Source: Planctomycetota bacterium (lineage in GTDB: Bacteria > Planctomycetota > PLA2). From it: a DNA stretch of 64,000 nt. Shown here piece by piece: positions 1 to 64,000 of the stretch (its first letter is position 1; the number at the start of each line of letters is the position of its first letter). The DNA is taken from contig JAJFFF010000008.1 of NCBI GenBank assembly GCA_021776785.1, positions 1 through 64,000 of the forward strand. Direction: 5' to 3'. Below the pieces are notes generated by a model. The model searched no databases. It had not been told where the DNA came from and saw only the letters and a program-made list of their open reading frames with translations. The translations under genes were made by a program, and so were the position numbers.

Positions 1-330
1 GACGATGTTGGAGCTTTGACGTTCGATCTTTCGGTGCCAGGAGTCGTGCGCTCGTTCTTGCCTCTGGCTTTTTAGGCGCGTTTGCTGCCGCGTGCTTTTC
101 CTTGGCCCAACACCTGACGGTCGGTGTTTTTTGGCCCAACATCTGACGATGTTGGAGCTGGATGTTCGATCTTTCGGTGCCAGGAGTCGGGCGCTCGGTG
201 ACGCCTCTGGCTTTGGATCCGCGTTTGCTGCTGCGTGCTTTTCCTTGGCCCAACACCTGACGGTGTTGGAGCTTTGACGTTTGATCTTTCGGTGCCAGGA
301 GGCGGGCGCTCGTTCTTGCCTCTGGCTTTG
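1..330. repeat. Hairpin-repeat array, locus 1 (continues upstream of the window)
   Basis: About 105-120 bp units. Each begins with an 8-bp stem-loop (CCAACACC-TGAC-GGTGTTGG or CCAACATC-TGAC-GATGTTGG). It is followed by a conserved tail starting GAGCTTTGACGTTCGATC, then CTTTCGGTGCCAGGAG, and ending in GCCTCTGGCTTT. Intact hairpins are at 136-155 and 250-269. The window opens inside another hairpin, and a degenerate copy lies at 105-134. Open reading frames crossing the array are not consistent between copies, so I read it as non-coding. It lies beyond the 3' end of the M50-like gene at 457. Confidence 0.9.
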
Positions 331-388
331 TGCCTGCGTGAGACTCGAAGACGACGAACTATTGCCCGCACAACGACTACGACATATC

Positions 389-431
389 GTCCGCACAATG
401 AGTTGTGCTCCGACGCGAAGTGTCGGAGCAC
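389..431. repeat. Array-end element with two overlapping palindromes
   Basis: Two mutually exclusive stem-loops. The first is GCACAA-TGAG-TTGTGC at 393-408. The second is a perfect 10-bp stem GTGCTCCGAC / GTCGGAGCAC at 405-431 with a 7-base loop. A diverged copy follows the second array at 11747-11787, so the element seems associated with these arrays. No T tract follows on either strand, so it is not a standard intrinsic terminator. Nothing else is seen between 331 and 456. Confidence 0.6.
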
Positions 432-456
432 CCGCCATGGCCTTGGCGTCGGCGGG

Positions 457-1329
457 TCAAACCGACTGGGCGTGTCCGCGGCGGCGTGGGCGCGATAGCC
501 ACCATGCTAGCGGCGCAACCGTGAGCGATGCGAGGAGCATGAACGCGGCGATCGACTCGAGCGACGTTCCGAGTTGGCGCGCCGCGCGTACGTAGTCGTT
601 GGTCAGACCAAACGACCCGTTGCTGCGATAGATTTCGCGGACGGCGGGGTCGGCGATCAATCCATAGTTGAGCGACAAGTTGGAACCGAGCAAGAAGCAC
701 GCACAACCCAAGTACAACGCCCGCTCCGCCGGCGACTCGCTGAATCCCCCGACGAGTCCGCGCCAGAAAAACACGCCGGCGAACGCAAGCTCGCCCGCTT
801 GCCCTGCCAAGAGGAACGACAAATCGCGCAACGATGTGAACGCAAACACCGGATACACGAGTGCAAGCAACCCAAAGATCCACACGCCGCGGCGACGGTC
901 GCGAAAGTGCCACGCGCAAAACGCGATAACCAACCACAAACCGACGCACAGCGCCTTACTCTGCCCCAGGTGATTCGCCGCCGCGTGGCCGTCCAAACGG
1001 ATGGCGGGAAAAGCGGGACAACCGGCCGCCCATGCCACGACGCAATGTCCGATTTCATGACAGAGCGACGCGAAAAACCAACCCATGTAGTTCGCCACAG
1101 GAACGTACGTCAACAAGATCGCGATCGCGATGCCGGCGAGCAGGTATTGCACCGTGACTTTGTGCGGCTCGCAACGCGGCACCACGGTCGGCGCTACGTG
1201 CAGGCGGTGTGGGCCGGGACGGGGCGGGGCCTCGAAGTGACGGATCGTGCCGCACACGCGGCACCGGTTCACACCGGCCGGATTCGCGGTCCCGCACTCC
1301 GGGCACGGGATCTTGGTCACGGCAATCAC
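457..1329 (-). CDS. Zinc-ribbon, M50-like integral membrane metalloprotease
   Basis: A 290-residue protein starting at GTG (1329); a second GTG three codons on is possible. The N-terminus is a four-cysteine zinc ribbon (Cys9, Cys12, Cys23, Cys26 in CPEC and CRVC). A hydrophobic stretch then leads into HEIGH at 91-95, the HExxH zinc motif used by site-2-protease-like (M50) peptidases. About five to six hydrophobic segments follow. The family cleaves substrates within or next to the membrane; the substrate here is unknown. A clear second zinc-ligand motif (such as NxxPxxxLDG) is not visible, so activity is inferred from HExxH in a membrane context. The gene is divergent from the thiolase at 1452. 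Confidence 0.65.
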   Translation of the reverse strand: MIAVTKIPCPECGTANPAGVNRCRVCGTIRHFEAPPRPGPHRLHVAPTVVPRCEPHKVTVQYLLAGIAIAILLTYVPVANYMGWFFASLCHEIGHCVVAWAAGCPAFPAIRLDGHAAANHLGQSKALCVGLWLVIAFCAWHFRDRRRGVWIFGLLALVYPVFAFTSLRDLSFLLAGQAGELAFAGVFFWRGLVGGFSESPAERALYLGCACFLLGSNLSLNYGLIADPAVREIYRSNGSFGLTNDYVRAARQLGTSLESIAAFMLLASLTVAPLAWWLSRPRRRGHAQSV

Positions 1330-1451
1330 TTATCGATCTATCGGAACAATCGGATCACCCCCATGAGCAACTCTGTGGGATCCCTTTTTCCACGCCGTAC
1401 AATCCCGTTTCAACCGGGTTGGACCTCGATCAGCGGGGTCCGGAGAGAAAC

Positions 1452-2636
1452 ATGCGCTTTTCCAACGCTTACATTCCCGCCGGGGCCTATTGGTCCTCGC
1501 CGTTTTCGAAGTGGCAGGGCAGCCTGTCAACGCTCCACCCCGTCAAAATGGCGGCGGACGTCACCGTCAAGGGGCTCGCGCGGGCGGGCATCGAGGCCAA
1601 GGATCTAGATGGTCTCGTCTTCGGCTGGACGGTTCCGGGCAAGCGCATCTTTTACGGCGGCCCGTGGATCGCCGGTCTGATCGGCGCCCCCGACATTTCC
1701 GGACCGATGGTCAGCCAGGCGTGTGCGACGTCGGCGGCGTCGTTGGCTCTTGCTGCGGCGCAGCTAGAAGCCGGCAGCGACGAAACCACCGTCGTCATCA
1801 CCGCGGACAAATGTTCCAACGGTCCTCACCTCTATTTCCCGAACCCGGCCGGACCGGGCGGCAAGGGCGACGGCGAGGATTGGGTTTGGGACAACTTCAG
1901 TTTTGATCCGTGGGCGAAGAACTCCATGATCGAGACGGCCGAGAACGTCGCGAAGGAGGCGGGCATCACGCGCGAACAGATGGACGCGCTCACCCAACAT
2001 CGCTACGAGCAATACAAGGCAGGCCTCGAGAGCGGTTTTCAAAAGCGCTACATGCTTACGCCTTACGAAGTCAAGCCGGGGCGCAAGGTCATCGCCACGT
2101 TGGAAAGCGACGAGGGTGTGTTCGCGACGTCGCCGGAAGGGCTCAGCAAACTCCGTCCGATGCTGCCCGATGGCACGATTACCTTTGGCTCGCAGACGCA
2201 TCCCGCCGACGGCTCGGCCGGCATGGTGGTCACGACCAAAGCCAAAGCCACCGCGATGAGTTCGGACGGCACGCCCGCGCAGGTATGCTCGTACGGAACG
2301 GCGCGTGTCGAGAAGGGATTTATGGCGAAAGCCGTCGTCCCCGCCGCCCAGCGCGCACTCAAGGCCGCCGGCATCGGCATCCAGGACTGCAAAGTTGTGA
2401 AAACGCACAACCCGTTTGCGGTAAACGACATCTTCTTTGCGCGCGAGCTCGGCATCGAGGCGGAGTCGATGAACAACAACGGCTCCAGTTTGATCTTTGG
2501 ACACCCGCAGGGCCCGACGGGCGCGCGCCTCATCGCCGAAGGAATCGAAGAAGCGAAGATGAACGGCGGAGGCCACGTGCTGTTCGCCGGATGCGCGGCG
2601 GGTGATACCGCAGCCGCAGTTGTGCTCAAGGTCTAG
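1452..2636 (+). CDS. Thiolase family protein (acetyl-CoA acetyltransferase-like)
   Basis: Thiolases condense or cleave acyl-CoA units. The start at 1452 is chosen because GGAGAG lies six bases upstream and the homology begins there; the open frame extends further upstream without coding character. The product is 394 residues, the normal thiolase length. Visible catalytic features are nucleophile Cys91 (QACATSA), His319 in HNPFAVND, His351 in FGHPQGPTGAR, and Cys381 in GCAAGD, which replaces the usual C-x-G-G loop. The NNNGSSLIFGHP segment matches the thiolase NxxGGAIALGHP motif. No other fatty-acid genes are adjacent, so the direction (degradation or synthesis) cannot be set from context. Confidence 0.88.
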   Translation: MRFSNAYIPAGAYWSSPFSKWQGSLSTLHPVKMAADVTVKGLARAGIEAKDLDGLVFGWTVPGKRIFYGGPWIAGLIGAPDISGPMVSQACATSAASLALAAAQLEAGSDETTVVITADKCSNGPHLYFPNPAGPGGKGDGEDWVWDNFSFDPWAKNSMIETAENVAKEAGITREQMDALTQHRYEQYKAGLESGFQKRYMLTPYEVKPGRKVIATLESDEGVFATSPEGLSKLRPMLPDGTITFGSQTHPADGSAGMVVTTKAKATAMSSDGTPAQVCSYGTARVEKGFMAKAVVPAAQRALKAAGIGIQDCKVVKTHNPFAVNDIFFARELGIEAESMNNNGSSLIFGHPQGPTGARLIAEGIEEAKMNGGGHVLFAGCAAGDTAAAVVLKV

Positions 2637-2703
2637 CGACCGCCGCGCAGCAGCGCCGCCCCCCCAAAAAAGAAAGCAACAAGACTTATCCCGAATCACC
2701 AAG

Positions 2704-2785
2704 GCGGGACCAGGTCCCGCATTGGCGCGTTGTAAGTGCTTTTTGGGGCTTTCTTTGTGGCATTTGCTTGCGGGATTTTTCCCGC
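2704..2785. promoter_or_regulatory. Pair of GCGGGA...TCCCGC palindromes before the metal-efflux gene
   Basis: Two inverted repeats with the same arms, GCGGGA/TCCCGC, at 2704-2720 and 2770-2785. Their centres are about 65 bp apart, and both are followed by CA(C)TTGG. They fill the gap between the thiolase and the Cu/Zn efflux gene. They could be a repressor operator or hairpins in the leader; the function is inferred only from position. A TATCCT box lies at 2834-2839. Confidence 0.35.
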
Positions 2786-2849
2786 ACTTGGGCTTGGTTA
2801 TCCACAGTCGCGCCAGCGCTTTCGCGCCTGGTTTATCCTGCGGTAGTCC

Positions 2850-4034
2850 ATGTTCACCGCCATCTGGAACGTCCTCCTCGAACTCGCGCCGTGGCTGCTG
2901 CTGGGCACGATCGTCGCCGCGGTCCTCCACGTGCTCTTGCCCAAAGACTGGATTCGCCGGCAGTTTCGCGGGTACGGCGGCGTCGCGAAGGCCGTCGCAT
3001 TCGGGGTTCCGATGCCGCTTTGTTCGTGCGGCGTGATTCCGGCGGGCCTGGGCCTCAAAAAAGACGGCGCATCGGACGGAGCGGTCGTCGGGTTCTTGGT
3101 CTCCACGCCGCAAACCGGTGTGGACTCGATCCTGGTGAGCGCTTCGTTCCTCGGATTGCCATTCGCGCTGTTTAAGGTCGCTAGCGCCACGCTGACCGGC
3201 CTGATCGCGGGCTGGTGGACACACGCCAGGAGCGGCGATGCAGCGCCGCCCCCGGAGCCGGCGGAAACCGCAACGGCCCCCGCGCACGGTCTCGCCGCGA
3301 TGTTCGGCCACGGCATCGAGATCCTCCGCAGCATCTGGGTGTGGCTCGTTTTTGGCGTCGTCGTCTCCGCCGCGATCACAGTGTTTGTCCCCCACGACGC
3401 CCTCGCCGGCCTGTCCCGCTTCGGCGCGTGGGGCGCGGGAGCTGTCGCGCTCGTCGTGAGTCTGCCTCTTTACGTGTGCGCGACGGCGTCCGTGCCGATC
3501 GCAGCGGCGCTCGTCGGCGCCGGGATGCCGGCCGGCGCGGCGTTGGTGTTTCTGATGGCCGGCCCGGCCACGAACGTGGCGACGATCGGCGCGATCTACA
3601 AGACGCTCGGCAAACAAACACTGGCGATCTATCTGGTCACGATCATCGTCGGAAGCTTAGCGCTCGGGACGCTGTTTGATGGCGTGATCGGAGGCGACGC
3701 CGTTCCCACGCACGCCGATCATGTCCACGCAACCGCGTGGTGGTCCACGGCGGCGGCGGTGGCCCTCACCGCGCTCCTCGCGTGGTTCCTCGTCGAAGAG
3801 GTCTTAGGCCGCACACGTCGCACAAGCCCAGCATCCGGTCAGGAAACGGTCATCGGGATCACCGGCATGAACTGCGCCAACTGCGTGCGCCGCGTCGAAA
3901 AAGCACTCCACGGCACCGACGGCGTTACGGCCGTTGTTGTGGACCTGGAAGCGGGACAGGCGACCGTAAGCGGGTCCGCAACCCAAAACGCCATGCGCCG
4001 CGCCATCGAAGCCGCCGGCTACACGCCGCAATAG
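2850..4034 (+). CDS. SO_0444-family Cu/Zn efflux permease with C-terminal HMA domain
   Basis: A 394-residue inner-membrane transporter. The N-terminal part is the permease domain, with about eight to ten hydrophobic segments and the signature PLCSCGVIP at residues 57-64 (Cys58, Cys60). A His-containing linker (THADHVHATAW) follows. The last 63 residues are a heavy-metal-associated domain with the metal-binding GMNCANC motif (Cys342, Cys345). This order matches proteins annotated as SO_0444-family Cu/Zn efflux transporters, which export soft metal ions. Twin palindromes upstream may regulate it. No P-type ATPase or metalloregulator gene is adjacent. Confidence 0.85.
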   Translation: MFTAIWNVLLELAPWLLLGTIVAAVLHVLLPKDWIRRQFRGYGGVAKAVAFGVPMPLCSCGVIPAGLGLKKDGASDGAVVGFLVSTPQTGVDSILVSASFLGLPFALFKVASATLTGLIAGWWTHARSGDAAPPPEPAETATAPAHGLAAMFGHGIEILRSIWVWLVFGVVVSAAITVFVPHDALAGLSRFGAWGAGAVALVVSLPLYVCATASVPIAAALVGAGMPAGAALVFLMAGPATNVATIGAIYKTLGKQTLAIYLVTIIVGSLALGTLFDGVIGGDAVPTHADHVHATAWWSTAAAVALTALLAWFLVEEVLGRTRRTSPASGQETVIGITGMNCANCVRRVEKALHGTDGVTAVVVDLEAGQATVSGSATQNAMRRAIEAAGYTPQ

Positions 4035-4188
4035 CCGCCCGCGCAACCAAACGCGCAACGTGCACACGCCGTTGCGACTAATCGGAACCAATCCGCCGTC
4101 TCACATCGGGACTGGTCGTGCTTTGCCGCCGCCTGCCCTGCGCTAGTGTTCGCTCCGCAGCGGGAAACTTCTACGGAAGGGACAGGGA

Positions 4189-5493
4189 ATGGGAATGCGG
4201 ATCGGGTGCATCGTTGGGTTGGTTTGTCTTCTGACAAGCACCCGTGCGACTCGCGCTGACACCATCGACAGCCACAGCGGCGTCGTGCTCACGCTTGACG
4301 GACTAAGCGCGCGCACCATCGACCATGAGCAGGTGAAAGGCCAATGGGTCGGCGAGATCGGCGCGTCCAGCGTTCACATCGAGCTGCGCGTGTTCAACGG
4401 AAAGCGGTTTCGCTTTTTCCAGCCGGAAGGCGTAACGCGCATGCTGGCCGCCAATCGCCGCGAGCGCGACGGCGCGTTCAAACTGACGCAGCGCGAACTC
4501 GTCACGGGCCGCTTCGGGTGGGTTTCGTACGCCTCGATCGGGGAAGGCGCGACCGAGGACGGCCAAGTGTTGACGCTCGCCGGGCTCCTCGACAAAGGCG
4601 CGTCCTACTCCGTGGTCGTCGAGGCAAAGCCGGCGCTCTCCAAGAGCGACCGCGCGAGCGCCCTCAAGATGATCCGCGACGGCATCGAAGTTACGGCCAA
4701 CCCGGCCAACCCGATGTGGACCGAACGCGAAGCTCAGGCGCGCTGGGACGCATCGGTCCGTGACGAGAAAACGCGCAAGAGCGCACGCAAGATTCGCCGC
4801 ACCAAACACTACATCATCTTCACCAACTCGAGCGGCGGCACGCTGTTCAGCAAGAAGATGGAGCAGTACTACAAAAAGATCCAGAAGACGTTCCCGTTCG
4901 ACGAGGTCAAGGGGCGGCGTTTGATGCCCGTGTTTTTGCTGCGCACGCGCGAGGAGTACATCAAGTTCACGATGCACAACGCGGGCATGAACATGGCCCA
5001 AGCCGCGGCGACCAAGGGCCACGCGTTCCTCGACTACTACGCGACGTACTACGAGTCGCCCAATGACCCGGTGCATATTCACGAAGCGACGCATCAGATC
5101 TTTAAGAACCGCCTGCACTTGGACGGCGGTGGATCGTGGTTGCAAGAGGGCGTCGCCGAGTACATGAGCACGTCCGCCACGCAACGCAAGTCGTGGGCGC
5201 GCCGCGCAACACGCAGCGACAACCACGTGGCGTTCGCCGACTTCGTTGCCATCCCCACGCTGATCGCGAATCCGCACACCGACGGCAAGAGCGCGTACCT
5301 CCAAGCGGCCGCCTTGATCGACTTCCTACGCGACTCCAAGCAACTCAAGAAGAAGTTTCCGGAGTTCCTGGAGGCGGCCGGCACGATCCGACGCACCGAT
5401 CACACTGCATTAAGCGCCACGCTGCAGCACGTGTATGGCACCGACCTCGCCGGCCTCGAAGCGGCGTGGGTGAAGTACTGGAAGAAGCGCTAG
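4189..5493 (+). CDS. Secreted peptidase-MA-like (DUF1570-like) metalloprotease
   Basis: A 434-residue protein with a signal peptide (hydrophobic core at about 5-15, likely cleavage after TRA or RAD). An N-terminal beta-rich part covers roughly 30-150. The C-terminal gluzincin-like domain carries HEATH at 298-302 and a downstream WLQEG glutamate at 320, matching HExxH...E zinc coordination. The protein is probably a periplasmic or extracellular zinc peptidase of unknown substrate. It resembles the gene at 20753, which has lost HExxH. Purine-rich sequence (GGAAGGGACAGGGA) precedes the ATG. The gene ends at a bidirectional terminator. Confidence 0.7.
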   Translation: MGMRIGCIVGLVCLLTSTRATRADTIDSHSGVVLTLDGLSARTIDHEQVKGQWVGEIGASSVHIELRVFNGKRFRFFQPEGVTRMLAANRRERDGAFKLTQRELVTGRFGWVSYASIGEGATEDGQVLTLAGLLDKGASYSVVVEAKPALSKSDRASALKMIRDGIEVTANPANPMWTEREAQARWDASVRDEKTRKSARKIRRTKHYIIFTNSSGGTLFSKKMEQYYKKIQKTFPFDEVKGRRLMPVFLLRTREEYIKFTMHNAGMNMAQAAATKGHAFLDYYATYYESPNDPVHIHEATHQIFKNRLHLDGGGSWLQEGVAEYMSTSATQRKSWARRATRSDNHVAFADFVAIPTLIANPHTDGKSAYLQAAALIDFLRDSKQLKKKFPEFLEAAGTIRRTDHTALSATLQHVYGTDLAGLEAAWVKYWKKR

Positions 5494-5516
5494 CGCCGCT
5501 GTTCGACCAGTCGAAC

Positions 5517-5555
5517 GAAAAAGGGCCGCGCGGAATCAACCGCGCGGCCCTTTTG
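5517..5555. terminator. Bidirectional intrinsic terminator
   Basis: A perfect 11-bp stem, GGGCCGCGCGG / CCGCGCGGCCC, with a 6-base loop. It is flanked by an A5 tract on one side and TTTTGTTT on the other. It lies between the convergent genes ending at 5493 (+) and 5571 (-), so it can serve both. Confidence 0.92.
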
Positions 5556-5570
5556 TTTGCCTGGGTGCGC

Positions 5571-6623
5571 TTACGCGATCGTGACTTCGTTGCAGAGATA
5601 CACGTCTTGAATCGTGTTGAGCAACGCGATGCCGTCCGGCATCGGTTTTTGGAACGCCTTGCGCCCCGAGATCAAACCGCAACCGCCCGCGCGCTTGTTG
5701 ATCGTTGCCGTCGCGCACGCGTCCTGTAAGTCGTTGTTGCCCGACGCGCCGCCGGAGTTGATCAACCCTGCCCGGCCCATGTAGCAGTTCACCACCTGGT
5801 AGCGGCAAAGATCGATCGGATGATCCGACGACAACTCGGAGTAGACCTTGTCGTGAGTCTTGCCGAAGCCGATGGCTTTGTATCCGCCGTTGTTGGTCGG
5901 GAGTTTTTGCTTGATGATGTCGGCTTGCAGCGTGACGCCTAAATGGTTGGCCTGCGCCGTGACATCGGCCGCCGCGTGGTAGTCGGTGCCGTCCACCTTA
6001 AACAGCGGGTTGCGCAGGTAGCACCAGAGCACGGTGAACATGCCGAGTTCATGGGCCTTCTCAAACGCCATCGAAACTTCCTGCAGCTGCCGCCCCGCGT
6101 GCTCCGAACCCCAGTAGATCGTCGCCCCGACGCCGACGCAACCCATCTCGAACGCTTGCTCGATCGAACCGAACATCACCTGGTCAAACGTGGCCGGGTG
6201 CGTCAGCAGTTCGTTGTGGTTGAGCTTCAAAATGAACGGAATCTTGTGCGCGTACTGACGCGCGACCGAACCCAACACCCCGAGCGTGCTCGCGACCGCG
6301 TTACACCCACCTTCGAGCGCGAGCTCGCAGATGTTGGCCGGATCGAAATAGATCGGGTTGGGCGCAAACGACGCGCCGCCGGAGTGCTCAATGCCCTGAT
6401 CCACCGGAAGGATCGACACATAGCCGGTCCCCGCCAGACGCCCGTGGTCATACATCGTCTGGATGTTGCGCAAAACGGTCGGATTGCGATCGGTGTGCGC
6501 GTAAACGCGGTCCACAAAGTCGCTTCCGGGCAAATGAAGGTGCCGCTTCTCGACCGTCTGACACTGATGGCCGAGTAGATGCTCCGACTGATCGCCGAGG
6601 ATCTCTTGAATTTTTCCGTACAT
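5571..6623 (-). CDS. fbaB: Class I fructose-bisphosphate aldolase
   Basis: Cleaves fructose-1,6-bisphosphate to dihydroxyacetone phosphate and glyceraldehyde-3-phosphate in glycolysis, or the reverse in gluconeogenesis, through a Schiff-base lysine. It is 350 residues long, as in the DhnA/FbaB-type class I family. Family signatures include [21 protein letters not shown], and [11 protein letters not shown] with the likely Schiff-base Lys, plus a glycine-rich phosphate site ([16 protein letters not shown]). The start at 6623 is chosen because GGGGAG lies seven bases upstream; an earlier ATG adds seven residues without support. It is divergent from 6678. Confidence 0.92.
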
Positions 6624-6664
6624 ATTCGTCTCCCCGTTCGTCACCGAGTTTAGGAGTTCAAGGA

Positions 6665-6670
6665 TACCCT
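6665..6670 (+). promoter_or_regulatory. -10-like TACCCT box, leaderless start
   Basis: TACCCT lies seven bases before the GTG at 6678 and there is no Shine-Dalgarno sequence. This fits transcription starting at or next to the start codon. Confidence 0.4.
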
Positions 6671-6677
6671 TTGGGCC

Positions 6678-7982
6678 GTGGCGAACGTCTTGTTACTTAA
6701 CGTGGTCGGCCTGACGCGGCGGCATCTTGAGCATGCTCCCCGCCTCCGCGGGCTTGGAGCGGCTGCGTCCCTGACCCCGCCCTTGCCGGCGGTGACCTCA
6801 ACCTGCGAGGCGACTTTCCTCACAGGCGCCTCGCCGCGGGACCACGGGATCGTCGCGAATGGCTGGTATTTCCGCGATCTCAACGAGGTTTGGTTCTGGC
6901 GCCCCTCGAACCGTTTGATGGCGGGGCGCAAGATCTGGGAGGACGTGGACGGCGACACGGCGGTGCTGTTTTGGCGGTTCAACATGGCAACCGAAGCCGC
7001 GATCAGCGTGGCCGAACGCCCTGCGTATCCCGCCGACGGGCGCAAGATCCCCGACCTCTACACGCAGCCGCCCGAGCTCGCGCGGACGCTGCAGCAAAAG
7101 CTCGGACGCTTTCCGCTCTTTCACTTCTGGGGGCCGACCGCCGGGATCGCGTCCACGCGCTGGATCGCGGATTGCACGATCGAAATCATGCGGGAAAGCA
7201 ACCCGCGCCTGACGCTCGCGTACCTCCCGCACTTGGACTACGACCTGCAGCGATACGGGCCCGACGACCCCCGGATCGCCCAGGCCGTCGCCGACTTGGA
7301 CACCGAAGCCGGACGCATCATCGACGCCGCCGGCGACCGCAAGGTCCTTTGTATGAGCGAGTACCACATCATGCCGGTGACCGGCGCGGTGCTCATCAAC
7401 CGCGCGCTGCGCGAAGCGGGGCTCTTGCACGTCATCGACAACCCGGTCGGAGAATTGCTGGACCCGTTCCGGTCACGCGCTTTTGCTGTTTGTGATCACC
7501 AATTGGCTCACATCTATGTGCGCCATCCGCGCGATAGGCAACAAACCGAAAAAATCGTCGCCGCGCTCGATGGTGTCGACCAAATCTTGGACAAACCGGC
7601 GCATGGTCTCGATCACGCGCGCTCCGGCGAGATCGTGGCGCTTGCGCGAGCCGACCGCTGGTTTGCGTACCCGTACTGGCTCGACGATGCGCGCGCGCCG
7701 GACTTCGCCCGCACCGTCGATATCCATCGCAAGCCCGGATACGACCCGTGCGAGCTGTTCATGGACGCCGGCAAGGCCAAACTGGCGTGGATCTTGACGA
7801 AGAAAACGATGGGCCTGCGCACGCTGTTTGACGTCGTGCCGTTGGATCCAAACCTCGTCCGCGGTTCGCATGGGCGGCTACCGGAGGATGAGATCGACGC
7901 TCCCTTGCTACTTGGCGACGACGAACGCCCGCGCACCGTGGCGGACGTGCGCGCGACGGTTCTCGACTGGATCCAAAGGTAG
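6678..7982 (+). CDS. Alkaline-phosphatase-superfamily nucleotide pyrophosphatase/phosphodiesterase
   Basis: A 434-residue cytosolic-looking protein of the type I phosphodiesterase/nucleotide pyrophosphatase family. The metal-binding nucleophile region is [14 protein letters not shown], with Thr as likely nucleophile, followed by [26 protein letters not shown] and MSEYHI supply the expected Asp/His metal ligands, and SHGRLPEDE lies near the C-terminus. No signal peptide is seen. The substrate is unknown; hydrolysis of a phosphodiester or nucleotide is inferred from the family. The start is GTG, with a TACCCT box just upstream. The gene is divergent from the aldolase (55 bp) and convergent with the epimerase at 7994. 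Confidence 0.8.
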
Positions 7983-7993
7983 CGCGGGCTCCT

Positions 7994-8908
7994 CTAGGTT
8001 GCACGGCCTTCCAAGTTGCGGATGGCGGGCTCGATCGTCGAAAACTGGAACTCATAACCGACGCCGATGGTCCGGAGCGGACGCACGCGCTGGCTCGCCG
8101 TGACGACGGTCGCAAACTCACCGAGCATGACGCGCAACGCTTGCGGCGGCACCGGAAACATCGTCGGTCGACGCAACACCTTGCCCACCACTTTCGTGAA
8201 CTCGCCGTTCGAGACCGGGTTCGGCGAAGTCGCGTTGTAGACGCCGCGCGCGCTCTCGCTCTCCACGCAATGCACGAAGATACCCACAACGTCTTGGATG
8301 TGAACCCAGCTAAACCAACCGCGCCCCATGCCGATCGATCCGCCGACAAACATCCGGAACGGTCGCGTCATCAGCGGATACGCGCCACCCTCTTTCGCAA
8401 GGACAACACCGATCCGAACCATCGCCGCGCGGATGCCGGACTCACGCGCCTTGGCCGCCTCGGCTTCCCAGGCAACGCACACCCCCGCCAAAAAATCGTC
8501 CGCGGGCGGGCTCGCCTCATGCACCCAGTTGTGTTTGGTGTCGCCGTACCAACCGATCGCGGACGCCTGCACCAAGATTTTGGGTCCATCGGCGCCTGCC
8601 GCGTTCATTCCGGCCACGACGTGGCGCGTGCCGTTCACCCGACTGGCGCGAATGCGTTCCTTTTTCGCGGCCGTCCAGCGGCCCTTGGCCACCGGCTCGC
8701 CGGCGAGGTTAATCACGGCGTCGGCATCTCCGGCAGGAAGCGGGCCGGAAGCCGGATCCCACTCCAAACAAGTCACGCCGTCGCGAAACGTCTTGCGGAG
8801 CCGTTCCTCGCTGCGACCCGTCACGACGACTTGATGGCCACGCTTCTGAAGTGCAGGGACGAGTTCTTGACCGACCAGCCCGCTGGCGCCGACGACGATG
8901 ATTTTCAC
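7994..8908 (-). CDS. TIGR01777-family NAD(P)-binding epimerase (YfcH-like)
   Basis: A 304-residue extended short-chain dehydrogenase/epimerase-like protein. The N-terminal Rossmann motif is VVGASGLVGQELV (about residues 4-16). INLAGEPVAKGRW and the following R-x-x-R region match the TIGR01777 signature. LVQASAIGWYGD contains the YxxxK-region tyrosine in its family-specific context. A C-terminal DUF1731-like helix pair (RRPTMFPVPPQALRVMLGE) is present. The physiological substrate is not established for the family. The start codon is GTG. Confidence 0.85.
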   Translation of the reverse strand: MKIIVVGASGLVGQELVPALQKRGHQVVVTGRSEERLRKTFRDGVTCLEWDPASGPLPAGDADAVINLAGEPVAKGRWTAAKKERIRASRVNGTRHVVAGMNAAGADGPKILVQASAIGWYGDTKHNWVHEASPPADDFLAGVCVAWEAEAAKARESGIRAAMVRIGVVLAKEGGAYPLMTRPFRMFVGGSIGMGRGWFSWVHIQDVVGIFVHCVESESARGVYNATSPNPVSNGEFTKVVGKVLRRPTMFPVPPQALRVMLGEFATVVTASQRVRPLRTIGVGYEFQFSTIEPAIRNLEGRAT

Positions 8909-9061
8909 CGCCTCATCGTCTCGCGACGGTCAAGCGGGTTCATCGACGACGTCAGCGGGCGCCATCGGAGACGGGTTCAAAACCACGGTCGACTGTGGTC
9001 ACATTGGACCTTTTGTTGAGTTTTAATATCAACTAATGGCGTCATCCAGGCCTCGGTTCCC

Positions 9062-9091
9062 TTGACTCCCCGCTTGAACCGCCATTAAGAT
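9062..9091 (+). promoter_or_regulatory. Candidate sigma70-type promoter of the DUF11 lipoprotein
   Basis: TTGACT (9062-9067), an 18-base spacer and TAAGAT (9086-9091) lie about 110 bases before the ATG at 9202. An AT-rich palindrome, GTTGA...TCAAC (about 9016-9034), sits further upstream. The rest of 8909-9201 shows no gene. Confidence 0.35.
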
Positions 9092-9201
9092 CGCCCTTTA
9101 GGAACCAAGTCGGAAAGCGACCTCAGCAAACCTGTCCGTGCCCAGGTTGCTTCCGCGTGTGTGTAAACGGGCCACGGACCATGCAAGAAAAAGGTGTGTT
9201 G

Positions 9202-10776
9202 ATGAACGCAACCATGAACCGCGTCCTCGCTTTGGGCTTAGCCCTGGCGGTGTCGCTCGGTTGCTCGAACACGCGAGAGAACCAGGAGCCCGCACCGCGG
9301 ACGACTGAGTCTTCGACGAATAAATCGTCGACCGCGTCTTCGAGTAGCTCCTCCACGTCGGCCACGATGCCGACTGTCCGCGAAGGAATGGTCTGGTCGC
9401 AGCGCGCGTACCCGACCGGGGACAAGCGCACGAGCGCGGTCCTGATTGAGCGCGGCACTCCGACCGAAGTTTCGGTTGGACAAAACTATGACTACGTCAT
9501 TCGCGTGACGAACCTGACCAGCAACAGTCTTGAGAACGTTGTGGTCGCCGACAAGCTTACCGACGGTACGCTCGACGTGCGTGACGCCTCACCGCGTCCC
9601 GACAAGCTCGGCAACGACATGCGTTGGGTGCTCGGTAACCTCGCCCCCCGCAAGAGCAAAGAGATTCGCGTTTCTGGTTCGGCCAGCGCTGTGGGCGCGA
9701 TTGCGCACTGCGCGGACATTCGTTACGACGCGGTGGTTTGTGCGACCGTCAAGGTCACGCAGCCCAAGCTCGAGCTCGTTAAGTCGGGCACGCAGGCCGC
9801 ATTGATCTGCGATCCGATCGTCTATAAGCTCACGGTCGCCAACAACGGCACCGGCGTGGCGAAAAACGTCAAGATCGAGGACAAGCTTCCCGCCGGCATG
9901 ACCACGCTCGGCGGCAACAAAGTGGTTCGCTTCGACGCGGGTGACCTCGCCCCCGGCCAGAGCAAGAACTACTCGATTCGCGCCAAAGCGAGCAAGACCG
10001 GGTCATTCAGCAACCAAGCCAGCGCCACGGCGACGGGCTTGACCGCGAAGTCCGGCAGCGTCACGACGAACGTCACGGCGCCTCAGCTCACGATCACCAA
10101 GACCGGCTCGAAGAAGTCGTTCATCGGCCGCCAGATCAGCTACGAGATGACGATCAAGAACACCGGCAACGGCATCGCGAAGGACACCGTCTTGCGCGAT
10201 CCGCTCCCGGCTGGCACGACGTTCGTCAAAGCTTCCGACGGCGGCACGCTCACCGGCGATGTGGTCACTTGGAACTTCGGCACGATGAAGCCCGGCGCGA
10301 CGCGCACGGTCAACCTCAGCATCCGTGCGGGTAGCGCCACGGTGCGCAACACCGCGACGGTCAGGGCGTACTGCGCCGAGGCTGTATCGGCTTCCTGGGA
10401 GACCAAAGTCACCGGCATTCCGGCCGTCCTCCTTGAGGTGGTCGATGTCGAGGACCCGATCGAAGTCGGCGGCAACGTCACTTACGTGATCAGCGTCACC
10501 AACCAGGGCTCGGCCCGCGACACCAACATCCGCATCGCTTGCGTGATGGAAGACACGATGACGTATGTGTCGAACGGTGGCGCAACCAAGGGTTCGCTCG
10601 ATGGTAGTCGGATCACGTTCGAGCCGCTCGCCACTCTCGCCCCGAAGGCGAAGGCGACCTGGCGTCTCACCGTGAAGGCCAAGGCGACGGGCGATGTCCG
10701 CTTCACGGTCATCATGAACACCGACGAGTTGAAGCGTCCCGTCCAGGAGACGGAAGCGACGAACTTCTACGAATAA
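9202..10776 (+). CDS. DUF11-repeat surface lipoprotein (OmcB-like architecture)
   Basis: The start at 9202 is preferred because AAGGTG lies a few bases upstream; ATGs at 9181 and 9214 are alternatives. The N-terminus is a lipoprotein signal ending in a lipobox (AVSLGC, Cys21). A Ser/Thr-rich low-complexity linker follows (about 30-55). The remainder (to 524) is four to five Ig-like DUF11 repeats, each with a V-x-N-x-G core and D-x-LP-A-G turns (KLPAGMTTL, PLPAGTTFV). Such repeats form extracellular stalks; the architecture resembles chlamydial OmcB and planctomycete surface proteins. A role in envelope structure is inferred. A strong UUCG-loop terminator follows. Confidence 0.8.
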   Translation: MNATMNRVLALGLALAVSLGCSNTRENQEPAPRTTESSTNKSSTASSSSSSTSATMPTVREGMVWSQRAYPTGDKRTSAVLIERGTPTEVSVGQNYDYVIRVTNLTSNSLENVVVADKLTDGTLDVRDASPRPDKLGNDMRWVLGNLAPRKSKEIRVSGSASAVGAIAHCADIRYDAVVCATVKVTQPKLELVKSGTQAALICDPIVYKLTVANNGTGVAKNVKIEDKLPAGMTTLGGNKVVRFDAGDLAPGQSKNYSIRAKASKTGSFSNQASATATGLTAKSGSVTTNVTAPQLTITKTGSKKSFIGRQISYEMTIKNTGNGIAKDTVLRDPLPAGTTFVKASDGGTLTGDVVTWNFGTMKPGATRTVNLSIRAGSATVRNTATVRAYCAEAVSASWETKVTGIPAVLLEVVDVEDPIEVGGNVTYVISVTNQGSARDTNIRIACVMEDTMTYVSNGGATKGSLDGSRITFEPLATLAPKAKATWRLTVKAKATGDVRFTVIMNTDELKRPVQETEATNFYE

Positions 10777-10793
10777 ACGAATTGATTTCGATG

Positions 10794-10820
10794 GGGCGTG
10801 CGCTTCGGCGCACGCCCTTT
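10794..10820 (+). terminator. Intrinsic terminator with C(UUCG)G tetraloop
   Basis: A perfect 10-bp stem, GGGCGTGCGC / GCGCACGCCC, closed by TTCG and followed by TTTCGTGTCTTTT. It lies 17 bases after the stop codon of the DUF11 gene. Confidence 0.88.
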
Positions 10821-10850
10821 CGTGTCTTTTGGCCATCGGTGTCGTTTGTC

Positions 10851-11543
10851 TATGGCCCAACACCTGACGGTGTTGGAGCTTGGACGTTTGATCTTTCGGT
10901 GCCAGGAGGCGGGCGCTCGGTGACGCCTCTGGCCTTGGATCCGCGTTTGCTCATCTATGGCCCAACACCTGACGGTGTTGGAGCTTTGACGTTCGATCTT
11001 TCGGTGCCAGGAGTCGGGCCTCGGTGACGCCTCTGGCTTTGGATCCGCGTGTGCTCACGAGCGTCGGTGTTCTTTGTCTATGGCCCAACATCTGACGATG
11101 TTGGAGCTTTGACGTTCGATCTTTCGGTGCCAGGAGTCGTGCGCTCGTTCTTGCCTCTGGCTTTTTAGGCGCGTTTGCTGCCGCGTGCTTTTCCTTGGCC
11201 CAACACCTGACGATCGGTGTCTCTTGGCCCAACATCTGACGATGTTGGAGCTGGACGTTCGATCTTTCGGTGCCAGGAGGCGGGCGCTCGTTCTTGCCTC
11301 TGGCTTTGAGCGCGCGTGTGCTGTGTACTGCCTCTATTGTTTTTTGCCCAACACCTGACGGTGTTGGAGCTTTGACGTTCGATCTTTCGGTGCCAGGAGT
11401 CGGGCCTCGTTCTTGCCTCTGGCTTTGGATCCGCGTGTGCTGCTGCATGCTTTTCCTTGGCCCAACACCTGACGGTGTTGGAGCTTTGACGTTTGATCTT
11501 TCGGTGCCAGGAGGCGGGCGCTCGTTCTTGCCTTTGGCTTTGG
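10851..11543. repeat. Hairpin-repeat array, locus 2
   Basis: Same repeat family as 1-330. Intact stem-loops lie at 10857-10876, 10962-10981, 11085-11104, 11229-11248, 11348-11367 and 11462-11481. A degenerate copy lies at about 11199-11220. Unit spacing is 105-144 bp. Four stems read CCAACACC/GGTGTTGG and two read CCAACATC/GATGTTGG, a paired C-G to T-A change. The tail after each hairpin is also conserved. The segment from 11095 to about 11265 is nearly identical to 1-170. The array fills the gap between the DUF11 terminator and the DUF481 gene. Confidence 0.92.
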
Positions 11544-11746
11544 CGACGGCGGGGCGTGATCACGAAAGCGCGCGTACGCCAAGGACGCGTGAATTCGCTC
11601 GACCTCGGACATGCGAGCGAGCCGGGTGCTGGTTGGGCCTCGTGATTTTTTGAACGGAGCCGCCTTCGCTAAGGCTTTCACGGGTTGACTGTCGCTTTGC
11701 ACCCGTCAACAACTGTGCTCCGAACCCACGACCACTCCAAACCCCC

Positions 11747-11787
11747 GTACGCACCATGAATTGTGCTCACACGCAGCGTCGGCGCAC
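11747..11787. repeat. Diverged second copy of the array-end element
   Basis: Aligns with 389-431: both read GT-x-CGCAC-x-ATGA-x-TTGTGCTC, then GTCGG-x-GCAC. The palindromes are imperfect here. It lies about 200 bp after the last hairpin unit. Nothing else is recognised between 11544 and 11932. Confidence 0.45.
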
Positions 11788-11932
11788 GAAATCATGAACG
11801 ACCCGCCGATACGCGTCGCATTCTCTTGCGGGGGGCCGTCTTATCGTGAAAATAGGCGCTCTTCGCTGGCGGTCGATTGTTTCTATGCCGCCGGCAGACC
11901 TGTTCATCCCCCCTGTTGAAAACGGAAAATCC

Positions 11933-12703
11933 ATGATCTCACGCGCATTCATTGCACTCGCTTTGATTGCCTCTCTCGCCAAGGCGGAGACGCTTTCAGA
12001 TGCCATCGACACCTACATCGTCGCGGCCGCACCCGGTTCCAGTTCGCCGTGGACGGTGACCGGAACGCTCGGCCTCACGCTCACCGAAGGCAACAGCGAA
12101 ACCATCACCCTTACGTTCGGCATCGAAGCAATCAAGAAGTTCGACCCGTGGACGTTGAAGCTCAAGCTGAACTCGATCTACGCGGAGTCGCAGAGCGTCC
12201 AAACCGCGAACGAGCACATCTTCGTTCAACGTCTCGAGCGCGCCATTGACGAGATTTCGGCGTTGTTCCAAGAGTTCTACCTCGAGCACGATGACGAAGA
12301 GAACCTGAACTACCGCGCGCAACTCACGGTCGGCTACATGCGCCGCCTGATGAAGAAAAAAGACTTCGAGATGTGGGGCGAGATCGGCGCCGGTATTCTC
12401 CACGAGGAATTCCGCGCAACCGACGACACCGAAGGCATCTTGCAGCTCGGCGTGAACTGGGTCTGGAAGATCACGGAACAGCTCACGTACACGCAGATCA
12501 TCACGATCTACCCGAGCCTGAGCAACGGCGGCGAATTCCGTCTCTACTGGGAGTCGGTCTTTTCGACACCGATCAGCGAGCGCCTCGACATGCGTCTGTC
12601 GATCATCGACAAGTACGACTCCGATGCTCCGGTCGGCGTTGACGACAACGATCTGATCATCACGCTCACGATCGCCATCAAGTTCACCAAAGGCGCGAAA
12701 TAG
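11933..12703 (+). CDS. DUF481 (YdiY-like) outer-membrane protein
   Basis: A 256-residue protein with a cleavable signal peptide (MISRAFIALALIASLAKA). The mature part is made of alternating amphipathic beta strands, as in DUF481/YdiY proteins. WTVTGTLGLTLTEGNSET is the family's typical opening strand, with the T-x-GNS(E/D)T motif, and LTIAIKFTK is a final strand. A small outer-membrane beta-barrel is likely. The ATG at 11933 is chosen because the signal peptide begins there; an upstream GTG in frame (11846) adds non-signal sequence. The function of DUF481 is unknown. Confidence 0.8.
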   Translation: MISRAFIALALIASLAKAETLSDAIDTYIVAAAPGSSSPWTVTGTLGLTLTEGNSETITLTFGIEAIKKFDPWTLKLKLNSIYAESQSVQTANEHIFVQRLERAIDEISALFQEFYLEHDDEENLNYRAQLTVGYMRRLMKKKDFEMWGEIGAGILHEEFRATDDTEGILQLGVNWVWKITEQLTYTQIITIYPSLSNGGEFRLYWESVFSTPISERLDMRLSIIDKYDSDAPVGVDDNDLIITLTIAIKFTKGAK

Positions 12704-12849
12704 CGCTCCTACCGTCGTAGTTCGAGGCGGTTAACCGTCTCGGATCGGCCGCCGCGGTCGGGGTGCGTGCTATCCTGACCGCGGCGTTTTTGTGCGCTCG
12801 CACGCGGGTACGCGTGCGGCTTATTCCGTGCGGAACCAAGAGGTAACTC

Positions 12850-13575
12850 ATGCAAAACGCGTTGACCATCGCGTGCATCGGAACTCTCGCAGCCTGCGTG
12901 ACGACGCAGCCGGCCGGCGAGGGTGACAAACTGCCCCCCAACCCTCGGGGCACCGCCGTGCGCGTCGCGCCCGACCCCGCGAAGATGGAAGAGGCGGCCG
13001 CCGCGTCCTCCAAGGTCGTCGGCAAGTCGGCGCCAGAGTTTGTGCTTCTCGACATGAACGAGAAGACCGCGAAGCTATCGGACTACAAAGGCAAGTGGGC
13101 CGTTTTGTATTTCTACCCGCGCGATGACACGCCGGGTTGCGTCTGCGAAGCGACCGAGTTCACCGATCTGCTGTGGCGCTTTCATCGACTGAAGTCGTCG
13201 ATTGTCGGCATCAGCCCGGATTCGCCCGAGTCCCATCGCAAGTTCGCAAAAAAATACGGACTGCAGGTGAGCCTGCTGAGCGATCCGAAAAAACAGGCCA
13301 TGCGTCGCTACGGCGCGTGGGTTGAATCCACCGTGGCCGACACCACGCAAGGGCGCGTCGTACGCTCGACGTTTATCGTCGATCCTGAAGGCAACATCGC
13401 CTACCACTGGCCCGAGGTTATTCCGGAAGGCCACGCGGAACGCGTTCGCGCGCGCCTCGTGACGCTGCAGATTGCACGCAACGAAGCTCTTCTCAGCAAG
13501 GTCGTTGTCAAGCCGGCGCCTGACGAACCGGAACCGGAAAAAACGTCCGGTGTGCCGGTCACGCCCGGCAGCTAG
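12850..13575 (+). CDS. Lipoprotein peroxiredoxin (AhpC/TSA, Bcp-like)
   Basis: Reduces peroxides through a peroxidatic cysteine. The N-terminus is a lipoprotein signal with lipobox LAAC (Cys16), placing the enzyme in the envelope. After a Pro-rich linker the thioredoxin-fold domain (about 55-205) contains FYPRDDTPGCVCEATEF. The first Cys is the peroxidatic residue in the TPGC motif and the second, two residues later, is typical of the CxCE subgroup. RSTFIVDPEGNIAY is the conserved C-terminal strand. It ends in a Pro/Glu-rich tail. AGAGGT precedes the ATG. It ends at a strong terminator. Confidence 0.85.
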   Translation: MQNALTIACIGTLAACVTTQPAGEGDKLPPNPRGTAVRVAPDPAKMEEAAAASSKVVGKSAPEFVLLDMNEKTAKLSDYKGKWAVLYFYPRDDTPGCVCEATEFTDLLWRFHRLKSSIVGISPDSPESHRKFAKKYGLQVSLLSDPKKQAMRRYGAWVESTVADTTQGRVVRSTFIVDPEGNIAYHWPEVIPEGHAERVRARLVTLQIARNEALLSKVVVKPAPDEPEPEKTSGVPVTPGS

Positions 13576-13600
13576 CGACTTCGCCAAACAAAGCAATTCA

Positions 13601-13632
13601 GCGAGCGCCCGCGGGCGCTCGCTTTTTTTTTT
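13601..13632 (+). terminator. Intrinsic terminator with T10 tract
   Basis: The stem GCGAGCGCCCGCGGGCGCTCGC (self-complementary) is followed by ten Ts. It terminates the peroxiredoxin gene and abuts the convergent symporter gene. Confidence 0.93.
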
Positions 13633-13638
13633 ACTTCG

Positions 13639-15579
13639 CTACGTTGCGACCGCGTCATCAGGCGGTGCCAGGCGCCCCATGGCCCAAGCGGTGCCGAATC
13701 CGCCGGCAACGCTGATCACACCACAGACGAGCGCTGCGGTGTTGGTGCCGAGGATCCAATACCCGATGGCAAGCATGCCGCCCCAACACAGCGCGAGACC
13801 GCAAACGGCGCCGATGCACACGGTCGTGATGTCGCCGAGCGCCACGACGTCGGGCGCTAGCTTCTTGACGGGGCCCCACGCACCGAGCGGACGCACCCGT
13901 CGATAGAACGTGACGAGTGCGGCCGGGTCGGGACGGCGGGCCACCCAGACCGCCACCAACGAAGCGACCAGAGAAATGAGGGCGACCAAGCACAGGCGCC
14001 CCTCGGCTGTAATCACACCGCCGGGCGAGAGCGGACCCAACGACCACGAAATGTCGCCGCCCCACACCTGCACGGCGATCGCCGTTGCGGCCGACGTGGT
14101 CATGGCCACGATCTCGGTCGAAGCCTGCACGCGCCACCAGAACCAGCGCATGACATACACCGGGCCAACGCCACCCAAAAACGCGACGAAGAACAGGAAC
14201 AGATCCCCGATCGAATCCGAGATCCAGGCCACGAGCGCTCCGGCGAACAGAACGACCAGGCTCACGACGCGCGCCACGTTCACGTAATGACGGTCGGTGG
14301 CCTCGGGTTTGAGAAAGCGGCGATAGAGATCGTTTACGAAGTACGAGCTGGCGAGGTTGACGTGCGTATCGACCGTCGACATAAACGCAGCGAGCAACGA
14401 GGCGACGACCAATCCGAGCAACCCCACGGGCAGGTAGCGCTTCATCATGATCACGTACGCACTCTCCGAGTCCGTGCGCGCCACAATCTCGTTGGCCTTC
14501 ACGACTTGCTGCGGCTCCACGAACACGATCGGCTCCCAATCCGGTTGCGTTTGATCGGATCGCAGCGTGACCGTTTCGCCCGCGTCGGTCGTCATCGTGA
14601 CCGTGGCGCCGTTCACGGACTGAACCGTTCCGGCGGCGGGCGCCTTCAACTCCAGCGTCGGCAGTACCAGCAGCGAGGCAAGTCCCACGGCAATCCACGC
14701 CCACGGCCGTAGCGCGTAGTGCCCAACGTGGAACCACAGGCTCGCCAACATGCCCTGGCGTTCGCTTCTGCTGGCAGCGATGCGCTGCACCGCGATCGCG
14801 CCGCCGTCCGAATTCTTGACGGCCCACCACGCGACGCCGAGGTACACGAGAAACGCAGCAAACGCCGACGTGATGCCGTTGCTCCCCAACTCGGGCACCA
14901 TCGACACGACGTCGCGTGCGATGACACCGTCATCGACTGCGGTTTGAATCGCATCGGCACCGCCGACCGCCTGCCACGCGATGACGGCCAACGCGATCGC
15001 CCCCACCATCGCCATCACGAACTGGACGAGGTCGGTGATGACGACCCCCCAAAATCCCGCGAGCAGGGAATAGCTCATCGCAAGCGTGCACGCGATGGCC
15101 AACCCGAGCCACTTGTCGACCTGGAACAAGCCGCCGATGATCTTGCTCGCCGCAAGCATGACCCAACACAGAATCCACGGGTTGATGATCGCCGCGTGTA
15201 AGAACCCGAGAGCTCCGCGCAACCCGCGCGCACCGCGTCCGGGGTAGCGCAACTCGACGAGCTCCGCTTTCGTCATGATGCGCCCCGCCCGCCAATAGCG
15301 CGCGAACAAAAACACCATGAACATGCCGGACACGGCGTAGCACCACCACAACCAGTTTTTCCAGATGCCGTAGTCGCGTACCCACGCACTCACAACGAGC
15401 GGCGTGTCTGACGCGAAGCTCGTTGCGATCATCGACGTCCCGGAAATCCACCACGGCAACGTGCGGCCGGATAGAAAAAACTCGTCCACGTCCGAGCTCG
15501 CGCGGCGGGCGTACCACAGGCCGACGCCGACGGCGAACAGGACGTAAGCGACGACGGCGGCCCAATCGAGTGTTTCCAT
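13639..15579 (-). CDS. Sodium:solute symporter (SSS family) with inserted beta domain
   Basis: A 646-residue inner-membrane transporter using a sodium gradient. SSS features include FFLSGRTLPWWISGTSM near residues 34-50, SMIATSFASDTP, and the sodium-site region MSTVDTHVNLASSYFVNDLYR. About thirteen hydrophobic segments are visible. Unusually, residues about 311-375, just before the conserved YLPVGLLGLV helix, form a soluble insert beginning KAPAAGTVQSV and containing VKANEIVA. The insert has the alternating pattern of a lipoyl/barrel-sandwich-like domain. The substrate is unknown. Convergent with the peroxiredoxin gene. Confidence 0.85.
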   Translation of the reverse strand: METLDWAAVVAYVLFAVGVGLWYARRASSDVDEFFLSGRTLPWWISGTSMIATSFASDTPLVVSAWVRDYGIWKNWLWWCYAVSGMFMVFLFARYWRAGRIMTKAELVELRYPGRGARGLRGALGFLHAAIINPWILCWVMLAASKIIGGLFQVDKWLGLAIACTLAMSYSLLAGFWGVVITDLVQFVMAMVGAIALAVIAWQAVGGADAIQTAVDDGVIARDVVSMVPELGSNGITSAFAAFLVYLGVAWWAVKNSDGGAIAVQRIAASRSERQGMLASLWFHVGHYALRPWAWIAVGLASLLVLPTLELKAPAAGTVQSVNGATVTMTTDAGETVTLRSDQTQPDWEPIVFVEPQQVVKANEIVARTDSESAYVIMMKRYLPVGLLGLVVASLLAAFMSTVDTHVNLASSYFVNDLYRRFLKPEATDRHYVNVARVVSLVVLFAGALVAWISDSIGDLFLFFVAFLGGVGPVYVMRWFWWRVQASTEIVAMTTSAATAIAVQVWGGDISWSLGPLSPGGVITAEGRLCLVALISLVASLVAVWVARRPDPAALVTFYRRVRPLGAWGPVKKLAPDVVALGDITTVCIGAVCGLALCWGGMLAIGYWILGTNTAALVCGVISVAGGFGTAWAMGRLAPPDDAVAT

Positions 15580-15587
15580 GCGCGGTC

Positions 15588-15593
15588 AGCGTA
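15588..15593 (-). promoter_or_regulatory. -10-like TACGCT box, leaderless start
   Basis: On the minus strand TACGCT lies eight bases before the symporter ATG (15579) with no Shine-Dalgarno sequence between. Confidence 0.35.
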
Positions 15594-15612
15594 GCGAAAA
15601 GGGGCGTCGGTC

Positions 15613-15618
15613 TATAAG
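15613..15618 (+). promoter_or_regulatory. -10-like TATAAG box, leaderless start
   Basis: TATAAG ends eight bases before the GTG at 15627, with no ribosome-binding site. Confidence 0.45.
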
Positions 15619-15626
15619 CTTGCCGT

Positions 15627-16883
15627 GTGCGCATCTCCATTCTTTGTGCTGTTTTTGTGACCACAACCGCGGTCCACACCGCACCGGCAGACGACGCCGT
15701 GCTCAATCGCGCCACGTTAGACGCCTGGATCGATCGCATTACGCCGCCCGAAGACGAACGCATCGACGAGACGATCCCCTGGAGGACGAGTTTTCACCAG
15801 GGCATGGCCGCCGCTGCCGCCGCACGCAAGCCGCTGCTTTTGTGGGTCATGAACGGCCATCCGCTCGGGTGTACGTGAAACAACGGCGTGGCGGGCCGGC
15901 GGTCCGTCTGGGGGGATGAGCGCGTGCGCGAACTCGCGCAACAGTTTGTGTGCGCGGCCGACGAGACGTGGCGCCTTCAAAACGGGAAGGATGCGGAGTG
16001 CCGCTTTTTCCAAAAGATCGCGAGCCAAGGGCACTATCAAGCGAAGGGCGGAACGCGACAGGGCTACTACGCGATCGCACCCAACGGAACGTTGCTCGCG
16101 TCCGCGAACTCGCGCAGCGGCGAAGCGATCCTCGCGATGATGAAGAGAGCGCTCGTTGCCTGGGATGCACTCGATGCCACACGCCACGTCCTGCCCGCGG
16201 ACACGCCGTTCGAACCGGAACACCGCTGGGAGGCGAGCTATCCGACCGGCGGCCTTGTGTTCATGCGCTATGTGCGCGACATCTTAGGAAGCGACCGGCG
16301 CTGGAACCGCGATTACGCATGGTTTACCCGGGACGAAGTGAAAGAACTTACGTCCCTCCCACCGCGACCGGGAGCAACGCGCGATTGGCCGCAACGACTG
16401 GCCGCGCGTTTGGCGCGGTTTCACTTAGTCGACAATGTACGCGGACAGACTCTACCGTTTGCAGCAGGCGAAATTGAACGCGCCGACCTGCGCTTTACGG
16501 TCGTACGCGCAACCGACGACGCGATCGACTTGGAGCTCACCGGGAAGACGCACGCCGTCGCCAAGGGCCCGTGGCTGCTCGGCAAGACCGACTGGACGCC
16601 GACCGAGGACTTCCCGCGCACGATGACGACGACGATCTTTGGACGCGCCCGTTTCAATCGGCGCAGCCAACGGTTCGTAACGTTTTCCTTCGCGGCGCTC
16701 GGCACCCGTACCGGACGGACGGGCAACGACGGACGCAACAAAGAGTCACCCGAGCCGACCGCGATGGGATTCGCATTTTCGCTGGCGCGCGGCGACGTTA
16801 CGCTCGCCCCGACGTTTTTGGAGTTTTATCCCGACAAGTGGGTGAAGCGACCGCACGATCTGGGGTACGGCGAACACAAGTGA
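15627..16883 (+). CDS. Secreted thioredoxin-like selenoprotein candidate (C-T-U motif)
   Basis: Annotated as one 418-residue gene read through TGA 15876-15878 as selenocysteine (U84). Before the TGA there are a signal peptide (MRISILCAVFVTTTAVHTA) and a thioredoxin-like approach strand (RKPLLLWVMNGHPLGCT). After it the same frame continues for 334 codons without another stop, starting NNGVAGRRSVWGDERV and keeping helix/strand character typical of this fold. Cys82-Thr83-Sec84 would form the redox centre. An 8-bp hairpin with loop GGC follows at 15890-15908. A nonsense mutation is the alternative; the intact downstream frame and hairpin argue against it. An envelope redox role is inferred. The HEAT gene follows after 42 bp. 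Confidence 0.75.
15890..15908 (+). promoter_or_regulatory. Predicted bacterial SECIS hairpin for U84
   Basis: An eight-pair stem (15890-15897 with 15901-15908, two G-U pairs) and the loop GGC. The loop begins 19 nt after the TGA, within the usual bacterial SECIS spacing, and G is the first loop base. Confidence 0.6.
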
Positions 16884-16913
16884 TCGGACGCCTGCGGACG
16901 GCGCAGGTTCGGC

Positions 16914-16919
16914 TATGAT
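16914..16919 (+). promoter_or_regulatory. -10-like TATGAT box, leaderless start
   Basis: TATGAT lies exactly six bases before ATG 16926, with no Shine-Dalgarno sequence. Confidence 0.5.
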
Positions 16920-16925
16920 CCCGTC

Positions 16926-19178
16926 ATGCTCTGGCTGACGCTGCTGCTTCTTGATGTATCGACCCAAATCGCGAGCAAAGATGTCGAGGAGCGACTCGCC
17001 GCGATCGCGCTCGTTGAGAAAGATGGCCACGAAACCGCCGAAGCATTATTGCTCGCCGCACTCGGCGACGACGACTGGGAAGTCATTCACCGCGCGGCCG
17101 TCGTGCTCGGCAAACGGGGATCCCCGACCGCGGTGGGCGCGCTGGTGCAACTCGCACTCAAAGGACCGGTGCGCCGGATCCGACAGGCGGCCGCCGTCTC
17201 CGCCGGACAGCTTGACGGCGAAGCCGCGACGGAATACTTCGTAAGGCGCGCCCGCGGAAAGACGGCCGCCGTCGCCGCCGACGCGCTGACCCTGGTCACG
17301 CACGATGCCGCACGCAAAGCGCTCGAAGCACTTCTCAAGAACAGAGACGGATCGGTGCGTGCGCAGGCGGTGCGCGCACTCGGCAACCTCAAGAACAAGG
17401 ACCTCGTCCCGCTGTTCACAAAGCTCTTGTCCGACAACGATGTGCGCGTCCGCGCCGCCGCGGTCTCCGCGTTGGGTGCGTCGGGTTCCGTGCGCGCCGT
17501 CGCCCCACTGATCGAAGGCATGAAGGACCCCGCGATCTCGAACGTGATGGAACGCCGTCACATCGCCACGATCGTCGCGTTGCTCGCCGCCCAGACCGAC
17601 AAGAAGCTCCAGACACGCGGCGCTGAAACGGCGCTGTACACCTTTGGCTCGAAGGGTCAGGATCGGTTCGCGCGCCTCTACGCGCGCCTCGGACGCCAAG
17701 GCATCGGTCCCGTGGACAAGTATCTAGAAGTGTTAGCGCGAGGCTGTTCGAACGCCGATCTTGCGGTGCGCCGCGCGAGCGTCTGGGCGATCGGGGCGAT
17801 GGGCAACGACAAAGGATACGAACGCGTGTCCGATGCCGCGAAAGGCGATTCCGAACACAACGTTCGCTTCCACGGCATGCGCGCGGCGGTCGCCCTGCGC
17901 GGCGCGAAAGCGGCGCCGCTGATCACCGATCGCATTCGCTACGACGAGCACTGGGTGGTCCGCGAAGAGGCATGCGTCATCGCGGGCCAACAAAAGCTCA
18001 AGGACGCCGGTCCGTTCCTCGTCGATCGGCTCAAAGATGAGAGCTGGGAAGTAGCACTGGCCGCCGCCATCTCGCTCGGCAAACTGCGCGACGACGGCGC
18101 CGTTGACGCTCTCGCCGCCCTGCTCGGGGAAAAAGACTGGCGGCGACGCGGCGCCGGCGTCGCGGGACTGGGGTGGAGCCGACAGATGCGTGCGGTTCCC
18201 GTTCTCATCGCCGCGCTGCGCGACAAAGAGCCCGCGGTCGTTGCAACGGCGGCGGAGTTCTTGCGCCACATCTCGGGCAAAGACTTTCCGACCAAGCACA
18301 AGGCGTGGCGCGAATGGTGGAAGACCGCAGGCGAAAACTTCATGTTCCGCGATCCCAAAAAGGAAGCGGAGAACGCGAAGAAATACGGGTACGCCGTAAA
18401 CCCCAAAGACGTCTATACCGACCTCGATGTCGTCGTCTTGCAGACGCGCCGCGGCGGCGACAACATCCAGTTCCTGCTCAAGGACTACGGCATCGAGTAC
18501 CGCGAAGTGCGCGCCGCGTCGGTCGCAAAAATCGGCCTCCACCCGCACGCGCTCTTCGTCGCCAACTGTCCCGGCGAGATCAACAAGAAAGACGTCGAGC
18601 GCATCCAGTGGTTCGTGCGCGCCGGCGGCTCGCTGTTCGCGTCGTGCTGGTCGCTTACACACACCGTGCACAAGTGTTTCCCGGGCATCGTGCGTCACTA
18701 CAAAACGAAAGCGCAGGTCCTCGACGTCGTCGAAGCGGAACCGGTTCCGTCCACGTCGCCGTTGATTCAAGGCGTCTTCGACGGCGTGACCCGACCGCAC
18801 TACATGTTGGAGGGGAGCCACCTCATCGAGATGCTCGACCCGGAGCGTTTCGAAATCCTGATCGACAGCCCGGAATGCGCGACGCGCTGGGGCGAGGGCA
18901 ATCTGGCGGGCTGGTTCACGATCGGCCACGGCGTCATCTTGGACAGCGCCAACCACTTCGATCTCCAGGGCATGGTGCGGGCCAAACTCAAGTCCGAGCG
19001 CGACCGCATGGCGTTTGCCGTCGATCACCTGGGCTACGACTACAAAGAACTCCGGGAACTGCGCGCGCAGGGCGTATTCAGGAAGCAACCCGACGCGATC
19101 AAAAACACTCGCGATCTCTCGACGTTTCGATTCATCACGACGTTTGTGCGGCAAAAGCGGAAGACCGACGCCGAGTAA
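16926..19178 (+). CDS. HEAT-repeat protein with C-terminal GATase1-like domain
   Basis: A 750-residue protein. The first roughly 480 residues are a long run of HEAT/PBS-lyase-like helical repeats (for example VRAAAVSALGASGSVRAVAPL, split over two helices), a scaffold for protein binding. From about 500 to 680 an alpha/beta domain begins DLDVVVLQTRRGGDN and includes ALFVANCPGEI and FVRAGGSLFASCWS. It resembles the glutamine-amidotransferase-like fold of planctomycete DUF4159-type proteins, without a clear catalytic triad. The N-terminus MLWLTLLLLDVSTQ may be a short signal. It lies between two selenoprotein candidates on the same strand, each with its own -10 box. Confidence 0.75.
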   Translation: MLWLTLLLLDVSTQIASKDVEERLAAIALVEKDGHETAEALLLAALGDDDWEVIHRAAVVLGKRGSPTAVGALVQLALKGPVRRIRQAAAVSAGQLDGEAATEYFVRRARGKTAAVAADALTLVTHDAARKALEALLKNRDGSVRAQAVRALGNLKNKDLVPLFTKLLSDNDVRVRAAAVSALGASGSVRAVAPLIEGMKDPAISNVMERRHIATIVALLAAQTDKKLQTRGAETALYTFGSKGQDRFARLYARLGRQGIGPVDKYLEVLARGCSNADLAVRRASVWAIGAMGNDKGYERVSDAAKGDSEHNVRFHGMRAAVALRGAKAAPLITDRIRYDEHWVVREEACVIAGQQKLKDAGPFLVDRLKDESWEVALAAAISLGKLRDDGAVDALAALLGEKDWRRRGAGVAGLGWSRQMRAVPVLIAALRDKEPAVVATAAEFLRHISGKDFPTKHKAWREWWKTAGENFMFRDPKKEAENAKKYGYAVNPKDVYTDLDVVVLQTRRGGDNIQFLLKDYGIEYREVRAASVAKIGLHPHALFVANCPGEINKKDVERIQWFVRAGGSLFASCWSLTHTVHKCFPGIVRHYKTKAQVLDVVEAEPVPSTSPLIQGVFDGVTRPHYMLEGSHLIEMLDPERFEILIDSPECATRWGEGNLAGWFTIGHGVILDSANHFDLQGMVRAKLKSERDRMAFAVDHLGYDYKELRELRAQGVFRKQPDAIKNTRDLSTFRFITTFVRQKRKTDAE

Positions 19179-19239
19179 CGGCGCGGATCGATCCGTGTTC
19201 TGCCCCGAAACGAGCGTGCACGCGGGCCGCGCGCCGCGG

Positions 19240-19245
19240 TAGGAT
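19240..19245 (+). promoter_or_regulatory. -10-like TAGGAT box, leaderless start
   Basis: TAGGAT lies six bases before ATG 19252, with no ribosome-binding site. Confidence 0.45.
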
Positions 19246-19251
19246 TGCTCC

Positions 19252-20289
19252 ATGGTTCGCACACTTGTTCTCCTCGGCGCAGCGACGGTACTGGCCTGGG
19301 CGGGCCGCACGGAGCGCTCGCAAAACCCCGTCGAACTGGGAACGGTCTCCTGGTATCGCAACTACGACGAGGCGCGTGCGATCGCGAAGAAAACGGACCG
19401 CGACCTTTTTGTGCTGTTTCAAGAGGTGCCCGGCTGAAGCACGTGTCGCAACTTCGGCACTCAAGTCTTGAGTGACCCGCTCCTTGTCGATGCGATCGAA
19501 GACCAGTTCGTACCGCTTTGCATCTACAACAACGTCAAGGGTGAGGACGCGCGGATCCTCAAAAAGTTCAAGGAGCCGTCGTGGAACAACCCCGTGACGC
19601 GCATCCTGCGCGCCAGCGACGGAGCGACCGATCGCATGGCGCCGAATCGCACCGGCTGGAGCGTGGCGGCCGTGGCGCGGCAAATGACGGCCGCGCTCAA
19701 GAAACGCGGACGCGCTGTCCCGGGCTACTTGGCGCTCCTCACGGCCGAAGCCAACGCCACGCCACAAAAGACCGAGAACGCCGTGTTCGGCATGACGTGA
19801 TACTGGGTCGGCGAGGTCGAGTTCGGCCTCCTTCCCGGTGTCTTGGCCACGCGGCCCGGCTGGATCGATCGCGCCGAAGTCGTGCGCGTCACGTTTGATC
19901 CGTCCGTGGTCACGTACGAGTCCTTGGTGCAGCACGCTAAAAAGCGGGGATGCATCAGTCCGGTGTTTACGCGCAACGATGCGCAGCAGCGCCTCGCTCA
20001 GTCGATTGTCGCCACTGCGGCGCGACGCAGCGACAAAGACATCCGCTGGGTCAAAGACAACAAGTATCAACTCAGCCGCACGCCGCTCCGGTTTGTGCCC
20101 ATGACGCGCGCGCAGGCCGCTCGGATCAACGCCGACGTATCTCGTGCCGACGAGTGGCTGTCTCCCCTGCAGAAGCGACTACTCAAACAGGTTCGCGCGC
20201 ACCCCACGGCGGCGTGGCCGATTCAGATCGGCGTGGACCTGCCGCGCGCTCTGAAGACCACGCACGCGATCGCATCTCGCCTGAAGTAG
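19252..20289 (+). CDS. Two-Sec selenoprotein: VPGU thioredoxin-like plus MsrA-like domain
   Basis: One 345-residue protein if TGA 19435-19437 (U62) and TGA 19798-19800 (U183) are selenocysteine. Three open segments lie in the same frame. The N-terminus is a signal peptide. The first domain has LFVLFQEVPG-U-STC, a UxxC redox motif (U62, C65) followed by VLSDPLLVDAIEDQFVPL. It matches what I know as the VPGUxxT family of thioredoxin-like (seleno)proteins. The second domain reads VFGMT-U-YWVGEVEFG, then LLPGVLATRPGW and AEVVRVTFDP. This parallels MsrA, whose catalytic Cys lies in GCFWG and which repairs methionine sulfoxide. Hairpins follow both TGAs at SECIS distance. Probably an envelope reductase. 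Confidence 0.85.
19458..19474 (+). promoter_or_regulatory. Predicted SECIS hairpin for U62
   Basis: A 6-bp stem, CACTCA / TGAGTG, with loop AGTCT. The loop starts 26 nt after the TGA and its second base is G. Confidence 0.6.
19813..19830 (+). promoter_or_regulatory. Predicted SECIS hairpin for U183
   Basis: A six-pair stem, GAGGTC / GGCCTC (one G-U), with loop GAGTTC. The loop starts 18 nt after the TGA and its first base is G. Confidence 0.6.
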
Positions 20290-20301
20290 ACGGCGCGCGC
20301 G

Positions 20302-20634
20302 CTACTTAAGAAACCACACCCGGCGGATGAGCCCGTCGATGACCTCGTAGATCGCGACCGCGAACACGGGGTCGTCTCCGATTCCAGTCACCCGTTCGTG
20401 ATCGACGACAAAGCGCTCCTTGACCACGCGCGATAGCAACTCGCAATGAAGTTCGGGCGCGCGCGCAAAGAGATCGGTGTAGATCGGTCGCATCCCGTCG
20501 CGGCCCAGCGCGACTTCACGGTTGTCCGGGAGCGCGCGCACGTCCACCGCGGGATCGTAAACACGCAGGAACGCCTCGATGTCGCGCCCGTTGTAGGCGT
20601 CTAGTTGAGCTTGGGCGGCTTGCTCGGGCGTCAT
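20302..20634 (-). CDS. SnoaL-like / NTF2-fold protein
   Basis: A 110-residue small cone-fold protein. The opening TPEQAAQAQLDAYNGRDIEAFLRVYDPAVDVR is the typical SnoaL/ketosteroid-isomerase-like helix pair and first strand, followed by R-x-x-Y-x-x-LFA and a C-terminal strand (VIDGLIRRVWFLK). Members bind or isomerise small molecules; the ligand cannot be inferred here. No signal peptide. Convergent with the selenoprotein gene. Confidence 0.75.
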   Translation of the reverse strand: MTPEQAAQAQLDAYNGRDIEAFLRVYDPAVDVRALPDNREVALGRDGMRPIYTDLFARAPELHCELLSRVVKERFVVDHERVTGIGDDPVFAVAIYEVIDGLIRRVWFLK

Positions 20635-20640
20635 GGCCCC

Positions 20641-20646
20641 ACCGTA
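20641..20646 (-). promoter_or_regulatory. -10-like TACGGT box, leaderless start
   Basis: On the minus strand TACGGT lies six bases before ATG 20634, with no Shine-Dalgarno sequence. Confidence 0.35.
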
Positions 20647-20752
20647 GCAAAATCGTGTCCTCGAAATTTAGAGGTTGGCCGGAGCACGGATCCCACGCGT
20701 TGCGTAACACTGGCGATACGCATACGTGGGTCAGGCAAGAGAGAGCACAATC

Positions 20753-21733
20753 ATGAATGGAACAGCAACGACCGGAATGGCGGTCCGCGCGATCGTTGCA
20801 GCCGCGCTTATGGCAGCAACGATTGCGGCCGACGACAAGCCGATCGCCTCCTTAACCGAACGCATTGCTGCGTGGGTGGAAAGCGACGCCCGCGACCGAC
20901 CCGACGGCTGGACGGAATATCGCGGCGCCCACTACCTCCTCATCAGCGACGCCAAGCCGAAGTATCCCAAGCGGCTTCTCAAACACGCCGAGGCCGTGCG
21001 CCAGTACCTCGACCGCGAGTTCACATTCTTAGGGCAAGGACAAGTGCCGCCCGCGCAGGTGCGGCTCTTTGCGAAAGAAGGCGACTTGAGCGCATACACG
21101 GCGCGCAACGGGACGCTGAATGTCAATCGGATCGTGCTCGCCGTGAAGTACGGCGGTAAGGGCGAGTGGGAACGCGCGGAGTTGGGCAAGCGCATCTTTG
21201 ACCACTGGCTGTTTTACCGAGCGCCCCACCTGCGCGCGGTGGCGCCGTACTGGCTCAAAGAGGGCCTCCGTCGGCACGTCGGATGGGGCGTAGCCGCAGG
21301 CGCGACGCTAAAAACGAAGATGGATCCGTACAACCGCAAGATGATCCGCGAGCATATTCGTCTCGAACGCACACAGCCCATGCGCGAATGGCTGAGCGGC
21401 CCCGACCTCAAGATGATGAGCGATTCCAGTTCCCGTCTCGCGGGATCGCTTGTGAACTGGTTTTTGACCAAAGCGCGATCGCCCCACAAGGACCTTCTTC
21501 AGCGATACGTCTCGGCCCTGACGAAGTCCCTCGCGCAGGCCGAAAAGGAACTCGGCCTAAAACCGGACGCCGCGCTCAACGCCGAGTCGGCGACTCAGCT
21601 GCAATCGATCACCGGACGGCTTGCACCCAAAGCGCCCGGCGTGCGCAAGCAGGCCGCGCAGCTCGTCTTCGGCGACTGGGACGACAAAGCGTGGTCCAAG
21701 TTGCAGGGCGCCTGGCTAAGACACGCGAAGTGA
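20753..21733 (+). CDS. Secreted peptidase-MA-like protein with degenerate zinc motif
   Basis: A 326-residue protein with a signal peptide (hydrophobic MAVRAIVAAALMAATIAA). WTEYRGAHYLLISDAKPKY and the VRLFAKEGDLSAYTARNG segment resemble the fold at 4189-5493. Where that protein has HEATH, this one has GKRIFDHWLFYRAP, so HExxH is absent. The downstream YWLKEGLRRHVG keeps the third-ligand-like WL-x-EG. It is probably a catalytically dead paralogue acting as a binding protein. The ATG at 20753 is chosen because it gives a clean signal peptide. Its stop abuts that of the convergent gene at 21734. Confidence 0.55.
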   Translation: MNGTATTGMAVRAIVAAALMAATIAADDKPIASLTERIAAWVESDARDRPDGWTEYRGAHYLLISDAKPKYPKRLLKHAEAVRQYLDREFTFLGQGQVPPAQVRLFAKEGDLSAYTARNGTLNVNRIVLAVKYGGKGEWERAELGKRIFDHWLFYRAPHLRAVAPYWLKEGLRRHVGWGVAAGATLKTKMDPYNRKMIREHIRLERTQPMREWLSGPDLKMMSDSSSRLAGSLVNWFLTKARSPHKDLLQRYVSALTKSLAQAEKELGLKPDAALNAESATQLQSITGRLAPKAPGVRKQAAQLVFGDWDDKAWSKLQGAWLRHAK

Positions 21734-24271
21734 TTACTTGCTTCGCGTTAGTTTCACGCGCGCGCGCACGCCTTCGCCATCGAACGTGACGCCGCCCGCA
21801 AGCGACCGCCACTGTCGATAGGGCATAACAAGGTCCGGCCGGAGCGGGTCCGCGGGGTGCCCGAACTTCGTCGATTGCATCGTGTGGGCACGCGGGTTCC
21901 AAACGTAGTTCCCGCCCGCCGGGCACACGAGCGTGCCGCCAAACACCTCCCGATAGTACGCAACCGGATCGCGCCGCGGCGCGATCGCGCGCAACGCGTT
22001 CAGGACGTGAAGGTTTCGGTAGCAACGCGTTCGCATTTTGGCTAAGTACGAGTGCTCCTGGCCCGCGCGGTCGGCAATCTCCAGCATCTCTCGATCGGCG
22101 TGCAAGGTGACGTGCTCGCCGAGCGGCGGTGTCGGCTCGGCCTTCGCTTTTTCGGTGTTGTGTCGATCAATCGCACGCTTGATCAGCGCTTCGTCCAGCG
22201 CGAACGTGAGGCCGTGTTTGGTGACCGCGTAGTAAATCGCAAGTTTGTCGAGATGCCACTGCTCCGGGCCGTGAATGCGGGCGCGCGTATAGGACATCTT
22301 CCCGTACTTGTGCTCGCTGTGCTCGACCCTGTCGCCGAAACTCCCGATCACTTCGGCGCGAAGCGCCGTCAAGAACTGGCCGAGTTTGGCGGCGTCCCTC
22401 ACTTCCACCTGGATCGCTCCGGGGAAGCGGTAGGCGTTTTTCTCAAGAAACTCTCTCGGGTTGCCGGACCGAACCAGCTCTTCAAAAAACGGCGAACGAT
22501 CCACATAGACGGACCAGCTCGAACCCAACCACGTCGACGCGCGCGGCTCGATCCCGCGAAAAAAGAAGTCGCCGAGACTCTCGGCCGGTTTGGAGCCTGC
22601 GTCCAACGCGAATCGAAGGTGCCAAAGACTTTCGGAGTGCCGATCGCCCGCTCCGGCCGCGATCTTGGCCTTCCCCGCGAATCCGATGATTGACTTGTAG
22701 TCGCTGTTTTCGATCAGCGGAATGACACTCACGTCCAGGTCGAGTCCGCCGGCGCCGTTGCGTAAGCGGATCGCGATGGGATCGAAGAACGTGCTCCAGT
22801 AACTCTGATACGTGTCCCGCCAAGCGGCGTAATGCTTGGCCTCGCTCGCGCTTACATGCGTGAACTCAAGTTCCGCGATCGGCGTCAAAAATCCAACAGA
22901 CCCGTAACGCCTCGACGTAACCGAATCCTGGTAGCGGAGTTCGTGGTGCGGCGAGCGGTTGGCGTCCCACGACACGTTGCCTTCAAGCATTTGGCATTGG
23001 CCGTCCAAAATCTCAGAGAGCGCCGCCCGTCGTCGCGCCGAGGCAATGCGCCAGCGCGGACTCGACCAACGACGAATGGCTGCGTCCGGCAAAAGAGCAA
23101 ACGCATCGTCTTGACCAACCGGATAGCGCGCACGGAACACGAGGTACTCGTCCTCGCTCACAAGCGCCGGGCGCTTCTTGGTCGCCACGCCCAAGATGTT
23201 TTGGAGCTGCGCACGCGAGTTCGAAACCACGGCGACATCGCCCACCTGAGCGCGATACGACGACACGTCGCGGGACGGCGAACGATAGCCGACCCACGAG
23301 AACGCGCCGATCGTGCCCGACGATGTCTTCTCGAGCGAAGGTTTCGCCAGCTTTTGGATCGAACCGCCCTCGATCAAGATCGCGACGTCGGTGCCCTCTT
23401 CGAAATAGAGATCGGAACCCGTTACGGCAATCGTCCGGCCCTCGATGCCGCCAAGATCGAAACCCAGTTGGCGCTGGTAGCGCTCCAACGTGTGCAGGTC
23501 CTCGGCGCGCGGCTCGATCCACCGAAGAAGCGGCGTGCCCTGATCGCGAATCAATCGCAACGTGCTTGCAAGCGCCGCGGGCGAGGCAAAAAACGCGGCG
23601 TGTTGGTCCGCGGGAACGAGGGCGGCCAGGCGATCCGTCGCAAGCTCCGTCTTCGGAACCTTCCACGGATACGGCTTGACCGTGATGCCCGCCAACGATG
23701 ACAGCGCGATCGTGCGCGCACCGCGTTCGGACTCCGGAAGATGGCGATGGAGTTGAAGATTCTCGAGCACCGCGCGGCCGCCGCTGATCAGATCGTAGCC
23801 GGACACCTCCGGTCGGCGCTGCGCACGCCAAGCGCGATCCTCGTGGTTCGCGACACGGTCCAGTCGAGCACGAAACAGAGGACCGCCGGGCACCTGTTGG
23901 TCGAGCAGCGCTTGGTAGTGGCGCACAAGAGCGTGATCGAACCGCGCTTTATTGACGCGAAACTTGGCCCCGACTTCCACGTCGAACGCACGGCTTACGT
24001 ACGATCCGTTTTCTTTCCACGCAACCGTGCCACGCACGGTGTCGCCCTCGCGCGCACAAATCACGAGGCTGTTGGCGTTCGGATCGCGCATCACCTGCGC
24101 CTCGCTCGCGAGAAAAAACTCGTAGCGGGGCAGCTCGAACGCTTCGTCGCCAAACGCGGCGGGCGCGGGGACCAACAGGTAGACCCAAGGCGACTCCTCC
24201 GCAGAGCTGGTGCCCAACAGGAATCCCAACAACATCAGCCAAAGTACGCCGGCACGCTTTCGGTGGTTCAT
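21734..24271 (-). CDS. Large secreted protein of unknown function
   Basis: An 845-residue protein with a signal peptide (VLWLMLLGFLLGTSSA). I do not recognise a catalytic motif. The sequence is mixed alpha/beta and rich in Arg, with segments such as IEGRTIAVTGSDLYFEEGTDVAILIEGG and VEHSEHKYGKMSYTRARIHGP. The ending YVWNPRAHTMQSTKFGHPADP and repeated self-versus-threshold phrasing resemble DUF3352-like or planctomycete secreted proteins, but I cannot assign a family. Extracytoplasmic location is supported by the signal peptide. A TAGTCT box lies six bases upstream. Convergent and abutting with the gene ending at 21733. Confidence 0.7.
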   Translation of the reverse strand: MNHRKRAGVLWLMLLGFLLGTSSAEESPWVYLLVPAPAAFGDEAFELPRYEFFLASEAQVMRDPNANSLVICAREGDTVRGTVAWKENGSYVSRAFDVEVGAKFRVNKARFDHALVRHYQALLDQQVPGGPLFRARLDRVANHEDRAWRAQRRPEVSGYDLISGGRAVLENLQLHRHLPESERGARTIALSSLAGITVKPYPWKVPKTELATDRLAALVPADQHAAFFASPAALASTLRLIRDQGTPLLRWIEPRAEDLHTLERYQRQLGFDLGGIEGRTIAVTGSDLYFEEGTDVAILIEGGSIQKLAKPSLEKTSSGTIGAFSWVGYRSPSRDVSSYRAQVGDVAVVSNSRAQLQNILGVATKKRPALVSEDEYLVFRARYPVGQDDAFALLPDAAIRRWSSPRWRIASARRRAALSEILDGQCQMLEGNVSWDANRSPHHELRYQDSVTSRRYGSVGFLTPIAELEFTHVSASEAKHYAAWRDTYQSYWSTFFDPIAIRLRNGAGGLDLDVSVIPLIENSDYKSIIGFAGKAKIAAGAGDRHSESLWHLRFALDAGSKPAESLGDFFFRGIEPRASTWLGSSWSVYVDRSPFFEELVRSGNPREFLEKNAYRFPGAIQVEVRDAAKLGQFLTALRAEVIGSFGDRVEHSEHKYGKMSYTRARIHGPEQWHLDKLAIYYAVTKHGLTFALDEALIKRAIDRHNTEKAKAEPTPPLGEHVTLHADREMLEIADRAGQEHSYLAKMRTRCYRNLHVLNALRAIAPRRDPVAYYREVFGGTLVCPAGGNYVWNPRAHTMQSTKFGHPADPLRPDLVMPYRQWRSLAGGVTFDGEGVRARVKLTRSK

Positions 24272-24277
24272 AGGTCC

Positions 24278-24283
24278 AGACTA
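24278..24283 (-). promoter_or_regulatory. -10-like TAGTCT box, leaderless start
   Basis: On the minus strand TAGTCT lies six bases before ATG 24271, with no Shine-Dalgarno sequence. Confidence 0.35.
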
Positions 24284-24311
24284 ACATCGAGGAGCATGTG
24301 GATGCGGACGC

Positions 24312-24317
24312 TAGAAT
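24312..24317 (+). promoter_or_regulatory. -10-like TAGAAT box, leaderless start
   Basis: TAGAAT lies six bases before GTG 24324, with no ribosome-binding site. Confidence 0.5.
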
Positions 24318-24323
24318 CGACGC

Positions 24324-24908
24324 GTGGCGAAACCGTCTCTTTCGGCACTGCTTCGCGATGTCGCCGCGTGCCGCATCTGCGAAGAACCGTTGCCGGTTGA
24401 ACCGCGCCCCGTTGTACAGATCGGCGCGGCGGCCAAGGTGCTGATCGCAGGACAAGCCCCGGGCCGCCGCGTCTTCGAAACTGGAGTTGCTTTCGACGAC
24501 CCCAGCGGCGATCGCCTGCGCGCGTGGATGGGTGTTTCGACCGCGACGTTTTATGACGCGAGCAAGATCGCGATTTTGCCGATGGGCTTTTGCTATCCCG
24601 GCACCGGCAAGACCGGAGACTTGGCGCCGCGCCCCGAATGCGCGGAGGCGTGGCGCGAGCAACTGCTGGCGCGCATGACCAAGGTCAAGTTGACGTTGGT
24701 CATCGGTCAGTACGCCATGCGCTGGCACCTCCCTGATTCGAAATCCAACTTGACGGAGACCGTCCGCGCCTGGAAAGAACACCGACCGCGCATAGTCCCA
24801 CTGCCGCATCCGAGTCCCCGCAACAATCGCTGGCTTGCAAAAAACCCGTGGTTCCAAACCGATGTGCTGCCGTATCTACGGCGCCGGATCGCCACCCTCC
24901 TCGCCTAG
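24324..24908 (+). CDS. Uracil-DNA-glycosylase family protein
   Basis: A 194-residue protein of the UDG superfamily, which excises uracil or related bases. Motif A is VLIAGQAPGRRVFETG, with the GQAPG loop found in the small UDG-like group. Motif B is PLPHPSPRNN (HPSxxN), the intercalation loop. An N-terminal pair of cysteines (CRICEEPLP) is short of the four ligands needed for an iron-sulfur cluster, so this is not the thermophilic family-4 type. Such proteins are often annotated only as UDG family, and glycosylase activity is inferred. GTG start with a leaderless-type promoter. Followed after 3 bp by an SRPBCC gene. Confidence 0.8.
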   Translation: MAKPSLSALLRDVAACRICEEPLPVEPRPVVQIGAAAKVLIAGQAPGRRVFETGVAFDDPSGDRLRAWMGVSTATFYDASKIAILPMGFCYPGTGKTGDLAPRPECAEAWREQLLARMTKVKLTLVIGQYAMRWHLPDSKSNLTETVRAWKEHRPRIVPLPHPSPRNNRWLAKNPWFQTDVLPYLRRRIATLLA

Positions 24909-24911
24909 CCC

Positions 24912-25397
24912 ATGCCGCATGTCCGACTTGAAATGATTCTGCGCGCGCCGATCGAGCGGTGCTTCGATCTCTCGCGCAGCCTGGACTTTCACGTGGCGTC
25001 CTTCGCCCACACCGGCGAACGCGCGGTGGCGGGCCAAACGTCGGGCCTCCTTGGACTTGGCGAAAGCGTGACATGGGAAGCGCGGCACTTCGGAATCAAG
25101 CAACGGTTGACCGCCGCGATCACGGCGATCGATGCGCCCCACCACTTTCGCGACTCCATGGTTCGGGGCGCGTTCGCGCGATTCGACCACGACCACTATT
25201 TTGAGGCCACGGCGTCGGGCACGCGCATGCGCGACGTGTTCGACTTCGACGCGCCCCTGGGACCGCTCGGCAAACTCGCCAACGTCCTCTTCTTGCGCCG
25301 CTATGTCGAAAAACTCCTGACCACCCGCAACGCGCACCTGAAGGCCGCCGTGGAAAGCGATCAATGGCGCGCGTTCCTCCCAGCCCCGTCGCCCTAG
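24912..25397 (+). CDS. SRPBCC (START/Bet v1-like) ligand-binding protein
   Basis: A 161-residue helix-grip protein. VRLEMILRAPIERCFDLSRSLDFHVASF is the usual first strand and helix pair, SVTWEARHFGIKQRL the central sheet, and the long C-terminal helix spans RRYVEKLLTTRNAHLKAAVES. Members bind hydrophobic ligands; none can be assigned. It starts three bases after the UDG-family stop, so the two are likely cotranscribed. Confidence 0.8.
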   Translation: MPHVRLEMILRAPIERCFDLSRSLDFHVASFAHTGERAVAGQTSGLLGLGESVTWEARHFGIKQRLTAAITAIDAPHHFRDSMVRGAFARFDHDHYFEATASGTRMRDVFDFDAPLGPLGKLANVLFLRRYVEKLLTTRNAHLKAAVESDQWRAFLPAPSP

Positions 25398-25452
25398 CGG
25401 CGAATGGGTACGCGGTTTCAAGGTCCGCGCGGATCGACCGATAGTAGAGACT

Positions 25453-26457
25453 ATGTCTCGCTTCAATACTGTCGCCCTCGTCCTCATGCTGCTCGGAACA
25501 GGGGTCGCCCACGCGACCGAAGACTCGCCGCAGGCAGCGCTCGATCGCCTTGTCGCGGCGCTCAAGAAGGGCGATCTCGTCGCTGCGTACCAGCAACTCA
25601 CCGGCGACGCCCGCGCGTTCATCGACAAAGAGCTCGCGCCGATGAAGCGTCGCATGGGGTTAGACGACAGCGCGCAAGCGATCGACATCGTCAAGTCGCT
25701 GCAAGCGCAGCTGAGCGGGGACGCGCGCGCCACAGGCATGTTCCAGACGGTTGGCGCCGAAGTGCTGAAGATCAAGACGACCGGCGACACGGCGCGCGCC
25801 GAAGTGAAGTTCGGTCCGAAAGATGAACCCAAAAAAATCGTGTTCGTGTTCGCACACAAAAACGACATGTGGAGCATCAGCGGGTTCGATCTCACGAAAG
25901 CCCGCAGCGCGTCGAACGAAGCCGCAGCGATCGCGACACTACGCAACGTGGTTTCGGCGCAAGCTCAGTTTCAAGCGACCGGCATTGCGGATGCCAACCA
26001 GAACGGCGTGGGCGAATACGGCACGTTCGGAGAACTCTCCGGCGCCGCGAAAGTGCGGGGTAACGCACTACTCAACCCGCCTGTCCTTTCGACGGCGTTC
26101 CGCCACGTCAAGAACGGCATTGTGACGCGCGGCGGCTACCACTTTCACATCTTCTTGGTGGACGGCAACGGCGCGCCGGTCGGCGAGGAAGCGGGCCTCG
26201 ACAAGGTCGATGCCAAGGGCGCGGAATTGGTGTGGTGTTGCTACGCGTGGCCCATCGAGTACGGCAAGACCGGAAAGCGAACGTTTTTTGTCAACCAGAT
26301 GGGCGACGTTTTGACCGTCCATCATGCGCGCTACACGGGCGCCAAAGGGCCGGCGGGCAACGCCGCGTTCGCCAAGACCGGAAAAGGTCGCATCGACGGC
26401 GACACCGCATTGGCCGGCACGAGCAACGATGGCCTCGCGTGGAAATTCCTTCGCTAG
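25453..26457 (+). CDS. Secreted protein with NTF2-like and DUF2950-like parts
   Basis: A 334-residue protein with a signal peptide (MSRFNTVALVLMLLGTGVAHA). Residues 25-145 look like a DUF4878/NTF2-type fold (AALDRLVAALKKGDLVAAYQQL). The second half begins NEAAAIATLRNVVSAQAQFQ and continues with DANQNGVGEYGTFGELSG, then ends with an HYARYTG-like strand region. That pattern is seen in DUF2950-like and planctomycete pseudopilin-like proteins. The function is unknown, and export is the only firm inference. Confidence 0.65.
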   Translation: MSRFNTVALVLMLLGTGVAHATEDSPQAALDRLVAALKKGDLVAAYQQLTGDARAFIDKELAPMKRRMGLDDSAQAIDIVKSLQAQLSGDARATGMFQTVGAEVLKIKTTGDTARAEVKFGPKDEPKKIVFVFAHKNDMWSISGFDLTKARSASNEAAAIATLRNVVSAQAQFQATGIADANQNGVGEYGTFGELSGAAKVRGNALLNPPVLSTAFRHVKNGIVTRGGYHFHIFLVDGNGAPVGEEAGLDKVDAKGAELVWCCYAWPIEYGKTGKRTFFVNQMGDVLTVHHARYTGAKGPAGNAAFAKTGKGRIDGDTALAGTSNDGLAWKFLR

Positions 26458-26507
26458 CGACCCGTCCTCGTATCCCCTCGTGATTTCTTGACGGCCTGAT
26501 CGATCGC

Positions 26508-26933
26508 TCAGGATTCGATCCGTACGTTCGCGCGCAACCAGAACTCGCAGATGGCACGCGCGGCTCGCTTCAGATCGTCAAATGACATCGGCTTCGCCAC
26601 GTAAGCATTGGCGCCCTTCTCCATGCAGTTCCGCAGGTCGGATTCATGCGTGGAAGTGCTGAAGATAACGATCGGCACAAAAGGATCGTGCTTCCGGATC
26701 GCGACGAGAACTTCGCTCCCTCCGAATCCTGGCAAGTTCAGATCCAGAAGCACCAGGCGCGGTTTCTTTGCGCCGCTTTCCTCCAGTTTTTGGAAATATC
26801 TGATGGCATCGCCGCCGTCGACGAACCGCATGACCTCGACTTCGTCTTTGAACGCCTGTATCGCGCGAACAAAGCACTCGAAATCGACGTCGCTGTCCTC
26901 CACGACAACAACCCGGTGCCTCTTGCTACGCAT
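26508..26933 (-). CDS. Single-domain response regulator
   Basis: A 141-residue receiver domain with no output domain. Acidic pocket VVVEDSD (Glu12, Asp13), phosphoacceptor Asp64 in VLLDLNLPG, Thr/Ser switch in IVIFSTSTHE and Lys in AYVAKPMSFDD. The start at 26933 is chosen because GGAGGAG lies just upstream and overlaps the end of the kinase gene by 8 bp. It is therefore translationally coupled to the histidine kinase that probably phosphorylates it. Resembles CheY-like partners of phytochrome-type kinases (Rcp1-like). Confidence 0.88.
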   Translation of the reverse strand: MRSKRHRVVVVEDSDVDFECFVRAIQAFKDEVEVMRFVDGGDAIRYFQKLEESGAKKPRLVLLDLNLPGFGGSEVLVAIRKHDPFVPIVIFSTSTHESDLRNCMEKGANAYVAKPMSFDDLKRAARAICEFWLRANVRIES

Positions 26934-28662
26934 CGGACTCTCCTCCGAGCGTGAAGTAAAACGTCGTCCCTTCGGACACGATCGATTCGATCCACATCCG
27001 ACCGTTGTGGCGCTCGACGATCTTTTTGGCGATCGTGAGCCCCGCACCCGTTCCTCCGTCGAACGCATCCTGCTTGTGGAGACGTTTAAAGATGCGGAAG
27101 ACCGCTTCGTGGTGGCTCTCCGGTATCCCGATTCCGTTGTCTTTTACGTAAAACTGCGGAACCGCTCCGTCGATGAATCCGATTTCAATCTGGGGATTTA
27201 CTTTGTCGTTGTACTTCATCGCGTTCGTGACGAGATTGCTAAAGATCTCCACGACGCGCGCCATATCGCATGTAACGACAGGAAGTGGCCGGGGAACATG
27301 CACGGCCGTACCTTTCTCTTCCAGCCGAATCTCAAGCGTTTCCAGTACACCGGTCAAAACTTTGTCCAGATCGACAGGCCGAATGCCCAGTTCGGTACGC
27401 CCGACCTTGGAAAAGTACAGGAGGCGATCAATGAGGGCCGTCATGCGCGTCGCCATCGCGGCGATCGTCTCCAACATGCTCACACCGCTTTCTGGAAGGA
27501 GCTCGGCGTAGTCTTCGACAACGAAGTTCGCATAGTTGTGCATGCCGCGAAGCGGTTCTTTGAGATCGTGCGACGCGATGTGAGCGAACGAGTCAAGCTC
27601 TTCGTTGGACCGCCTGAGCGCGGTGGTTTGAGCGTTGAGCTCCGATGTCATCTCCGTCGCGAGCGCCAGGGCGCGCCGCCGCGTTGCCCCCAGGACGAAC
27701 ACGGCGAAAAATAGCGCGGCTCCAAGCAGGAGCCCGGCGGTGAGTAGCAGCGTGTCCGTCCGACGCGGCGACTTCCGCCAGAACGCGAGAGTCGGGGCGA
27801 ATTCGATGTTCCAGACTCGCCCATACAGGTCGATTTCCGAAGTGCTACTCAAGCCATCCGCGCTGCGTTTGTCCGGCACGTGCGCATACATGGACTCGTC
27901 CGCCTCCGCGTCCCGAATGACGAACGAAACATCCGCGCGCAGTTGAGCGAGGTCTTGCGCCAAGACGCCTCTGAAGAAATCCTCTGCGATAAACGGAGCG
28001 TAGACCCAGCCCCGATGTACCCGACGGCGGTCCGCCGCGGGAACGACGGGCTGGTCGCTGTCGTAGACCGGAACGTACAAAAGAAAGCCGGGCGTCTTGG
28101 CGGCATCCTGGACCAGCACGACCTGTCCCGACAAAACCGGGACGCCTCGATCTCGCGCCGCGTCCATGGCGGTGCGGCGCGTCGATTCGGAGCCCATGTC
28201 AAACCCAAGCGCAGGCCGGTTCGACTCAATTGGCTCAATGAATTTGATGGCGTAATAGTCGTCTCGCTCACCGCTCGGCGTTATGTCGTACTTCGACCCG
28301 CTTACTTTGCGAATCGAGGCCACGAACTCGTCGCGTTTCCTGTGCGAAACGGCGACGGCATAGCCCAATCCATTCACACCGGGATACCGCTCGACCAACC
28401 GAATCGCGCGAACAAAATTGCGCCACTCGTCCTCCGTCACGTTATCGGAAGCGGCAAACAAGCCGACGCCGCTGTAGTGCGCGTCGACGTATGAACCCAT
28501 GCGCTGCTGAATCGCGGATTCGACGCGCCGCGTGTGGTTCTTGAACAGCAAGCCTATGTCTCGGTCGTAGCTCGCCCGCTCGATCCGTGAAGCGACGATC
28601 GCAAGGACGGCGACCGCGGCGAACACCAGCCAAGGTGTGGCACGAAATAGAGTTTCTCTCAT
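26926..28662 (-). CDS. CHASE-domain sensor histidine kinase
   Basis: A 578-residue membrane kinase. TM1 is at about 11-25, an extracytoplasmic CHASE domain at about 70-250 (GVGLFAASDNVTEDEWRNF, RYPGVNGLGYA) and TM2 at about 305-326. A short coiled linker follows, then HisKA with phosphoacceptor His365 in FAHIASHDLKEPLRG. A HATPase domain has the N box (NLVTNAMKYNDK), G1 (VKDNGIGIP) and G2 (GGTGAGLTI). CHASE domains bind small extracellular ligands. Upstream of and overlapping the response regulator. Confidence 0.92.
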   Translation of the reverse strand: MRETLFRATPWLVFAAVAVLAIVASRIERASYDRDIGLLFKNHTRRVESAIQQRMGSYVDAHYSGVGLFAASDNVTEDEWRNFVRAIRLVERYPGVNGLGYAVAVSHRKRDEFVASIRKVSGSKYDITPSGERDDYYAIKFIEPIESNRPALGFDMGSESTRRTAMDAARDRGVPVLSGQVVLVQDAAKTPGFLLYVPVYDSDQPVVPAADRRRVHRGWVYAPFIAEDFFRGVLAQDLAQLRADVSFVIRDAEADESMYAHVPDKRSADGLSSTSEIDLYGRVWNIEFAPTLAFWRKSPRRTDTLLLTAGLLLGAALFFAVFVLGATRRRALALATEMTSELNAQTTALRRSNEELDSFAHIASHDLKEPLRGMHNYANFVVEDYAELLPESGVSMLETIAAMATRMTALIDRLLYFSKVGRTELGIRPVDLDKVLTGVLETLEIRLEEKGTAVHVPRPLPVVTCDMARVVEIFSNLVTNAMKYNDKVNPQIEIGFIDGAVPQFYVKDNGIGIPESHHEAVFRIFKRLHKQDAFDGGTGAGLTIAKKIVERHNGRMWIESIVSEGTTFYFTLGGESDA

Positions 28663-28885
28663 GGATCGAACGCTGGGTGCTTCCCAACTGTCTTTCTATC
28701 GGCACCCACCAAGGCGGGACAGATGCGAGCCAGAAAAGATTACGAACCGGAAAATGTTTCTGTGTTGGGCGCAAACGGGATAGTCGAAAGGTACGTGTGA
28801 ATGACGGTAACTCGTGCAGCATGAGCTGCCATCCGGAGCGCGTGACGGGGTTTCGTTCCGGTGTTGAATACATGGTGGCGCCACT
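28663..28885. other. Divergent intergenic region, no gene seen
   Basis: A 223-bp gap between two divergent two-component genes. I see no open frame with coding character, no clear hairpin, and no strong sigma70 consensus. Confidence 0.5.
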
Positions 28886-29470
28886 GTGAACAGTCCGCAA
28901 CTAGCTCAGCGTACACGCGTCCTCCTCGTGGAAGACAACGATGTGGAGGCGAAGACGATTGAACGCGTCATGCTCTTCGACGGAGTGGAGCTCGAGCGCG
29001 CAACGACACTCGCAGAGATGGAAACGCGTCTTGAACAGGGCGGCATCGACGTCGTGCTACTGGATCTCGGACTCCCCGACTCTGTCGGCTCGGCCACGGC
29101 GAGCGCGATCCTCAAGCGTTGCGCTGACGTTCCAATCATCGTTCTCACCGGCTACGACGACGCGGCGACAGCGCAATCCCTGCTCGTCGCCGGCGCCCAA
29201 GAGTACATCGTGAAGGGCCGCGAGCACGACAACCCGCTCCATCGCGGTATCCGTCATTCGATTCACCGTCATGGCGTGTTCAAAGAGTTGCTGCGTGCCG
29301 TCGCGCAAGCCGAGAACCTCAGCCATAAACTGAGAGCGTTACTCGAGGAAGCGGGCTCGTTGATAACATCCCAAGAGCAGACCAACGACGCGCGCGCGCC
29401 GAAGACATCGCCGTCGCTGGTCGCGCGCATTCGAGAACTACTCGAAGAAAACGCCTTAGAGACAGTCTGA
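28886..29470 (+). CDS. Response regulator receiver protein with C-terminal helix
   Basis: A 194-residue protein. Receiver domain at about 10-130: VLLVEDNDVEAK, phosphoacceptor Asp60 in VVLLDLGLPDS, IIVLTGYDD and EYIVKGREHD (Lys-equivalent). The C-terminal 60 residues are a charged helical region without a DNA-binding motif. Probably signals by protein contact. GTG start. Divergent from the CHASE kinase and plausibly part of the same pathway. Confidence 0.85.
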   Translation: MNSPQLAQRTRVLLVEDNDVEAKTIERVMLFDGVELERATTLAEMETRLEQGGIDVVLLDLGLPDSVGSATASAILKRCADVPIIVLTGYDDAATAQSLLVAGAQEYIVKGREHDNPLHRGIRHSIHRHGVFKELLRAVAQAENLSHKLRALLEEAGSLITSQEQTNDARAPKTSPSLVARIRELLEENALETV

Positions 29471-29519
29471 GCAGAGGCCGGCTTTCGGCCGACCGCTTCA
29501 CCGGCAGGCCGTTCCTCCG

Positions 29520-29525
29520 TAAGAT
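29520..29525 (+). promoter_or_regulatory. -10-like TAAGAT box
   Basis: TAAGAT lies eight bases before ATG 29534, with no Shine-Dalgarno sequence. Confidence 0.4.
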
Positions 29526-29533
29526 GAGTGACC

Positions 29534-30325
29534 ATGAAGTACGGACGAACCCTCTCCGTCGTGCTTGTCGTCGCGACGATGGCGCTCAGTGCCCCGGGTG
29601 ACCGGCGCCGAGTCGGAAAAAAACCCGCCTGGAAGAACACGACTGCCTGCGTCGGATTCGGCGGAGCTCTGATTACCGTTGAGACCAGCGGCGCGCTCTA
29701 CCGCACGATCTTGGCCTCCGGTGCCTACACGCGCATTGGAAAGCCCGACTTCGTCGGAACCAAACATCTGCTCGCGCTTCGCGAAGCGTTACTCACCATC
29801 GAATCGTCTGGCTCGCTGTACCGCATCAGCCCCACCAACGGCATCTGGAAACGTATCGGCAAAGCCGGGGCCTGGAAGAACACGATCGCGGCCACGACGC
29901 TCAACGGAAAGCTCTATTCGATCGAAGCGTCCGGCGGCCTCTATGTCACCAATCCCGCAACGGGCAAGTGGACGCGCATCGGTAAGCCGGAGTTCAAAAA
30001 CACGCAGTACCTTGTCCCGGTCGGTGATGCTCTCTACTCCCTCGAGAAGTCGGGCAGCCTCTATCGCGTGGACCCCGCGAACGGCGCCTGGAAACAAGTC
30101 GGCAAGAAACACGCGTGGAAAGGCACGGTCTGCGCCGTCGGTATCGGCGGCACGTTGTTCACCGTTGAAACGAGCGGCGCGATGTACGCGACCAACCCAA
30201 AGACCGGAACCTGGACGTTGGTCGGCAAGAAAGACGCGTGCAAGGATGCGCGGTTTCTTGTCAACGTCGGCGGCAAGCTCGTTGTGATCTCGAAGAGTGG
30301 CGACGTCTACGAGGTGGAGAAATAG
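29534..30325 (+). CDS. Secreted tectonin/propeller-like repeat protein
   Basis: A 263-residue protein with a signal peptide (SVVLVVATMALSAPG). The rest is six repeats of about 40 residues. Each has an ET-SG-x-LY-x-(T/V)NP-x-TG-x-W core followed by (I/V)GK and a short WKNT or similar turn. The spacing suggests a small beta-propeller like the tachylectin/tectonin type, which binds ligands or carbohydrates. No enzyme motif. ATG 29534 is preferred over an upstream in-frame GTG (29528) because of the -10 box spacing. Confidence 0.65.
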   Translation: MKYGRTLSVVLVVATMALSAPGDRRRVGKKPAWKNTTACVGFGGALITVETSGALYRTILASGAYTRIGKPDFVGTKHLLALREALLTIESSGSLYRISPTNGIWKRIGKAGAWKNTIAATTLNGKLYSIEASGGLYVTNPATGKWTRIGKPEFKNTQYLVPVGDALYSLEKSGSLYRVDPANGAWKQVGKKHAWKGTVCAVGIGGTLFTVETSGAMYATNPKTGTWTLVGKKDACKDARFLVNVGGKLVVISKSGDVYEVEK

Positions 30326-30334
30326 CGCCGAACG

Positions 30335-31093
30335 CTAGCTCGATGCCGCGAAGCGCCACATGAGGACGTAGGTTCGATAGCGAAACGTGACGCGCCCGCC
30401 GCGTTCATGGCGATCGAACAGCTCGCGCAGGGCGCGTTCGAAACCGGGACGGTCGCGCACCCCGTGAATCACGTAGCTGCTGCTGTTTGCACGGCCAAGA
30501 AGTCCCGGCCAATCAAGCGACTGCTCATGGCCGCACGAATGCTCCGCTAAGTCGATGCACTGCGGCGACTGCTTGACCCAGGCGCTGTGCTCTTCTTCGC
30601 CGTCGGCGGCTTTTTTGACAACGGCGTACTCGCTGGACCACTCCGAGAGCAGCGCTTCGTAGTCGGCCTGCCAACCGTCGCGGCGCCGCAGGTTCCAAAA
30701 TGCGGCGCACGCGCCCGCCTCATCCAGCACGCGCCGCCACTCGGACAGGCACGCGTCAAGGTCGAACCAATGCAAGGCCTGGGCGCAGATGATCAAGTCG
30801 GCGGACGCGCTCGGCAAGCCAGTGGCCGCTGCCTCGCCCTGAGCGAACTGGGCTTGGCCTGCAGCGCGCGCCTTGTCCAGCATGGCGGCGTTCGGATCGA
30901 TCCCGAAGACCGCATACCCGTGCCGGGCAAACAACCGCGAACTGATGCCGGTTCCACAACCGATATCGACAATCCGAGCGGACTTGCTCAGCGCGGCGTA
31001 CGCCTCGCACTGGTGCACAACGGAGTCCGGGTAGTCGGGCCTGTACTTCGCGTAAGCGTCGGCCGTGTCGCTGAATCGGTCCCTCGCATCCAC
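30335..31093 (-). CDS. Class I SAM-dependent methyltransferase
   Basis: A 252-residue protein. N-terminal DRFSDTADAYAKYRPDYPDSV is typical of small methyltransferases. Motif I is IVDIGCGTGISSRLFARHG, followed by FGIDPNAAMLDKARA (motif II) and LIICAQALHWFDLDA (motif IV, with the W-F of the UbiE/Tam-like group). No substrate-specific domain is recognised. GTG start. Confidence 0.88.
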   Translation of the reverse strand: MDARDRFSDTADAYAKYRPDYPDSVVHQCEAYAALSKSARIVDIGCGTGISSRLFARHGYAVFGIDPNAAMLDKARAAGQAQFAQGEAAATGLPSASADLIICAQALHWFDLDACLSEWRRVLDEAGACAAFWNLRRRDGWQADYEALLSEWSSEYAVVKKAADGEEEHSAWVKQSPQCIDLAEHSCGHEQSLDWPGLLGRANSSSYVIHGVRDRPGFERALRELFDRHERGGRVTFRYRTYVLMWRFAASS

Positions 31094-31456
31094 CCCGACA
31101 TTAGGCCGAGGGCGTCCGACACTTGCCTGTCGAAAAAAGTTTGGCCCGGCTCAAATAAAACTCGATTGCCGGTTACCACGCGACCGTGGCTTGTGCATGG
31201 CTCGTGCGTTATCACTCCGGACGAGTCGATCACTTCAAGTGCACTGCGTGGTCGCGACCGACCGGCAACGCTGGTCTCGTTTCGCTCCGGACGCGAGCCG
31301 CGCGACGTCGGCCGGTAAGGGACTACCCATCGGCGCGCCGCGCCGACGTTGTTTGACCGGGAGCGCGCCAAAGAACTCTCCGCGATCGCAAGGAAACCCA
31401 CCGTACAACCCGTGCGGGTTGCCTCACGCAACGCGCGGTATTGAAAGGAGCCTGTC
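31094..31456. other. Intergenic region, no gene seen
   Basis: About 360 bp between divergent genes. It contains a short palindrome, CAACCCG-TG-CGGGTTG, near 31404-31421 and the AAAGGAG ribosome-binding site of the sulfatase. No coding frame is convincing. Confidence 0.5.
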
Positions 31457-33262
31457 ATGGCGAACGCGCGCTCTTTGCATCGTGTGGCTATTGGATTGAC
31501 GATCGCGACGTTGGGAGTCTTCGCGTTCGCTCGACTCCGAAGCGACCCCGGCGAGATCCAACCCAATGTTGTGATCGTATCGCTCGACACGGTGCGCGCC
31601 GATGCCGTAGGCAACGCCGACACTCCGTTTCTCAATGAGTTTCTAGAAACAGCACGATGGTTCCAGGGAGCGCGCACGGTGACTCCCCTTACGTTTCCGT
31701 CGCACGCCAGTATCTTCACCGGGCTCATGCCGCACCGTCATGGCATTCATGACAACGTCAATGCGCCGGTCCCGCGAACGAATCGAGCGTTCTCCTTGCT
31801 CGCCGAGGAGTATCAGCGCGCCGACTACGAGACCATCGCGTTCGTGGCCCGCGCCGTCCTCAAGCCAGAAACGGGGCTCGATGAAGGATTCGACGACTAC
31901 CACGCGCCGAGCGATGACTCCGGCCGGTCCTCGGGCTACAGGCGAGCGACTGAACAGGTCGCTCGGTTCCAGCGCTGGATGGCGAGCCGCAAGTCCGGAA
32001 AACCGTTTTTTGCATGGGTGCACCTGTTCGACGCACATCAACCACACATCACGTTCGAAGGCGACGACAAGCGCCCGGCGACAGCGAGCGCCGCAACGCA
32101 AGATCTGTACCGTGGCGAAATCCGGCGTATCGATGCGGCGCTGGAGACGATGCTGCGCGGCCTTGGCCGCGACACGATCGTCGTCCTTGTCTCCGATCAC
32201 GGGGAAGGCCTGAACGAACACGACGAACCGACGCACGGCCCGCTGTGTTTCAGCACAACGATCGACGCCGTGCTGATCGTCCGCGCCAGACAACTCGGAC
32301 GCGGCATCGACAAGGAAGCGCGCAGCGTCTGCGACATCGCGCCGAGCCTGCGGGCTTGGTGCCACCTCTTGCCGCAACGGTCCGATGGCGTGCCGCTCGA
32401 TCAATCGCGCGACCGCCGCGTGGTCACGAGCGAGTCCTTGTTCACGCATCGGATTCACGGTTGGGGGCAGTGCTTTAGTGCATTCGATGGGCGGTACAGC
32501 CTCGTGGAGCACGGGACCATGCTCGCGCTGTTTGATCGACGGTCCGATCCAGGAGAAACGCGACCGCTAAAACATCTCGGACACGCTGCATTCGAGCGCC
32601 TCGACCGTGCCCTGATCGAAATGCGCACGCACGGCTACGGATCCAACGGCTTAGTCGCCCCGATTGCGTCCGTTACGCCCTATGGTTTCGCACGCCGCGT
32701 CGGCGCCACCTACGTGCAGCGCCACGAGAACGCGAAGCTGACGAATCCGCAAGATCACCTCGACGACTGGGGTACGTTGACCGGGTTGGAAACGCTCCTC
32801 GGCATGGCCGCGCAACGCCGGGATCCGAACGCGTTGCGCCGGACGATCACCCGCATCGAAAAACTAGCACGGCGTGTTCCGGCATCGCCTTACTCCTACC
32901 AGCTTCTCGCCGCCGCGCAGGCAAGCATGGGGTCCATCACGAACGAGCCTCGTTGGTTTCGCGCCGCGTTTGACTCCATGTTGATTTCCGTCGATCGTGG
33001 GCACCGGTCGGCCTCGTCATTTCAGAGCGCGATGTATTGCGCCATCCGGCTACACGACAAAAAACGAGCGGCGACCGTGGTTGCAAGAATGATCGACGTG
33101 GGCACGACGCCGGATGAGTCTTGCGCGGAAGTCTTGGTTGCGGCGGCACGTGCGCACTTAATCGAATCGAGCACATGCCTGCAACTGGTTCGTGCGATGA
33201 CGCCGGAAGCGCCGACGACGCGCGAAAAAGTCTCGCACTGGATCGCGGAGTTCGGCGGCTAG
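31457..33262 (+). CDS. Membrane-anchored sulfatase-like hydrolase with C-terminal helical repeats
   Basis: A 601-residue protein. An N-terminal hydrophobic anchor (VAIGLTIATLGVFAFA) precedes a sulfatase fold. The first metal motif is VVIVSLDTVRADA. The nucleophile region reads PLTFPSHASIFTGLMPHRHG, so the formylglycine Cys/Ser of the C/S-x-P-x-R signature is replaced by Thr and the Arg by His. VLVSDHGEGLNEHDEPTHG gives the second metal site. The last roughly 150 residues are TPR-like helices. This variant resembles LTA-synthase or phosphotransferase-like relatives rather than true sulfatases. AAAGGAG precedes the ATG. Confidence 0.8.
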   Translation: MANARSLHRVAIGLTIATLGVFAFARLRSDPGEIQPNVVIVSLDTVRADAVGNADTPFLNEFLETARWFQGARTVTPLTFPSHASIFTGLMPHRHGIHDNVNAPVPRTNRAFSLLAEEYQRADYETIAFVARAVLKPETGLDEGFDDYHAPSDDSGRSSGYRRATEQVARFQRWMASRKSGKPFFAWVHLFDAHQPHITFEGDDKRPATASAATQDLYRGEIRRIDAALETMLRGLGRDTIVVLVSDHGEGLNEHDEPTHGPLCFSTTIDAVLIVRARQLGRGIDKEARSVCDIAPSLRAWCHLLPQRSDGVPLDQSRDRRVVTSESLFTHRIHGWGQCFSAFDGRYSLVEHGTMLALFDRRSDPGETRPLKHLGHAAFERLDRALIEMRTHGYGSNGLVAPIASVTPYGFARRVGATYVQRHENAKLTNPQDHLDDWGTLTGLETLLGMAAQRRDPNALRRTITRIEKLARRVPASPYSYQLLAAAQASMGSITNEPRWFRAAFDSMLISVDRGHRSASSFQSAMYCAIRLHDKKRAATVVARMIDVGTTPDESCAEVLVAAARAHLIESSTCLQLVRAMTPEAPTTREKVSHWIAEFGG

Positions 33263-33358
33263 GTCGTCTGTGAAAAAGCCGCACCGGGCTGGCCGTCTCG
33301 CCCTCGATACGACCGCGCATTCTCAGGCCATCTCCAAAGCGCTTCGACGACCGTCGAC

Positions 33359-33391
33359 GAAAAAAGGCGAGCCGAAAAATCGACTCGCCTT
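33359..33391 (-). terminator. Intrinsic terminator of the RRM gene
   Basis: Stem AAGGCGAG / CTCGCCTT (33364-33371 with 33384-33391). On the minus strand a run of Ts follows (A tract at 33360-33365 on the plus strand). It lies downstream of the stop at 33425. Confidence 0.8.
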
Positions 33392-33424
33392 CGTGCGAAC
33401 TTTTATGCGCCAGATGGCGCGCGA

Positions 33425-33733
33425 CTAGCGTCCGCGGTAGCCGCCACCGCCGCCGCCGCCACCACCGCCACGGTCGTTGCGGGGCTTGTTGAGAGCCTCG
33501 TTGACGCGCAGGGCGCGGCCGAGCAGCTCGTGACCGTCCAAAGCTTCAATCGCCTTGGCCGCGTCATCATCCGTCGCCATTTCGACAAAAGCGAAGCCGC
33601 GGGGGCGGCCCGTTTCGCGATCATTCACAATGCTGACGCGTTCGATTTGACGACCATCGGCTCCGAACAGATCGGTGAGATCCTGCTCCGTGGCATCAAA
33701 CGACATGTTTCCGACAAAGATCTTGGTTCCCAT
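33425..33733 (-). CDS. RRM-domain RNA-binding protein with Gly-rich tail
   Basis: A 102-residue protein: one RNA recognition motif plus a glycine-rich C-terminus with a YRGR end. RNP2 is KIFVGNMS and RNP1 is RGFAFVEM. Bacterial Rbp proteins of this type bind RNA, often in the cold-shock response. The start at 33733 is chosen because AAGGA is seven bases upstream; the longer frame to 33835 lacks coding character. It has its own terminator. Confidence 0.88.
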
Positions 33734-34505
33734 GCGGGAGTCCTTTCGTCTCGATCCCGGCTTCGCCGGCGAGACACACTCTGGGAGATCGACCCTGGGG
33801 ACGAACCCCCAGGCGTACCGAACTCCCGAGCCCAAACTGTACTCGCCGAGTCGAGCGCCGCCTCGAAATTGCGGCCGGGGATCGGTATGGGGGCGACCCC
33901 GGGGCTCCGCAAGGGCGGAAAAATCGCTGTGGCAGCGGATTTCGGGCTCTTCGACGCACGGGCGTCGACCTGCTTATCGCGATCCTAGTCGCTCCTCGCG
34001 TCCGCATTTTCGGGGCGCATCCACGGCCTTCGCGTCAAAAAGCGGCGCAACAACGAGCCCCGTCGCGGCATGGAGCGCACGTGTCCGAGTTTGTCAGATC
34101 GAAAGGACACCGACAGAGCTTGGGCGGCTTGCGCCGACAAAAACCACCCCGTAAGAAGGCGGCGCAACGGAAGCCATCGCCACGCTCTGCGCGAACCGAT
34201 ACGCGTGGCTGTGTGGACTTCGCGAAAGCACAACGGACCCGGTGGCCCGCACCGTTGATCCGCGTCAACTTGGCGCTGCTTACGAGTGCGTGATCGTGCG
34301 CGCATTTCGCAACACCACCGCCAAAATGCGCGCCCCCGTTCGCGAGCGAACACAGACCGATGAAGATCGACGTGGTGCCGATGCGCGCGATCGGTTCATG
34401 CTGCGAACGGCACCTGAAACTCTCCCAACCGCCAGCGATTGTTCGGTAAGATCGTGCGCGACTCCTCGCGGCTTCGGGGAGAGGGCGTAACACAAGGGAG
34501 TGGTG
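33734..34505. other. Long intergenic region, no gene seen
   Basis: About 770 bp between divergent genes. The open frames on both strands overlap each other and have no recognisable features. It may hold a long leader for the RRM gene, as in cold-shock mRNAs; that is inference only. Confidence 0.45.
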
Positions 34506-35630
34506 ATGGCAGACAGAGTCATATTGTGCGTCGGTACCAAGCGCGGTTTGTTCTTGCTTGAGTCAGGCAAGGGGCGCAAGCGGTGGAAGGTGACGGGGCC
34601 GCTGCTGAAGGGCTGGTCGGTCCCCTACGCGTTTGTCGATACTCGCGGCACGCCGCGCATCCATGTCGCCGCCTCGAGTATGACCTATGGCTGCACGACT
34701 CTCTCCTCCAGCATCAAGAAGCACAACTTCAAGCCGGCGAAACAAGCTCCCGCGTTTCCGAAACTGAATCCCAAGGCCGCGAAGTTCGCGAAGCAATACG
34801 GGATCGACGCGTCGCCGCTCATCTGGTCGCTTGCGGCCGGGCCGGAACGCAAGAAAAAGGTCCTGTACGCAGGCACGGCCCCCGCCGGGCTGTTTCGGAG
34901 CGAAGACAGCGGGCAAACATGGGAGCCCGTCGCCGGCATCAACAACCACAAGACGCGCAAGGATTGGTCACCGGGTGCGGGCGGTCAATGCCTGCATAGC
35001 ATTCAAATGGATCCGCATGATCCCTCTCGCATGTACGTCGCGATTTCGGCGGCGGGCGCTTTTCGCAGTGACGATGGCGGATCCAGTTGGAAGACGATCA
35101 ACTCGTGCGTGGCGGACTACGTCGGCGCACCGAAAGAGTCCGCGGTCGGGACGTGAGTTCACAAACTCCTCGTACATCCGGCGGCGCCGGGTGTTCTCTT
35201 CCAGCAAAACCACGTCGGTGTTTACCAGTCGTCGGACCACGGCGACACGTGGCAGCGCATCGACAAGGGCCTTCCCTACGACTTTGGGTTCGGCCTCGCC
35301 CTAAACGCGCACGACCCGCACGCGTGCTACGTCATTCCGCTTGAGCCGCAGCAGTACAACTTCCGCGCAACGGACGGTGCACTGCGCGTGTACCGTTCCA
35401 CCAAAAACGGCAGCTGGAAGAAACTCTCGAAGGGTCTACCGAGCAAAGACGCCTACGTCAGCGTGCTGCGCCAAGCGATGGGATCTGATCTGCTCAAACC
35501 TTGCGGCGTGTACTTCGGAACGCAGGGCGGGCATGTGTTCGCGAGCGCGGACGAAGGCGCGAGCTGGGATGCGATCGCTGCGTACCTCCCGCCCGTGTAT
35601 TCGGTCACAGCGGCGGTCGTCTCGTCATGA
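34506..35630 (+). CDS. BNR/sialidase-like beta-propeller protein, selenoprotein candidate
   Basis: A 374-residue protein if TGA 35154-35156 is selenocysteine (U217). Asp-box (BNR) repeats run through both halves (SEDSGQTWEP, SDDGGSSWKT, SSDHGDTWQR, SADEGASWDA), as in exo-alpha-sialidase-annotated WD40/YVTN-like proteins. The TGA falls in ESAVGT-U-VHKLLVHPAAPG, where I recall GQCVHKL in homologues. An internal sister blade reads GGQCLHSIQMDP, with Cys162 at the equivalent position. An 8-bp hairpin follows. The frame then stays open for 157 codons and overlaps moaD by ATGA. ATG 34506 follows AGGGAG. The enzyme activity is unknown. A nonsense mutation is the alternative reading. Confidence 0.72.
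35174..35194 (+). promoter_or_regulatory. Predicted SECIS hairpin for U217
   Basis: Stem ACATCCGG / CCGGGTGT (eight pairs, one G-U) with loop CGGCG. The loop begins 25 nt after the TGA and its second base is G. Confidence 0.65.
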
Positions 35631-35911
35631 GCCAAGCGCCGCTCGTCGACCTACGGCTCCCTTCCATGTTGAAGGTAGCCGTGGGTCGCGATCACCTCCA
35701 AGTGCGCGGCCACACACTGAGCGAAGCCCTTGAGGCGGCGTTCGTCGAAGTCCATCAGCTCCGCTACCACCTCACGCTGGACTCGGGAGACCTCCGGCCG
35801 CACGTCCTGTGCATCGTCAATGGCGACGCTGTCAAACGCGACGGCCTCGCCGCGGTTCAGCTAAGCGAGGGCGACGAAATTCTGATCCACCAAGCGATCT
35901 CGGGCGGATAG
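35627..35911 (+). CDS. MoaD/ThiS-family ubiquitin-like sulfur carrier
   Basis: A 94-residue beta-grasp protein ending in the diagnostic Gly-Gly (HQAISGG), whose C-terminus becomes a thiocarboxylate or adenylate in sulfur transfer. VDLRLPSMLKVAV and LSEGDEILIHQAISGG fit the family. Its ATG overlaps the stop of the BNR gene (ATGA), so translation is probably coupled. MoaD-like genes next to BNR/sialidase-like genes are something I have seen elsewhere. No other molybdopterin or thiamine genes are nearby, so the sulfur acceptor is unknown. Confidence 0.82.
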   Translation: MSQAPLVDLRLPSMLKVAVGRDHLQVRGHTLSEALEAAFVEVHQLRYHLTLDSGDLRPHVLCIVNGDAVKRDGLAAVQLSEGDEILIHQAISGG

Positions 35912-35920
35912 TAGTCGGCG

Positions 35921-37243
35921 CTACTTTTTGGTCTTGAGCGGTTCCTGCGTGAGATCGAGGAACGCTTGAAGACCCTGCTTGTCGGCAGCTTTGCGCGCGG
36001 TTTGCAGATCCTTGTAGCCCTGCAGCTCTTTGGCGGAGACGCGATCGCCGGGTTTGTTCGATCGATGCAGCATGTGCGCCGCCAAGACGTCGTAGCCGCG
36101 GCCCGCGTAGCCCTTCGTCATCGCCTTGAGTCCACCGGCAAACGACTTCTTGTTGCCCTTGCGCATCGCCTTCATGCCCTGCTCGACCCATTTCGTGTGC
36201 TTCTTGATCAAGCCCTGCATCGGTTTGATCGCCGCCTCCCACTCGGGCAAGCCGCCAAACGCCGCCTGCGCCTGCTGGAGGTGGCGGCACCAAGGGCCGT
36301 AAGACGTTGTGTCCGCGCCCACAAGTGCGGCCGCGTTGCTCTGCGCAACCGCTACGACCGCGTCCATCGCCTGCGCGCCGAGCGCCCGCGCTCGAACCGA
36401 CGCTTGCGCCACCATCACGATGTCGGGTTTTTCAACAGCCAGCTCGCTCTTGACCAACGCAAGGCCGTCGGCCGCGGTTTTCATCGAGACGAGGTCGCAC
36501 CACGCCAACATGCGCTGCACGTGATACGGAAGTGGCCAGTGCCCGGTCTTCTCATTGAGACCATCGACCGCCCACACTTTGACGTTTTTGTAGCCGGCGG
36601 AGCGATACACGTTGTCCGTCATAAACGCGCACTCAACCGTCACGACCGCATCGGCGCGACCGTGCAAAATGCCGATCGCCACTTTGTCCCGCGCGCCTTT
36701 CGTCGTCTTCGCTTTGAAGAAATTCCCCGCGTGCGCGACGATGCCGTCGATCATCTCGGGACGCTCGCCGGCAAAGTAGTAGCAAAAGAACGCGCCCTGA
36801 CTGTGGCCGTACAGATACACGTTCCGAACTGGATACGTCTTGCGAAACAGCTTGATGAGCCCCGCAATCTCGTCGCGGTCTTTCTTGTCCTGCACAAAAC
36901 CGCGTGACGAGTCCTCACTCTCGGGCGAAACGACAATGTCGCCCTTGCGAAAGTGACCGGCATGCACGCCGTAGTTGAAAAACCCCCACTTAAAACTCAT
37001 GCCCGTGCCGTGCAACAAGAAGATGAGATCGGGCGCCGCGCTCTTGTCGATCGTTGCGGGCAGGCGATACCAGTACGGACGCTTGTTCTTGGACACGCCC
37101 TCGTAGCTCTTGCCGAGCGCGAGCTCGGTGGACGGGTTCGCTTTGGGAAACTCAAGACCCTGCGCGAACACGGACGCCGAAATCAAAAACACAGCGCCAA
37201 CGCCCGTCACCGCCGTGATCCACTTTGCCTGCGCTTTCATCAT
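35921..37243 (-). CDS. Secreted alpha/beta hydrolase (esterase/depolymerase-like)
   Basis: A 440-residue protein with a signal peptide (AVTGVGAVFLISASVFAQG). Oxyanion region LIFLLHGTG at 73-81, nucleophile Ser148 in YLYGHSQGAF, a likely acid in ILHGRADAVV and His in TGHWPLPYHV. It resembles PHB-depolymerase/LpqC-like hydrolases. The C-terminal third is Ala/Lys-rich helices of unknown role. GGAGGAGACC precedes the ATG. Confidence 0.75.
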   Translation of the reverse strand: MMKAQAKWITAVTGVGAVFLISASVFAQGLEFPKANPSTELALGKSYEGVSKNKRPYWYRLPATIDKSAAPDLIFLLHGTGMSFKWGFFNYGVHAGHFRKGDIVVSPESEDSSRGFVQDKKDRDEIAGLIKLFRKTYPVRNVYLYGHSQGAFFCYYFAGERPEMIDGIVAHAGNFFKAKTTKGARDKVAIGILHGRADAVVTVECAFMTDNVYRSAGYKNVKVWAVDGLNEKTGHWPLPYHVQRMLAWCDLVSMKTAADGLALVKSELAVEKPDIVMVAQASVRARALGAQAMDAVVAVAQSNAAALVGADTTSYGPWCRHLQQAQAAFGGLPEWEAAIKPMQGLIKKHTKWVEQGMKAMRKGNKKSFAGGLKAMTKGYAGRGYDVLAAHMLHRSNKPGDRVSAKELQGYKDLQTARKAADKQGLQAFLDLTQEPLKTKK

Positions 37244-37364
37244 GGTCTCCTCCGCTGAAGTGATCTTAACGCGCCGCCTTCACAAGCGCGCCAACGCCAC
37301 GCCGTTGTGCTCGCCGCCGCGGCGCCGGTATCGAGTATCCTTCGAACAGAAACGGAGGCGAGAC

Positions 37365-37988
37365 ATGAAAGTTCGTGGGATTCCGATTCATACGGCGGAG
37401 TTCTTTTCTGCTCTGGCACCCGGTGCCCTGCTCACGATTTTGTTCTGGCCTAGAGTCGGCGGCTCAAGCGCCTATCTACGCCTCGACGGTTTGGCGAGCA
37501 TCAAGATGAATGTCGCATCGGGGTTGGGATTTTTGATGTGCGCGTACGTGACCGGCCATGTCCTCACCGCGTGTGCAAGCGTCACGGACTGGGCCTACGA
37601 TCGCTGGTACAAGGGGACGTCCCGCGAGCTCTCAACAAAGTGGAAGGAGATGGCGCTAGAACGGAGAGCGTCGCTGGACCCCAAGAAAGTGACCTACACG
37701 GAGGATTTCGGGATCCTCTCTTGGTGCTCGGCATTCCTTGCCGCGAACGGCGGCGAGCCCTATGCCGAGGCCGTCGCGTTGGAGGGCTCGGCGAAGTTCT
37801 TCAGGTCGTTGGCGATCGCCTTCTTCGTAATCTTTGGGTTTGACGCGTACATGCAGGAACTCACGCATGTCCTGTTCAGCGCTGGCCTGACGGCGATTTG
37901 CCTTTGGCGCTCGTTTCAGCTGCGCGCGAAGTACACGAGGCGCGTGTATGAACACTTCGTCGTCGGATCCATACGTCAAACGACCTGA
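37365..37988 (+). CDS. Integral membrane protein of unknown function
   Basis: A 207-residue protein with four likely membrane segments (EFFSALAPGALLTILFW; SGLGFLMCAYVTGHVL; FFRSLAIAFFVIFGFDAY; LFSAGLTAICLW). Between the second and third lies a cytosolic loop with conserved-looking charged residues. I do not recognise a family. The start at 37365 is supported by GGAGG seven bases upstream; the open frame extends upstream without coding character. Confidence 0.7.
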   Translation: MKVRGIPIHTAEFFSALAPGALLTILFWPRVGGSSAYLRLDGLASIKMNVASGLGFLMCAYVTGHVLTACASVTDWAYDRWYKGTSRELSTKWKEMALERRASLDPKKVTYTEDFGILSWCSAFLAANGGEPYAEAVALEGSAKFFRSLAIAFFVIFGFDAYMQELTHVLFSAGLTAICLWRSFQLRAKYTRRVYEHFVVGSIRQTT

Positions 37989-37998
37989 GCCACACACC

Positions 37999-39153
37999 CT
38001 ACTTGGCCGCGCGTTTGCGTATCGTGGCGATGTCGTGCGCGATCCGCTCCGGCGGATCTCCTCTGGGGAAACTCGACAGGTCGGTGACCGGGAACGGCTC
38101 CGCGCCGTTTTGGATCGTGAGGATGGCCCAAGTGGCCACGCCATGCACGCGCGTGTTCCAGGGGAAGGCCCGGGCCGCGCTGATTCGCGGGGACTGTTTA
38201 AGCAGCGTCGTGTCGTCGAGCAGCGGCATGAGCACGTCGAGCGCGGCCTTGTCGCCGAGCCGACCGAGCGCTTCGATAAGACGCACCTTCACGAGGAGAT
38301 CTTTCTCGACGCGAAGTGCAGCGATCAGCGGCGCCACGGCCCGCGCGTCATCGATCGCGCCCAGCGCCAACACCACCGGCGCCCGGTCCTGTTCGTCGCG
38401 CGCGAAATGCGCGAGCAGCGCCCGCGTAGCTTTCTTGTCTTGGAGCCCGGTGAGAACCTGAATCGCCGCGAGACGGAGCGCGCGGTTTTTTTGATTCAGC
38501 ATCCCCATCATCATCACGCGCGTTTCTTGGTTCGGGTTTCGCCCCAGCACGCGCGCCGCGAATCCGAGTGCGTGGCCGGGAAGCGCGGTGAAGTGTTTTC
38601 GGAGAAACGTGAGTGCGGCGGGTGTGTCCATGCGCTCAAGCGCAGCGGGCGCCAATTCGGCGACGTAGGGGTCACTGGTGTGCTCTAAGAGCAGGCGCGC
38701 GACGGGTTCGAAGCCGGCGGCATCTCCGAGCAAGCCGAGTCCTTTCGCCGCGTAGCCGCGAATCCCGCGACCGGAAGTGAGACCGGCGAGAAGAATCGGT
38801 TTACCGCGCGGATCGCCAAGCTTGCCCAGCGCGACATACGCGTGAATGCGCACCCCGTACTCTTCGCCCTGCGCCATCTGCGAAAGGACGGGAAAGATCC
38901 GCTTGTCCGAAAAGCTGGCGAGGACGCCTGCGGCATACCCGCGCATGTTGGAGTCGGAATCGGACTTCGCCAGAGCGAGGATGCGGTTGATCAGTTCCGG
39001 CTCCGTCCGACCCTCGGCGGCAAGAATCGCTTGGCGCCGAATCTGCCGGTTCGAATGCGAAAGGTCGGCGAGAAGCTCTTCCAACGATGCAGCATCGTCG
39101 CCCCAGAGCGGCACAACCAAAAACAGCAAGAGGGGCGCGACGAGCAGCTTCAT
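37999..39153 (-). CDS. Secreted HEAT-repeat protein
   Basis: A 384-residue protein with a signal peptide (LLVAPLLLFLVVPLWG). The rest is a solenoid of HEAT/PBS-type repeats with R-x-x-A-x-x-x-L-G spacing (GYAAGVLASFSDKRIFPVL, GYAAKGLGLLGD). A protein-binding scaffold in the envelope is the likely role. A TATGCT box lies six bases before the ATG. Confidence 0.8.
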   Translation of the reverse strand: MKLLVAPLLLFLVVPLWGDDAASLEELLADLSHSNRQIRRQAILAAEGRTEPELINRILALAKSDSDSNMRGYAAGVLASFSDKRIFPVLSQMAQGEEYGVRIHAYVALGKLGDPRGKPILLAGLTSGRGIRGYAAKGLGLLGDAAGFEPVARLLLEHTSDPYVAELAPAALERMDTPAALTFLRKHFTALPGHALGFAARVLGRNPNQETRVMMMGMLNQKNRALRLAAIQVLTGLQDKKATRALLAHFARDEQDRAPVVLALGAIDDARAVAPLIAALRVEKDLLVKVRLIEALGRLGDKAALDVLMPLLDDTTLLKQSPRISAARAFPWNTRVHGVATWAILTIQNGAEPFPVTDLSSFPRGDPPERIAHDIATIRKRAAK

Positions 39154-39159
39154 GAAGTC

Positions 39160-39165
39160 AGCATA
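39160..39165 (-). promoter_or_regulatory. -10-like TATGCT box, leaderless start
   Basis: On the minus strand TATGCT lies six bases before ATG 39153, with no Shine-Dalgarno sequence. Confidence 0.4.
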
Positions 39166-39516
39166 GGGACGACCACCGCGAGCGCTGTATCGACCCGGTA
39201 ACGGACCCGTTCCTCAAGGCTCCTCCCCCCTAGCGGGGACCGCGAGTCGACGCGAAAGCCCCAAGATTACAGCGTTTTGCTTTCCGGCCGACGCCGCTCA
39301 AACGACAAGCAAGCACACAGCCAGAATAAAAATGCCGCCCAAAGCGATGCGGCAACCGACATTCCAAAACATCCCAAAAAAAAGTTCCCCGCCTCCGTTG
39401 GGCACGCGCCGCCCGCGGCACCAAGCCCTCCAGTGGGGCGCCTCCCGCCACCTACAATCGATTGGGAGGCATGGAGCAGCAAAATTAGGTCAAACAACTC
39501 ACGAGGAGGAGTGCGA
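39166..39516. other. Intergenic region, no supported gene
   Basis: 350 bp between divergent genes. A TACAAT box at 39452-39457 and the AGGAGGA site before 39517 belong to the next gene. A 24-codon hydrophobic frame on the minus strand was considered and not accepted. Confidence 0.45.
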
Positions 39517-40020
39517 ATGTGGGACTGGAAACTAGCCGTAGCGGTACTGTCAACGGCGGTGGCCGCGACCTCGCTTCTGTACAAGTTTTTTCCGCGCAAG
39601 ATCGACCAACTCAAGTCGGATCTCGAACTGCTCAAGCTCGCAAAGGAGACCGGCGCGCTCCACGCGCCCATTCAGCAGCGAGTGGATGCGCAGCTCCTTG
39701 AGATCTACATCCCCGACCAAACGCGGTATTGGAACGTGTGGACCGCCAACGTCTTTTTCTTTGGTTTCCTAGCCGGTGGCTTCTTCGCTGTGGTGGGCGG
39801 CCTCATTGCTCTGGTCGCTCGGTTCGCGTTTCATGCGTCCGATAAGACGTCCAGCCTGATCTTTTTGTCGTCTTTTCTCCTGGGCGCGCTGATCGGCGTC
39901 GCCGGAGGAACGAAGGAAGCGGAGAAGGAGATGAAGGACGCGAAAGCTGCGCTGACCGCCGAACGGAAGCGAGTGGCGAACAGCGCCGCGAAAGAGAAAG
40001 CCGCGGCCGGAGAAACCTAA
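39517..40020 (+). CDS. Small membrane protein with coiled-coil ends
   Basis: A 167-residue protein. TM1 at about 6-20 is followed by a charged helical segment (FFPRKIDQLKSDLELLKLAKETG). Two further hydrophobic segments come next (NVFFFGFLAGGFFAVVGGLIALVA; SSLIFLSSFLLGALIGVAGG). A Lys/Ala/Glu-rich coiled tail ends the protein. No family recognised. AGGAGGA lies seven bases before the ATG, unlike many leaderless neighbours. Confidence 0.7.
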   Translation: MWDWKLAVAVLSTAVAATSLLYKFFPRKIDQLKSDLELLKLAKETGALHAPIQQRVDAQLLEIYIPDQTRYWNVWTANVFFFGFLAGGFFAVVGGLIALVARFAFHASDKTSSLIFLSSFLLGALIGVAGGTKEAEKEMKDAKAALTAERKRVANSAAKEKAAAGET

Positions 40021-40077
40021 GCTCGACCTATCACGCTAAATCGTTCGCTCGGTTGGGAAGCGCTCGTCGTTGCTCGT

Positions 40078-41244
40078 CTACCGGGGGATGGATGCGCGCG
40101 CGGCCGCATCGACGCGCCGTGTTTTGGTTGGCGGCGATTCGCGCAACACGTTGGTGAGGCATCGCACTGCGCCACCCTGCTGGATCACGTGCTCCACGCG
40201 GATGGGATGGGTGCGTATGCCGCGCGCGCGCCACGCCGCTTCCGCTTGCTCGTCCAGAAGTGGGATCTTGTAGCGTGGAATGTACGCGTGCAGACCATCG
40301 GCCTGCCGTTCGATCACGGCGTTGTTCCAGGTCAAAACCGTGTCCCCATCGTCGTTGTGCAAGATCGGAATCCGGTGTACACGAAATCCCGCTTCGACCA
40401 GATCCAGCCGGACGCGTTCATACGTCGCCACCATCGCCCGTTGGGTGCGGCGTGCGAACGAACCCAACGCACGGACCTCGCCATCGCGAAGGCCTAGCGA
40501 TTCGCGCGCCGCAAAGTACTCGGCGGTCAACCGCGGATCCCCGAGCAAGACTTCACGGTCGTTCCAAAGCGACAGATACATGTCGATGTGCTCATGCGGG
40601 AGATCATCTTCGTCACCGATCATGATCACGCGGCGCCCGACCAGTTGACTGAGTTCCTGCAAGATCGCACCGGGTTCGGCGGCGAGACGATAGGCGTTGC
40701 GCCACACCGTTCCCGCGCCGACGAGCGCCACCTTCGTGCCTATCAGCAAGTCGCCGCCTTCAAGGTCGAGACGCGTCCGTTCCACTTTGAGCGTCGGCAT
40801 GAGACGCGCTAAGGCCACGGGTACTTGCAGGTCGCCCTGTCGATCCGCGTCCACAAATTCGGGCGTGGGCACGATCACCCGCGCCCCGTCGTGTCGCTGC
40901 AAAAAGACGTAGCGATCGCGGGCCCACCCGCTCACGCCGCCGGAACCGACCAGGAATCGGAAGCCGCGGACCGGCCCCATTCCGTCAACGAGCGACTTGA
41001 ACTTGTCCGCGTCGTAGGGCTGCGCCAATACGACGCAAAAAGACGCATCGGCAGGGACGGCCAAAAGCAGATCCGCAAACGTCTCCCGCACAAACTCGCG
41101 CATGCCCGGATCGAAGTGCACGACCCATTCGCGCACCCGTCCCACGCCGTCCGGGAGGACGGCCGCGCCTTCGGTGCCGGTTCCCGCGCCGACCGTGAGG
41201 ATCACGCAGAGGAGCGGAAGAAGAATTCGTGATGTGGCGAACAA
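40078..41244 (-). CDS. Secreted agmatine-deiminase-like (PAD family) protein
   Basis: Guanidino-group-modifying fold. Motifs present are WARDRYVF (the W-x-R-D substrate site), LEGGDLLIG (the E-G-G-D/N loop), HEHIDMYL (catalytic His and Asp) and the catalytic cysteine in GGAVRCLTNVL near the C-terminus. The order matches agmatine deiminase/peptidylarginine deiminases. The longest frame begins at 41304, inside the terminator hairpin of the upstream small gene. I therefore prefer TTG 41244, which directly precedes a signal peptide (LFATSRILLPLLCVILTVGAG). The substrate is unknown. Confidence 0.72.
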   Translation of the reverse strand: MFATSRILLPLLCVILTVGAGTGTEGAAVLPDGVGRVREWVVHFDPGMREFVRETFADLLLAVPADASFCVVLAQPYDADKFKSLVDGMGPVRGFRFLVGSGGVSGWARDRYVFLQRHDGARVIVPTPEFVDADRQGDLQVPVALARLMPTLKVERTRLDLEGGDLLIGTKVALVGAGTVWRNAYRLAAEPGAILQELSQLVGRRVIMIGDEDDLPHEHIDMYLSLWNDREVLLGDPRLTAEYFAARESLGLRDGEVRALGSFARRTQRAMVATYERVRLDLVEAGFRVHRIPILHNDDGDTVLTWNNAVIERQADGLHAYIPRYKIPLLDEQAEAAWRARGIRTHPIRVEHVIQQGGAVRCLTNVLRESPPTKTRRVDAAARASIPR

Positions 41245-41261
41245 ACGATCGTTGGAACCCG

Positions 41262-41302
41262 AAAGAAAGAAGGGCGGACCGAGAGTTGCACTCGACCCGC
41301 CC
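41262..41302 (-). terminator. Intrinsic terminator of the small basic-protein gene
   Basis: On the minus strand GGGCGG...CCGCCC extends inward to about 12 pairs (two G-U), with a 7-base loop. It is followed by TTCTTTCTTTC. It lies 19 bases after the stop at 41322. Confidence 0.75.
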
Positions 41303-41321
41303 ATTCCGACTTCGCGTCTGA

Positions 41322-41417
41322 CTACTTGGACGCGTTCTTGCGCTTTTTCGGCGCGGGCTTCGGATTCGCTGCTTTGGATTCAGCGCTCTTTTTTGCGGGT
41401 TTTCTCTTGGCAGTCAT
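41322..41417 (-). CDS. 31-residue Lys/Ala/Pro-rich basic protein
   Basis: A very short frame: 31 residues, starting MTAKRKPAKKSAESK and ending KKRKNASK, with about a third Lys/Arg. Three things support it: GGGGAG seven bases before the ATG, a stop followed directly by an intrinsic terminator, and the histone-H1-tail-like composition. Nucleic-acid binding is a guess from charge. The composition is unlike a random frame. Confidence 0.55.
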   Translation of the reverse strand: MTAKRKPAKKSAESKAANPKPAPKKRKNASK

Positions 41418-42070
41418 CGTAAGTCTCCCCGACCGGATCTCACGGCAACCAACCGTGACGCTGCCGGTCGAACGACGAAAGAAACATGCAAAGCCTGGAC
41501 CAACTTGCGGGCGCGTCGCCCGAAACGATCGGACGGCGGCAGGGGGGCCGATTCAGCACTTCGTCAACGGCAACCGACGTCGCGCCGCGCCGTGCCGCGC
41601 GGGGCGAAACGGTCCAGCGCCGTGGCGTTTTGCACCCGTCGCTAGCTTGCTCGTTGGCGTCGCTGGAATCTCTCCGGCGCACAACCAAAAAAAGAAGCCG
41701 GCTGCGATCAACCGGCTTCGCTACACGGGGCGCCTGAGTAGGGGAGGGTGGGAACTTGCGGTCCGTGAGCGGTTCTCGATCTTGCCGTTGCAAGATGTAG
41801 CGCGCGTGAGCTCCCCACAAAAAAGCAAACGACGATCCAATCGCAGGGGCGGCGGGGATCGCCTGTCGACCCACTTCTCGTTGGTAGCGGGTACGCAACG
41901 CGGTTCGGCGACGAGGCATTGTGCCCCGAGCGCGCCGCGCACGCTGCGACCCACCGCGGACGAAACCGGCTACGGCGGCCAGGTCCCTGTCATCTTCGAG
42001 TTCGGCACACCGGTTGCGATTGAGTTCTCCTAGGTCACTCCCACATGGAGAGTGCGAAAAGGAGGCTGTC
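41418..42070. other. Intergenic region holding an orphan terminator
   Basis: About 650 bp. The frames here are weak; a minus-strand frame (41721-41954) ends right at the terminator but has no recognisable features. The AAGGAGG site before 42071 belongs to the next gene. Confidence 0.4.
41687..41719 (-). terminator. Intrinsic terminator without an assigned gene
   Basis: Stem GAAGCCGG / CCGGCTTC with a 10-base loop, followed on the minus strand by seven Ts. It must end a transcript starting between it and about 42070, so a small RNA or unrecognised small gene is possible. Confidence 0.7.
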
Positions 42071-42571
42071 ATGCGTTTTATCTCTTATGTCGTTCCCGCC
42101 CTGTTGGTCGGATCCCTTGTGGTTTCCGGACAGGACCAAAAAGAAGATGTCGCCGACCAAATGGTCGCCAGCGTCGTGGTCGTGTCTTTTCACTCCCCCA
42201 CCAAGCCGGAGTGCAAAGCAATCGCCGCCACCGTGGCCAAGGTCCAGGCCAAGCAATCCGACAAGCCGGTCCTGTTTGTCCAGGCCGACGTGTCCGGCCC
42301 CGCGCAAAAGCGTCAAGCCACGATGCTCTTGAATGCGCTGGGAATTCACCGGGTTTGGCGCGCCCACAAAAACACGGTCGGCAAGTTCGTTGTCGTCAAT
42401 CTTGACGAGGGCGAGGTCGTCGGCACGTTTGACGCAAAGACCAAGGCCGAAGCCGTACTCAAAGTGATCGAAGACTGCTTCAAGAAAGACGTTGAAGAGG
42501 AAGAGATCGAAGAAGAGGACGGTGACGATGACGGCTGCGGTTGCGGTTGCGGCGAAGACGACGACGGGTAA
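42071..42571 (+). CDS. Secreted thioredoxin-fold-like protein with acidic Cys-Gly tail
   Basis: A 166-residue protein with a signal peptide (ISYVVPALLVGSLVVSG). The body follows a thioredoxin pattern: VVVVSFHSPTKPECKAI, KPVLFVQADVS, VGKFVVVNLDEGEVVG and AVLKVIEDCF. The CxxC pair is missing; only one Cys sits near the active-site position. The tail is a run of Glu/Asp followed by DGCGCGCGEDDDG, so three closely spaced cysteines in an acidic strip. Metal binding by the tail is inferred. AAGGAGG precedes the ATG. Confidence 0.7.
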   Translation: MRFISYVVPALLVGSLVVSGQDQKEDVADQMVASVVVVSFHSPTKPECKAIAATVAKVQAKQSDKPVLFVQADVSGPAQKRQATMLLNALGIHRVWRAHKNTVGKFVVVNLDEGEVVGTFDAKTKAEAVLKVIEDCFKKDVEEEEIEEEDGDDDGCGCGCGEDDDG

Positions 42572-42588
42572 CAAACCAAGAGTCTGGG

Positions 42589-42614
42589 CAGGGGCGTGCG
42601 AAGGCACGCCCCTG
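42589..42614 (+). terminator. Hairpin after the Cys-tail gene
   Basis: A perfect 11-bp stem, CAGGGGCGTGC / GCACGCCCCTG, with loop GAAG. Only a weak T stretch follows, so it is a likely but imperfect terminator. Confidence 0.6.
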
Positions 42615-42705
42615 CGATTTGATGGTGCGTCTTACGGCGATGGGCCAACCGCCCGGACCCGAACTCTCGGCCCTATCGATTTCACGACGGGACAAGTCCG
42701 CTCGC

Positions 42706-42711
42706 TACAAT
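42706..42711 (+). promoter_or_regulatory. -10-like TACAAT box
   Basis: TACAAT lies eight bases before ATG 42720, with no Shine-Dalgarno sequence. Confidence 0.45.
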
Positions 42712-42719
42712 TCGTCACC

Positions 42720-43502
42720 ATGATGCGCCGCATCGGAAAGTACCGAGTCCAAAAAAAGATCGCCGCAGGCGGATTCGCGACCGTCTATCGCGCCATGGAC
42801 ACGGTCGAAGGCGTACCGGTCGCACTCAAGATTCCGCACGTGGAGTTCCAGAGCCCGGCGCGCTTGGCAGAGTTCCGCAAAGAAATCCGGATGGCCGCAT
42901 CGCTCGACCATCCGCACATCCTTCCGCTCAAGAACGCGGAAGTCTACGACTCGCAAATTGTCGTTGCGTTCCGCCTCGGCGACGAGAGCCTGGCGGAGCG
43001 TTTGCGCCGGCGCGTCTCCACGGGCAAAGTGCTGGCCTGGGCGAGTCAGTTGGTGGAGGCGCTCGCGTACGCGCACGAAAAACGCATCATCCATTGCGAC
43101 GTGAAACCGGAAAACCTCATCCTCTTCGACGACGTGCTGCGTCTTACCGATTTCGGGATCGCGCGCGTCGCTGCGCAAACCATGAGTGCCTCGGGATCGG
43201 GGACCGTCGGCTACATCGCGCCGGAGCAAGCCATGGGGAAACCGTCGTTTCGCTCCGACGTTTTTTCCGCCGGGCTTGTGATCTACCGGATGCTGGCTGG
43301 CGAGGTTCCGGCGTGGCCTTTTCGCTGGCCGCCGCCACGCCTGGCGCGCGTGCGCTCGAAAGTCCCGCTGGAATTCGTCAACTTTTTGCGGCGGTCGCTT
43401 TGGGTCGATCACCGCAAGCGCTTCGAGGACGCCGTCGCGATGGCCAACGCGCTGGACCGCATCCAGCCGGCCCTCGAACGGTTTCGAAAGCGTGGACCGT
43501 GA
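42720..43502 (+). CDS. Serine/threonine protein kinase (Hanks type)
   Basis: A 260-residue kinase domain with little else and no membrane segment. Gly loop AAGGFATVY, Lys37 in VALK, catalytic loop IIHCDVKPEN (Asp127, Lys129, Asn132; HRD has become HCD), DFG at Asp144 and YIAPEQAM. The Cys in place of the HRD Arg marks it as a non-RD kinase, usually not regulated by activation-loop phosphorylation. Its stop overlaps the phosphatase start (GTGA), so both are coupled. Confidence 0.92.
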   Translation: MMRRIGKYRVQKKIAAGGFATVYRAMDTVEGVPVALKIPHVEFQSPARLAEFRKEIRMAASLDHPHILPLKNAEVYDSQIVVAFRLGDESLAERLRRRVSTGKVLAWASQLVEALAYAHEKRIIHCDVKPENLILFDDVLRLTDFGIARVAAQTMSASGSGTVGYIAPEQAMGKPSFRSDVFSAGLVIYRMLAGEVPAWPFRWPPPRLARVRSKVPLEFVNFLRRSLWVDHRKRFEDAVAMANALDRIQPALERFRKRGP

Positions 43503-44278
43503 CGGTCATCTTCGACGCCGACATGCGCGAACCCGTCGTGACCACGCTACGGGGTGGGACCATCGCGTACTACAGCGAGCGTGCTCCGGATCGCGTCGGA
43601 GCGAATCAGGACGCCGCGCTCATTGACGCGAGAGGCATGTTTGCCATCGCGGACGGTGCAGGCGGTGCCGCGGCCGGGGACCGGGCGGCGCATCACCTGA
43701 TCACGTCGCTCGCCAAAGCTTCCCCGGACCGGTCGACCATCCTCGACGCCTTGGAGCGCGCGAACGCTGACATCGTGAAGTTCGGCGTCGGAGCGTGCTC
43801 GACCGTCGCCATCGTTACCGTCCAAGAAGGCTATGCACGGACGTATCACGTGGGCGACAGCTCGATCTTGATCGTCGGTCAGCGCGGACGACGCAAGCTG
43901 CAAGCGATCCCACACTCCCCGGTCGGCTATGCGATCGAAGCAGGCGTGCTGGACGAGCGCGAGGCGCTGCACCATGACGAACGCCACCTCGTGTCCAACC
44001 TTGTCGGCACAGACGACATGCGGATTGAAGTCTCGACTCCGATCCGCATGGCACGGCGGGACACGGTTGTTGTGGCAAGCGACGGGCTCTGGGACAACCT
44101 CCACGTCGAAGAGATCATCGAGACCGTTCGCAAAGGGCCGCTCGCCACGGCGGCGGCGACGTTGGCAAAAGACGCCCGGACTCGCATGCGGAGCTCGGTT
44201 CAAAACCAGCCGAACAAACCCGACGACCTGACGTTCTTGCTCTTCCGGCCGTCACGGGAAGCCGCGCAAAACGCCTAA
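43499..44278 (+). CDS. PP2C-family protein phosphatase
   Basis: A 259-residue metal-dependent Ser/Thr phosphatase. RVGANQDAAL and FAIADGAGGAAAGDRAA give the first metal-binding Asp residues. ARTYHVGDSSILI, VVVASDGLWDNL and KPDDLTFLLF are the later PP2C motifs. It probably reverses phosphorylation by the kinase encoded just upstream, whose stop it overlaps by GTGA. Confidence 0.9.
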   Translation: MTVIFDADMREPVVTTLRGGTIAYYSERAPDRVGANQDAALIDARGMFAIADGAGGAAAGDRAAHHLITSLAKASPDRSTILDALERANADIVKFGVGACSTVAIVTVQEGYARTYHVGDSSILIVGQRGRRKLQAIPHSPVGYAIEAGVLDEREALHHDERHLVSNLVGTDDMRIEVSTPIRMARRDTVVVASDGLWDNLHVEEIIETVRKGPLATAAATLAKDARTRMRSSVQNQPNKPDDLTFLLFRPSREAAQNA

Positions 44279-44381
44279 CCGTCTGAAACCGAGAGTCTAG
44301 GGCCGCACGCACCGCAGAGCGGCATGTACAGAATCCGACTTCCGGTGCGTTTCCAACCGGCGGCGATGCAGGCGCGCCGAG

Positions 44382-44387
44382 TAAACT
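44382..44387 (+). promoter_or_regulatory. -10-like TAAACT box, leaderless start
   Basis: TAAACT lies seven bases before ATG 44395, with no Shine-Dalgarno sequence. Confidence 0.45.
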
Positions 44388-44394
44388 ATCCCCT

Positions 44395-45300
44395 ATGAAT
44401 ATTGTGATCTTGTCACGCAATGCCTCGCTCTACTCCACGCGACGCCTCAAGGAAGCGTGTAAGGAGCGCGGCCACACCGTGAGAGTGATCGACTACCTGC
44501 GGTGCTACATGGACATCACCACGGAGTCGCCCAAGGTCATCTACCAAGGGCAAGTGCTCAACGACGTGAACGCCATCATTCCGCGTATCGGCACCAGCAA
44601 TACGTTTTATGGCACCGCGGTCGTCCGTCAGTTCGAAATGGTCCGTGTGTTCTCCGCCAACTCGTCGCTCGGGATTTCGCGCTCGCGTGACAAGTTGCGC
44701 TGCTTGCAGCTGCTCTCGCGCAAGGGCGTGGGGATGCCGGTGACGGGGTTCGCGCACTCGACCAAAGATGTCGAGGGCCTGATGAACATCGTCGGTGGCG
44801 CACCGCTGGTCGTGAAGCTCCTGGAAGGGACGCAAGGCATCGGTGTCGTTTTGACCGAGACCAAAAAATCCGCGGAGTGTGTGATCGAAGCGTTTCGCGG
44901 CCTCAACGCCAACATCTTAGTGCAGGAGTTCATCAAGGAGGCGGGCGGCTCCGACCTGCGCTGCTTTGTCGTCGGCGGGAAAGTCGTCGCGGCCATGATG
45001 CGCAGCGGACAGCCCGGCGAGTTTCGTTCAAACGTACACCGCGGTGGATCGACGAAGAAAATCAAACTGTCCCCGGCGGAACGCGAGCTCGCCGTGAAGG
45101 CGGCGCGCGAAATGGGACTCGGGGTGGCGGGCGTCGATCTCTTGCGCTCCGAGCGCGGTCCCGTCGTCATGGAAGTGAACTCGTCGCCGGGCTTGGAAGG
45201 CATTGAGGGCGCCACCGAAGTCGATGTGGCCGGAAAGATCGTCGAGTACATAGAGAAAGGCGTCGCGGAGCGCCCGACGCGCCGCGGCGTGAGTGCCTAG
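44395..45300 (+). CDS. rimK: RimK-type ATP-grasp glutamate ligase
   Basis: A 301-residue ATP-grasp enzyme; RimK adds glutamates to the C-terminus of ribosomal protein S6. [18 protein letters not shown] is the typical RimK start. [19 protein letters not shown] and [14 protein letters not shown] form the ATP-grasp nucleotide loop, [19 protein letters not shown] follows, and [14 protein letters not shown] is the metal-binding C-terminal motif. Length and motif order match the family throughout. Overlaps the desuccinylase-like gene by 8 bp. Confidence 0.93.
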
Positions 45301-46258
45301 CGTGCGCGACCCGTTTGTCATCAGTGGCGTCACCGTCAAGGCGGGATCGATCGCGCGCGTGGAGATCCCGGTCGCCCGGCTCGTAACGCAGACCCAAGTC
45401 TCGTTGCCGGTCACGGTGCTGCACGGTCGCAAAGACGGTCCGCGTCTGTGGTTGTCGGCCGCGATCCACGGCGACGAGCTCAACGGCACCGAAATTATTC
45501 GGCGTGTGCTCAAGCGCGTGCGCGTGGAAAACCTCAAAGGAACCATCGTGGCCGCGCCGGTCGTGAACGTATTTGGGTTCATCGACCAGTCTCGCTATCT
45601 GCCCGACCGCCGCGACCTCAACCGTAGTTTTCCAGGCTCCGCGCGCGGCAGCCTGGCGGCGCGATTGGCACACCTTTTTATCACCGAAGTCGTGGAGCAA
45701 TGCACGCACGGCATCGACTTGCACACGGGGTCAAACAATCGGACCAACATGCCGCAGATTCGCGCGGATCTCAAAGACCCGGAAACGCGCCGCTGCGCGC
45801 AGGCGTTTTCGGCGCCGCTCATGATCCGTTCGAAGTCGATCAAGGGAACGCTACGGGGCGCCGCGTGCAAACGCGGGATACCGATCATTCTGTACGAAGC
45901 GGGGGAACCGCTCCGCTTCGACCCGCCGTCGATTCGCGTGGGCGTAGCCGGCGTGATCCGCGTGATGCAGGAGATCAAGATGCTGGGGTCGCCCAAAAAG
46001 CAGCACGAGTGCCGCAGCCTTGAGGTAACGAGCACGAAGTGGATCCGCGCCAGCCGCAGCGGCATCGTTCATCTCGACGTCGGTCTCCAAGATCGCGTGC
46101 AGAAGGGGCAGCACATCGCGGACATGCACGACACATTCGGCGACGTCGTGGCGCGGATCAAGTCCACGGTCAGCGGCATCGTGATCGGTCACACGACCAA
46201 CCCACTCGTCAATCGCGGCGAAGCCGTCGTCCATGTGGCGGAGACGCCGGTTACGTAG
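45293..46258 (+). CDS. Succinylglutamate desuccinylase/aspartoacylase-family metallopeptidase
   Basis: A 321-residue M14-like zinc hydrolase. Zinc motif [12 protein letters not shown] (H-x-x-E), substrate Arg/Asn region [12 protein letters not shown] and third zinc ligand in [13 protein letters not shown]; the catalytic Glu is likely in [13 protein letters not shown]-terminal beta domain ([21 protein letters not shown]) resembles a barrel-sandwich fold. Genes of this family accompany rimK in many bacteria, suggesting removal or processing of a glutamyl product. The 8-bp overlap with rimK supports one operon. Confidence 0.88.
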
Positions 46259-46282
46259 AACCGCGCGTTTGGGAGCCAAGGG

Positions 46283-47614
46283 CTACTCCTCGTCTTGCTC
46301 GATGCCATAACGCGTCAGCTTGCGATAAAGCGTCTTCCGATCGATGCCCAGAATCGACGCCGCGTGGGTGCGGTTGCCGTCGACGCTCTTGATCACAGCC
46401 AAGATGTGCGCGCGTTCCACGTCCTCAAGCCGCTGCCCGACCGCATCGGGAAGGCGCCGCGTCCCGGCCGCAGCGATGCGCGGCGGGAAGTCCACCAGGT
46501 CCAGCGTGGCGCTCTGCGAAAGCGCCATCGCGCGTTCCATGACATGCGAGAGCTCCCTCACGTTGCCGGGCCACGCGTAGCGTCCGAGCGCCGCCAGCGC
46601 CGGCTCCGACACGCTCGGGACGGGGCGCTCGGTAGCGCGCGCGTGCTGCCGTACGAAGTGTTTCGCCAAGAGGAGCACATCGTCCCCGCGCTCCCGCAGC
46701 GGCGGCAGCTCGATCGTCACGGCATTGAGTCGAAAGAATAGATCGCGGCGAAACGCTCCGGCCTCGCACGCTTCCTCCAAGTCGTGATGGGTCGCCGCGA
46801 CGATGCGCGCATCGACGTTGAGCACGGCGGTGGAACCAACGGGCCGCACTTCGCCGGACTCGAGCACACGCAACAACTTGGCCTGAACCGAACGCGGCAT
46901 GTCGCCGATCTCATCGAGAAAAATCGTGCCTTTGTGCGCCGCTTCAAACAGCCCGGCGCGATCCGCCGTCGCGCCGGTGAACGCGCCCTTCACGTGGCCA
47001 AACAGCTCGGACTCAAGGACGCCTTCCGGAATCGACGCGCAGTTCACAGTGACGTAGTTCGCACGCGCGCGCGTGCTGGCCTCGTGAATCGCGCGGGCCA
47101 CCAACTCCTTCCCCGTCCCTGTTTCTCCCTGGATGAGCACGGACGTCTTGAGGGCGGCGAGGCGCGCAACCGCTGTGAAGACGACGGTCATTGCCTTCGA
47201 GCGCCCGATCAGGACGGAGTCGTCGCGTTCGTCGTCCACCGTCGGCGTCGCCGCGGCCCGGCGCGACTCGATCGCGCGCCGCACCGCGACGCAGATCTCG
47301 TCCATCGCGAACGGCTTGCTCACGTAGTCAAACGCGCCGGAGCGAATCGCCTCCACCGCTGTCTCCAACGCCCCGAACGCCGTGACGACGATCACCTGAC
47401 ACGCCGTGTCGTGCGCCTTCAGCTCCCGCAGGAACTGGAGGCCGTCGCCGTCCCCCAACCGCAGATCCGTAACGGCGACCGCCGCCGGCGCCGCCGCGCG
47501 CGCCGCGGCCAGCGAACCCACGGCTTCGACTTCATATCCTTCGCGCTCCAACACTTCCGCCAAGAGCGCGCGGGCCACGGCGTCGTCTTCGACCACCAAA
47601 ACGCGCTCCCTCAT
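46283..47614 (-). CDS. NtrC-family sigma54-dependent response regulator
   Basis: A 443-residue regulator. Receiver domain with Asp52-like [11 protein letters not shown] and Lys in [10 protein letters not shown]. The AAA+ domain has Walker A GETGTGKE, the sigma54-contact loop VKGAFTGAT, Walker [12 protein letters not shown], and the R-finger region with PLRERGDD. The C-terminal Fis-type HTH is [17 protein letters not shown]. It activates sigma54 promoters when phosphorylated by the kinase encoded upstream, which it overlaps by 4 bp. Confidence 0.94.
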
Positions 47615-48315
47615 AGCGACAGCGTCACCACGGTGCCGAGGCCCGGCTGCGAATCCAAGACGAGGTCACCGCCGTGGTTGCGCGCGATCTCCCGACACAG
47701 CGCCAGCCCGAGTCCCGTTCCCACATCCGGCTCTTTGGTCGTGAAAAACGGTTCGAACACCCGCTCCAAAATCGTGGGGTCGATCCCGCTTCCGTTGTCG
47801 GCCACCGAGATGGTCCGGCTCGTCGCGGACGCCGACGTCGAAACCGTGAGCAGCCCACCGGCCGGCAGCGCGTCCATGGCGTTGCGAATGAGGTTGACGA
47901 GCACCTGTTCGACCTGGGCCGCGTCGCACGGGAACGGCTCGCTGGCGGCCGGGCCGAAGTCCGTACGAATTTCGATTTCTTGCCGGTGGACCAACGGCTC
48001 GACGACATCCACGATGCGCGCCACGACTTCATTGAGGTTGGTCGCCACGACGACCGGGGCCGGCGTCCGCAAGCGCCGGAGGTGGCGCTGCAACAGGGCG
48101 CACAGTCGATGCACCTCGCCGGACACGATCGTGGCGCGCCGGCGCGCGTCGTCCGGGAGCGTTTCCGCGGCCAGCATGAGATCCAAGTGCCCCGCAATCG
48201 AGTGCAACGGCGTGCCGAGTTCGTGAGCGAGGTTCGCCGCGAGGGCGCCCAGCGCCGCGGATCGCTCCGCGTCGGCGACACGCCGCTGGAGGTGAAGCAC
48301 GTCGTGGTTTTCCAT
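47611..48315 (-). CDS. Soluble NtrB-like sensor histidine kinase
   Basis: A 234-residue cytosolic kinase with no membrane segment and no PAS domain. HisKA phosphoacceptor in ALAANLAHELGTPLHSIAGH, N box NLIRNAMDAL, G1 VADNGSGIDP, F box FFTTK and G2 GTGLGLALCREIARNHGG. It overlaps the NtrC-like regulator by ATGA and forms a compact two-component pair. The signal may be another protein or a metabolite. Confidence 0.92.
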   Translation of the reverse strand: MENHDVLHLQRRVADAERSAALGALAANLAHELGTPLHSIAGHLDLMLAAETLPDDARRRATIVSGEVHRLCALLQRHLRRLRTPAPVVVATNLNEVVARIVDVVEPLVHRQEIEIRTDFGPAASEPFPCDAAQVEQVLVNLIRNAMDALPAGGLLTVSTSASATSRTISVADNGSGIDPTILERVFEPFFTTKEPDVGTGLGLALCREIARNHGGDLVLDSQPGLGTVVTLSL

Positions 48316-48343
48316 GTGGTCCGAATCTTGCGCCGGGGCGCAC

Positions 48344-48718
48344 GTGAAGTCTACCCGTTTGTGGCTCGCCGCCGACTTGATCGGTCAACTGGATCAGATC
48401 GCCCACGGCTTGGCGACGCTCGTCCGCGTCGATCCGCAGATTGCGGCCGTCCCATCCGCGACGCTCGTTCGGATGTGCCGCCTCGAAGTGCGTGCGTTGC
48501 TCGGATGGCTGCGCCGCGGGCGCCCCCCTCGATGGCCGGCGCCGCCCCGTGCGGTTTTCATCGCGCGCAGCTATTGGAACGAGTGGCTGAAGTCCAACGG
48601 CAAAGACCCCGAGCAACGACGCCGCGCGTGCGTCGTGCTGGACGAGTTTTTGGCGCTGCGCGAGCGCGTGGCCCAAGGTTTGCAAACTCAACCACCAGCG
48701 AAGCCTTCGCTTCGCTAA
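48344..48718 (+). CDS. Hypothetical helical protein
   Basis: A 124-residue Arg-rich helical protein (LWLAADLIGQLDQIAHGLATL; RRRACVVLDEFLALRERVAQ). No family recognised. The frame also opens at ATG 48314, which would overlap the divergent kinase start, so GTG 48344 is preferred. Codon use is similar to neighbours. Confidence 0.5.
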   Translation: MKSTRLWLAADLIGQLDQIAHGLATLVRVDPQIAAVPSATLVRMCRLEVRALLGWLRRGRPPRWPAPPRAVFIARSYWNEWLKSNGKDPEQRRRACVVLDEFLALRERVAQGLQTQPPAKPSLR

Positions 48719-48813
48719 GGATCCGTCCGGAGTCAGAAACTCCGCCCGCTCTGCGGGGCAAGAAGTCTCAGCGTGGGGCAAAACGCCACACAAGGAATCA
48801 CGAAGGAGTCGTC

Positions 48814-49530
48814 ATGCGTTACGCACTCACCATTCTCGTTTGTCTTTGCACCGTCGTTGCGGCCGAGAAGAAGGTCAAGAAGGTCGATCCCCTCAAGGCG
48901 ACCATCGCCGAGGTGAACGCCGCCGTCTCGAAGGGCGACGCGGTCGCGTTGGCGGCCAGCATCGAACGCGCCAAGAAAATTCGCGAGAACTACAAGGACA
49001 AGAAACTCGCCCCGCTGGTGTCCGCGATCGGCAAGGGCTGCAGCAACAAGAAGCCCGGGGTCGCCCAAGCGTGCATCGAAGGTCTCGGCGCGCTCAAAGT
49101 CGCGGGATCATCGAAGGCGCTCTCGAAGTTGCTCAACCCTGGCGTGAAGGTCTCGGAAACAAAACTGCCGCTCCACGTCGCCGCCATCGAAGCCGCCGGC
49201 AACATCCACGACGCCGGCTCGCAAAAGACGCTGGAGAAACTGCTCGGCCACAGCAACACGGAGATCTCCGTGGCCGCCGGTCGCGCGATGGCGGGCTATC
49301 GCTGGCTCGACGAGAAGCCGCGTCTCACTCTTGCTCGGCGCCTGGTCAAAACGCTCGGCGCATTGGAAGCCAAGGTGAAGTCCGCGAAGAACGACGACAA
49401 GAGAGATCACCTCTCCAAGACCGCAGCCTCCCTTAACACGGGAATCTCAAAGCTGTTGAATCAGGAGGGCATCCTCAACGCGGCCGACTGGACCGAGTGG
49501 CTCAAGAAACAGAGCCGCAAGAAAGCGTAG
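48814..49530 (+). CDS. Secreted HEAT-repeat-like protein
   Basis: A 238-residue protein with a signal peptide (MRYALTILVCLCTVVAAE). A Lys-rich spacer precedes ARM/HEAT-like helices (GVAQACIEGLGALKVAGSS, LHVAAIEAAGNIHDAGSQ, ISVAAGRAMAGYRWLDE) and a helical tail. Envelope scaffold role inferred. GAAGGAG precedes the ATG. Followed by a 12-bp inverted repeat. Confidence 0.75.
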   Translation: MRYALTILVCLCTVVAAEKKVKKVDPLKATIAEVNAAVSKGDAVALAASIERAKKIRENYKDKKLAPLVSAIGKGCSNKKPGVAQACIEGLGALKVAGSSKALSKLLNPGVKVSETKLPLHVAAIEAAGNIHDAGSQKTLEKLLGHSNTEISVAAGRAMAGYRWLDEKPRLTLARRLVKTLGALEAKVKSAKNDDKRDHLSKTAASLNTGISKLLNQEGILNAADWTEWLKKQSRKKA

Positions 49531-49543
49531 CGACTCAAGCGCA

Positions 49544-49579
49544 ACCCTGGGTGCCCGCTTCTGCTGCGGCACCCAGGGT
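49544..49579. repeat. 12-bp perfect inverted repeat
   Basis: ACCCTGGGTGCC / GGCACCCAGGGT with a 12-base loop, 13 bases after the HEAT-like gene. No T tract, so possibly a processing signal or weak terminator. It lies at the start of the small frame at 49578. Confidence 0.6.
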
Positions 49580-49778
49580 GCGGAACGGTTCGGTCGTCGC
49601 AGCCTGCGATGTGCGCGAGATTGAGTCTCGCGGCGGAGAGTTTCTCGCGCTGGGTCAACGAGGTCTACCGCGAGCATGGCTGCTGCCTCGCGATCAGACC
49701 GGCGTAGCGAACGAACTCGAGCGTGCGGCCATCGAAGCGATGATCGCCGGTGGCGTAGCGCCGCTCGTCATTCCATGA
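49578..49778 (+). CDS. Possible small hypothetical protein
   Basis: A 66-residue frame from GTG 49578 with a plausible fold (EFLALGQRGLPRAWLLPR, then NELERAAIEAMIAGGVAPLVIP). No family recognised and no clear ribosome-binding site. It stands alone between the inverted repeat and the mscS gene. Confidence 0.35.
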   Translation: MRNGSVVAACDVREIESRGGEFLALGQRGLPRAWLLPRDQTGVANELERAAIEAMIAGGVAPLVIP

Positions 49779-49884
49779 ACACCGAAACCTCGGCGGCGCG
49801 CGCACACGACCTCGATTCCGACCTCGATTCCGACCAGATTCCGGCCAGATTCCGACCATGGCGGGCGCCGGCCATCCCGTGGCC

Positions 49885-52365
49885 TCACTCGCCGCGTTCG
49901 GCGCCCGGCGCTTCCTCGTCGCGAGCCGGCTTCCGTTGGTCCAAAATCTCCTGGTCGACCGTACGCACATGCAGATCGCGCTGCGGGAACGGAATCTCGA
50001 TCCCATCGGCGCGAAAACGCGCGTCGATCGCCGCCCGCAGTTCGCTCTGCGCCTCGCGACCCGCAGAGATATCGGCAAAGAACCAAATCTCAAAGTTAAG
50101 ACTTGAATCGCCAAAGCTCTCAAACCAGATGCGCGACTCCGGCACCTTCACGACCGCCGGATGGGCATCCACGGTCTCCCGTAGCGCCCGAAACACTTTC
50201 TCGATGTCGGATCCGTACTTCACGCCGACCGTGATCTTGCGTCTCATGACGTGATCGTTTCGCGTCCAGTTCGTGACCTCTTCGGTGATGAACTGCTTGT
50301 TGGGCACGACAATCATCTGCCGGTCCCAGTTCACGACATGCGTGGCGCGAATCGTGATCTTGTCCACGGTCCCGCCAGTCGTACCGACGGTGATGATGTC
50401 CCCGATTCGAATGGGCCGCTCCAGCAAGATGATGATCCCGCTGATGAAGTTGGCGACGATTTCTTGTAAGCCAAATCCGATGCCGACCGAAGCGGCCGCA
50501 AAGGCCCAACCGACGCTGGCAAAACTAAAGTGCAACGCGAGCACGGCGGCCGTGTACGAAACGATTAGGATCAGATACCGCGCCAGTGCGATGAAGACAA
50601 ACCGCCCGCCGGCATCGTCTTTACCCGTCAACGGCATAACGAGATACGAGTACGCCGCCGACAAGTTCGACACGAAAAAGTGCCCGCCAAAGATCCAGAG
50701 CAGTGCTTTCCCGACGTCCCAAAGCGTGATCACGACGCCGCCGCTAAACGACGCGAGGTGGACGCCGTTGGCCGCGGACCGCAACGCGTCATCCAGTCCC
50801 CAAACGCCGGCGAACCAGAGGAACGCGACGAGGAGCACAGCGGCGACGACGACGCGTGTGAGTTGATGAACCACCTCCGCGGACTGCTCGCGAGCAGCGG
50901 CACGACCGGCCGCCTCTTCCAAGGCGCGGCGCCGGACGCGTCCGGCGAGATGATCCACCAAACGGACCAAGGCGGCGTGGAGCCCGGCTAAGACAAGCAC
51001 AAGGGCGACCGTAGCGAGCGTGTTTTGGAGCAACATGCGCGCACCCAAGCGGTACCCCATCATGTGCATCGCTGCGATTCCAACGACGCCGGCCATGAGC
51101 GCGGGGCCGACGACGAACCAGATGCGATGAAACGGCCCGGCACCTCCCGTCCATGCGCGGATGATCGCGCCACGGCGCGGGAGCAACGAGATCACAGCAA
51201 TGCCGACACCGATGAGATAGAGGGTGAATAACAACCTCGGCACTTGCGACAGCAACAGCGGCGGCTCGCGCAGCGTTTCAGCCGGGACCAGGAAAAGAAA
51301 CGCCGCCATCGTGCCGATCTGGACGGCGCGGAGCAGCTGCCTCGCGGCGGCCTCGTCCATGCCCCATTCGCCAACGGCGACGCCTTTGCGGCGAAAGATC
51401 CGCCATGCGATGGCGCGCACCGCGACAACGAGGGCCGCCAACTCCAGTGCGGTTTTTGCGGCCTGCGTCCATTCCGGTGCAAACCCCAGCGGACCGAGCG
51501 CCGAACTACCAACCCAAAGAGCGACGGGAGCAGCGACGGCAAACAGCAGCGAAACAACGGTGCGCTGAAGTCCCTGCCAAAACGGCGTCCCGCGGTAGGC
51601 CCAACGTTTTCGGTGTCGGGTCAATCGCCACGCGAGTAACCCAACGAGCCCGATCAGCGCCGCCAAGACAAGCACGGCGCGGGCTCCACCTCCCCACGAG
51701 ACGCGGCGCAGCGTCGTCCAGCTCGACCGCGTTTCGGAGGCGGCGCGCTGCAAGGTCGTGAGCCCCAGCGGCGGATCCGTCCGGAGCCAGTAGCTACGTC
51801 CGAGCACAAGACTGGTGAGCTCGTCGAGGGCTTTGGCCGCTTCGAGCGCCCGGCCCTCGAGTTGCGTCAGGGCGCGCTCCGCCTGCTCCATCGCGTTGGC
51901 ACGTTCGCGCAGCGCGAGCAGGACCTCGCGCATGGCTTTGGTCCTCTCGGACTCGTCGAGTTCGGCTAACGACGTTTCAAGTTCCCACTGACGATCGATG
52001 ACTTCGGCGAGGCCGGACTGCCAATGACCCAGATCCTCATACAGCGCCGGCAACTCGCGCTTCTCGATGGCGGCGCGCTGGCGCCGGTAACGCGCCAGCG
52101 CCGCGATAAACACTTCGCTGGATCGCTCCGACCCCGCCTTCAACTTGAAGCGCGCGTCGAGTCGCGTCTTTTCGGCGGTGAGTCGCGTCACCCGCTCCAC
52201 GGCGGACGGAATCCTCTGTTCGATCACCACCGCCTTTTGACGGTCGGTCGTCGCAAGGGCACGGTGGCGCTCGGCTTCCGCTCGCAGATTCTCAAACTCA
52301 CCGTTTTGCGCGTGCGCAACGATCGCAAGGGCGAACCATGCTGCAGCGATTCGCATCAAAGCCAT
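49885..52365 (-). CDS. Large MscS-family mechanosensitive channel (MscK-like)
   Basis: An 826-residue channel that opens under membrane tension. Signal peptide (MALMRIAAAWFALAIVAHA), then a periplasmic coiled-coil domain to about 215, then about nine to eleven membrane segments. The pore-lining helix region is FASVGWAFAAASVGIGFGLQEIVANF. The following IRIGDIITVGTTGGTVDKI and VVPNKQFITEEVTNWTRND are the beta-domain signatures of MscS. Overlaps corA by 10 bp, so both belong to one operon, suggesting shared osmotic or ionic control. Confidence 0.92.
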   Translation of the reverse strand: MALMRIAAAWFALAIVAHAQNGEFENLRAEAERHRALATTDRQKAVVIEQRIPSAVERVTRLTAEKTRLDARFKLKAGSERSSEVFIAALARYRRQRAAIEKRELPALYEDLGHWQSGLAEVIDRQWELETSLAELDESERTKAMREVLLALRERANAMEQAERALTQLEGRALEAAKALDELTSLVLGRSYWLRTDPPLGLTTLQRAASETRSSWTTLRRVSWGGGARAVLVLAALIGLVGLLAWRLTRHRKRWAYRGTPFWQGLQRTVVSLLFAVAAPVALWVGSSALGPLGFAPEWTQAAKTALELAALVVAVRAIAWRIFRRKGVAVGEWGMDEAAARQLLRAVQIGTMAAFLFLVPAETLREPPLLLSQVPRLLFTLYLIGVGIAVISLLPRRGAIIRAWTGGAGPFHRIWFVVGPALMAGVVGIAAMHMMGYRLGARMLLQNTLATVALVLVLAGLHAALVRLVDHLAGRVRRRALEEAAGRAAAREQSAEVVHQLTRVVVAAVLLVAFLWFAGVWGLDDALRSAANGVHLASFSGGVVITLWDVGKALLWIFGGHFFVSNLSAAYSYLVMPLTGKDDAGGRFVFIALARYLILIVSYTAAVLALHFSFASVGWAFAAASVGIGFGLQEIVANFISGIIILLERPIRIGDIITVGTTGGTVDKITIRATHVVNWDRQMIVVPNKQFITEEVTNWTRNDHVMRRKITVGVKYGSDIEKVFRALRETVDAHPAVVKVPESRIWFESFGDSSLNFEIWFFADISAGREAQSELRAAIDARFRADGIEIPFPQRDLHVRTVDQEILDQRKPARDEEAPGAERGE

Positions 52366-53282
52366 TTTCGTTTCCTAAACCAGCACAGCATGCCGCTGGC
52401 TACCGCCAACATCGCGCCGACCGTAAGCCAAAATCCCGCCGGGCTGTCGGAGCCGGGCATCGAGCGAAAGTTCATCCCGTAGACGCCGGCGATCAGCGAG
52501 AGCGGCATCATGACCGTAGCGATGATCGTCAACACGCGCATCGTCTCACTCAACCTGTTGTTGGCGGCCGCGAGGTGAGCGTCGCGAACCGCCGCCAGCG
52601 CCTCTCGCGCCGACTCGACGGTCGCCGTTACGCGATTCGCATGATCGAAGAGATCCCGCCAGTACGGCGCCGCCTTCTTAGGAATGACCCGGTGCGTGCA
52701 CCGCGAAAGCGCCGCGCACATATCACGCTGCCCGCGCATGATGCGCGTGAGAAACGAGATCTGCTGACGTTCGCGCAAGATCTCCGTCATGTGGTCGGGA
52801 TCGGGCTCGGAGAGCACACGCGCCTCCAGGTCGGCGATCCGGTCCTCGCAACCGTCGATCACCTTTTCGAATCCGCTGGCGAACCCCTCAATGAGAAGGT
52901 AGGCGATGCGCGCGGGTTCCTTCAGCAATGCGGGCTGGCGTTGTAGGTGATCCCAGACGTCTGCGACAGGCGCCAGTTCGCGCCGCGCAATCGAACAGAT
53001 CCAATCTTTGCCCAGAAAAATCGAGAGCTTGCGCGTGTCCGGCTCGTTCTCCTGCATATCCGGCGTATGCACGATCAAAAAGACGTAATCGTCAAATTCC
53101 TCGAGCTTCGGCGGGTGGTTGCGCCGAAGCGCGTCCTCCAACGCCAACGGGTGCAGCCCAAGTTCGGTTTCGAGACGCGTGCCCACCGCATCGTCGGGCG
53201 CCTGCGCATGGATCCAGCCCGGCGGCAAGATGCCGTCGGCGCACACGGGTGAGCCATCCACAAGCTGATGCGTTCGCAGCAT
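52356..53282 (-). CDS. CorA-family magnesium/divalent cation transporter
   Basis: A 308-residue CorA-like channel. A cytosolic N-terminal domain includes RKLSIFLGKDWICSIAR. A long coiled stalk ends in MRVLTIIATVMMPLSLIAGVYGMNF, TM1 with the GMN selectivity motif. TM2 (WLTVGAMLAVASGMLCW) is followed by a basic tail. The start at 53282 is preferred over 53354 because the extra residues lack coding character. First gene of a corA-mscS operon. Confidence 0.92.
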   Translation of the reverse strand: MLRTHQLVDGSPVCADGILPPGWIHAQAPDDAVGTRLETELGLHPLALEDALRRNHPPKLEEFDDYVFLIVHTPDMQENEPDTRKLSIFLGKDWICSIARRELAPVADVWDHLQRQPALLKEPARIAYLLIEGFASGFEKVIDGCEDRIADLEARVLSEPDPDHMTEILRERQQISFLTRIMRGQRDMCAALSRCTHRVIPKKAAPYWRDLFDHANRVTATVESAREALAAVRDAHLAAANNRLSETMRVLTIIATVMMPLSLIAGVYGMNFRSMPGSDSPAGFWLTVGAMLAVASGMLCWFRKRKWL

Positions 53283-53394
53283 GAAGGGATTGTCTCCGGT
53301 CGATCGCAGGGAGACAACCCGCGAAAAATTGGTCGCCCGTGCGGCCGCTAACATCTCCCTGCCTCGCGAATCGCGCGCGCGGGGGCCTGCGGAC

Positions 53395-56300
53395 CTATCG
53401 GCCCGGGAGTACCGGCTCCGTTTCGATGAGCTGGATCGTGATGGGCTTTGTGCTCGGCTTGGCCGGGCGCTGTTGCGCGGTCCACGCGGGCTGTCGAATG
53501 CCTACATTTTTGCCCATGGAGATGAAGTGAGCGTGCGCGCTGATGCGGTACGACGATCGAGCGAGTCCACGAATAAAGAACCGTCCGCGTGCGTCGGCTC
53601 GCAACTCGACCGCATTCAGCTCGCCGTCAAGCAACGAGATCGAAGCATGCGCAGCGGGCTGCCCCGACGGAGCGAGCACGCGACCTTCCAACGACTCGCC
53701 CTCATGAAACTGGAATGTCTGTTCGATACCGGTCTCCACATCGGTGCGAGGTAAAAGCGCAAGCACCGTCCCCGCCGGAGTGACGTGGCGCGAGAACTCA
53801 ATGCGACAGCGGCGGCCCCAGAGCTTGCGAATCTCGAATCGCCCGCGCTTGTCGGTGGTGGCGCGACCCGTGGGACGGTCGAGAGGGCTGTTGCGAAACG
53901 CGACGTCGGTGATTTCGGCCTCCACGCCGATACCGGTAAGGGGAGCGCCGTTCGGGTCCAGCAACCTCCCGCGAACAAACGTCGGCGCAGCGAGGCGCAG
54001 CACGAGCGCGCCGGCTCGATCGTCGATCTCTGTGCGCACCCATGCTTGGCACGCACCCTTTGTCGTCACGGCCGCAAAGACGCGGAACCGGCCGTTCAGT
54101 TCACCAAACTCAAATCGGCCGTTGCGGTCCGTCTCTGTCGTCAGCCGATCGCGGTCGTCCCCATCCGTAGATGCGGCCGTAACCTTGGCGCCGCTTACGG
54201 TAGCTCCGGTGTGATCCACGACGGTTCCCACAACGCGGTACCCACGATCCAGCACGATCGTCGGGAGAACGACATCGCCCGCAAGTTCAAGCGTCGTTCG
54301 AACGACGGCATAGGAACCGCACGCAATCCTCATCGTTGCCGGGCCCGCATAGAGCATCGGAAACTCAAAGCGCCCGAACCGATCCGTTCGCTCCTGGTGA
54401 TCACGTCGCCAAGGTCCGGCGCTTTTCACTTCGACGACCGTCCCGGCGAGGGGCTGCCCGGCGGCGTTGGTGACCTGTCCTCGCAGCGACGCGGTGGCCC
54501 GCGGCGTAAGCGTGATCTCTCCCAGGTCGAGCGCCGCGCCGGTCGCGGGGACGGTGGCGGAGTGCGAGTCGAATCCGTCCCGTTGGATGGAGTAGGAGTG
54601 AGAACCTGCCGCGAGCCACAGGCGGAACCGGCCATCCGTACCGCTGAACGCATAACGCCGGTCTGCGCCCACGCGCGCGCCGACGATGGGGTTGCCGTCC
54701 GGATCGACGATCCGCCCGCGAGTTGGGCCGACCGGCGCCAAAACAACAACCGGAGTGCGATCCGCCGTGCGCAGTGTCGTCTTCGCGTAGCCGGCTTTCG
54801 TGGCCTCGAGCTCCATCTCTTTTTGGAACCCGTCCTTGTTGGGCACCTCACGAAATGAGAAGCGACCTTCCTCATCGGTGTAGCGCTCGTAGTCAGCCCC
54901 ACCCGGGCGAATAACCCGCGCATCGGAAACCGCGGCGCCGCTTGGATCGACGACGCGCCCGTGCCGGAGGGGCGCCCGTTCAACAACGATCGTGAGAGAG
55001 CCGCCGTGATCGAGCGTGCGCACCGTGCGGAACGGTTCTTTCCGCGAGACGGCGATGTGATTGGCATGAATCGAAAGGCCGGGAAATGAAAACCGACCGG
55101 CGGCGTCCGTCACGGCAAACCGGGCGAGCTTGTAGAACCCGCGGTTCGAGAGTCCGTTCGAGAACGAAGTTCGAATGAGAACCATGTCCTTTTGAAAACC
55201 TGCGACTTGGACTCCTGCGACGGGTTTGTCGTTTGTGTCTACGACGACGCCGGATCGAAGTTTGATTTCGTCGAGCGTGACTCGGGTCGGGTAAGGGGCC
55301 GTGTTGAAACGAACGCAGGTCTGCCCGCGCTGGCCTCCATCGACAAACAGCATGCACGGATGCGGAGGGAAATCGACGATCGAGAAGCGACCCGTGCGGT
55401 CGGCATAGATCTCACCGGAGAAGTGACGCGCCCGCTCGCAAACCCAACGAATGCGCGCGTTCGGGACTGGTTGCCCGCGCGCATCGACCACCGCGGACGC
55501 GACGGTGGTCGCACGGACAAGGCGAATCGTCCAGTCCGCGTTCGGAACCATCGCCGCGACGAATGCGGCGGTGGCGTACCCGGGATAGCGCACCGTCACG
55601 CCGTGGCCCCACGGGTTGACCGGAATGCCGTAGCCCGTAACACGACCGTCTCGATCGGTGTGAAACAAGCGGGAGCCGCTGCCGTCGTCGCTATAGAGGC
55701 GTGGTCCGATGTGGACCTGCGCGCCCTGGACCGGCGCACCCGTCTCGTTCACCACGCGCAAAACAACCGTGCCGGTTGCGTCCAATCGCAGCTCCATGGC
55801 TCCGCAGTCATTGGTGCCAGCGCGCACCGTGCGCATCGTCGCTCCCAGCTCATGCTTGGCGCGCAACGACACCGCATCGTGGTGTCCAAGTTGGAGCCGG
55901 AACCGCCCGTGCTCGTCGCTCACGACCGCTTGCGGTCGCACGACGCGACGTGAGTGCGGTTCGTACCACCGGCGCGGGTCGACGCGACGCGCCTCGACCT
56001 GCGCGCCGGGAACGGGGCGTCCATCGGCATCGATGACACGCCCGGCAAGGGAACGGTTCACCGCCGTCTTGGTTTCGCGATTGTCGGGCAGCTTCGCTTC
56101 GCCCTTGGGCAACGAAGGAGCGTGCGCCGCACTCTTGCGCCGGGTCGCTCGCTTCGGATCGTCGGTGTTGAGCAGCGCGACACCCAACGCCACGAGAACA
56201 ACCGCGGCGACGGTTGCGATCTTGAGTTTTTGCACGAGAACTCCTCCGAGTAGGGCGAGGGCGCCCGGCCCCCGCCGGGCACTCGCCAAGGGCAAAACGA

Positions 56301-56802
56301 AGAGAGCCCAAGCGCGCCGGTCTCCGCCGTGGTCGGCGTCCATGCGCGCACGGAGCATCGCCAGGCCGCGATGCATGCGTGTGCGAATCGTGGCGGACGG
56401 AGCTCCGAGTCGCTGCGCGATCTCGGCGACCGATAAGTCGTCGAGGTAACGAAGGATTAAGACATCGCGGTAAGGCGGACCCAGTTGCGCAACGTACGCG
56501 GCGACACGTCGTTGTGCCTCAAGGCGGTCCGTCGGCTGCACGGCCTCGGCCTTCGCGACGTGTTGTTCGCGCAAGCGCCGCGCTCGTTCCGCCCGCCCCC
56601 GATCCCGCGCCAGGTTGCGGGTCACGGTCGCGAGCCATGCCCGCATCGAGTTCGGCTTGGACGGGCCGGTGCGCATCGCTCGGAGCCATGTCTCTTGGAC
56701 TACGTCCTCGGCGAGATGCTCGTCGTGCAACAAATCACGAGCCAGCCCCCGCAAAAAGCGGCTGTGGGCAAGCAGGGTGTGCACATCAAGGTCGCGCGCC
56801 AT
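53395..56802 (-). CDS. ECF sigma factor fused to ten carboxypeptidase-regulatory-like repeats
   Basis: About 1135 residues. Residues 1-165 are an ECF sigma factor: region 2 (LAEDVVQETWLRAMR) and region 4 (LRYLDDLSVAEIAQRLGAPS, then TIRTRMHRGLAML). A membrane segment follows at about 190-212 (KIATVAAVVLVALGVALL). The remaining 900 or so residues hold ten CarboxypepD_reg-like Ig folds, each with G-x-V-x-D-x-x-G-x-P-V-x-GA-x-V and later TD-x-x-GRF-x-F. The order implies a cytosolic sigma domain tethered to an extracytoplasmic sensor. ATG 56802 lacks a clear ribosome site; an upstream in-frame TTG is possible. Confidence 0.9.
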   Translation of the reverse strand: MARDLDVHTLLAHSRFLRGLARDLLHDEHLAEDVVQETWLRAMRTGPSKPNSMRAWLATVTRNLARDRGRAERARRLREQHVAKAEAVQPTDRLEAQRRVAAYVAQLGPPYRDVLILRYLDDLSVAEIAQRLGAPSATIRTRMHRGLAMLRARMDADHGGDRRAWALFVLPLASARRGPGALALLGGVLVQKLKIATVAAVVLVALGVALLNTDDPKRATRRKSAAHAPSLPKGEAKLPDNRETKTAVNRSLAGRVIDADGRPVPGAQVEARRVDPRRWYEPHSRRVVRPQAVVSDEHGRFRLQLGHHDAVSLRAKHELGATMRTVRAGTNDCGAMELRLDATGTVVLRVVNETGAPVQGAQVHIGPRLYSDDGSGSRLFHTDRDGRVTGYGIPVNPWGHGVTVRYPGYATAAFVAAMVPNADWTIRLVRATTVASAVVDARGQPVPNARIRWVCERARHFSGEIYADRTGRFSIVDFPPHPCMLFVDGGQRGQTCVRFNTAPYPTRVTLDEIKLRSGVVVDTNDKPVAGVQVAGFQKDMVLIRTSFSNGLSNRGFYKLARFAVTDAAGRFSFPGLSIHANHIAVSRKEPFRTVRTLDHGGSLTIVVERAPLRHGRVVDPSGAAVSDARVIRPGGADYERYTDEEGRFSFREVPNKDGFQKEMELEATKAGYAKTTLRTADRTPVVVLAPVGPTRGRIVDPDGNPIVGARVGADRRYAFSGTDGRFRLWLAAGSHSYSIQRDGFDSHSATVPATGAALDLGEITLTPRATASLRGQVTNAAGQPLAGTVVEVKSAGPWRRDHQERTDRFGRFEFPMLYAGPATMRIACGSYAVVRTTLELAGDVVLPTIVLDRGYRVVGTVVDHTGATVSGAKVTAASTDGDDRDRLTTETDRNGRFEFGELNGRFRVFAAVTTKGACQAWVRTEIDDRAGALVLRLAAPTFVRGRLLDPNGAPLTGIGVEAEITDVAFRNSPLDRPTGRATTDKRGRFEIRKLWGRRCRIEFSRHVTPAGTVLALLPRTDVETGIEQTFQFHEGESLEGRVLAPSGQPAAHASISLLDGELNAVELRADARGRFFIRGLARSSYRISAHAHFISMGKNVGIRQPAWTAQQRPAKPSTKPITIQLIETEPVLPGR

Positions 56803-57102
56803 CTTCAAAGGAGAGACGGAGTCACCGACGACTCCGTTTCAACAACTCGATGAATCCCCAACCCGTCCGGAAAAAAGAAAACCGAACCGCGCCCCGAAAG
56901 TACAAACGCACGCCAAGTATGCGACGCATCGGTCGCCCGACAAGGCCATGGACGATGGGCCCGCCACACGACGCCAATCCTCAAAAAACCCATGGCGGCA
57001 GCCCCAAACACCGATGGGCTTGTCAGCGTTTGACGCGTCCTCCGCGCGCCACGGTAGTACGAACTTCACACACACAACGAGACGCCGGCGCGAGTTTCGT
57101 CG
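56803..57102. other. Intergenic region, no gene seen
   Basis: 300 bp upstream of the sigma-repeat fusion. No coding frame, hairpin or promoter consensus is convincing. Confidence 0.45.
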
Positions 57103-57327
57103 TCAGGTTTCATGCGCGAGCCGATGGAGGAACGCCATCCCTCCAACGAGCATCCAGAGGAAGACGGCCACAAACCATGCACCCGTATCTCGATAGCGCA
57201 CGCCACACCAGATGGCGCACGCGATCACGAGGCAGATCGCCCAAAAGACAATCTGGTTAGCCGTACCCAATTGGGCTAGGTTGCCGTAGGCAGCAAACGG
57301 ACCGAGCAGGATCGAGACGGGATGCAC
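57103..57327 (-). CDS. Small two-segment membrane protein
   Basis: A 74-residue protein with two hydrophobic segments (QIVFWAICLVIACAIWCGV and WFVAVFLWMLVGGMAFLH), separated by a charged turn. No family recognised. GTG start. Lies 84 bp downstream of another small membrane protein gene on the same strand. Confidence 0.55.
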   Translation of the reverse strand: MHPVSILLGPFAAYGNLAQLGTANQIVFWAICLVIACAIWCGVRYRDTGAWFVAVFLWMLVGGMAFLHRLAHET

Positions 57328-57410
57328 GACCGTTCAATCGGGCCTAATGGAGAGCGCCACCGGATCTTCGCCGTTGATGGTGCATCTTGTGGTTTCGAGC
57401 ACGAACAAGC

Positions 57411-57839
57411 TCAAAAAGCCCCCTCGACCTGCGCCGCCGTTGTGCGCGGTCGAAAGTGATTTCTAAACAGGATGTTGGGAATCGCGGGTGCCAGGATGCC
57501 CGGGGCGAGAACCAGCGTGATCAGAACGTCGCCTGCCCTCTCGTAGGGAGGCAGCAAGCTGAGCCTCGTCCACTGCGCGAACAAAACAAACGCGATGCTC
57601 GGTCCCCATGTTGTCCATCGAGCGCGCGGGTTCCCGCTCAGAAGGTCAAACCCCGCACGACTCAACACAAACGGAAACGCAAGGGCGCACGAGAATGGAT
57701 GCCCCACTCCGCAAGCAAGCAACACGACGATGAAAAGGGCCGCCGGTATCGTGAGTCCCGCCAACGCAACCAGCCAGGCGCCGGCCAGCCGCGCGAGCAC
57801 GGGCGCCTCCACCCTGGCGTACCACTGCTGTTGCGTCAC
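57411..57839 (-). CDS. Small multi-pass membrane protein
   Basis: A 142-residue protein with three to four hydrophobic segments (LAGAWLVALAGLTIPAALFIVV; FSCALAFPFVLS; GPSIAFVLFAQW; VLITLVLAPGILAPAI). No family recognised. GTG start, with TACAAT seven bases upstream, which supports expression. Confidence 0.6.
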   Translation of the reverse strand: MTQQQWYARVEAPVLARLAGAWLVALAGLTIPAALFIVVLLACGVGHPFSCALAFPFVLSRAGFDLLSGNPRARWTTWGPSIAFVLFAQWTRLSLLPPYERAGDVLITLVLAPGILAPAIPNILFRNHFRPRTTAAQVEGAF

Positions 57840-57846
57840 GGTGATG

Positions 57847-57852
57847 ATTGTA
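57847..57852 (-). promoter_or_regulatory. -10-like TACAAT box, leaderless start
   Basis: On the minus strand TACAAT lies seven bases before GTG 57839, with no Shine-Dalgarno sequence. Confidence 0.45.
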
Positions 57853-57982
57853 GGCGATATGGCAGCGAGTTTGGGTCGCGCCCGGTCAAGCCATCGTCGC
57901 GTTCACGCGCGGCGACCCGCGCTTCGTGCGGTGTCTCGCACCAAAAAAATGGGCGCCATTGAAACCCGTCGCGGGGTTTGGG

Positions 57983-57988
57983 TACTAG
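57983..57988 (+). promoter_or_regulatory. -10-like TACTAG box, leaderless start
   Basis: TACTAG lies six bases before GTG 57995, with a weak TTGAAA upstream at 57959-57964. Confidence 0.35.
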
Positions 57989-57994
57989 ACAGGT

Positions 57995-59572
57995 GTGCTC
58001 GAGGATTTGCTAAGGCGATTTCACCGCGACGGAGATGCGGCCGCGATGGAGGCTCTCGTACGCCGTACGCGAGGCAAACTCATCGCGATCGCACGCAAGA
58101 TCGGAGCACCGCAGGACGCGGAGGATTCGGTGCAGGCGGCCTATCACGCGCTGTTGCGGCGCCCGGCGGTGCCCGTCACGGTCGAGGCGTGGTTGACGAC
58201 GGCCGTCATCCGCATTGCGTACCGACGCAAAGCGCTGGCACGAAACGAACTCCAGCTGGCGGAGACACTGGCGCGCGATGGTGACCCGCAAGCGGAGGCG
58301 GCGCGCCGAGAGGAAAGCAATCTCTTGCGGCACGAAGTCGCACGACTTCCGGCAAACTACCGCGACGCGCTGGTACTGCGATGGCTTGAGGGATTGTCCG
58401 TGGAAGAAACCGCCCGACTCCTCGACCGTCCTGCGGCGACCGTGAAAACACATACGCGCCGAGGACTCACACTCCTGCGCGCACGCGTCGCGCCGTGGGC
58501 CGCGCACGCGATTCTGGCAGGACCGTGGCTGCTTGCCGACTCGATGCGGTCGGCGGCCGGATGGGGAATACTCATGAATACGAAAACTACGGTGGGCATG
58601 GCCGGAATCGTGATCGCCGCGGGCGCGGTCGGGGTCGGCGTCGGCATGAGCACGACGCAAGAAGACGCGCGCATTCCGCGCCGGGAAGCGCGGCAAGAAC
58701 CGCGCGCCGATCTGGACCGAACGCTCGGGACGCTTCGCGCTCCGGACCGCTCACCCGCCACGGGGTACGAACCGGTAGACATCGACAAGCACGAGGCCGT
58801 GCAAACGCCCGTTGCCCAACCGGAGAATGCGTTCGACGAGCGGCTGGCGGAAGCCGGCCGCAGACTCGGCGCGAGCGACGAGGCCTTGGCGGCGGTGACA
58901 GCGGCCATGTCGGCGGTGCGCCAGTACAGCAAGAAGCGCAGTCCGGAAACGGCGGCCGCCCAGAGCGACGCACTCGGAGCCATCGGTGCGTACGGGGGCG
59001 AGGGCTGTCGCGCGGCGATTGCGCATCTCAGCGCAACGCGTCGCCCTCGGATCGGCTACCTACTCATCATGGACGCCACGTGGGAGCCCGGGATGGAGAG
59101 GCACCTGCTCGAGTTAGCACGGGACGCGAAAGCCACACCGACACAGCGCCAATTCGCCATGCGCTGCCTATCGCTTGGGGATACACCAGACGTCCGTGAC
59201 TATTTACTGGCGGAGCTGGAGGGCGCGAAGAACGAGAAGCTCATTTCGGGCGCCGCTTTGTCGCTTGGTTGGTTAAAAGAGAAACGTGCCGCTCCCATCC
59301 TGGAACGACTGCTTTATCGAAGCCGTCGACGCGTCTTCCAAGAGTCCATCTTGAACGGGCTTCGAACGCTCGGCTCCAAAGAGGCCGGGCGCATCGTGGC
59401 CGAGTTCGTGAGCAAAGACCATCCCGTAAGAACCCTCATGAGCGGAATGCGCGCGTTGCGGTCGTGCGACCCCGCCGCTGCAAAAGAAGCCGCCCAACGC
59501 ATTCTCGACAGTGCGCAGGCAAAGGAACTCACGCCAAACGATCGCGCGATCCTAGAAGCGACCGCGCGGTAG
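57995..59572 (+). CDS. ECF sigma factor fused to a HEAT-like domain
   Basis: A 525-residue protein. Residues 1-165 are an ECF sigma factor: region 2 (LEDLLRRFHRDGDAAAMEALV, QDAEDSVQAAYHALL) and region 4 (LRWLEGLSVEETARLLDRPA, then TVKTHTRRGLTLLRARV). A membrane segment is at about 200-216 (GMAGIVIAAGAVGVGVG). A linker then leads to a HEAT-like helical region from about 290 to the end (GAALSLGWLKEKRAAPILE, GMRALRSCDPAAAKEAAQ). As with the gene at 53395, the sigma domain is tethered to an extracytoplasmic protein-binding domain. GTG start. Confidence 0.88.
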   Translation: MLEDLLRRFHRDGDAAAMEALVRRTRGKLIAIARKIGAPQDAEDSVQAAYHALLRRPAVPVTVEAWLTTAVIRIAYRRKALARNELQLAETLARDGDPQAEAARREESNLLRHEVARLPANYRDALVLRWLEGLSVEETARLLDRPAATVKTHTRRGLTLLRARVAPWAAHAILAGPWLLADSMRSAAGWGILMNTKTTVGMAGIVIAAGAVGVGVGMSTTQEDARIPRREARQEPRADLDRTLGTLRAPDRSPATGYEPVDIDKHEAVQTPVAQPENAFDERLAEAGRRLGASDEALAAVTAAMSAVRQYSKKRSPETAAAQSDALGAIGAYGGEGCRAAIAHLSATRRPRIGYLLIMDATWEPGMERHLLELARDAKATPTQRQFAMRCLSLGDTPDVRDYLLAELEGAKNEKLISGAALSLGWLKEKRAAPILERLLYRSRRRVFQESILNGLRTLGSKEAGRIVAEFVSKDHPVRTLMSGMRALRSCDPAAAKEAAQRILDSAQAKELTPNDRAILEATAR

Positions 59573-59626
59573 CCGCGCCATGCGGCGCCCGACCACGTGC
59601 CCGTGAGCCCACACCGAAACCGCGCG

Positions 59627-61915
59627 CTACGACTTGTGGCCCGTTTCGGGCTCGGCGTCGAGTTCGATGTCTTCGGACGCCATGACCAGCGCCGTGTGCG
59701 GCAGATCCTTCACCAGAGTCGTTAAGTCGTTGGTCAGATTGCAGGTCGGGCTGCCGCGCATGACGCGCAGCGGTAAGAACACGACCGCCGCGTCGACACT
59801 CGCGGCGCGTACCGCGGCGTCGTCAGCCGTCGCCGGGATCTCGACCGTTGCATCGATGCGCACGTCTTGCAGCATCTCATCGAGACGCGCGCGCCACTTC
59901 GCCTCGGACACACCTTCCGGTCGCGCGGCAAGAACGCGGATTGTCGCTTCCTCGAACGCGTCGTTGCGCGTCATCAGATACGCGAGCAACAGCATGAGCC
60001 GACCCGTTGCATCGTCTCCGTACCAGATGTCGATCCGGCGCGCCTTCGGCTCCAACGCGGCCAAGCGCACTTCGTCCTCGGACGCCCCTTCGTAAAACAC
60101 TGTGTTGCAGTGCGCAACGCGCGCCATCTTGAGGTAGCGTCCAAACCGCCGCAGCCCCTCCTCGTCCGGCGCCGACCCGTTGTCAAACCAGTCCAAAAGC
60201 ATCACGTTCGCTTTGAGCGGACCGATCCCGAATGACTCAAGCAGCACCGGAATACCGGTCTCGAGATCCGCTACACGCACGACGCGCGCGAACGCCTCGC
60301 ATCCCGACTCCTTGATCTCCGCCTGGAGGGTCGCGAGCTCCTTTCTCACCGTCTCCGCGCGGGCTGCGGGACGGTCGATCACTTTGATCACCGACGTGAA
60401 TCCGCTGCCGCCTTCGATCCACGATGCGAACGCAAGAGCGCGCGCGCGCCGCGCACGGTTCTCCGAAAACACCAAGATGACCGGCCGCCAGTCGCGCATG
60501 TGCGGCGGATCCTCAGCGACACCGAACAGTGTCGTGCGCAACTTCTGCAGACGGTATGACCGCACGCTGTCGGACCAACGCGTGACTTCGACGGTGCGGC
60601 TCAGGTATTGGTGGATCGCCATGACCGCCGCAATCGCGATCGCGCCCGCCACGGCATGGATCGCGAGCATCGCACCGAGGCACGCCAGCGAACCGAGGAA
60701 CGCGACGCGCGCGTCGAACCAGCGAAACGACGGACGAAACGACGGGCTCTTCGCCCGCGCCTCGAAAAAGACGGCGTAGTTTAGGAGGCCGTATGAGATC
60801 AGGAAAAACATCGAGACGACCGGCGCGATGACGTTTAGATCGCCGGCCGCGATCGTGATGACCGCAATGGCCAGCGAAAGCAGCACGCCGCGACGCGGAT
60901 TCGACGACGGGCCGTGTCCTGCTGCGAACGGGCGGAGGAAGGGAAACACGTTGTCGGCGGCGAGCGATTGCAGGATCCGCGGCGCCCCGAGGAACGACGC
61001 TAAGGCCGACGAAAGCGTCGCGGCGATGACCCCCGCATCGATCAGTGGCGCCCACGACGAAACGTTACGCATCGCCTCGTAGTCTCGGATGAGCGCGCCG
61101 CCCGGCATCGCGCCCGCGAACACGAACGCGGCGCCGAAATACACGACGATGGAAAAGCCGACCGCGCAAAACGTGCCGCGCGGGATGGATCGGCCCGGAT
61201 CCTTGAGGTCGCCGGACATGCTCACGCCCTGCGTGAAGCCGGTGACCGCCGGGAAAAAGATCGCGAACAGCACCCAGAACGAAATGTCGCTCGAACCCGA
61301 CCAGTTGGCGCGCAACGTTTCACCGCTAAACCGTCCGAGCCCGCCCGCGAAAAAAGCTACCAGCGCGGCGCCGAGCACGGCCATGACGACGTACTGAAAC
61401 TTCGTCGCGACGTCGGCACCCAGCCACGCCAGCGCGAAGAGTCCTGCGACGGCGCTCAGCGCGATCGCGCGCGGCATGAACACCCAATCGCTCCCGATCA
61501 CGGTGGCCAACGCTTCCCCGAAACCGATCGCGTAAAACGCAATCGAAATCGACTGCGCCGCGAAGAGCACGATACCGAGCGCGCCACCGTACTCGACGCC
61601 CAGCGTACGCGAGATCACGTAATAGTCGCCACCGCCCTTGACCTTGAGATTGGTCGCGATCGCCGCGATGCTCGAACTCGTGACGAGCGAGATGACGTTC
61701 GCGAGTGCCAACACAAGCAGCGCGCGTCCAAGTCCGCCGGCACCCACGACGAACCCGAGTCGCAAGAACAGGATGATCCCGAGGATCGTGAGGATGCTCG
61801 GCGTGAAGACGCCGGCGAATGTGCCGAGTTCGCCCTTCTTCTTGTTGCCCATACGCCCATCATCAGGGGTCATGGACACGCGCCCGTCAACTGGCCTTTT
61901 TTGGAAGGGCTCCAT
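59627..61915 (-). CDS. Cation-chloride-cotransporter-like permease (SLC12/APC superfamily)
   Basis: A 762-residue transporter. Its opening GTFAGVFTPSILTILGIILFLRLGFVVG is the bacterial SLC12-like start (segment cited across TM1). FFPAVTGFTQGVSMSGDLKDPGRSIPRG and SFLGAPRILQSLAADNVFPFL are diagnostic of cation-chloride cotransporters. About twelve hydrophobic segments end near residue 440, followed by a 300-residue cytosolic domain (RDWRPVILVFSEN, LLDWFDNGSAPDEEG). It probably moves K+ or Na+ with Cl-. The start is uncertain: ATGs at 61915, 61873 or 61852. Confidence 0.88.
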   Translation of the reverse strand: MEPFQKRPVDGRVSMTPDDGRMGNKKKGELGTFAGVFTPSILTILGIILFLRLGFVVGAGGLGRALLVLALANVISLVTSSSIAAIATNLKVKGGGDYYVISRTLGVEYGGALGIVLFAAQSISIAFYAIGFGEALATVIGSDWVFMPRAIALSAVAGLFALAWLGADVATKFQYVVMAVLGAALVAFFAGGLGRFSGETLRANWSGSSDISFWVLFAIFFPAVTGFTQGVSMSGDLKDPGRSIPRGTFCAVGFSIVVYFGAAFVFAGAMPGGALIRDYEAMRNVSSWAPLIDAGVIAATLSSALASFLGAPRILQSLAADNVFPFLRPFAAGHGPSSNPRRGVLLSLAIAVITIAAGDLNVIAPVVSMFFLISYGLLNYAVFFEARAKSPSFRPSFRWFDARVAFLGSLACLGAMLAIHAVAGAIAIAAVMAIHQYLSRTVEVTRWSDSVRSYRLQKLRTTLFGVAEDPPHMRDWRPVILVFSENRARRARALAFASWIEGGSGFTSVIKVIDRPAARAETVRKELATLQAEIKESGCEAFARVVRVADLETGIPVLLESFGIGPLKANVMLLDWFDNGSAPDEEGLRRFGRYLKMARVAHCNTVFYEGASEDEVRLAALEPKARRIDIWYGDDATGRLMLLLAYLMTRNDAFEEATIRVLAARPEGVSEAKWRARLDEMLQDVRIDATVEIPATADDAAVRAASVDAAVVFLPLRVMRGSPTCNLTNDLTTLVKDLPHTALVMASEDIELDAEPETGHKS

Positions 61916-62186
61916 TTTCTGACGGGCGCGCGAAGACGAGCACGTCGTTTCTGTCCAGTGTTACGGGTTCGGTTCGGCCCGGGAACGGCGGTCAGTCTTG
62001 CTTCTCGGCCTTGCGCAACTCAACGCGCAGCCTCGTCGACGATTTGGATCCCGTTTCGCCAAGGGGACGGTTCGAACAAAACACGGGCTTGGCCGACCCA
62101 TCCAAGCGCTGCTGGTGATCCGATTCCGTTCATACTATGGTCTTTATGAACCGCAATTCGCGGGACACGACGAGGAGGGAGCGCTT

Positions 62187-63176
62187 GTGATCCGCACCAT
62201 ACTCTACGAGCCCAAGGGCCGTAAGTTGACGGAGGGGGGCGCCGAGCTGATCGACGTCTGGGACAGCCAGTCCGATAGCTCGATCTGGGTCGAACTTCAC
62301 GGCGGCGCGCCGGAGCAGGAGTCGAAGCTGATGTCGGAGCGCTTCGGCATTCACTCGCTTGCGATCAAAGACGCGCTGCGCGAACGGCATCCGCCCAAGA
62401 TCGAACCGTTCAAGGACAGCACGTTCATCCTGTTGAAGGGACTGGACGCCGACACCGACTCGATCGACTTCGGCACCATACAACTCTCGATGTTTGTCGG
62501 TGCACGCTTTCTAGTCACGCGTTGTTCGAAGCGATCGGTCAGCACCGAACGCGTCCGTCAGGAACTGCTCGATGGGAAGATCCCGCACGAAGTCTCCGCG
62601 GCTTCGCTTGCATTGAGGCTGTGCCGCGTCGTCTCCGACCGTTTCATACCGATTCTGCTGGCGGTTGAAACGCGGCTCGAACAGATGGAGAAAGAGATGT
62701 TGGAGCAGCCCGACGACGAGCTGCTGGCCAACCTGGTGCGTCAAAAAGGTGACCTCAAAAAGATCCTGCGCATCGTGCAGTATCACGCGCAAGTGTTCGC
62801 GTCGGCGCGCAATCAAACGCCGGAGCAGTTGACGGGCTTCGATCACGAGTTGACTGACTTGCAGGAGCAGCTCGATCGCCAACTCAGCTTGGCGCGCCTG
62901 TACTACGAGCTGACCGATGACCTGATGACAGGCTACCTGTCATTGTCCGCCCACAAGTTAAACAAGATCATGCAGACGCTGACGATCGTCACGATGATTT
63001 TTGTCCCCATCACGTTTATGGCCGGGATTTACGGAATGAACTTCGAGTTTATGCCGGAACTAACCGTCCGCAACGCCTACTTCTTCCTGCTCGGAGCGAT
63101 GGTGCTGGTGGTGGCGGGAATCTTGGCGCTGCTGTACCAACGAGGCTGGATCGGCAAACGCAAAACCAAACGCTGA
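62187..63176 (+). CDS. Second CorA-family divalent cation transporter
   Basis: A 329-residue CorA paralogue. N-terminal domain with HPPKIEPFKDSTFILLKG and the coiled region LYYELTDDLMTGYLSLSAHKLN. TM1 ends in VPITFMAGIYGMNFEFMPEL with the GMN signature; TM2 is FFLLGAMVLVVAGILALLY with a basic tail. GTG 62187 is chosen because AGGAGGGA lies seven bases upstream; the open frame extends upstream without coding character. Divergent from the SLC12-like gene. Confidence 0.92.
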   Translation: MIRTILYEPKGRKLTEGGAELIDVWDSQSDSSIWVELHGGAPEQESKLMSERFGIHSLAIKDALRERHPPKIEPFKDSTFILLKGLDADTDSIDFGTIQLSMFVGARFLVTRCSKRSVSTERVRQELLDGKIPHEVSAASLALRLCRVVSDRFIPILLAVETRLEQMEKEMLEQPDDELLANLVRQKGDLKKILRIVQYHAQVFASARNQTPEQLTGFDHELTDLQEQLDRQLSLARLYYELTDDLMTGYLSLSAHKLNKIMQTLTIVTMIFVPITFMAGIYGMNFEFMPELTVRNAYFFLLGAMVLVVAGILALLYQRGWIGKRKTKR

Positions 63177-63520
63177 CCCCATCGCTGATGAATCCAATGG
63201 GAGTGACTCCCCGGGAACGTGATCTCCCAAGATTTCTTGGAGATTCGAGACTCGGAACAGATTCGGAACCAGGTCGATCGGGCGTCGCTGCCGCGTCCTG
63301 AATCGCGCCACAGCGCTTGGCGCGATTCAGGGACTTGTGCACACGGGACGCGTGTGCGCATGTTGCTCGGCAAAACCGTGACGGATTGACATGGCTCCGA
63401 TTCAGGCGTGAATCAGGCGTGGAGTCGGGGGTGGATCGAATCGGCGTTCCTTGGGGACCACTCTGTCAAATATTGGGTTCATGCCCCGGCCAGGGCGACC
63501 GTTCGCGGTACGGTGGCGCC
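63177..63520. repeat. Intergenic region dense in inverted repeats
   Basis: Three stem-loops in 340 bp. ATCTCC(C)AAGA / TCTTGGAGAT lies at 63222-63244. A perfect 13-bp stem, CCTGAATCGCGCC / GGCGCGATTCAGG, lies at 63297-63331. GCACACG / CGTGTGC lies at about 63338-63356. The direct repeat ATCAGGCGTG or TTCAGGCGTG occurs near 63401-63421. No T tracts and no gene seen. Confidence 0.6.
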
Positions 63521-64000
63521 ATGCGATGGAAGTGGATTCTTGTCGGTGTCGCATTGGCGGGGGTCGCTGTGACCGAGCTCGAAGCCGAGGACTCGGACGC
63601 GGACGACCGGGAAGATCAGAAGCGATTTCATCCCAAAGACTGGGCCGAAGTTCAGCGCCTGAGCCACTGCTCGCGCTTAAAAATCAAGTAGCCAAGAAAT
63701 GGCTGAAACAATTCCAGCCGGAGCCGGATCTCGAACGGCGAGACCTCGGGTTCGGCGCGCATCCCACCGAGGCTCGTGTCGGTGTCGAGGAGGTCACGTT
63801 CCGCGCGCTGTTGGTGGAGCGCGAAGGGCGCATCGTGCAGCTCCGGCTTGAAATCTGGTGCCCGTTTCACGAGAACCGTCTCGCGCAACTCCGCAAGGCT
63901 TGGGGTGCAAACGTGACGCGCGATCCGGGGGGCATGGTGTTCACGTGGCGCAACGCAGGGCGACTCGCGACGTGGAGGGCGGCGATCGCCGAGGAACTCG
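63521..64000 (+). pseudogene. Frameshifted or phase-variable secreted protein, partial at window end
   Basis: ATG 63521 starts a signal-peptide-like frame (WILVGVALAGVAVTELEA) that stops at TAG 63689-63691. The -1 frame then continues to the window end with clear coding character (AKKWLKQFQPEPDLERRD, VTFRALLVEREGRIVQLRLE, TWRNAGRLATWRAAIAEEL). It has no start codon of its own. The switch falls on the A5 run at 63679-63683; one extra A would join the halves as SRLKNQVAKKW. Either a sequence error, a homopolymer slip or a real pseudogene. Family not recognised. Confidence 0.6.

Follow-up and report, generated by a model that had tools for sequence, protein, structure and literature searches.

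A VPGUxxT type 2 (seleno)protein with two in-frame TGA codons, one in a thioredoxin-like UxxC motif and one in an MsrA-derived active site

NF041383 is the NCBIfam family of VPGUxxT thioredoxin-like proteins (OS_HP5), for which the motif VPGU and one selenocysteine (Sec) are listed (PMC13188914). No function was found for this named family in the literature covered. The nearest precedent, and the best studied fusion of thioredoxin (Trx) and Msr domains, is PilB, in which MsrB is recycled by the Trx domain of the same molecule, and MsrA only by that of another molecule (PMC6210582). In the selenoprotein MsrA of C. oremlandii (CoMsrA), the C-terminal helical domain is essential for activity (PMC4333827), and the roles of Tyr47, Glu55, Tyr90, His137, and Tyr140 have been described (PMC4333827, PMC4479559).

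The gene described here lies in the window, which is the whole stretch of 64,000 nucleotides that was analyzed. Its frame and the two TGA codons are as follows:

19252..20289, + strand: VPGUxxT type 2 (seleno)protein gene; 345 amino acids, two in-frame TGA codons, TAG stop; NF041383 matches with 355 bits over residues 28-310.
19435..19437, + strand: TGA 1, Sec62 in the motif VPG-U-STC; 87 of the 112 homologous genes encode Cys at site 1, and 24 encode Sec.
19798..19800, + strand: TGA 2, Sec183 in the motif GMT-U-YW, at the MsrA catalytic Cys and aligned with GCFW/GUFW of MsrA; 97 of the 112 homologous genes encode Cys at site 2, and 15 encode Sec.

The frame of 345 codons followed by TAG and the coordinates of both TGAs agree exactly with those of an earlier note on this DNA, and the motifs EVPG-U-STC and GMT-U-YWVGE match its description. 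The note had likened the first motif to the VPGUxxT (seleno)protein family. The protein can now be formally assigned to this family, as the NF041383 score lies above the cut-off of 275 bits, the match covers positions 1-286 of the 287 in the model, and the VPG-U/C motif is present as EVPG-U at residues 58-62. The family is thus already named, and a second Sec in an MsrA-derived site is apparently undocumented, judged by the review PMC13188914; primary papers may mention it earlier.

Two Sec residues in one protein, as had been proposed, are supported because both TGAs align with Cys of homologues. The nearest full-length homologues (57-42% identity) have a TGA or a Cys codon at both positions and read on past each. 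A search of 99 related genomes returned full-length homologues with two, one, or zero in-frame TGAs. When these were read in frame, the TGAs lay exactly at the two motif positions, and the TGA-free homologues had Cys there. No homologue ended at either TGA; the similarity runs past both. Four pairs of double-TGA genes gave dN/dS values of 0.07-0.42 before, between, and after the TGAs, with dS near saturation in one pair. Computation confirms the double-TGA observation as real and shows that the frame continues through both codons, with Sec predicted at each.

Each TGA is followed by a hairpin:

19456..19477, + strand: SECIS-like hairpin after TGA 1, loop GTC with G first; synonymous-shuffle test, and covariation score of 0.299 against 0.206 for shuffled columns.
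19813..19830, + strand: SECIS-like hairpin after TGA 2, GAGGUCG-AGUU-CGGCCUC; synonymous-shuffle test, 92% of cells paired, and four pairs with compensatory change.

The stems span nt 22-43 and 16-33 from the T of the respective TGA, with the loops GTC and AGTT, and the positions given earlier were right to within a few bases. With 200 synonymous-codon shuffles per gene, the hairpins of the TGA genes exceeded what the protein sequence requires, with a combined p of 2e-11 at site 1 (24 genes) and 5e-6 at site 2 (14 genes). The Cys-coding homologues (88 at site 1, 97 at site 2) gave no hairpin excess with such shuffles (p 0.99 and 0.51). For the window gene alone, p was 0.025 at site 1; at site 2, it was 0.17 in a narrow and 0.02 in a wide stretch. 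Compensatory changes in both stems were above column shuffles and slid registers, controls which only partly remove relatedness. With dinucleotide shuffles of the full 51 nt, only site 2 showed a difference. When the whole 48-60 nt after each TGA were folded, the site 1 signal vanished in the wide stretches, and we therefore claim only a local hairpin. A single consensus stem failed to fit all members with Sec at site 1 and Cys at site 2, and these members seem to have their hairpins in different registers. On the evidence of the Sec/Cys alignment, the hairpin shuffle test, and dN/dS, we reject a chance read-through of two stops.

The same genome encodes tRNA-Sec (70.8 bits) and SelB, with SelA (495 bits) about 0.1 kb downstream of SelB. 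Of the 33 genomes tested, 28 had SelA above the cut-off, among them seven of the eight with C/C members; the organisms with C/C members could therefore use Sec but do not at these sites. Across the 112 homologous genes, the states at the two motif positions (site 1/site 2) are U/U 15, U/C 9, C/C 87, G/C 1, and C/U 0. The named relatives belong, by the taxonomy used, to Bacteroidota (mostly Saprospiraceae), Planctomycetota, Thermodesulfobacteriota, Myxococcota, Ignavibacteriota, and Pseudomonadota. Most C/C rows stem from a scan whose patterns required Cys codons, which biases its U/C ratio. Hence, we give frequencies only for the window's phylum, in which 392 genomes were searched with an HMM and 31 full-length members scored above the cut-off. 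Both TGAs were present in 15 of these, one in 8, and none in 8. Sec at site 2 never occurred without Sec at site 1 (15 of 23 Sec-first members vs 0 of 8 Cys-first members, Fisher p 0.002, uncorrected for relatedness). On the tree, there are about three changes of the site 2 state, so that this dependence rests on few independent events.

The domain architecture of the protein is as follows:

19252..19323, + strand: probable signal peptide, about residues 1-24, with the hydrophobic stretch LVLLGAATVLAWAG, identified by eye; similar hydrophobic N-termini in 13 of 13 homologues read, one of them lipoprotein-like (LPAC).
19342..19716, + strand: Thioredoxin_7 / DsbD-DsbH-like domain, residues 31-155; Pfam PF13899 with 37.5 bits; the model aligns to DsbH 2ju5, the DsbD C-terminal domain 2fwe, and 2lst with Z 13-15.
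19768..20076, + strand: MsrA-like catalytic domain with shortened loops, residues 173-275; PF01625 with 26.4 bits, solved MsrAs with E 1e-10, Z 12-14 to MsrA structures.
20077..20199, + strand: C-terminal helical module, residues 276-316, the counterpart of the helical domain in CoMsrA; 4lwm/4lwj align over 173-316 with Z of about 14.

Given the probable signal peptide, the protein is likely exported. The AlphaFold2 model, built from an alignment of 105 members, has a pLDDT of 92.4 and a pTM of 0.89. The proposed relationship of the second half to MsrA was borne out by profile and structure searches. The Pfam PMSR match (PF01625) falls in two short stretches and exceeds the gathering score of 23.7, and profile searches reach solved MsrAs. 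In the structure search, residues 173-316 matched best to CoMsrA (23% identity), the helical C-terminal domain included, while most other MsrA structures align over about 170-275. The msrA equivalog TIGR00401 was missed, with 24.2 bits vs a cut-off of 108.1 bits.

Besides Sec183, two residues align with active-site residues of MsrA:

19876..19878, + strand: Glu209, by alignment the equivalent of the MsrA proton donor (Glu94 in E. coli, Glu55 in C. oremlandii; role from PMC4479559 and PMC6210582); invariant in 112 of 112.
19951..19953, + strand: Cys234, by alignment at the place of the active-site Tyr90 (C. oremlandii) or Tyr134 (E. coli), and the proposed resolving Cys; Cys in 83 of 112.

Sec/Cys183 and Trp185 are invariant as well, and Y184 is Phe in 98 of 112 members. 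Two MsrAs are encoded elsewhere in the genome, a canonical Cys MsrA (L153) and a separate Sec MsrA of the C. oremlandii 1-Cys type with the motif GUFWG (L154, contig C39:412832-413239, - strand). In the alignment with these two MsrAs, the loop bearing Tyr47 is deleted and Cys234 takes the place of Tyr90 (Tyr82 and Tyr134 are the E. coli counterparts). Two of the three hydrophilic pocket residues are gone, and His137 is not conserved in the family. The aligned sequences indicate a pocket that is related to the MsrA pocket, not identical to it.

MsrA is the commonest family among the neighboring genes. Of about 80 named loci, 6 have an MsrA gene directly beside the fusion gene and on the same strand. 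At least three arrangements occur: the MsrA gene lies upstream of the fusion in four related Saprospiraceae loci and downstream of it in a fifth, and in a groundwater bacterium the downstream neighbor is an MsrA-MsrB fusion. No single operon is conserved across the loci, and the other phylum loci retrieved with the full-length fusion had no MsrA neighbor within 1.5 kb flanks. In the window, the neighbors (a HEAT-repeat protein, a SnoaL-like protein, and a symporter) gave no functional link. On the Sphingomonas paucimobilis plasmid NZ_CP065714.1, a gene annotated with the family name (L165) adjoins a redoxin gene, a sulfite oxidase-like oxidoreductase lies just downstream, and msrA is about 6 kb away; this may be an oxidative-repair cluster.

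A second selenoprotein candidate was noticed two genes upstream in the window (15627-16883, + strand; TGA at 15876-15878, motif MNGHPLGCTUNNGV). Relatives were matched in 19 of 59 genomes, and nearly every long one has an in-frame TGA, usually exactly one. The candidate has no convincing Pfam or NCBIfam match. The N-terminal part of its model is thioredoxin-like (AGR3-like, with a Foldseek probability of 0.99 but an E of 0.016), and the C-terminal part is rich in beta structure. The candidate may represent an undescribed family in which Cys forms are nearly absent.

We lean slightly towards reading the fusion as an exported sulfoxide reductase with its own fused selenothioredoxin, with Sec at two active sites and a C-terminal half derived from a 1-Cys MsrA of the C. 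oremlandii type. The C-terminal half would most likely still reduce sulfoxide, probably methionine-S-sulfoxide in exported proteins. Sec183 would attack the sulfoxide with Glu209 as the acid, leading to a selenenic acid, and Cys234, in the position of the active-site Tyr of MsrA, would then form a Se-S bond. This bond would be reduced by the fused thioredoxin domain (Sec62-x-x-Cys65), and Sec62/Cys65 would be recharged by an outside envelope reductant (DsbD-like). The substrate, Cys234 as the resolving residue, and transfer within one molecule are steps that we infer. This reading is favored by the Sec/Cys-interchangeable TGAs, the selected hairpins, the Sec machinery, the constraint, the confident model, and the invariant Sec/Cys183, Trp185, and Glu209, as well as by Cys234 at the place of the active-site Tyr, the coupling of C65 and C234 (see below), and the linkage to MsrA genes. 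It is weakened by the reduced MsrA pocket, the missed msrA equivalog, the 19 members in which C234 is absent, the small number of C65 losses (two), and the between-molecule precedent of PilB.

Both Sec residues could be real while the MsrA-like half no longer acts on methionine sulfoxide; its opened pocket, with Sec/Cys, Glu, and Cys234, would then reduce a different oxidized substrate (a peroxide, another S-oxide, or a protein sulfenic acid) and draw its electrons from the thioredoxin domain. The loss of the Tyr47 loop and Tyr90 and the poor fit to the msrA equivalog are in line with this, and methionine-S-sulfoxide repair is already covered in the genome by the canonical Cys MsrA and the full 1-Cys Sec MsrA. 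However, the invariant Trp185 and Glu209 together with an aromatic residue at 184 are the methyl-pocket and acid residues of MsrA, and MsrA or MsrAB genes adjoin several loci. Taking both sides, we consider a changed substrate unlikely, if by no means far-fetched.

Evidence on how the two halves of the proposed sulfoxide reductase work together comes from the partner of Sec62 in the UxxC motif:

19444..19446, + strand: Cys65, the UxxC partner; Cys in 101 of 112, and where Cys/Sec62 is intact, lost only along with C234.

Ten members have CxxS/A/V for CxxC, and in all ten, Val replaces C234. By mutual information, C65 has its strongest non-adjacent partner in C234 and vice versa, and the pair ranks 153 of 23,046 interdomain pairs. 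On the tree, C65 was lost in two independent events only, once in a Thermodesulfobacteriota/Myxococcota set and again in L116, a Myxococcales protein, both times along with C234. With only two independent losses, the link between C65 and C234 cannot reach significance on the tree, and the joint loss is no more than suggestive of a coupling. An internal hand-over of electrons, which the earlier note had raised, is plausible from this co-loss and from the nesting of site 2 Sec in site 1 Sec, each with few independent events. The more specific proposal is a single-chain selenium relay, in which the fused selenothioredoxin would pass electrons to the Sec of a remodeled MsrA site, a resolving Cys would replace Tyr, and Sec at site 2 would be favored only after Sec at site 1. 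We put it forward tentatively, as it falls short of an even chance.

Alternatively, there may be no electron exchange within the molecule, and the thioredoxin domain would serve other partners or, as described for PilB (PMC6210582), reduce the MsrA-like domain of another molecule. Such a division of labor would suit the 19 members that lack C234 and keep the Cys/Sec-x-x-Cys pair, including 4 of the 15 double-Sec genes (L018, L136, L138, and L145). It would also suit L020 (genome G050), in which the thioredoxin active site is degenerate and Cys183 and Cys234 of the MsrA-like site are intact. Against it stand the joint loss of C65 and C234 and the restriction of site 2 Sec to members with site 1 Sec, and we regard it as unlikely. 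That one TGA, likeliest TGA 2, is a regulated or genuine stop, giving a 182-residue thioredoxin as the main product and the remainder only with plentiful selenium, is very improbable: bacterial UGA recoding is incomplete (30-40% in vivo, as reported in PMC4513850) and the N-terminal part by itself makes up a complete thioredoxin domain, but full-length Cys-coding homologues exist, and strong constraint and a hairpin follow TGA 2.

If its second half is taken as an MsrA of the C. oremlandii type and the second TGA as Sec, the named family would gain a testable activity. The UU, UC, and CC members form a natural system for the contribution of selenium at each step of a redox relay. If annotated on the expectation of a single Sec, about half of the full-length members sampled in the phylum would be truncated or misread.

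Compared with NF041383 as listed (PMC13188914), the protein has the same whole-length match and VPG-U motif. The listing gives one Sec and does not mention MsrA, whereas here an MsrA-like site contains a second Sec, and the first motif reads UxxC instead of UxxT. Two Sec per chain are also found in the double selenoproteins MduS, MbdU, UxxU Prx-like, and FrhD/VhuD (PMC13188914, Table 1), but none of the double selenoproteins in that table joins a thioredoxin UxxC to an MsrA-like Sec site. With Neisseria PilB (Trx-like + MsrA + MsrB), it has in common a Trx-like domain, exported and fused to MsrA, and the logic of a built-in reductant (PMC6210582). In contrast to the window protein, PilB has no described Sec, a thioredoxin subtype of the TlpA fold, an MsrB domain, and an MsrA that is recycled between molecules. 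With the 1-Cys selenoprotein MsrA of C. oremlandii (4lwm/4u66), it has in common the catalytic Sec, the Trp, the Glu, and the C-terminal helical domain (PMC4333827, PMC4479559). Here, however, the Tyr loop is deleted, a Cys stands at the place of Tyr90, and an exported thioredoxin is fused, whereas CoMsrA uses a separate glutaredoxin.

Follow-up and report, generated by a model that had tools for sequence, protein, structure and literature searches.

A predicted selenoprotein family of Asp-box propellers paired with a ThiS-like carrier in Planctomycetota

Most characterized selenoprotein families are thioredoxin-like, and against these an intracellular Asp-box propeller would be an unexpected fold for a selenoprotein family. 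We analyzed a gene of this kind in a 64,000-nucleotide stretch of planctomycete DNA (contig JAJFFF010000008.1, positions 1 to 64,000; hereafter the window), taken from a 5.0 Mb draft assembly of 57 contigs that is 92.6% complete. The gene shares with catalogued bacterial selenoproteins (119 families and subfamilies; PMC13188914, Table 1) a UGA in place of a Cys codon, Cys homologues in many bacteria, a SECIS-type hairpin with G in its first loop positions at a distance of 16–37 nt, and genomic machinery for selenocysteine (Sec). It differs in its motif: U-x-H stands in place of UxxC or CxxU, which are more common. Table 1 of that 2026 catalogue of prokaryotic families includes no BNR/Asp-box, WD40-like or sialidase-like propeller. 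Moreover, the terms BNR, sialidase, WD40, propeller and sortilin appear neither in the catalogue paper, nor in the deep-Sep paper (PMC12013277), nor in a review from 2022 (PMC9312934). No such selenoprotein family was found in open-access full text, with GenBank annotation and subscription papers outside the scope of the search, and NCBIfam (June 2026) offered no matching selenoprotein model, its only matches being non-selenoprotein models under their cut-offs. Our comparison did not extend to the supplement of a 2016 planctomycete genome paper, which lists selenoprotein candidates (PMC4807772). An earlier note, made from the letters of the window without database searches, had known of no description of this family as selenoproteins, and the family is indeed absent from the published catalogues searched. 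On sequence evidence, we have high confidence that it represents a new selenoprotein family.

The Asp-box propeller fold is common to the window protein and to sialidases (GH33), GH74 xyloglucanases, Ycf48/HCF136 and sortilin Vps10. However, none of these is listed as a selenoprotein, and their sequences match the window protein only in part, even though the Sortilin-Vps10 model PF15902 scores above its cut-off (46 vs. 33 bits). The closest known structure is PDB 3b7f, a structural-genomics seven-bladed propeller (Reut_B4987 of Ralstonia eutropha JMP134) whose function is not known (PMC2716378). It has the same fold as the window protein and equivalents of its His164, His219, and His236, but carries Asp (GHDPH) for Sec/Cys217 and Met for Cys162. 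The small protein encoded next to the propeller resembles the ThiS/MoaD and SAMP1 modifiers (PF02597, NF041918) in that it is likewise Gly-Gly-ended, exceeds the Pfam cut-off, and occurs in a genome with E1-like proteins. Unlike ThiS/MoaD genes, its gene adjoins no thi or moa genes in the window and is instead coupled to the propeller. We found no description of such a propeller and ThiS-like gene pair in the literature searched. The features of the locus are as follows.

34494..34500, plus strand: Shine-Dalgarno-like AAGGGAG, 5 nt upstream of the ATG, read off the sequence.
34506..35630, plus strand: gene for a seven-bladed beta-propeller of the Asp-box (BNR) type; with UGA taken as Sec it has 374 codons, followed by a TGA stop.
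34989..34997, plus strand: C162-x-H164, the first C-x-H motif; His164 is invariant, and Cys162 is usual, with Ala or Ser in some Sec members.
35154..35156, plus strand: TGA codon 217, predicted Sec; almost all homologues have Cys here, and one distant class of paralogues has Asp.
35160..35162, plus strand: His219 codon (U-x-H), invariant.
35174..35194, plus strand: SECIS-like hairpin with a 9 bp stem and apical loop GGC, 26 nt past the UGA; codons CCG GCG GCG CCG are fixed in Sec genes.
35211..35213, plus strand: His236 codon (QQNH), invariant.
35627..35911, plus strand: ThiS/MoaD/SAMP1-like beta-grasp carrier gene, 94 aa, ending in SGG and translationally coupled through ATGA.

Upstream in the window, 29528-30325 encodes a short protein with internal repeats of the GxLYxxxPxxGxWxxIGK type, another likely propeller, and 31457-33262 encodes a sulfatase-like protein with VIVSLDTVRAD close to its N terminus.

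The propeller gene forms one open frame from the ATG at 34506 to the TGA at 35628-35630, with the TGA at 35154-35156 as its sole interruption. We confirmed what the earlier note had read from the letters: this TGA is in frame with the ATG, and the frame stays open for 157 further codons, with the Asp-boxes SSDHGDTWQR and SADEGASWDA downstream of it. VGT-U-VHKL surrounds the TGA, GGQC-LHSI precedes it in a sister blade, and the gene overlaps the next one by ATGA. Standard annotation would cut such genes in two at the TGA. AlphaFold2, run on the window protein with 59 relatives and with Sec modeled as Cys, gave a confident propeller (pLDDT 91, pTM 0.92), for which 3b7f was the best structural match (TM 0.87). 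In a phmmer comparison, 3b7f proved to be a full-length homologue (3e-71 across residues 5-370, 36% identity). The chain starts straight in the first strand and no signal peptide is visible by eye, which argues for a cytoplasmic protein.

The alternative that survives best is that this protein is a sialidase or other glycosidase and that residue 217 is irrelevant to its chemistry. The BNR/Asp-box repeats would fit, as would the annotation of 3b7f as a putative glycosyl hydrolase and the fold shared with GH74 xyloglucanases. However, no sialidase or glycosidase model reached its cut-off (PF13088, 20.3 vs. 31.4 bits; NF045728, 71.6 vs. 175), the lack of a visible signal peptide counts against a glycosidase, and so does the pairing with a ThiS-like carrier. 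We consider this alternative highly unlikely. The label “BNR/sialidase-like” in the earlier note therefore stands for the Asp-box propeller class but not for a sialidase. The family is widespread, and its members currently receive sialidase or glycosyl hydrolase as their default annotation.

Homologues of the gene bear on the identity of residue 217. A search over 296 genomes of the phylum gave 15 best matches (54-100% identity), which form one clade with full support. At column 217, 11 of these genes (including the window gene) have TGA and four have a Cys codon. Several apparent internal TGAs in this search turned out to be nothing but terminal stops, and the position was checked in the loci retrieved. 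We also scanned one genome per species and took the best 80 relatives from genome contigs, ranging over Acidobacteriota, Chloroflexota, Gemmatimonadota, Verrucomicrobiota, Pseudomonadota, Actinomycetota, and others. Among them the column is Cys in 78 (G[HQ]CVH) and Sec in one, while one did not match the pattern, so the Cys that the earlier note expected here is nearly invariant. In addition, TGA recurs at column 217 (GQ-U-VHK) in two distant paralogues, only 43% identical to the window protein, each of which has a downstream hairpin of its own (L060 301-1386, at G147:C212:19881-20966, and L061, at G116:C279). Class- and family-wide searches recovered no further Sec genomes, and no relatives were found on the viral contigs searched.

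The genome also encodes the machinery that Sec would need. We detected selA (421.9 bits), selB (311 bits, with its neighbors in the frame) and selD (365 bits), which lie consecutively in the order selB-selA-selD on contig 27 (L051, C27:126000-138000). The selD gene is itself a selenoprotein gene, with an in-frame TGA at C27:132870 in the motif GGUAAK and a hairpin with loop GUC ~33 nt downstream of that TGA. A tRNA-Sec with anticodon TCA is located on contig 45, separate from both the window and the sel contig (Rfam RF01852, 70.8 bits; ARAGORN agrees). The check for selA, selB, selC, and selD suggested in the earlier note was thus met in full. Rfam gave no match in the window or in the sel locus. 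Every one of the 11 genomes in the main Sec clade had SelA, with one yielding only a fragment at a contig start. It was also present in most genomes whose propeller copy has Cys, as expected where other proteins use Sec.

The published bacterial SECIS model specifies a loop of 3-9 nt, a stem of 4-16 bp, G in the first two loop positions, a loop 16-37 nt after the UGA, and a minimum free energy of at most -7.5 kcal/mol (PMC13188914). The hairpin of the window gene meets this model, with a 9-bp stem (35174-35182 / 35186-35194), loop GGC, a distance of 26 nt, and -14.2 kcal/mol. It had previously been drawn with 8 bp and loop CGGCG; the hairpin is real in the sequence, but we have redrawn it. All 11 close Sec genes contain CGGCGG[C/T]GCCGG (CCGG... 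in 10 of the 11), with the apical loop beginning 26 nt past the UGA. We scored the 68 fourfold-degenerate columns whose amino acid is conserved in at least 10 of these 11 genes. Just four of them show no codon variation for that amino acid, namely the unbroken run 225-228 that forms the hairpin. Close Cys genes encode nearly the same peptide without keeping the hairpin codons. Under synonymous shuffling, the mean z for the hairpin region was ~ -1.4 in the 11 Sec genes vs. ~ +0.2 in 13 Cys genes, values that we did not combine into one probability because related genes are not independent. Taken gene by gene, fold energy alone mostly fell short of significance (p 0.01-0.26), so the argument for the hairpin rests on codon invariance across genes. 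Its 6-bp core is too invariant for compensatory change to show. The hairpin of the distant Sec paralogue L061 is a different one and lies over a different peptide (GGGCGC-CGGGC-GCGCCC, loop 22 nt after the UGA), and the G's of its loop are missing from L167, the Cys sister of this gene.

Three other accounts of the TGA can be weighed against these observations. If it were read as an ordinary amino acid, through reassignment to Trp or Gly or by a Cys-inserting suppressor, a full-length protein would also result, and the suppressor would even match the Cys of the homologues. However, TGA ends 3 of the 20 long open reading frames in the window as well as the propeller gene itself, the column is Cys rather than Trp or Gly, and Sec is favored both by the full selABCD set and by the specific hairpin that lies downstream. 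We give this account very little credence. The same ordinary use of TGA as a terminator lends some support to a true stop, which would leave a pseudogene or a 216-residue half propeller. But the 11 close Sec genes average 63.7% amino-acid identity after the TGA vs. 59.5% before it, and third codon positions change most, which rules out a decaying read-through region. A random nonsense mutation is also unlikely to have struck one Cys codon in two separate clades, and the Sec machinery is present, so a true stop is scarcely tenable. Finally, a sequencing or assembly error from TGC or TGT, a worry that the earlier note had raised and that a draft in 57 contigs might invite, cannot explain the same TGA in 13 genes of 11 separately assembled genomes with the downstream hairpin kept, and it is refuted by this recurrence.

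We therefore return to Sec as the preferred reading. UGA-217 is almost certainly decoded as Sec, although this conclusion is strongly supported by sequence alone, with no protein or selenium data and without experimental proof of Sec insertion. SelB and tRNA-Sec would read the codon under the direction of the hairpin that closely follows it. The predicted product is one 374-residue cytoplasmic seven-bladed Asp-box propeller made together with a small ThiS-like carrier. As a whole, a selenoprotein gene with hairpin-directed Sec-217, a seven-bladed propeller, and a paired carrier is very probably the best explanation of the locus.

In the proposed protein, Sec would occupy the Cys position in a conserved C-x-H motif where the central channel opens, beside His164, His219, and His236. 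These three His residues are invariant in both protein alignments and are kept in those Asp-type paralogues that we read out. The strand map of the model has Cys162-His164 and Sec217-His219 beginning the inner strands of successive blades, with His236 closing the strand after the one that follows Sec217. From propeller topology and these strand positions, without atomic distances, we predict that Sec217 and the three His residues lie on one face at the channel mouth. At residue 217 the family has Cys or Sec, except for a distant class with Asp, to which 3b7f belongs, and we infer a catalytic or metal-ligating role for this residue. Cys, Sec, and Asp can all ligate metal, so we prefer a metal site over a catalytic thiol or selenol, which remains the alternative. 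Still, a site of three His plus Sec/Cys/Asp is a tentative assignment that may well be wrong. The sister-blade Cys that the earlier note pointed out is present as Cys162. It was rejected as an obligatory selenenylsulfide partner of Sec217, as some close Sec members have Ala (L023) or Ser (L025, the same gene as L080) in its place, and a Sec217-Cys162 bond is therefore not essential. More generally, the use of Sec flags residue 217 as chemically active and so points to the active site in a widespread family.

The carrier protein scores 26.7 bits against Pfam PF02597 (cut-off 22.5), and falls under the cut-offs of both NF041918 SAMP1 (4.4e-10) and the ThiS equivalog. In profile searches, a carrier-like gene adjoined the propeller in all 15 main-clade members and at 85 of 110 propeller loci, usually directly downstream and sometimes upstream, and the pairing spans many bacterial phyla. 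Many of the 85 matches are weak in a large distant subfamily (E 1e-7 to 7e-3), and stricter regular-expression searches found carrier neighbors at only 1 of 80 and 19 of 110 loci. The genome encodes two ThiF/MoeB-like activating enzymes (E1). We infer that propeller and carrier are an enzyme-carrier pair, with the cargo not identified. The Asp-type paralogue loci L048 and L049 also keep a ThiS-like neighbor, indicating that the carrier does not accompany Cys/Sec chemistry alone. A defense role was unsupported, as PADLOC returned no match.

By inference only, the enzyme, which probably depends on a metal or a thiol and has the sulfur carrier as its partner, would act with the C-terminal Gly-Gly of that carrier, as a thiocarboxylate. 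Direct transfer of sulfur (or selenium) with the carrier is possible but doubtful. A fuller scheme is conceivable, though we think it unlikely to hold in all its parts: an undescribed and widespread two-protein system in which a mononuclear metal or nucleophilic center (three invariant His plus Cys/Sec/Asp 217) at the propeller mouth takes sulfur or selenium from the carrier thiocarboxylate, and which planctomycetes made a selenoenzyme at least twice. The conserved ThiS-like pairing provides a testable link to sulfur chemistry.

The distribution of states at column 217 suggests repeated exchange. A single clade of all Sec genes was rejected (AU test, p = 2.4e-6), which makes at least two gains of Sec probable, and Sec has probably also been lost more than once, as far as the gene sequences indicate. 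Sec and Cys states both occur inside one genus (g106). Among the distant paralogues, the sister copy in G214 has TGC at column 217 and shares 67% identity with the copy in G147. G214 thus has Cys in both of its paralogues, while G147 and G116 have Sec in both of theirs. Two separate Cys-to-Sec changes together with switches within a genus make this family a good case for studying Sec gain and loss. Within one genus, Sec and Cys forms alternate between G214, G236, and G291 on one side and G147 and G116 on the other. A further paralogue in the source genome itself (L075, G000:C39:227596-228660) has Asp (GQDVH) in place of Sec/Cys.
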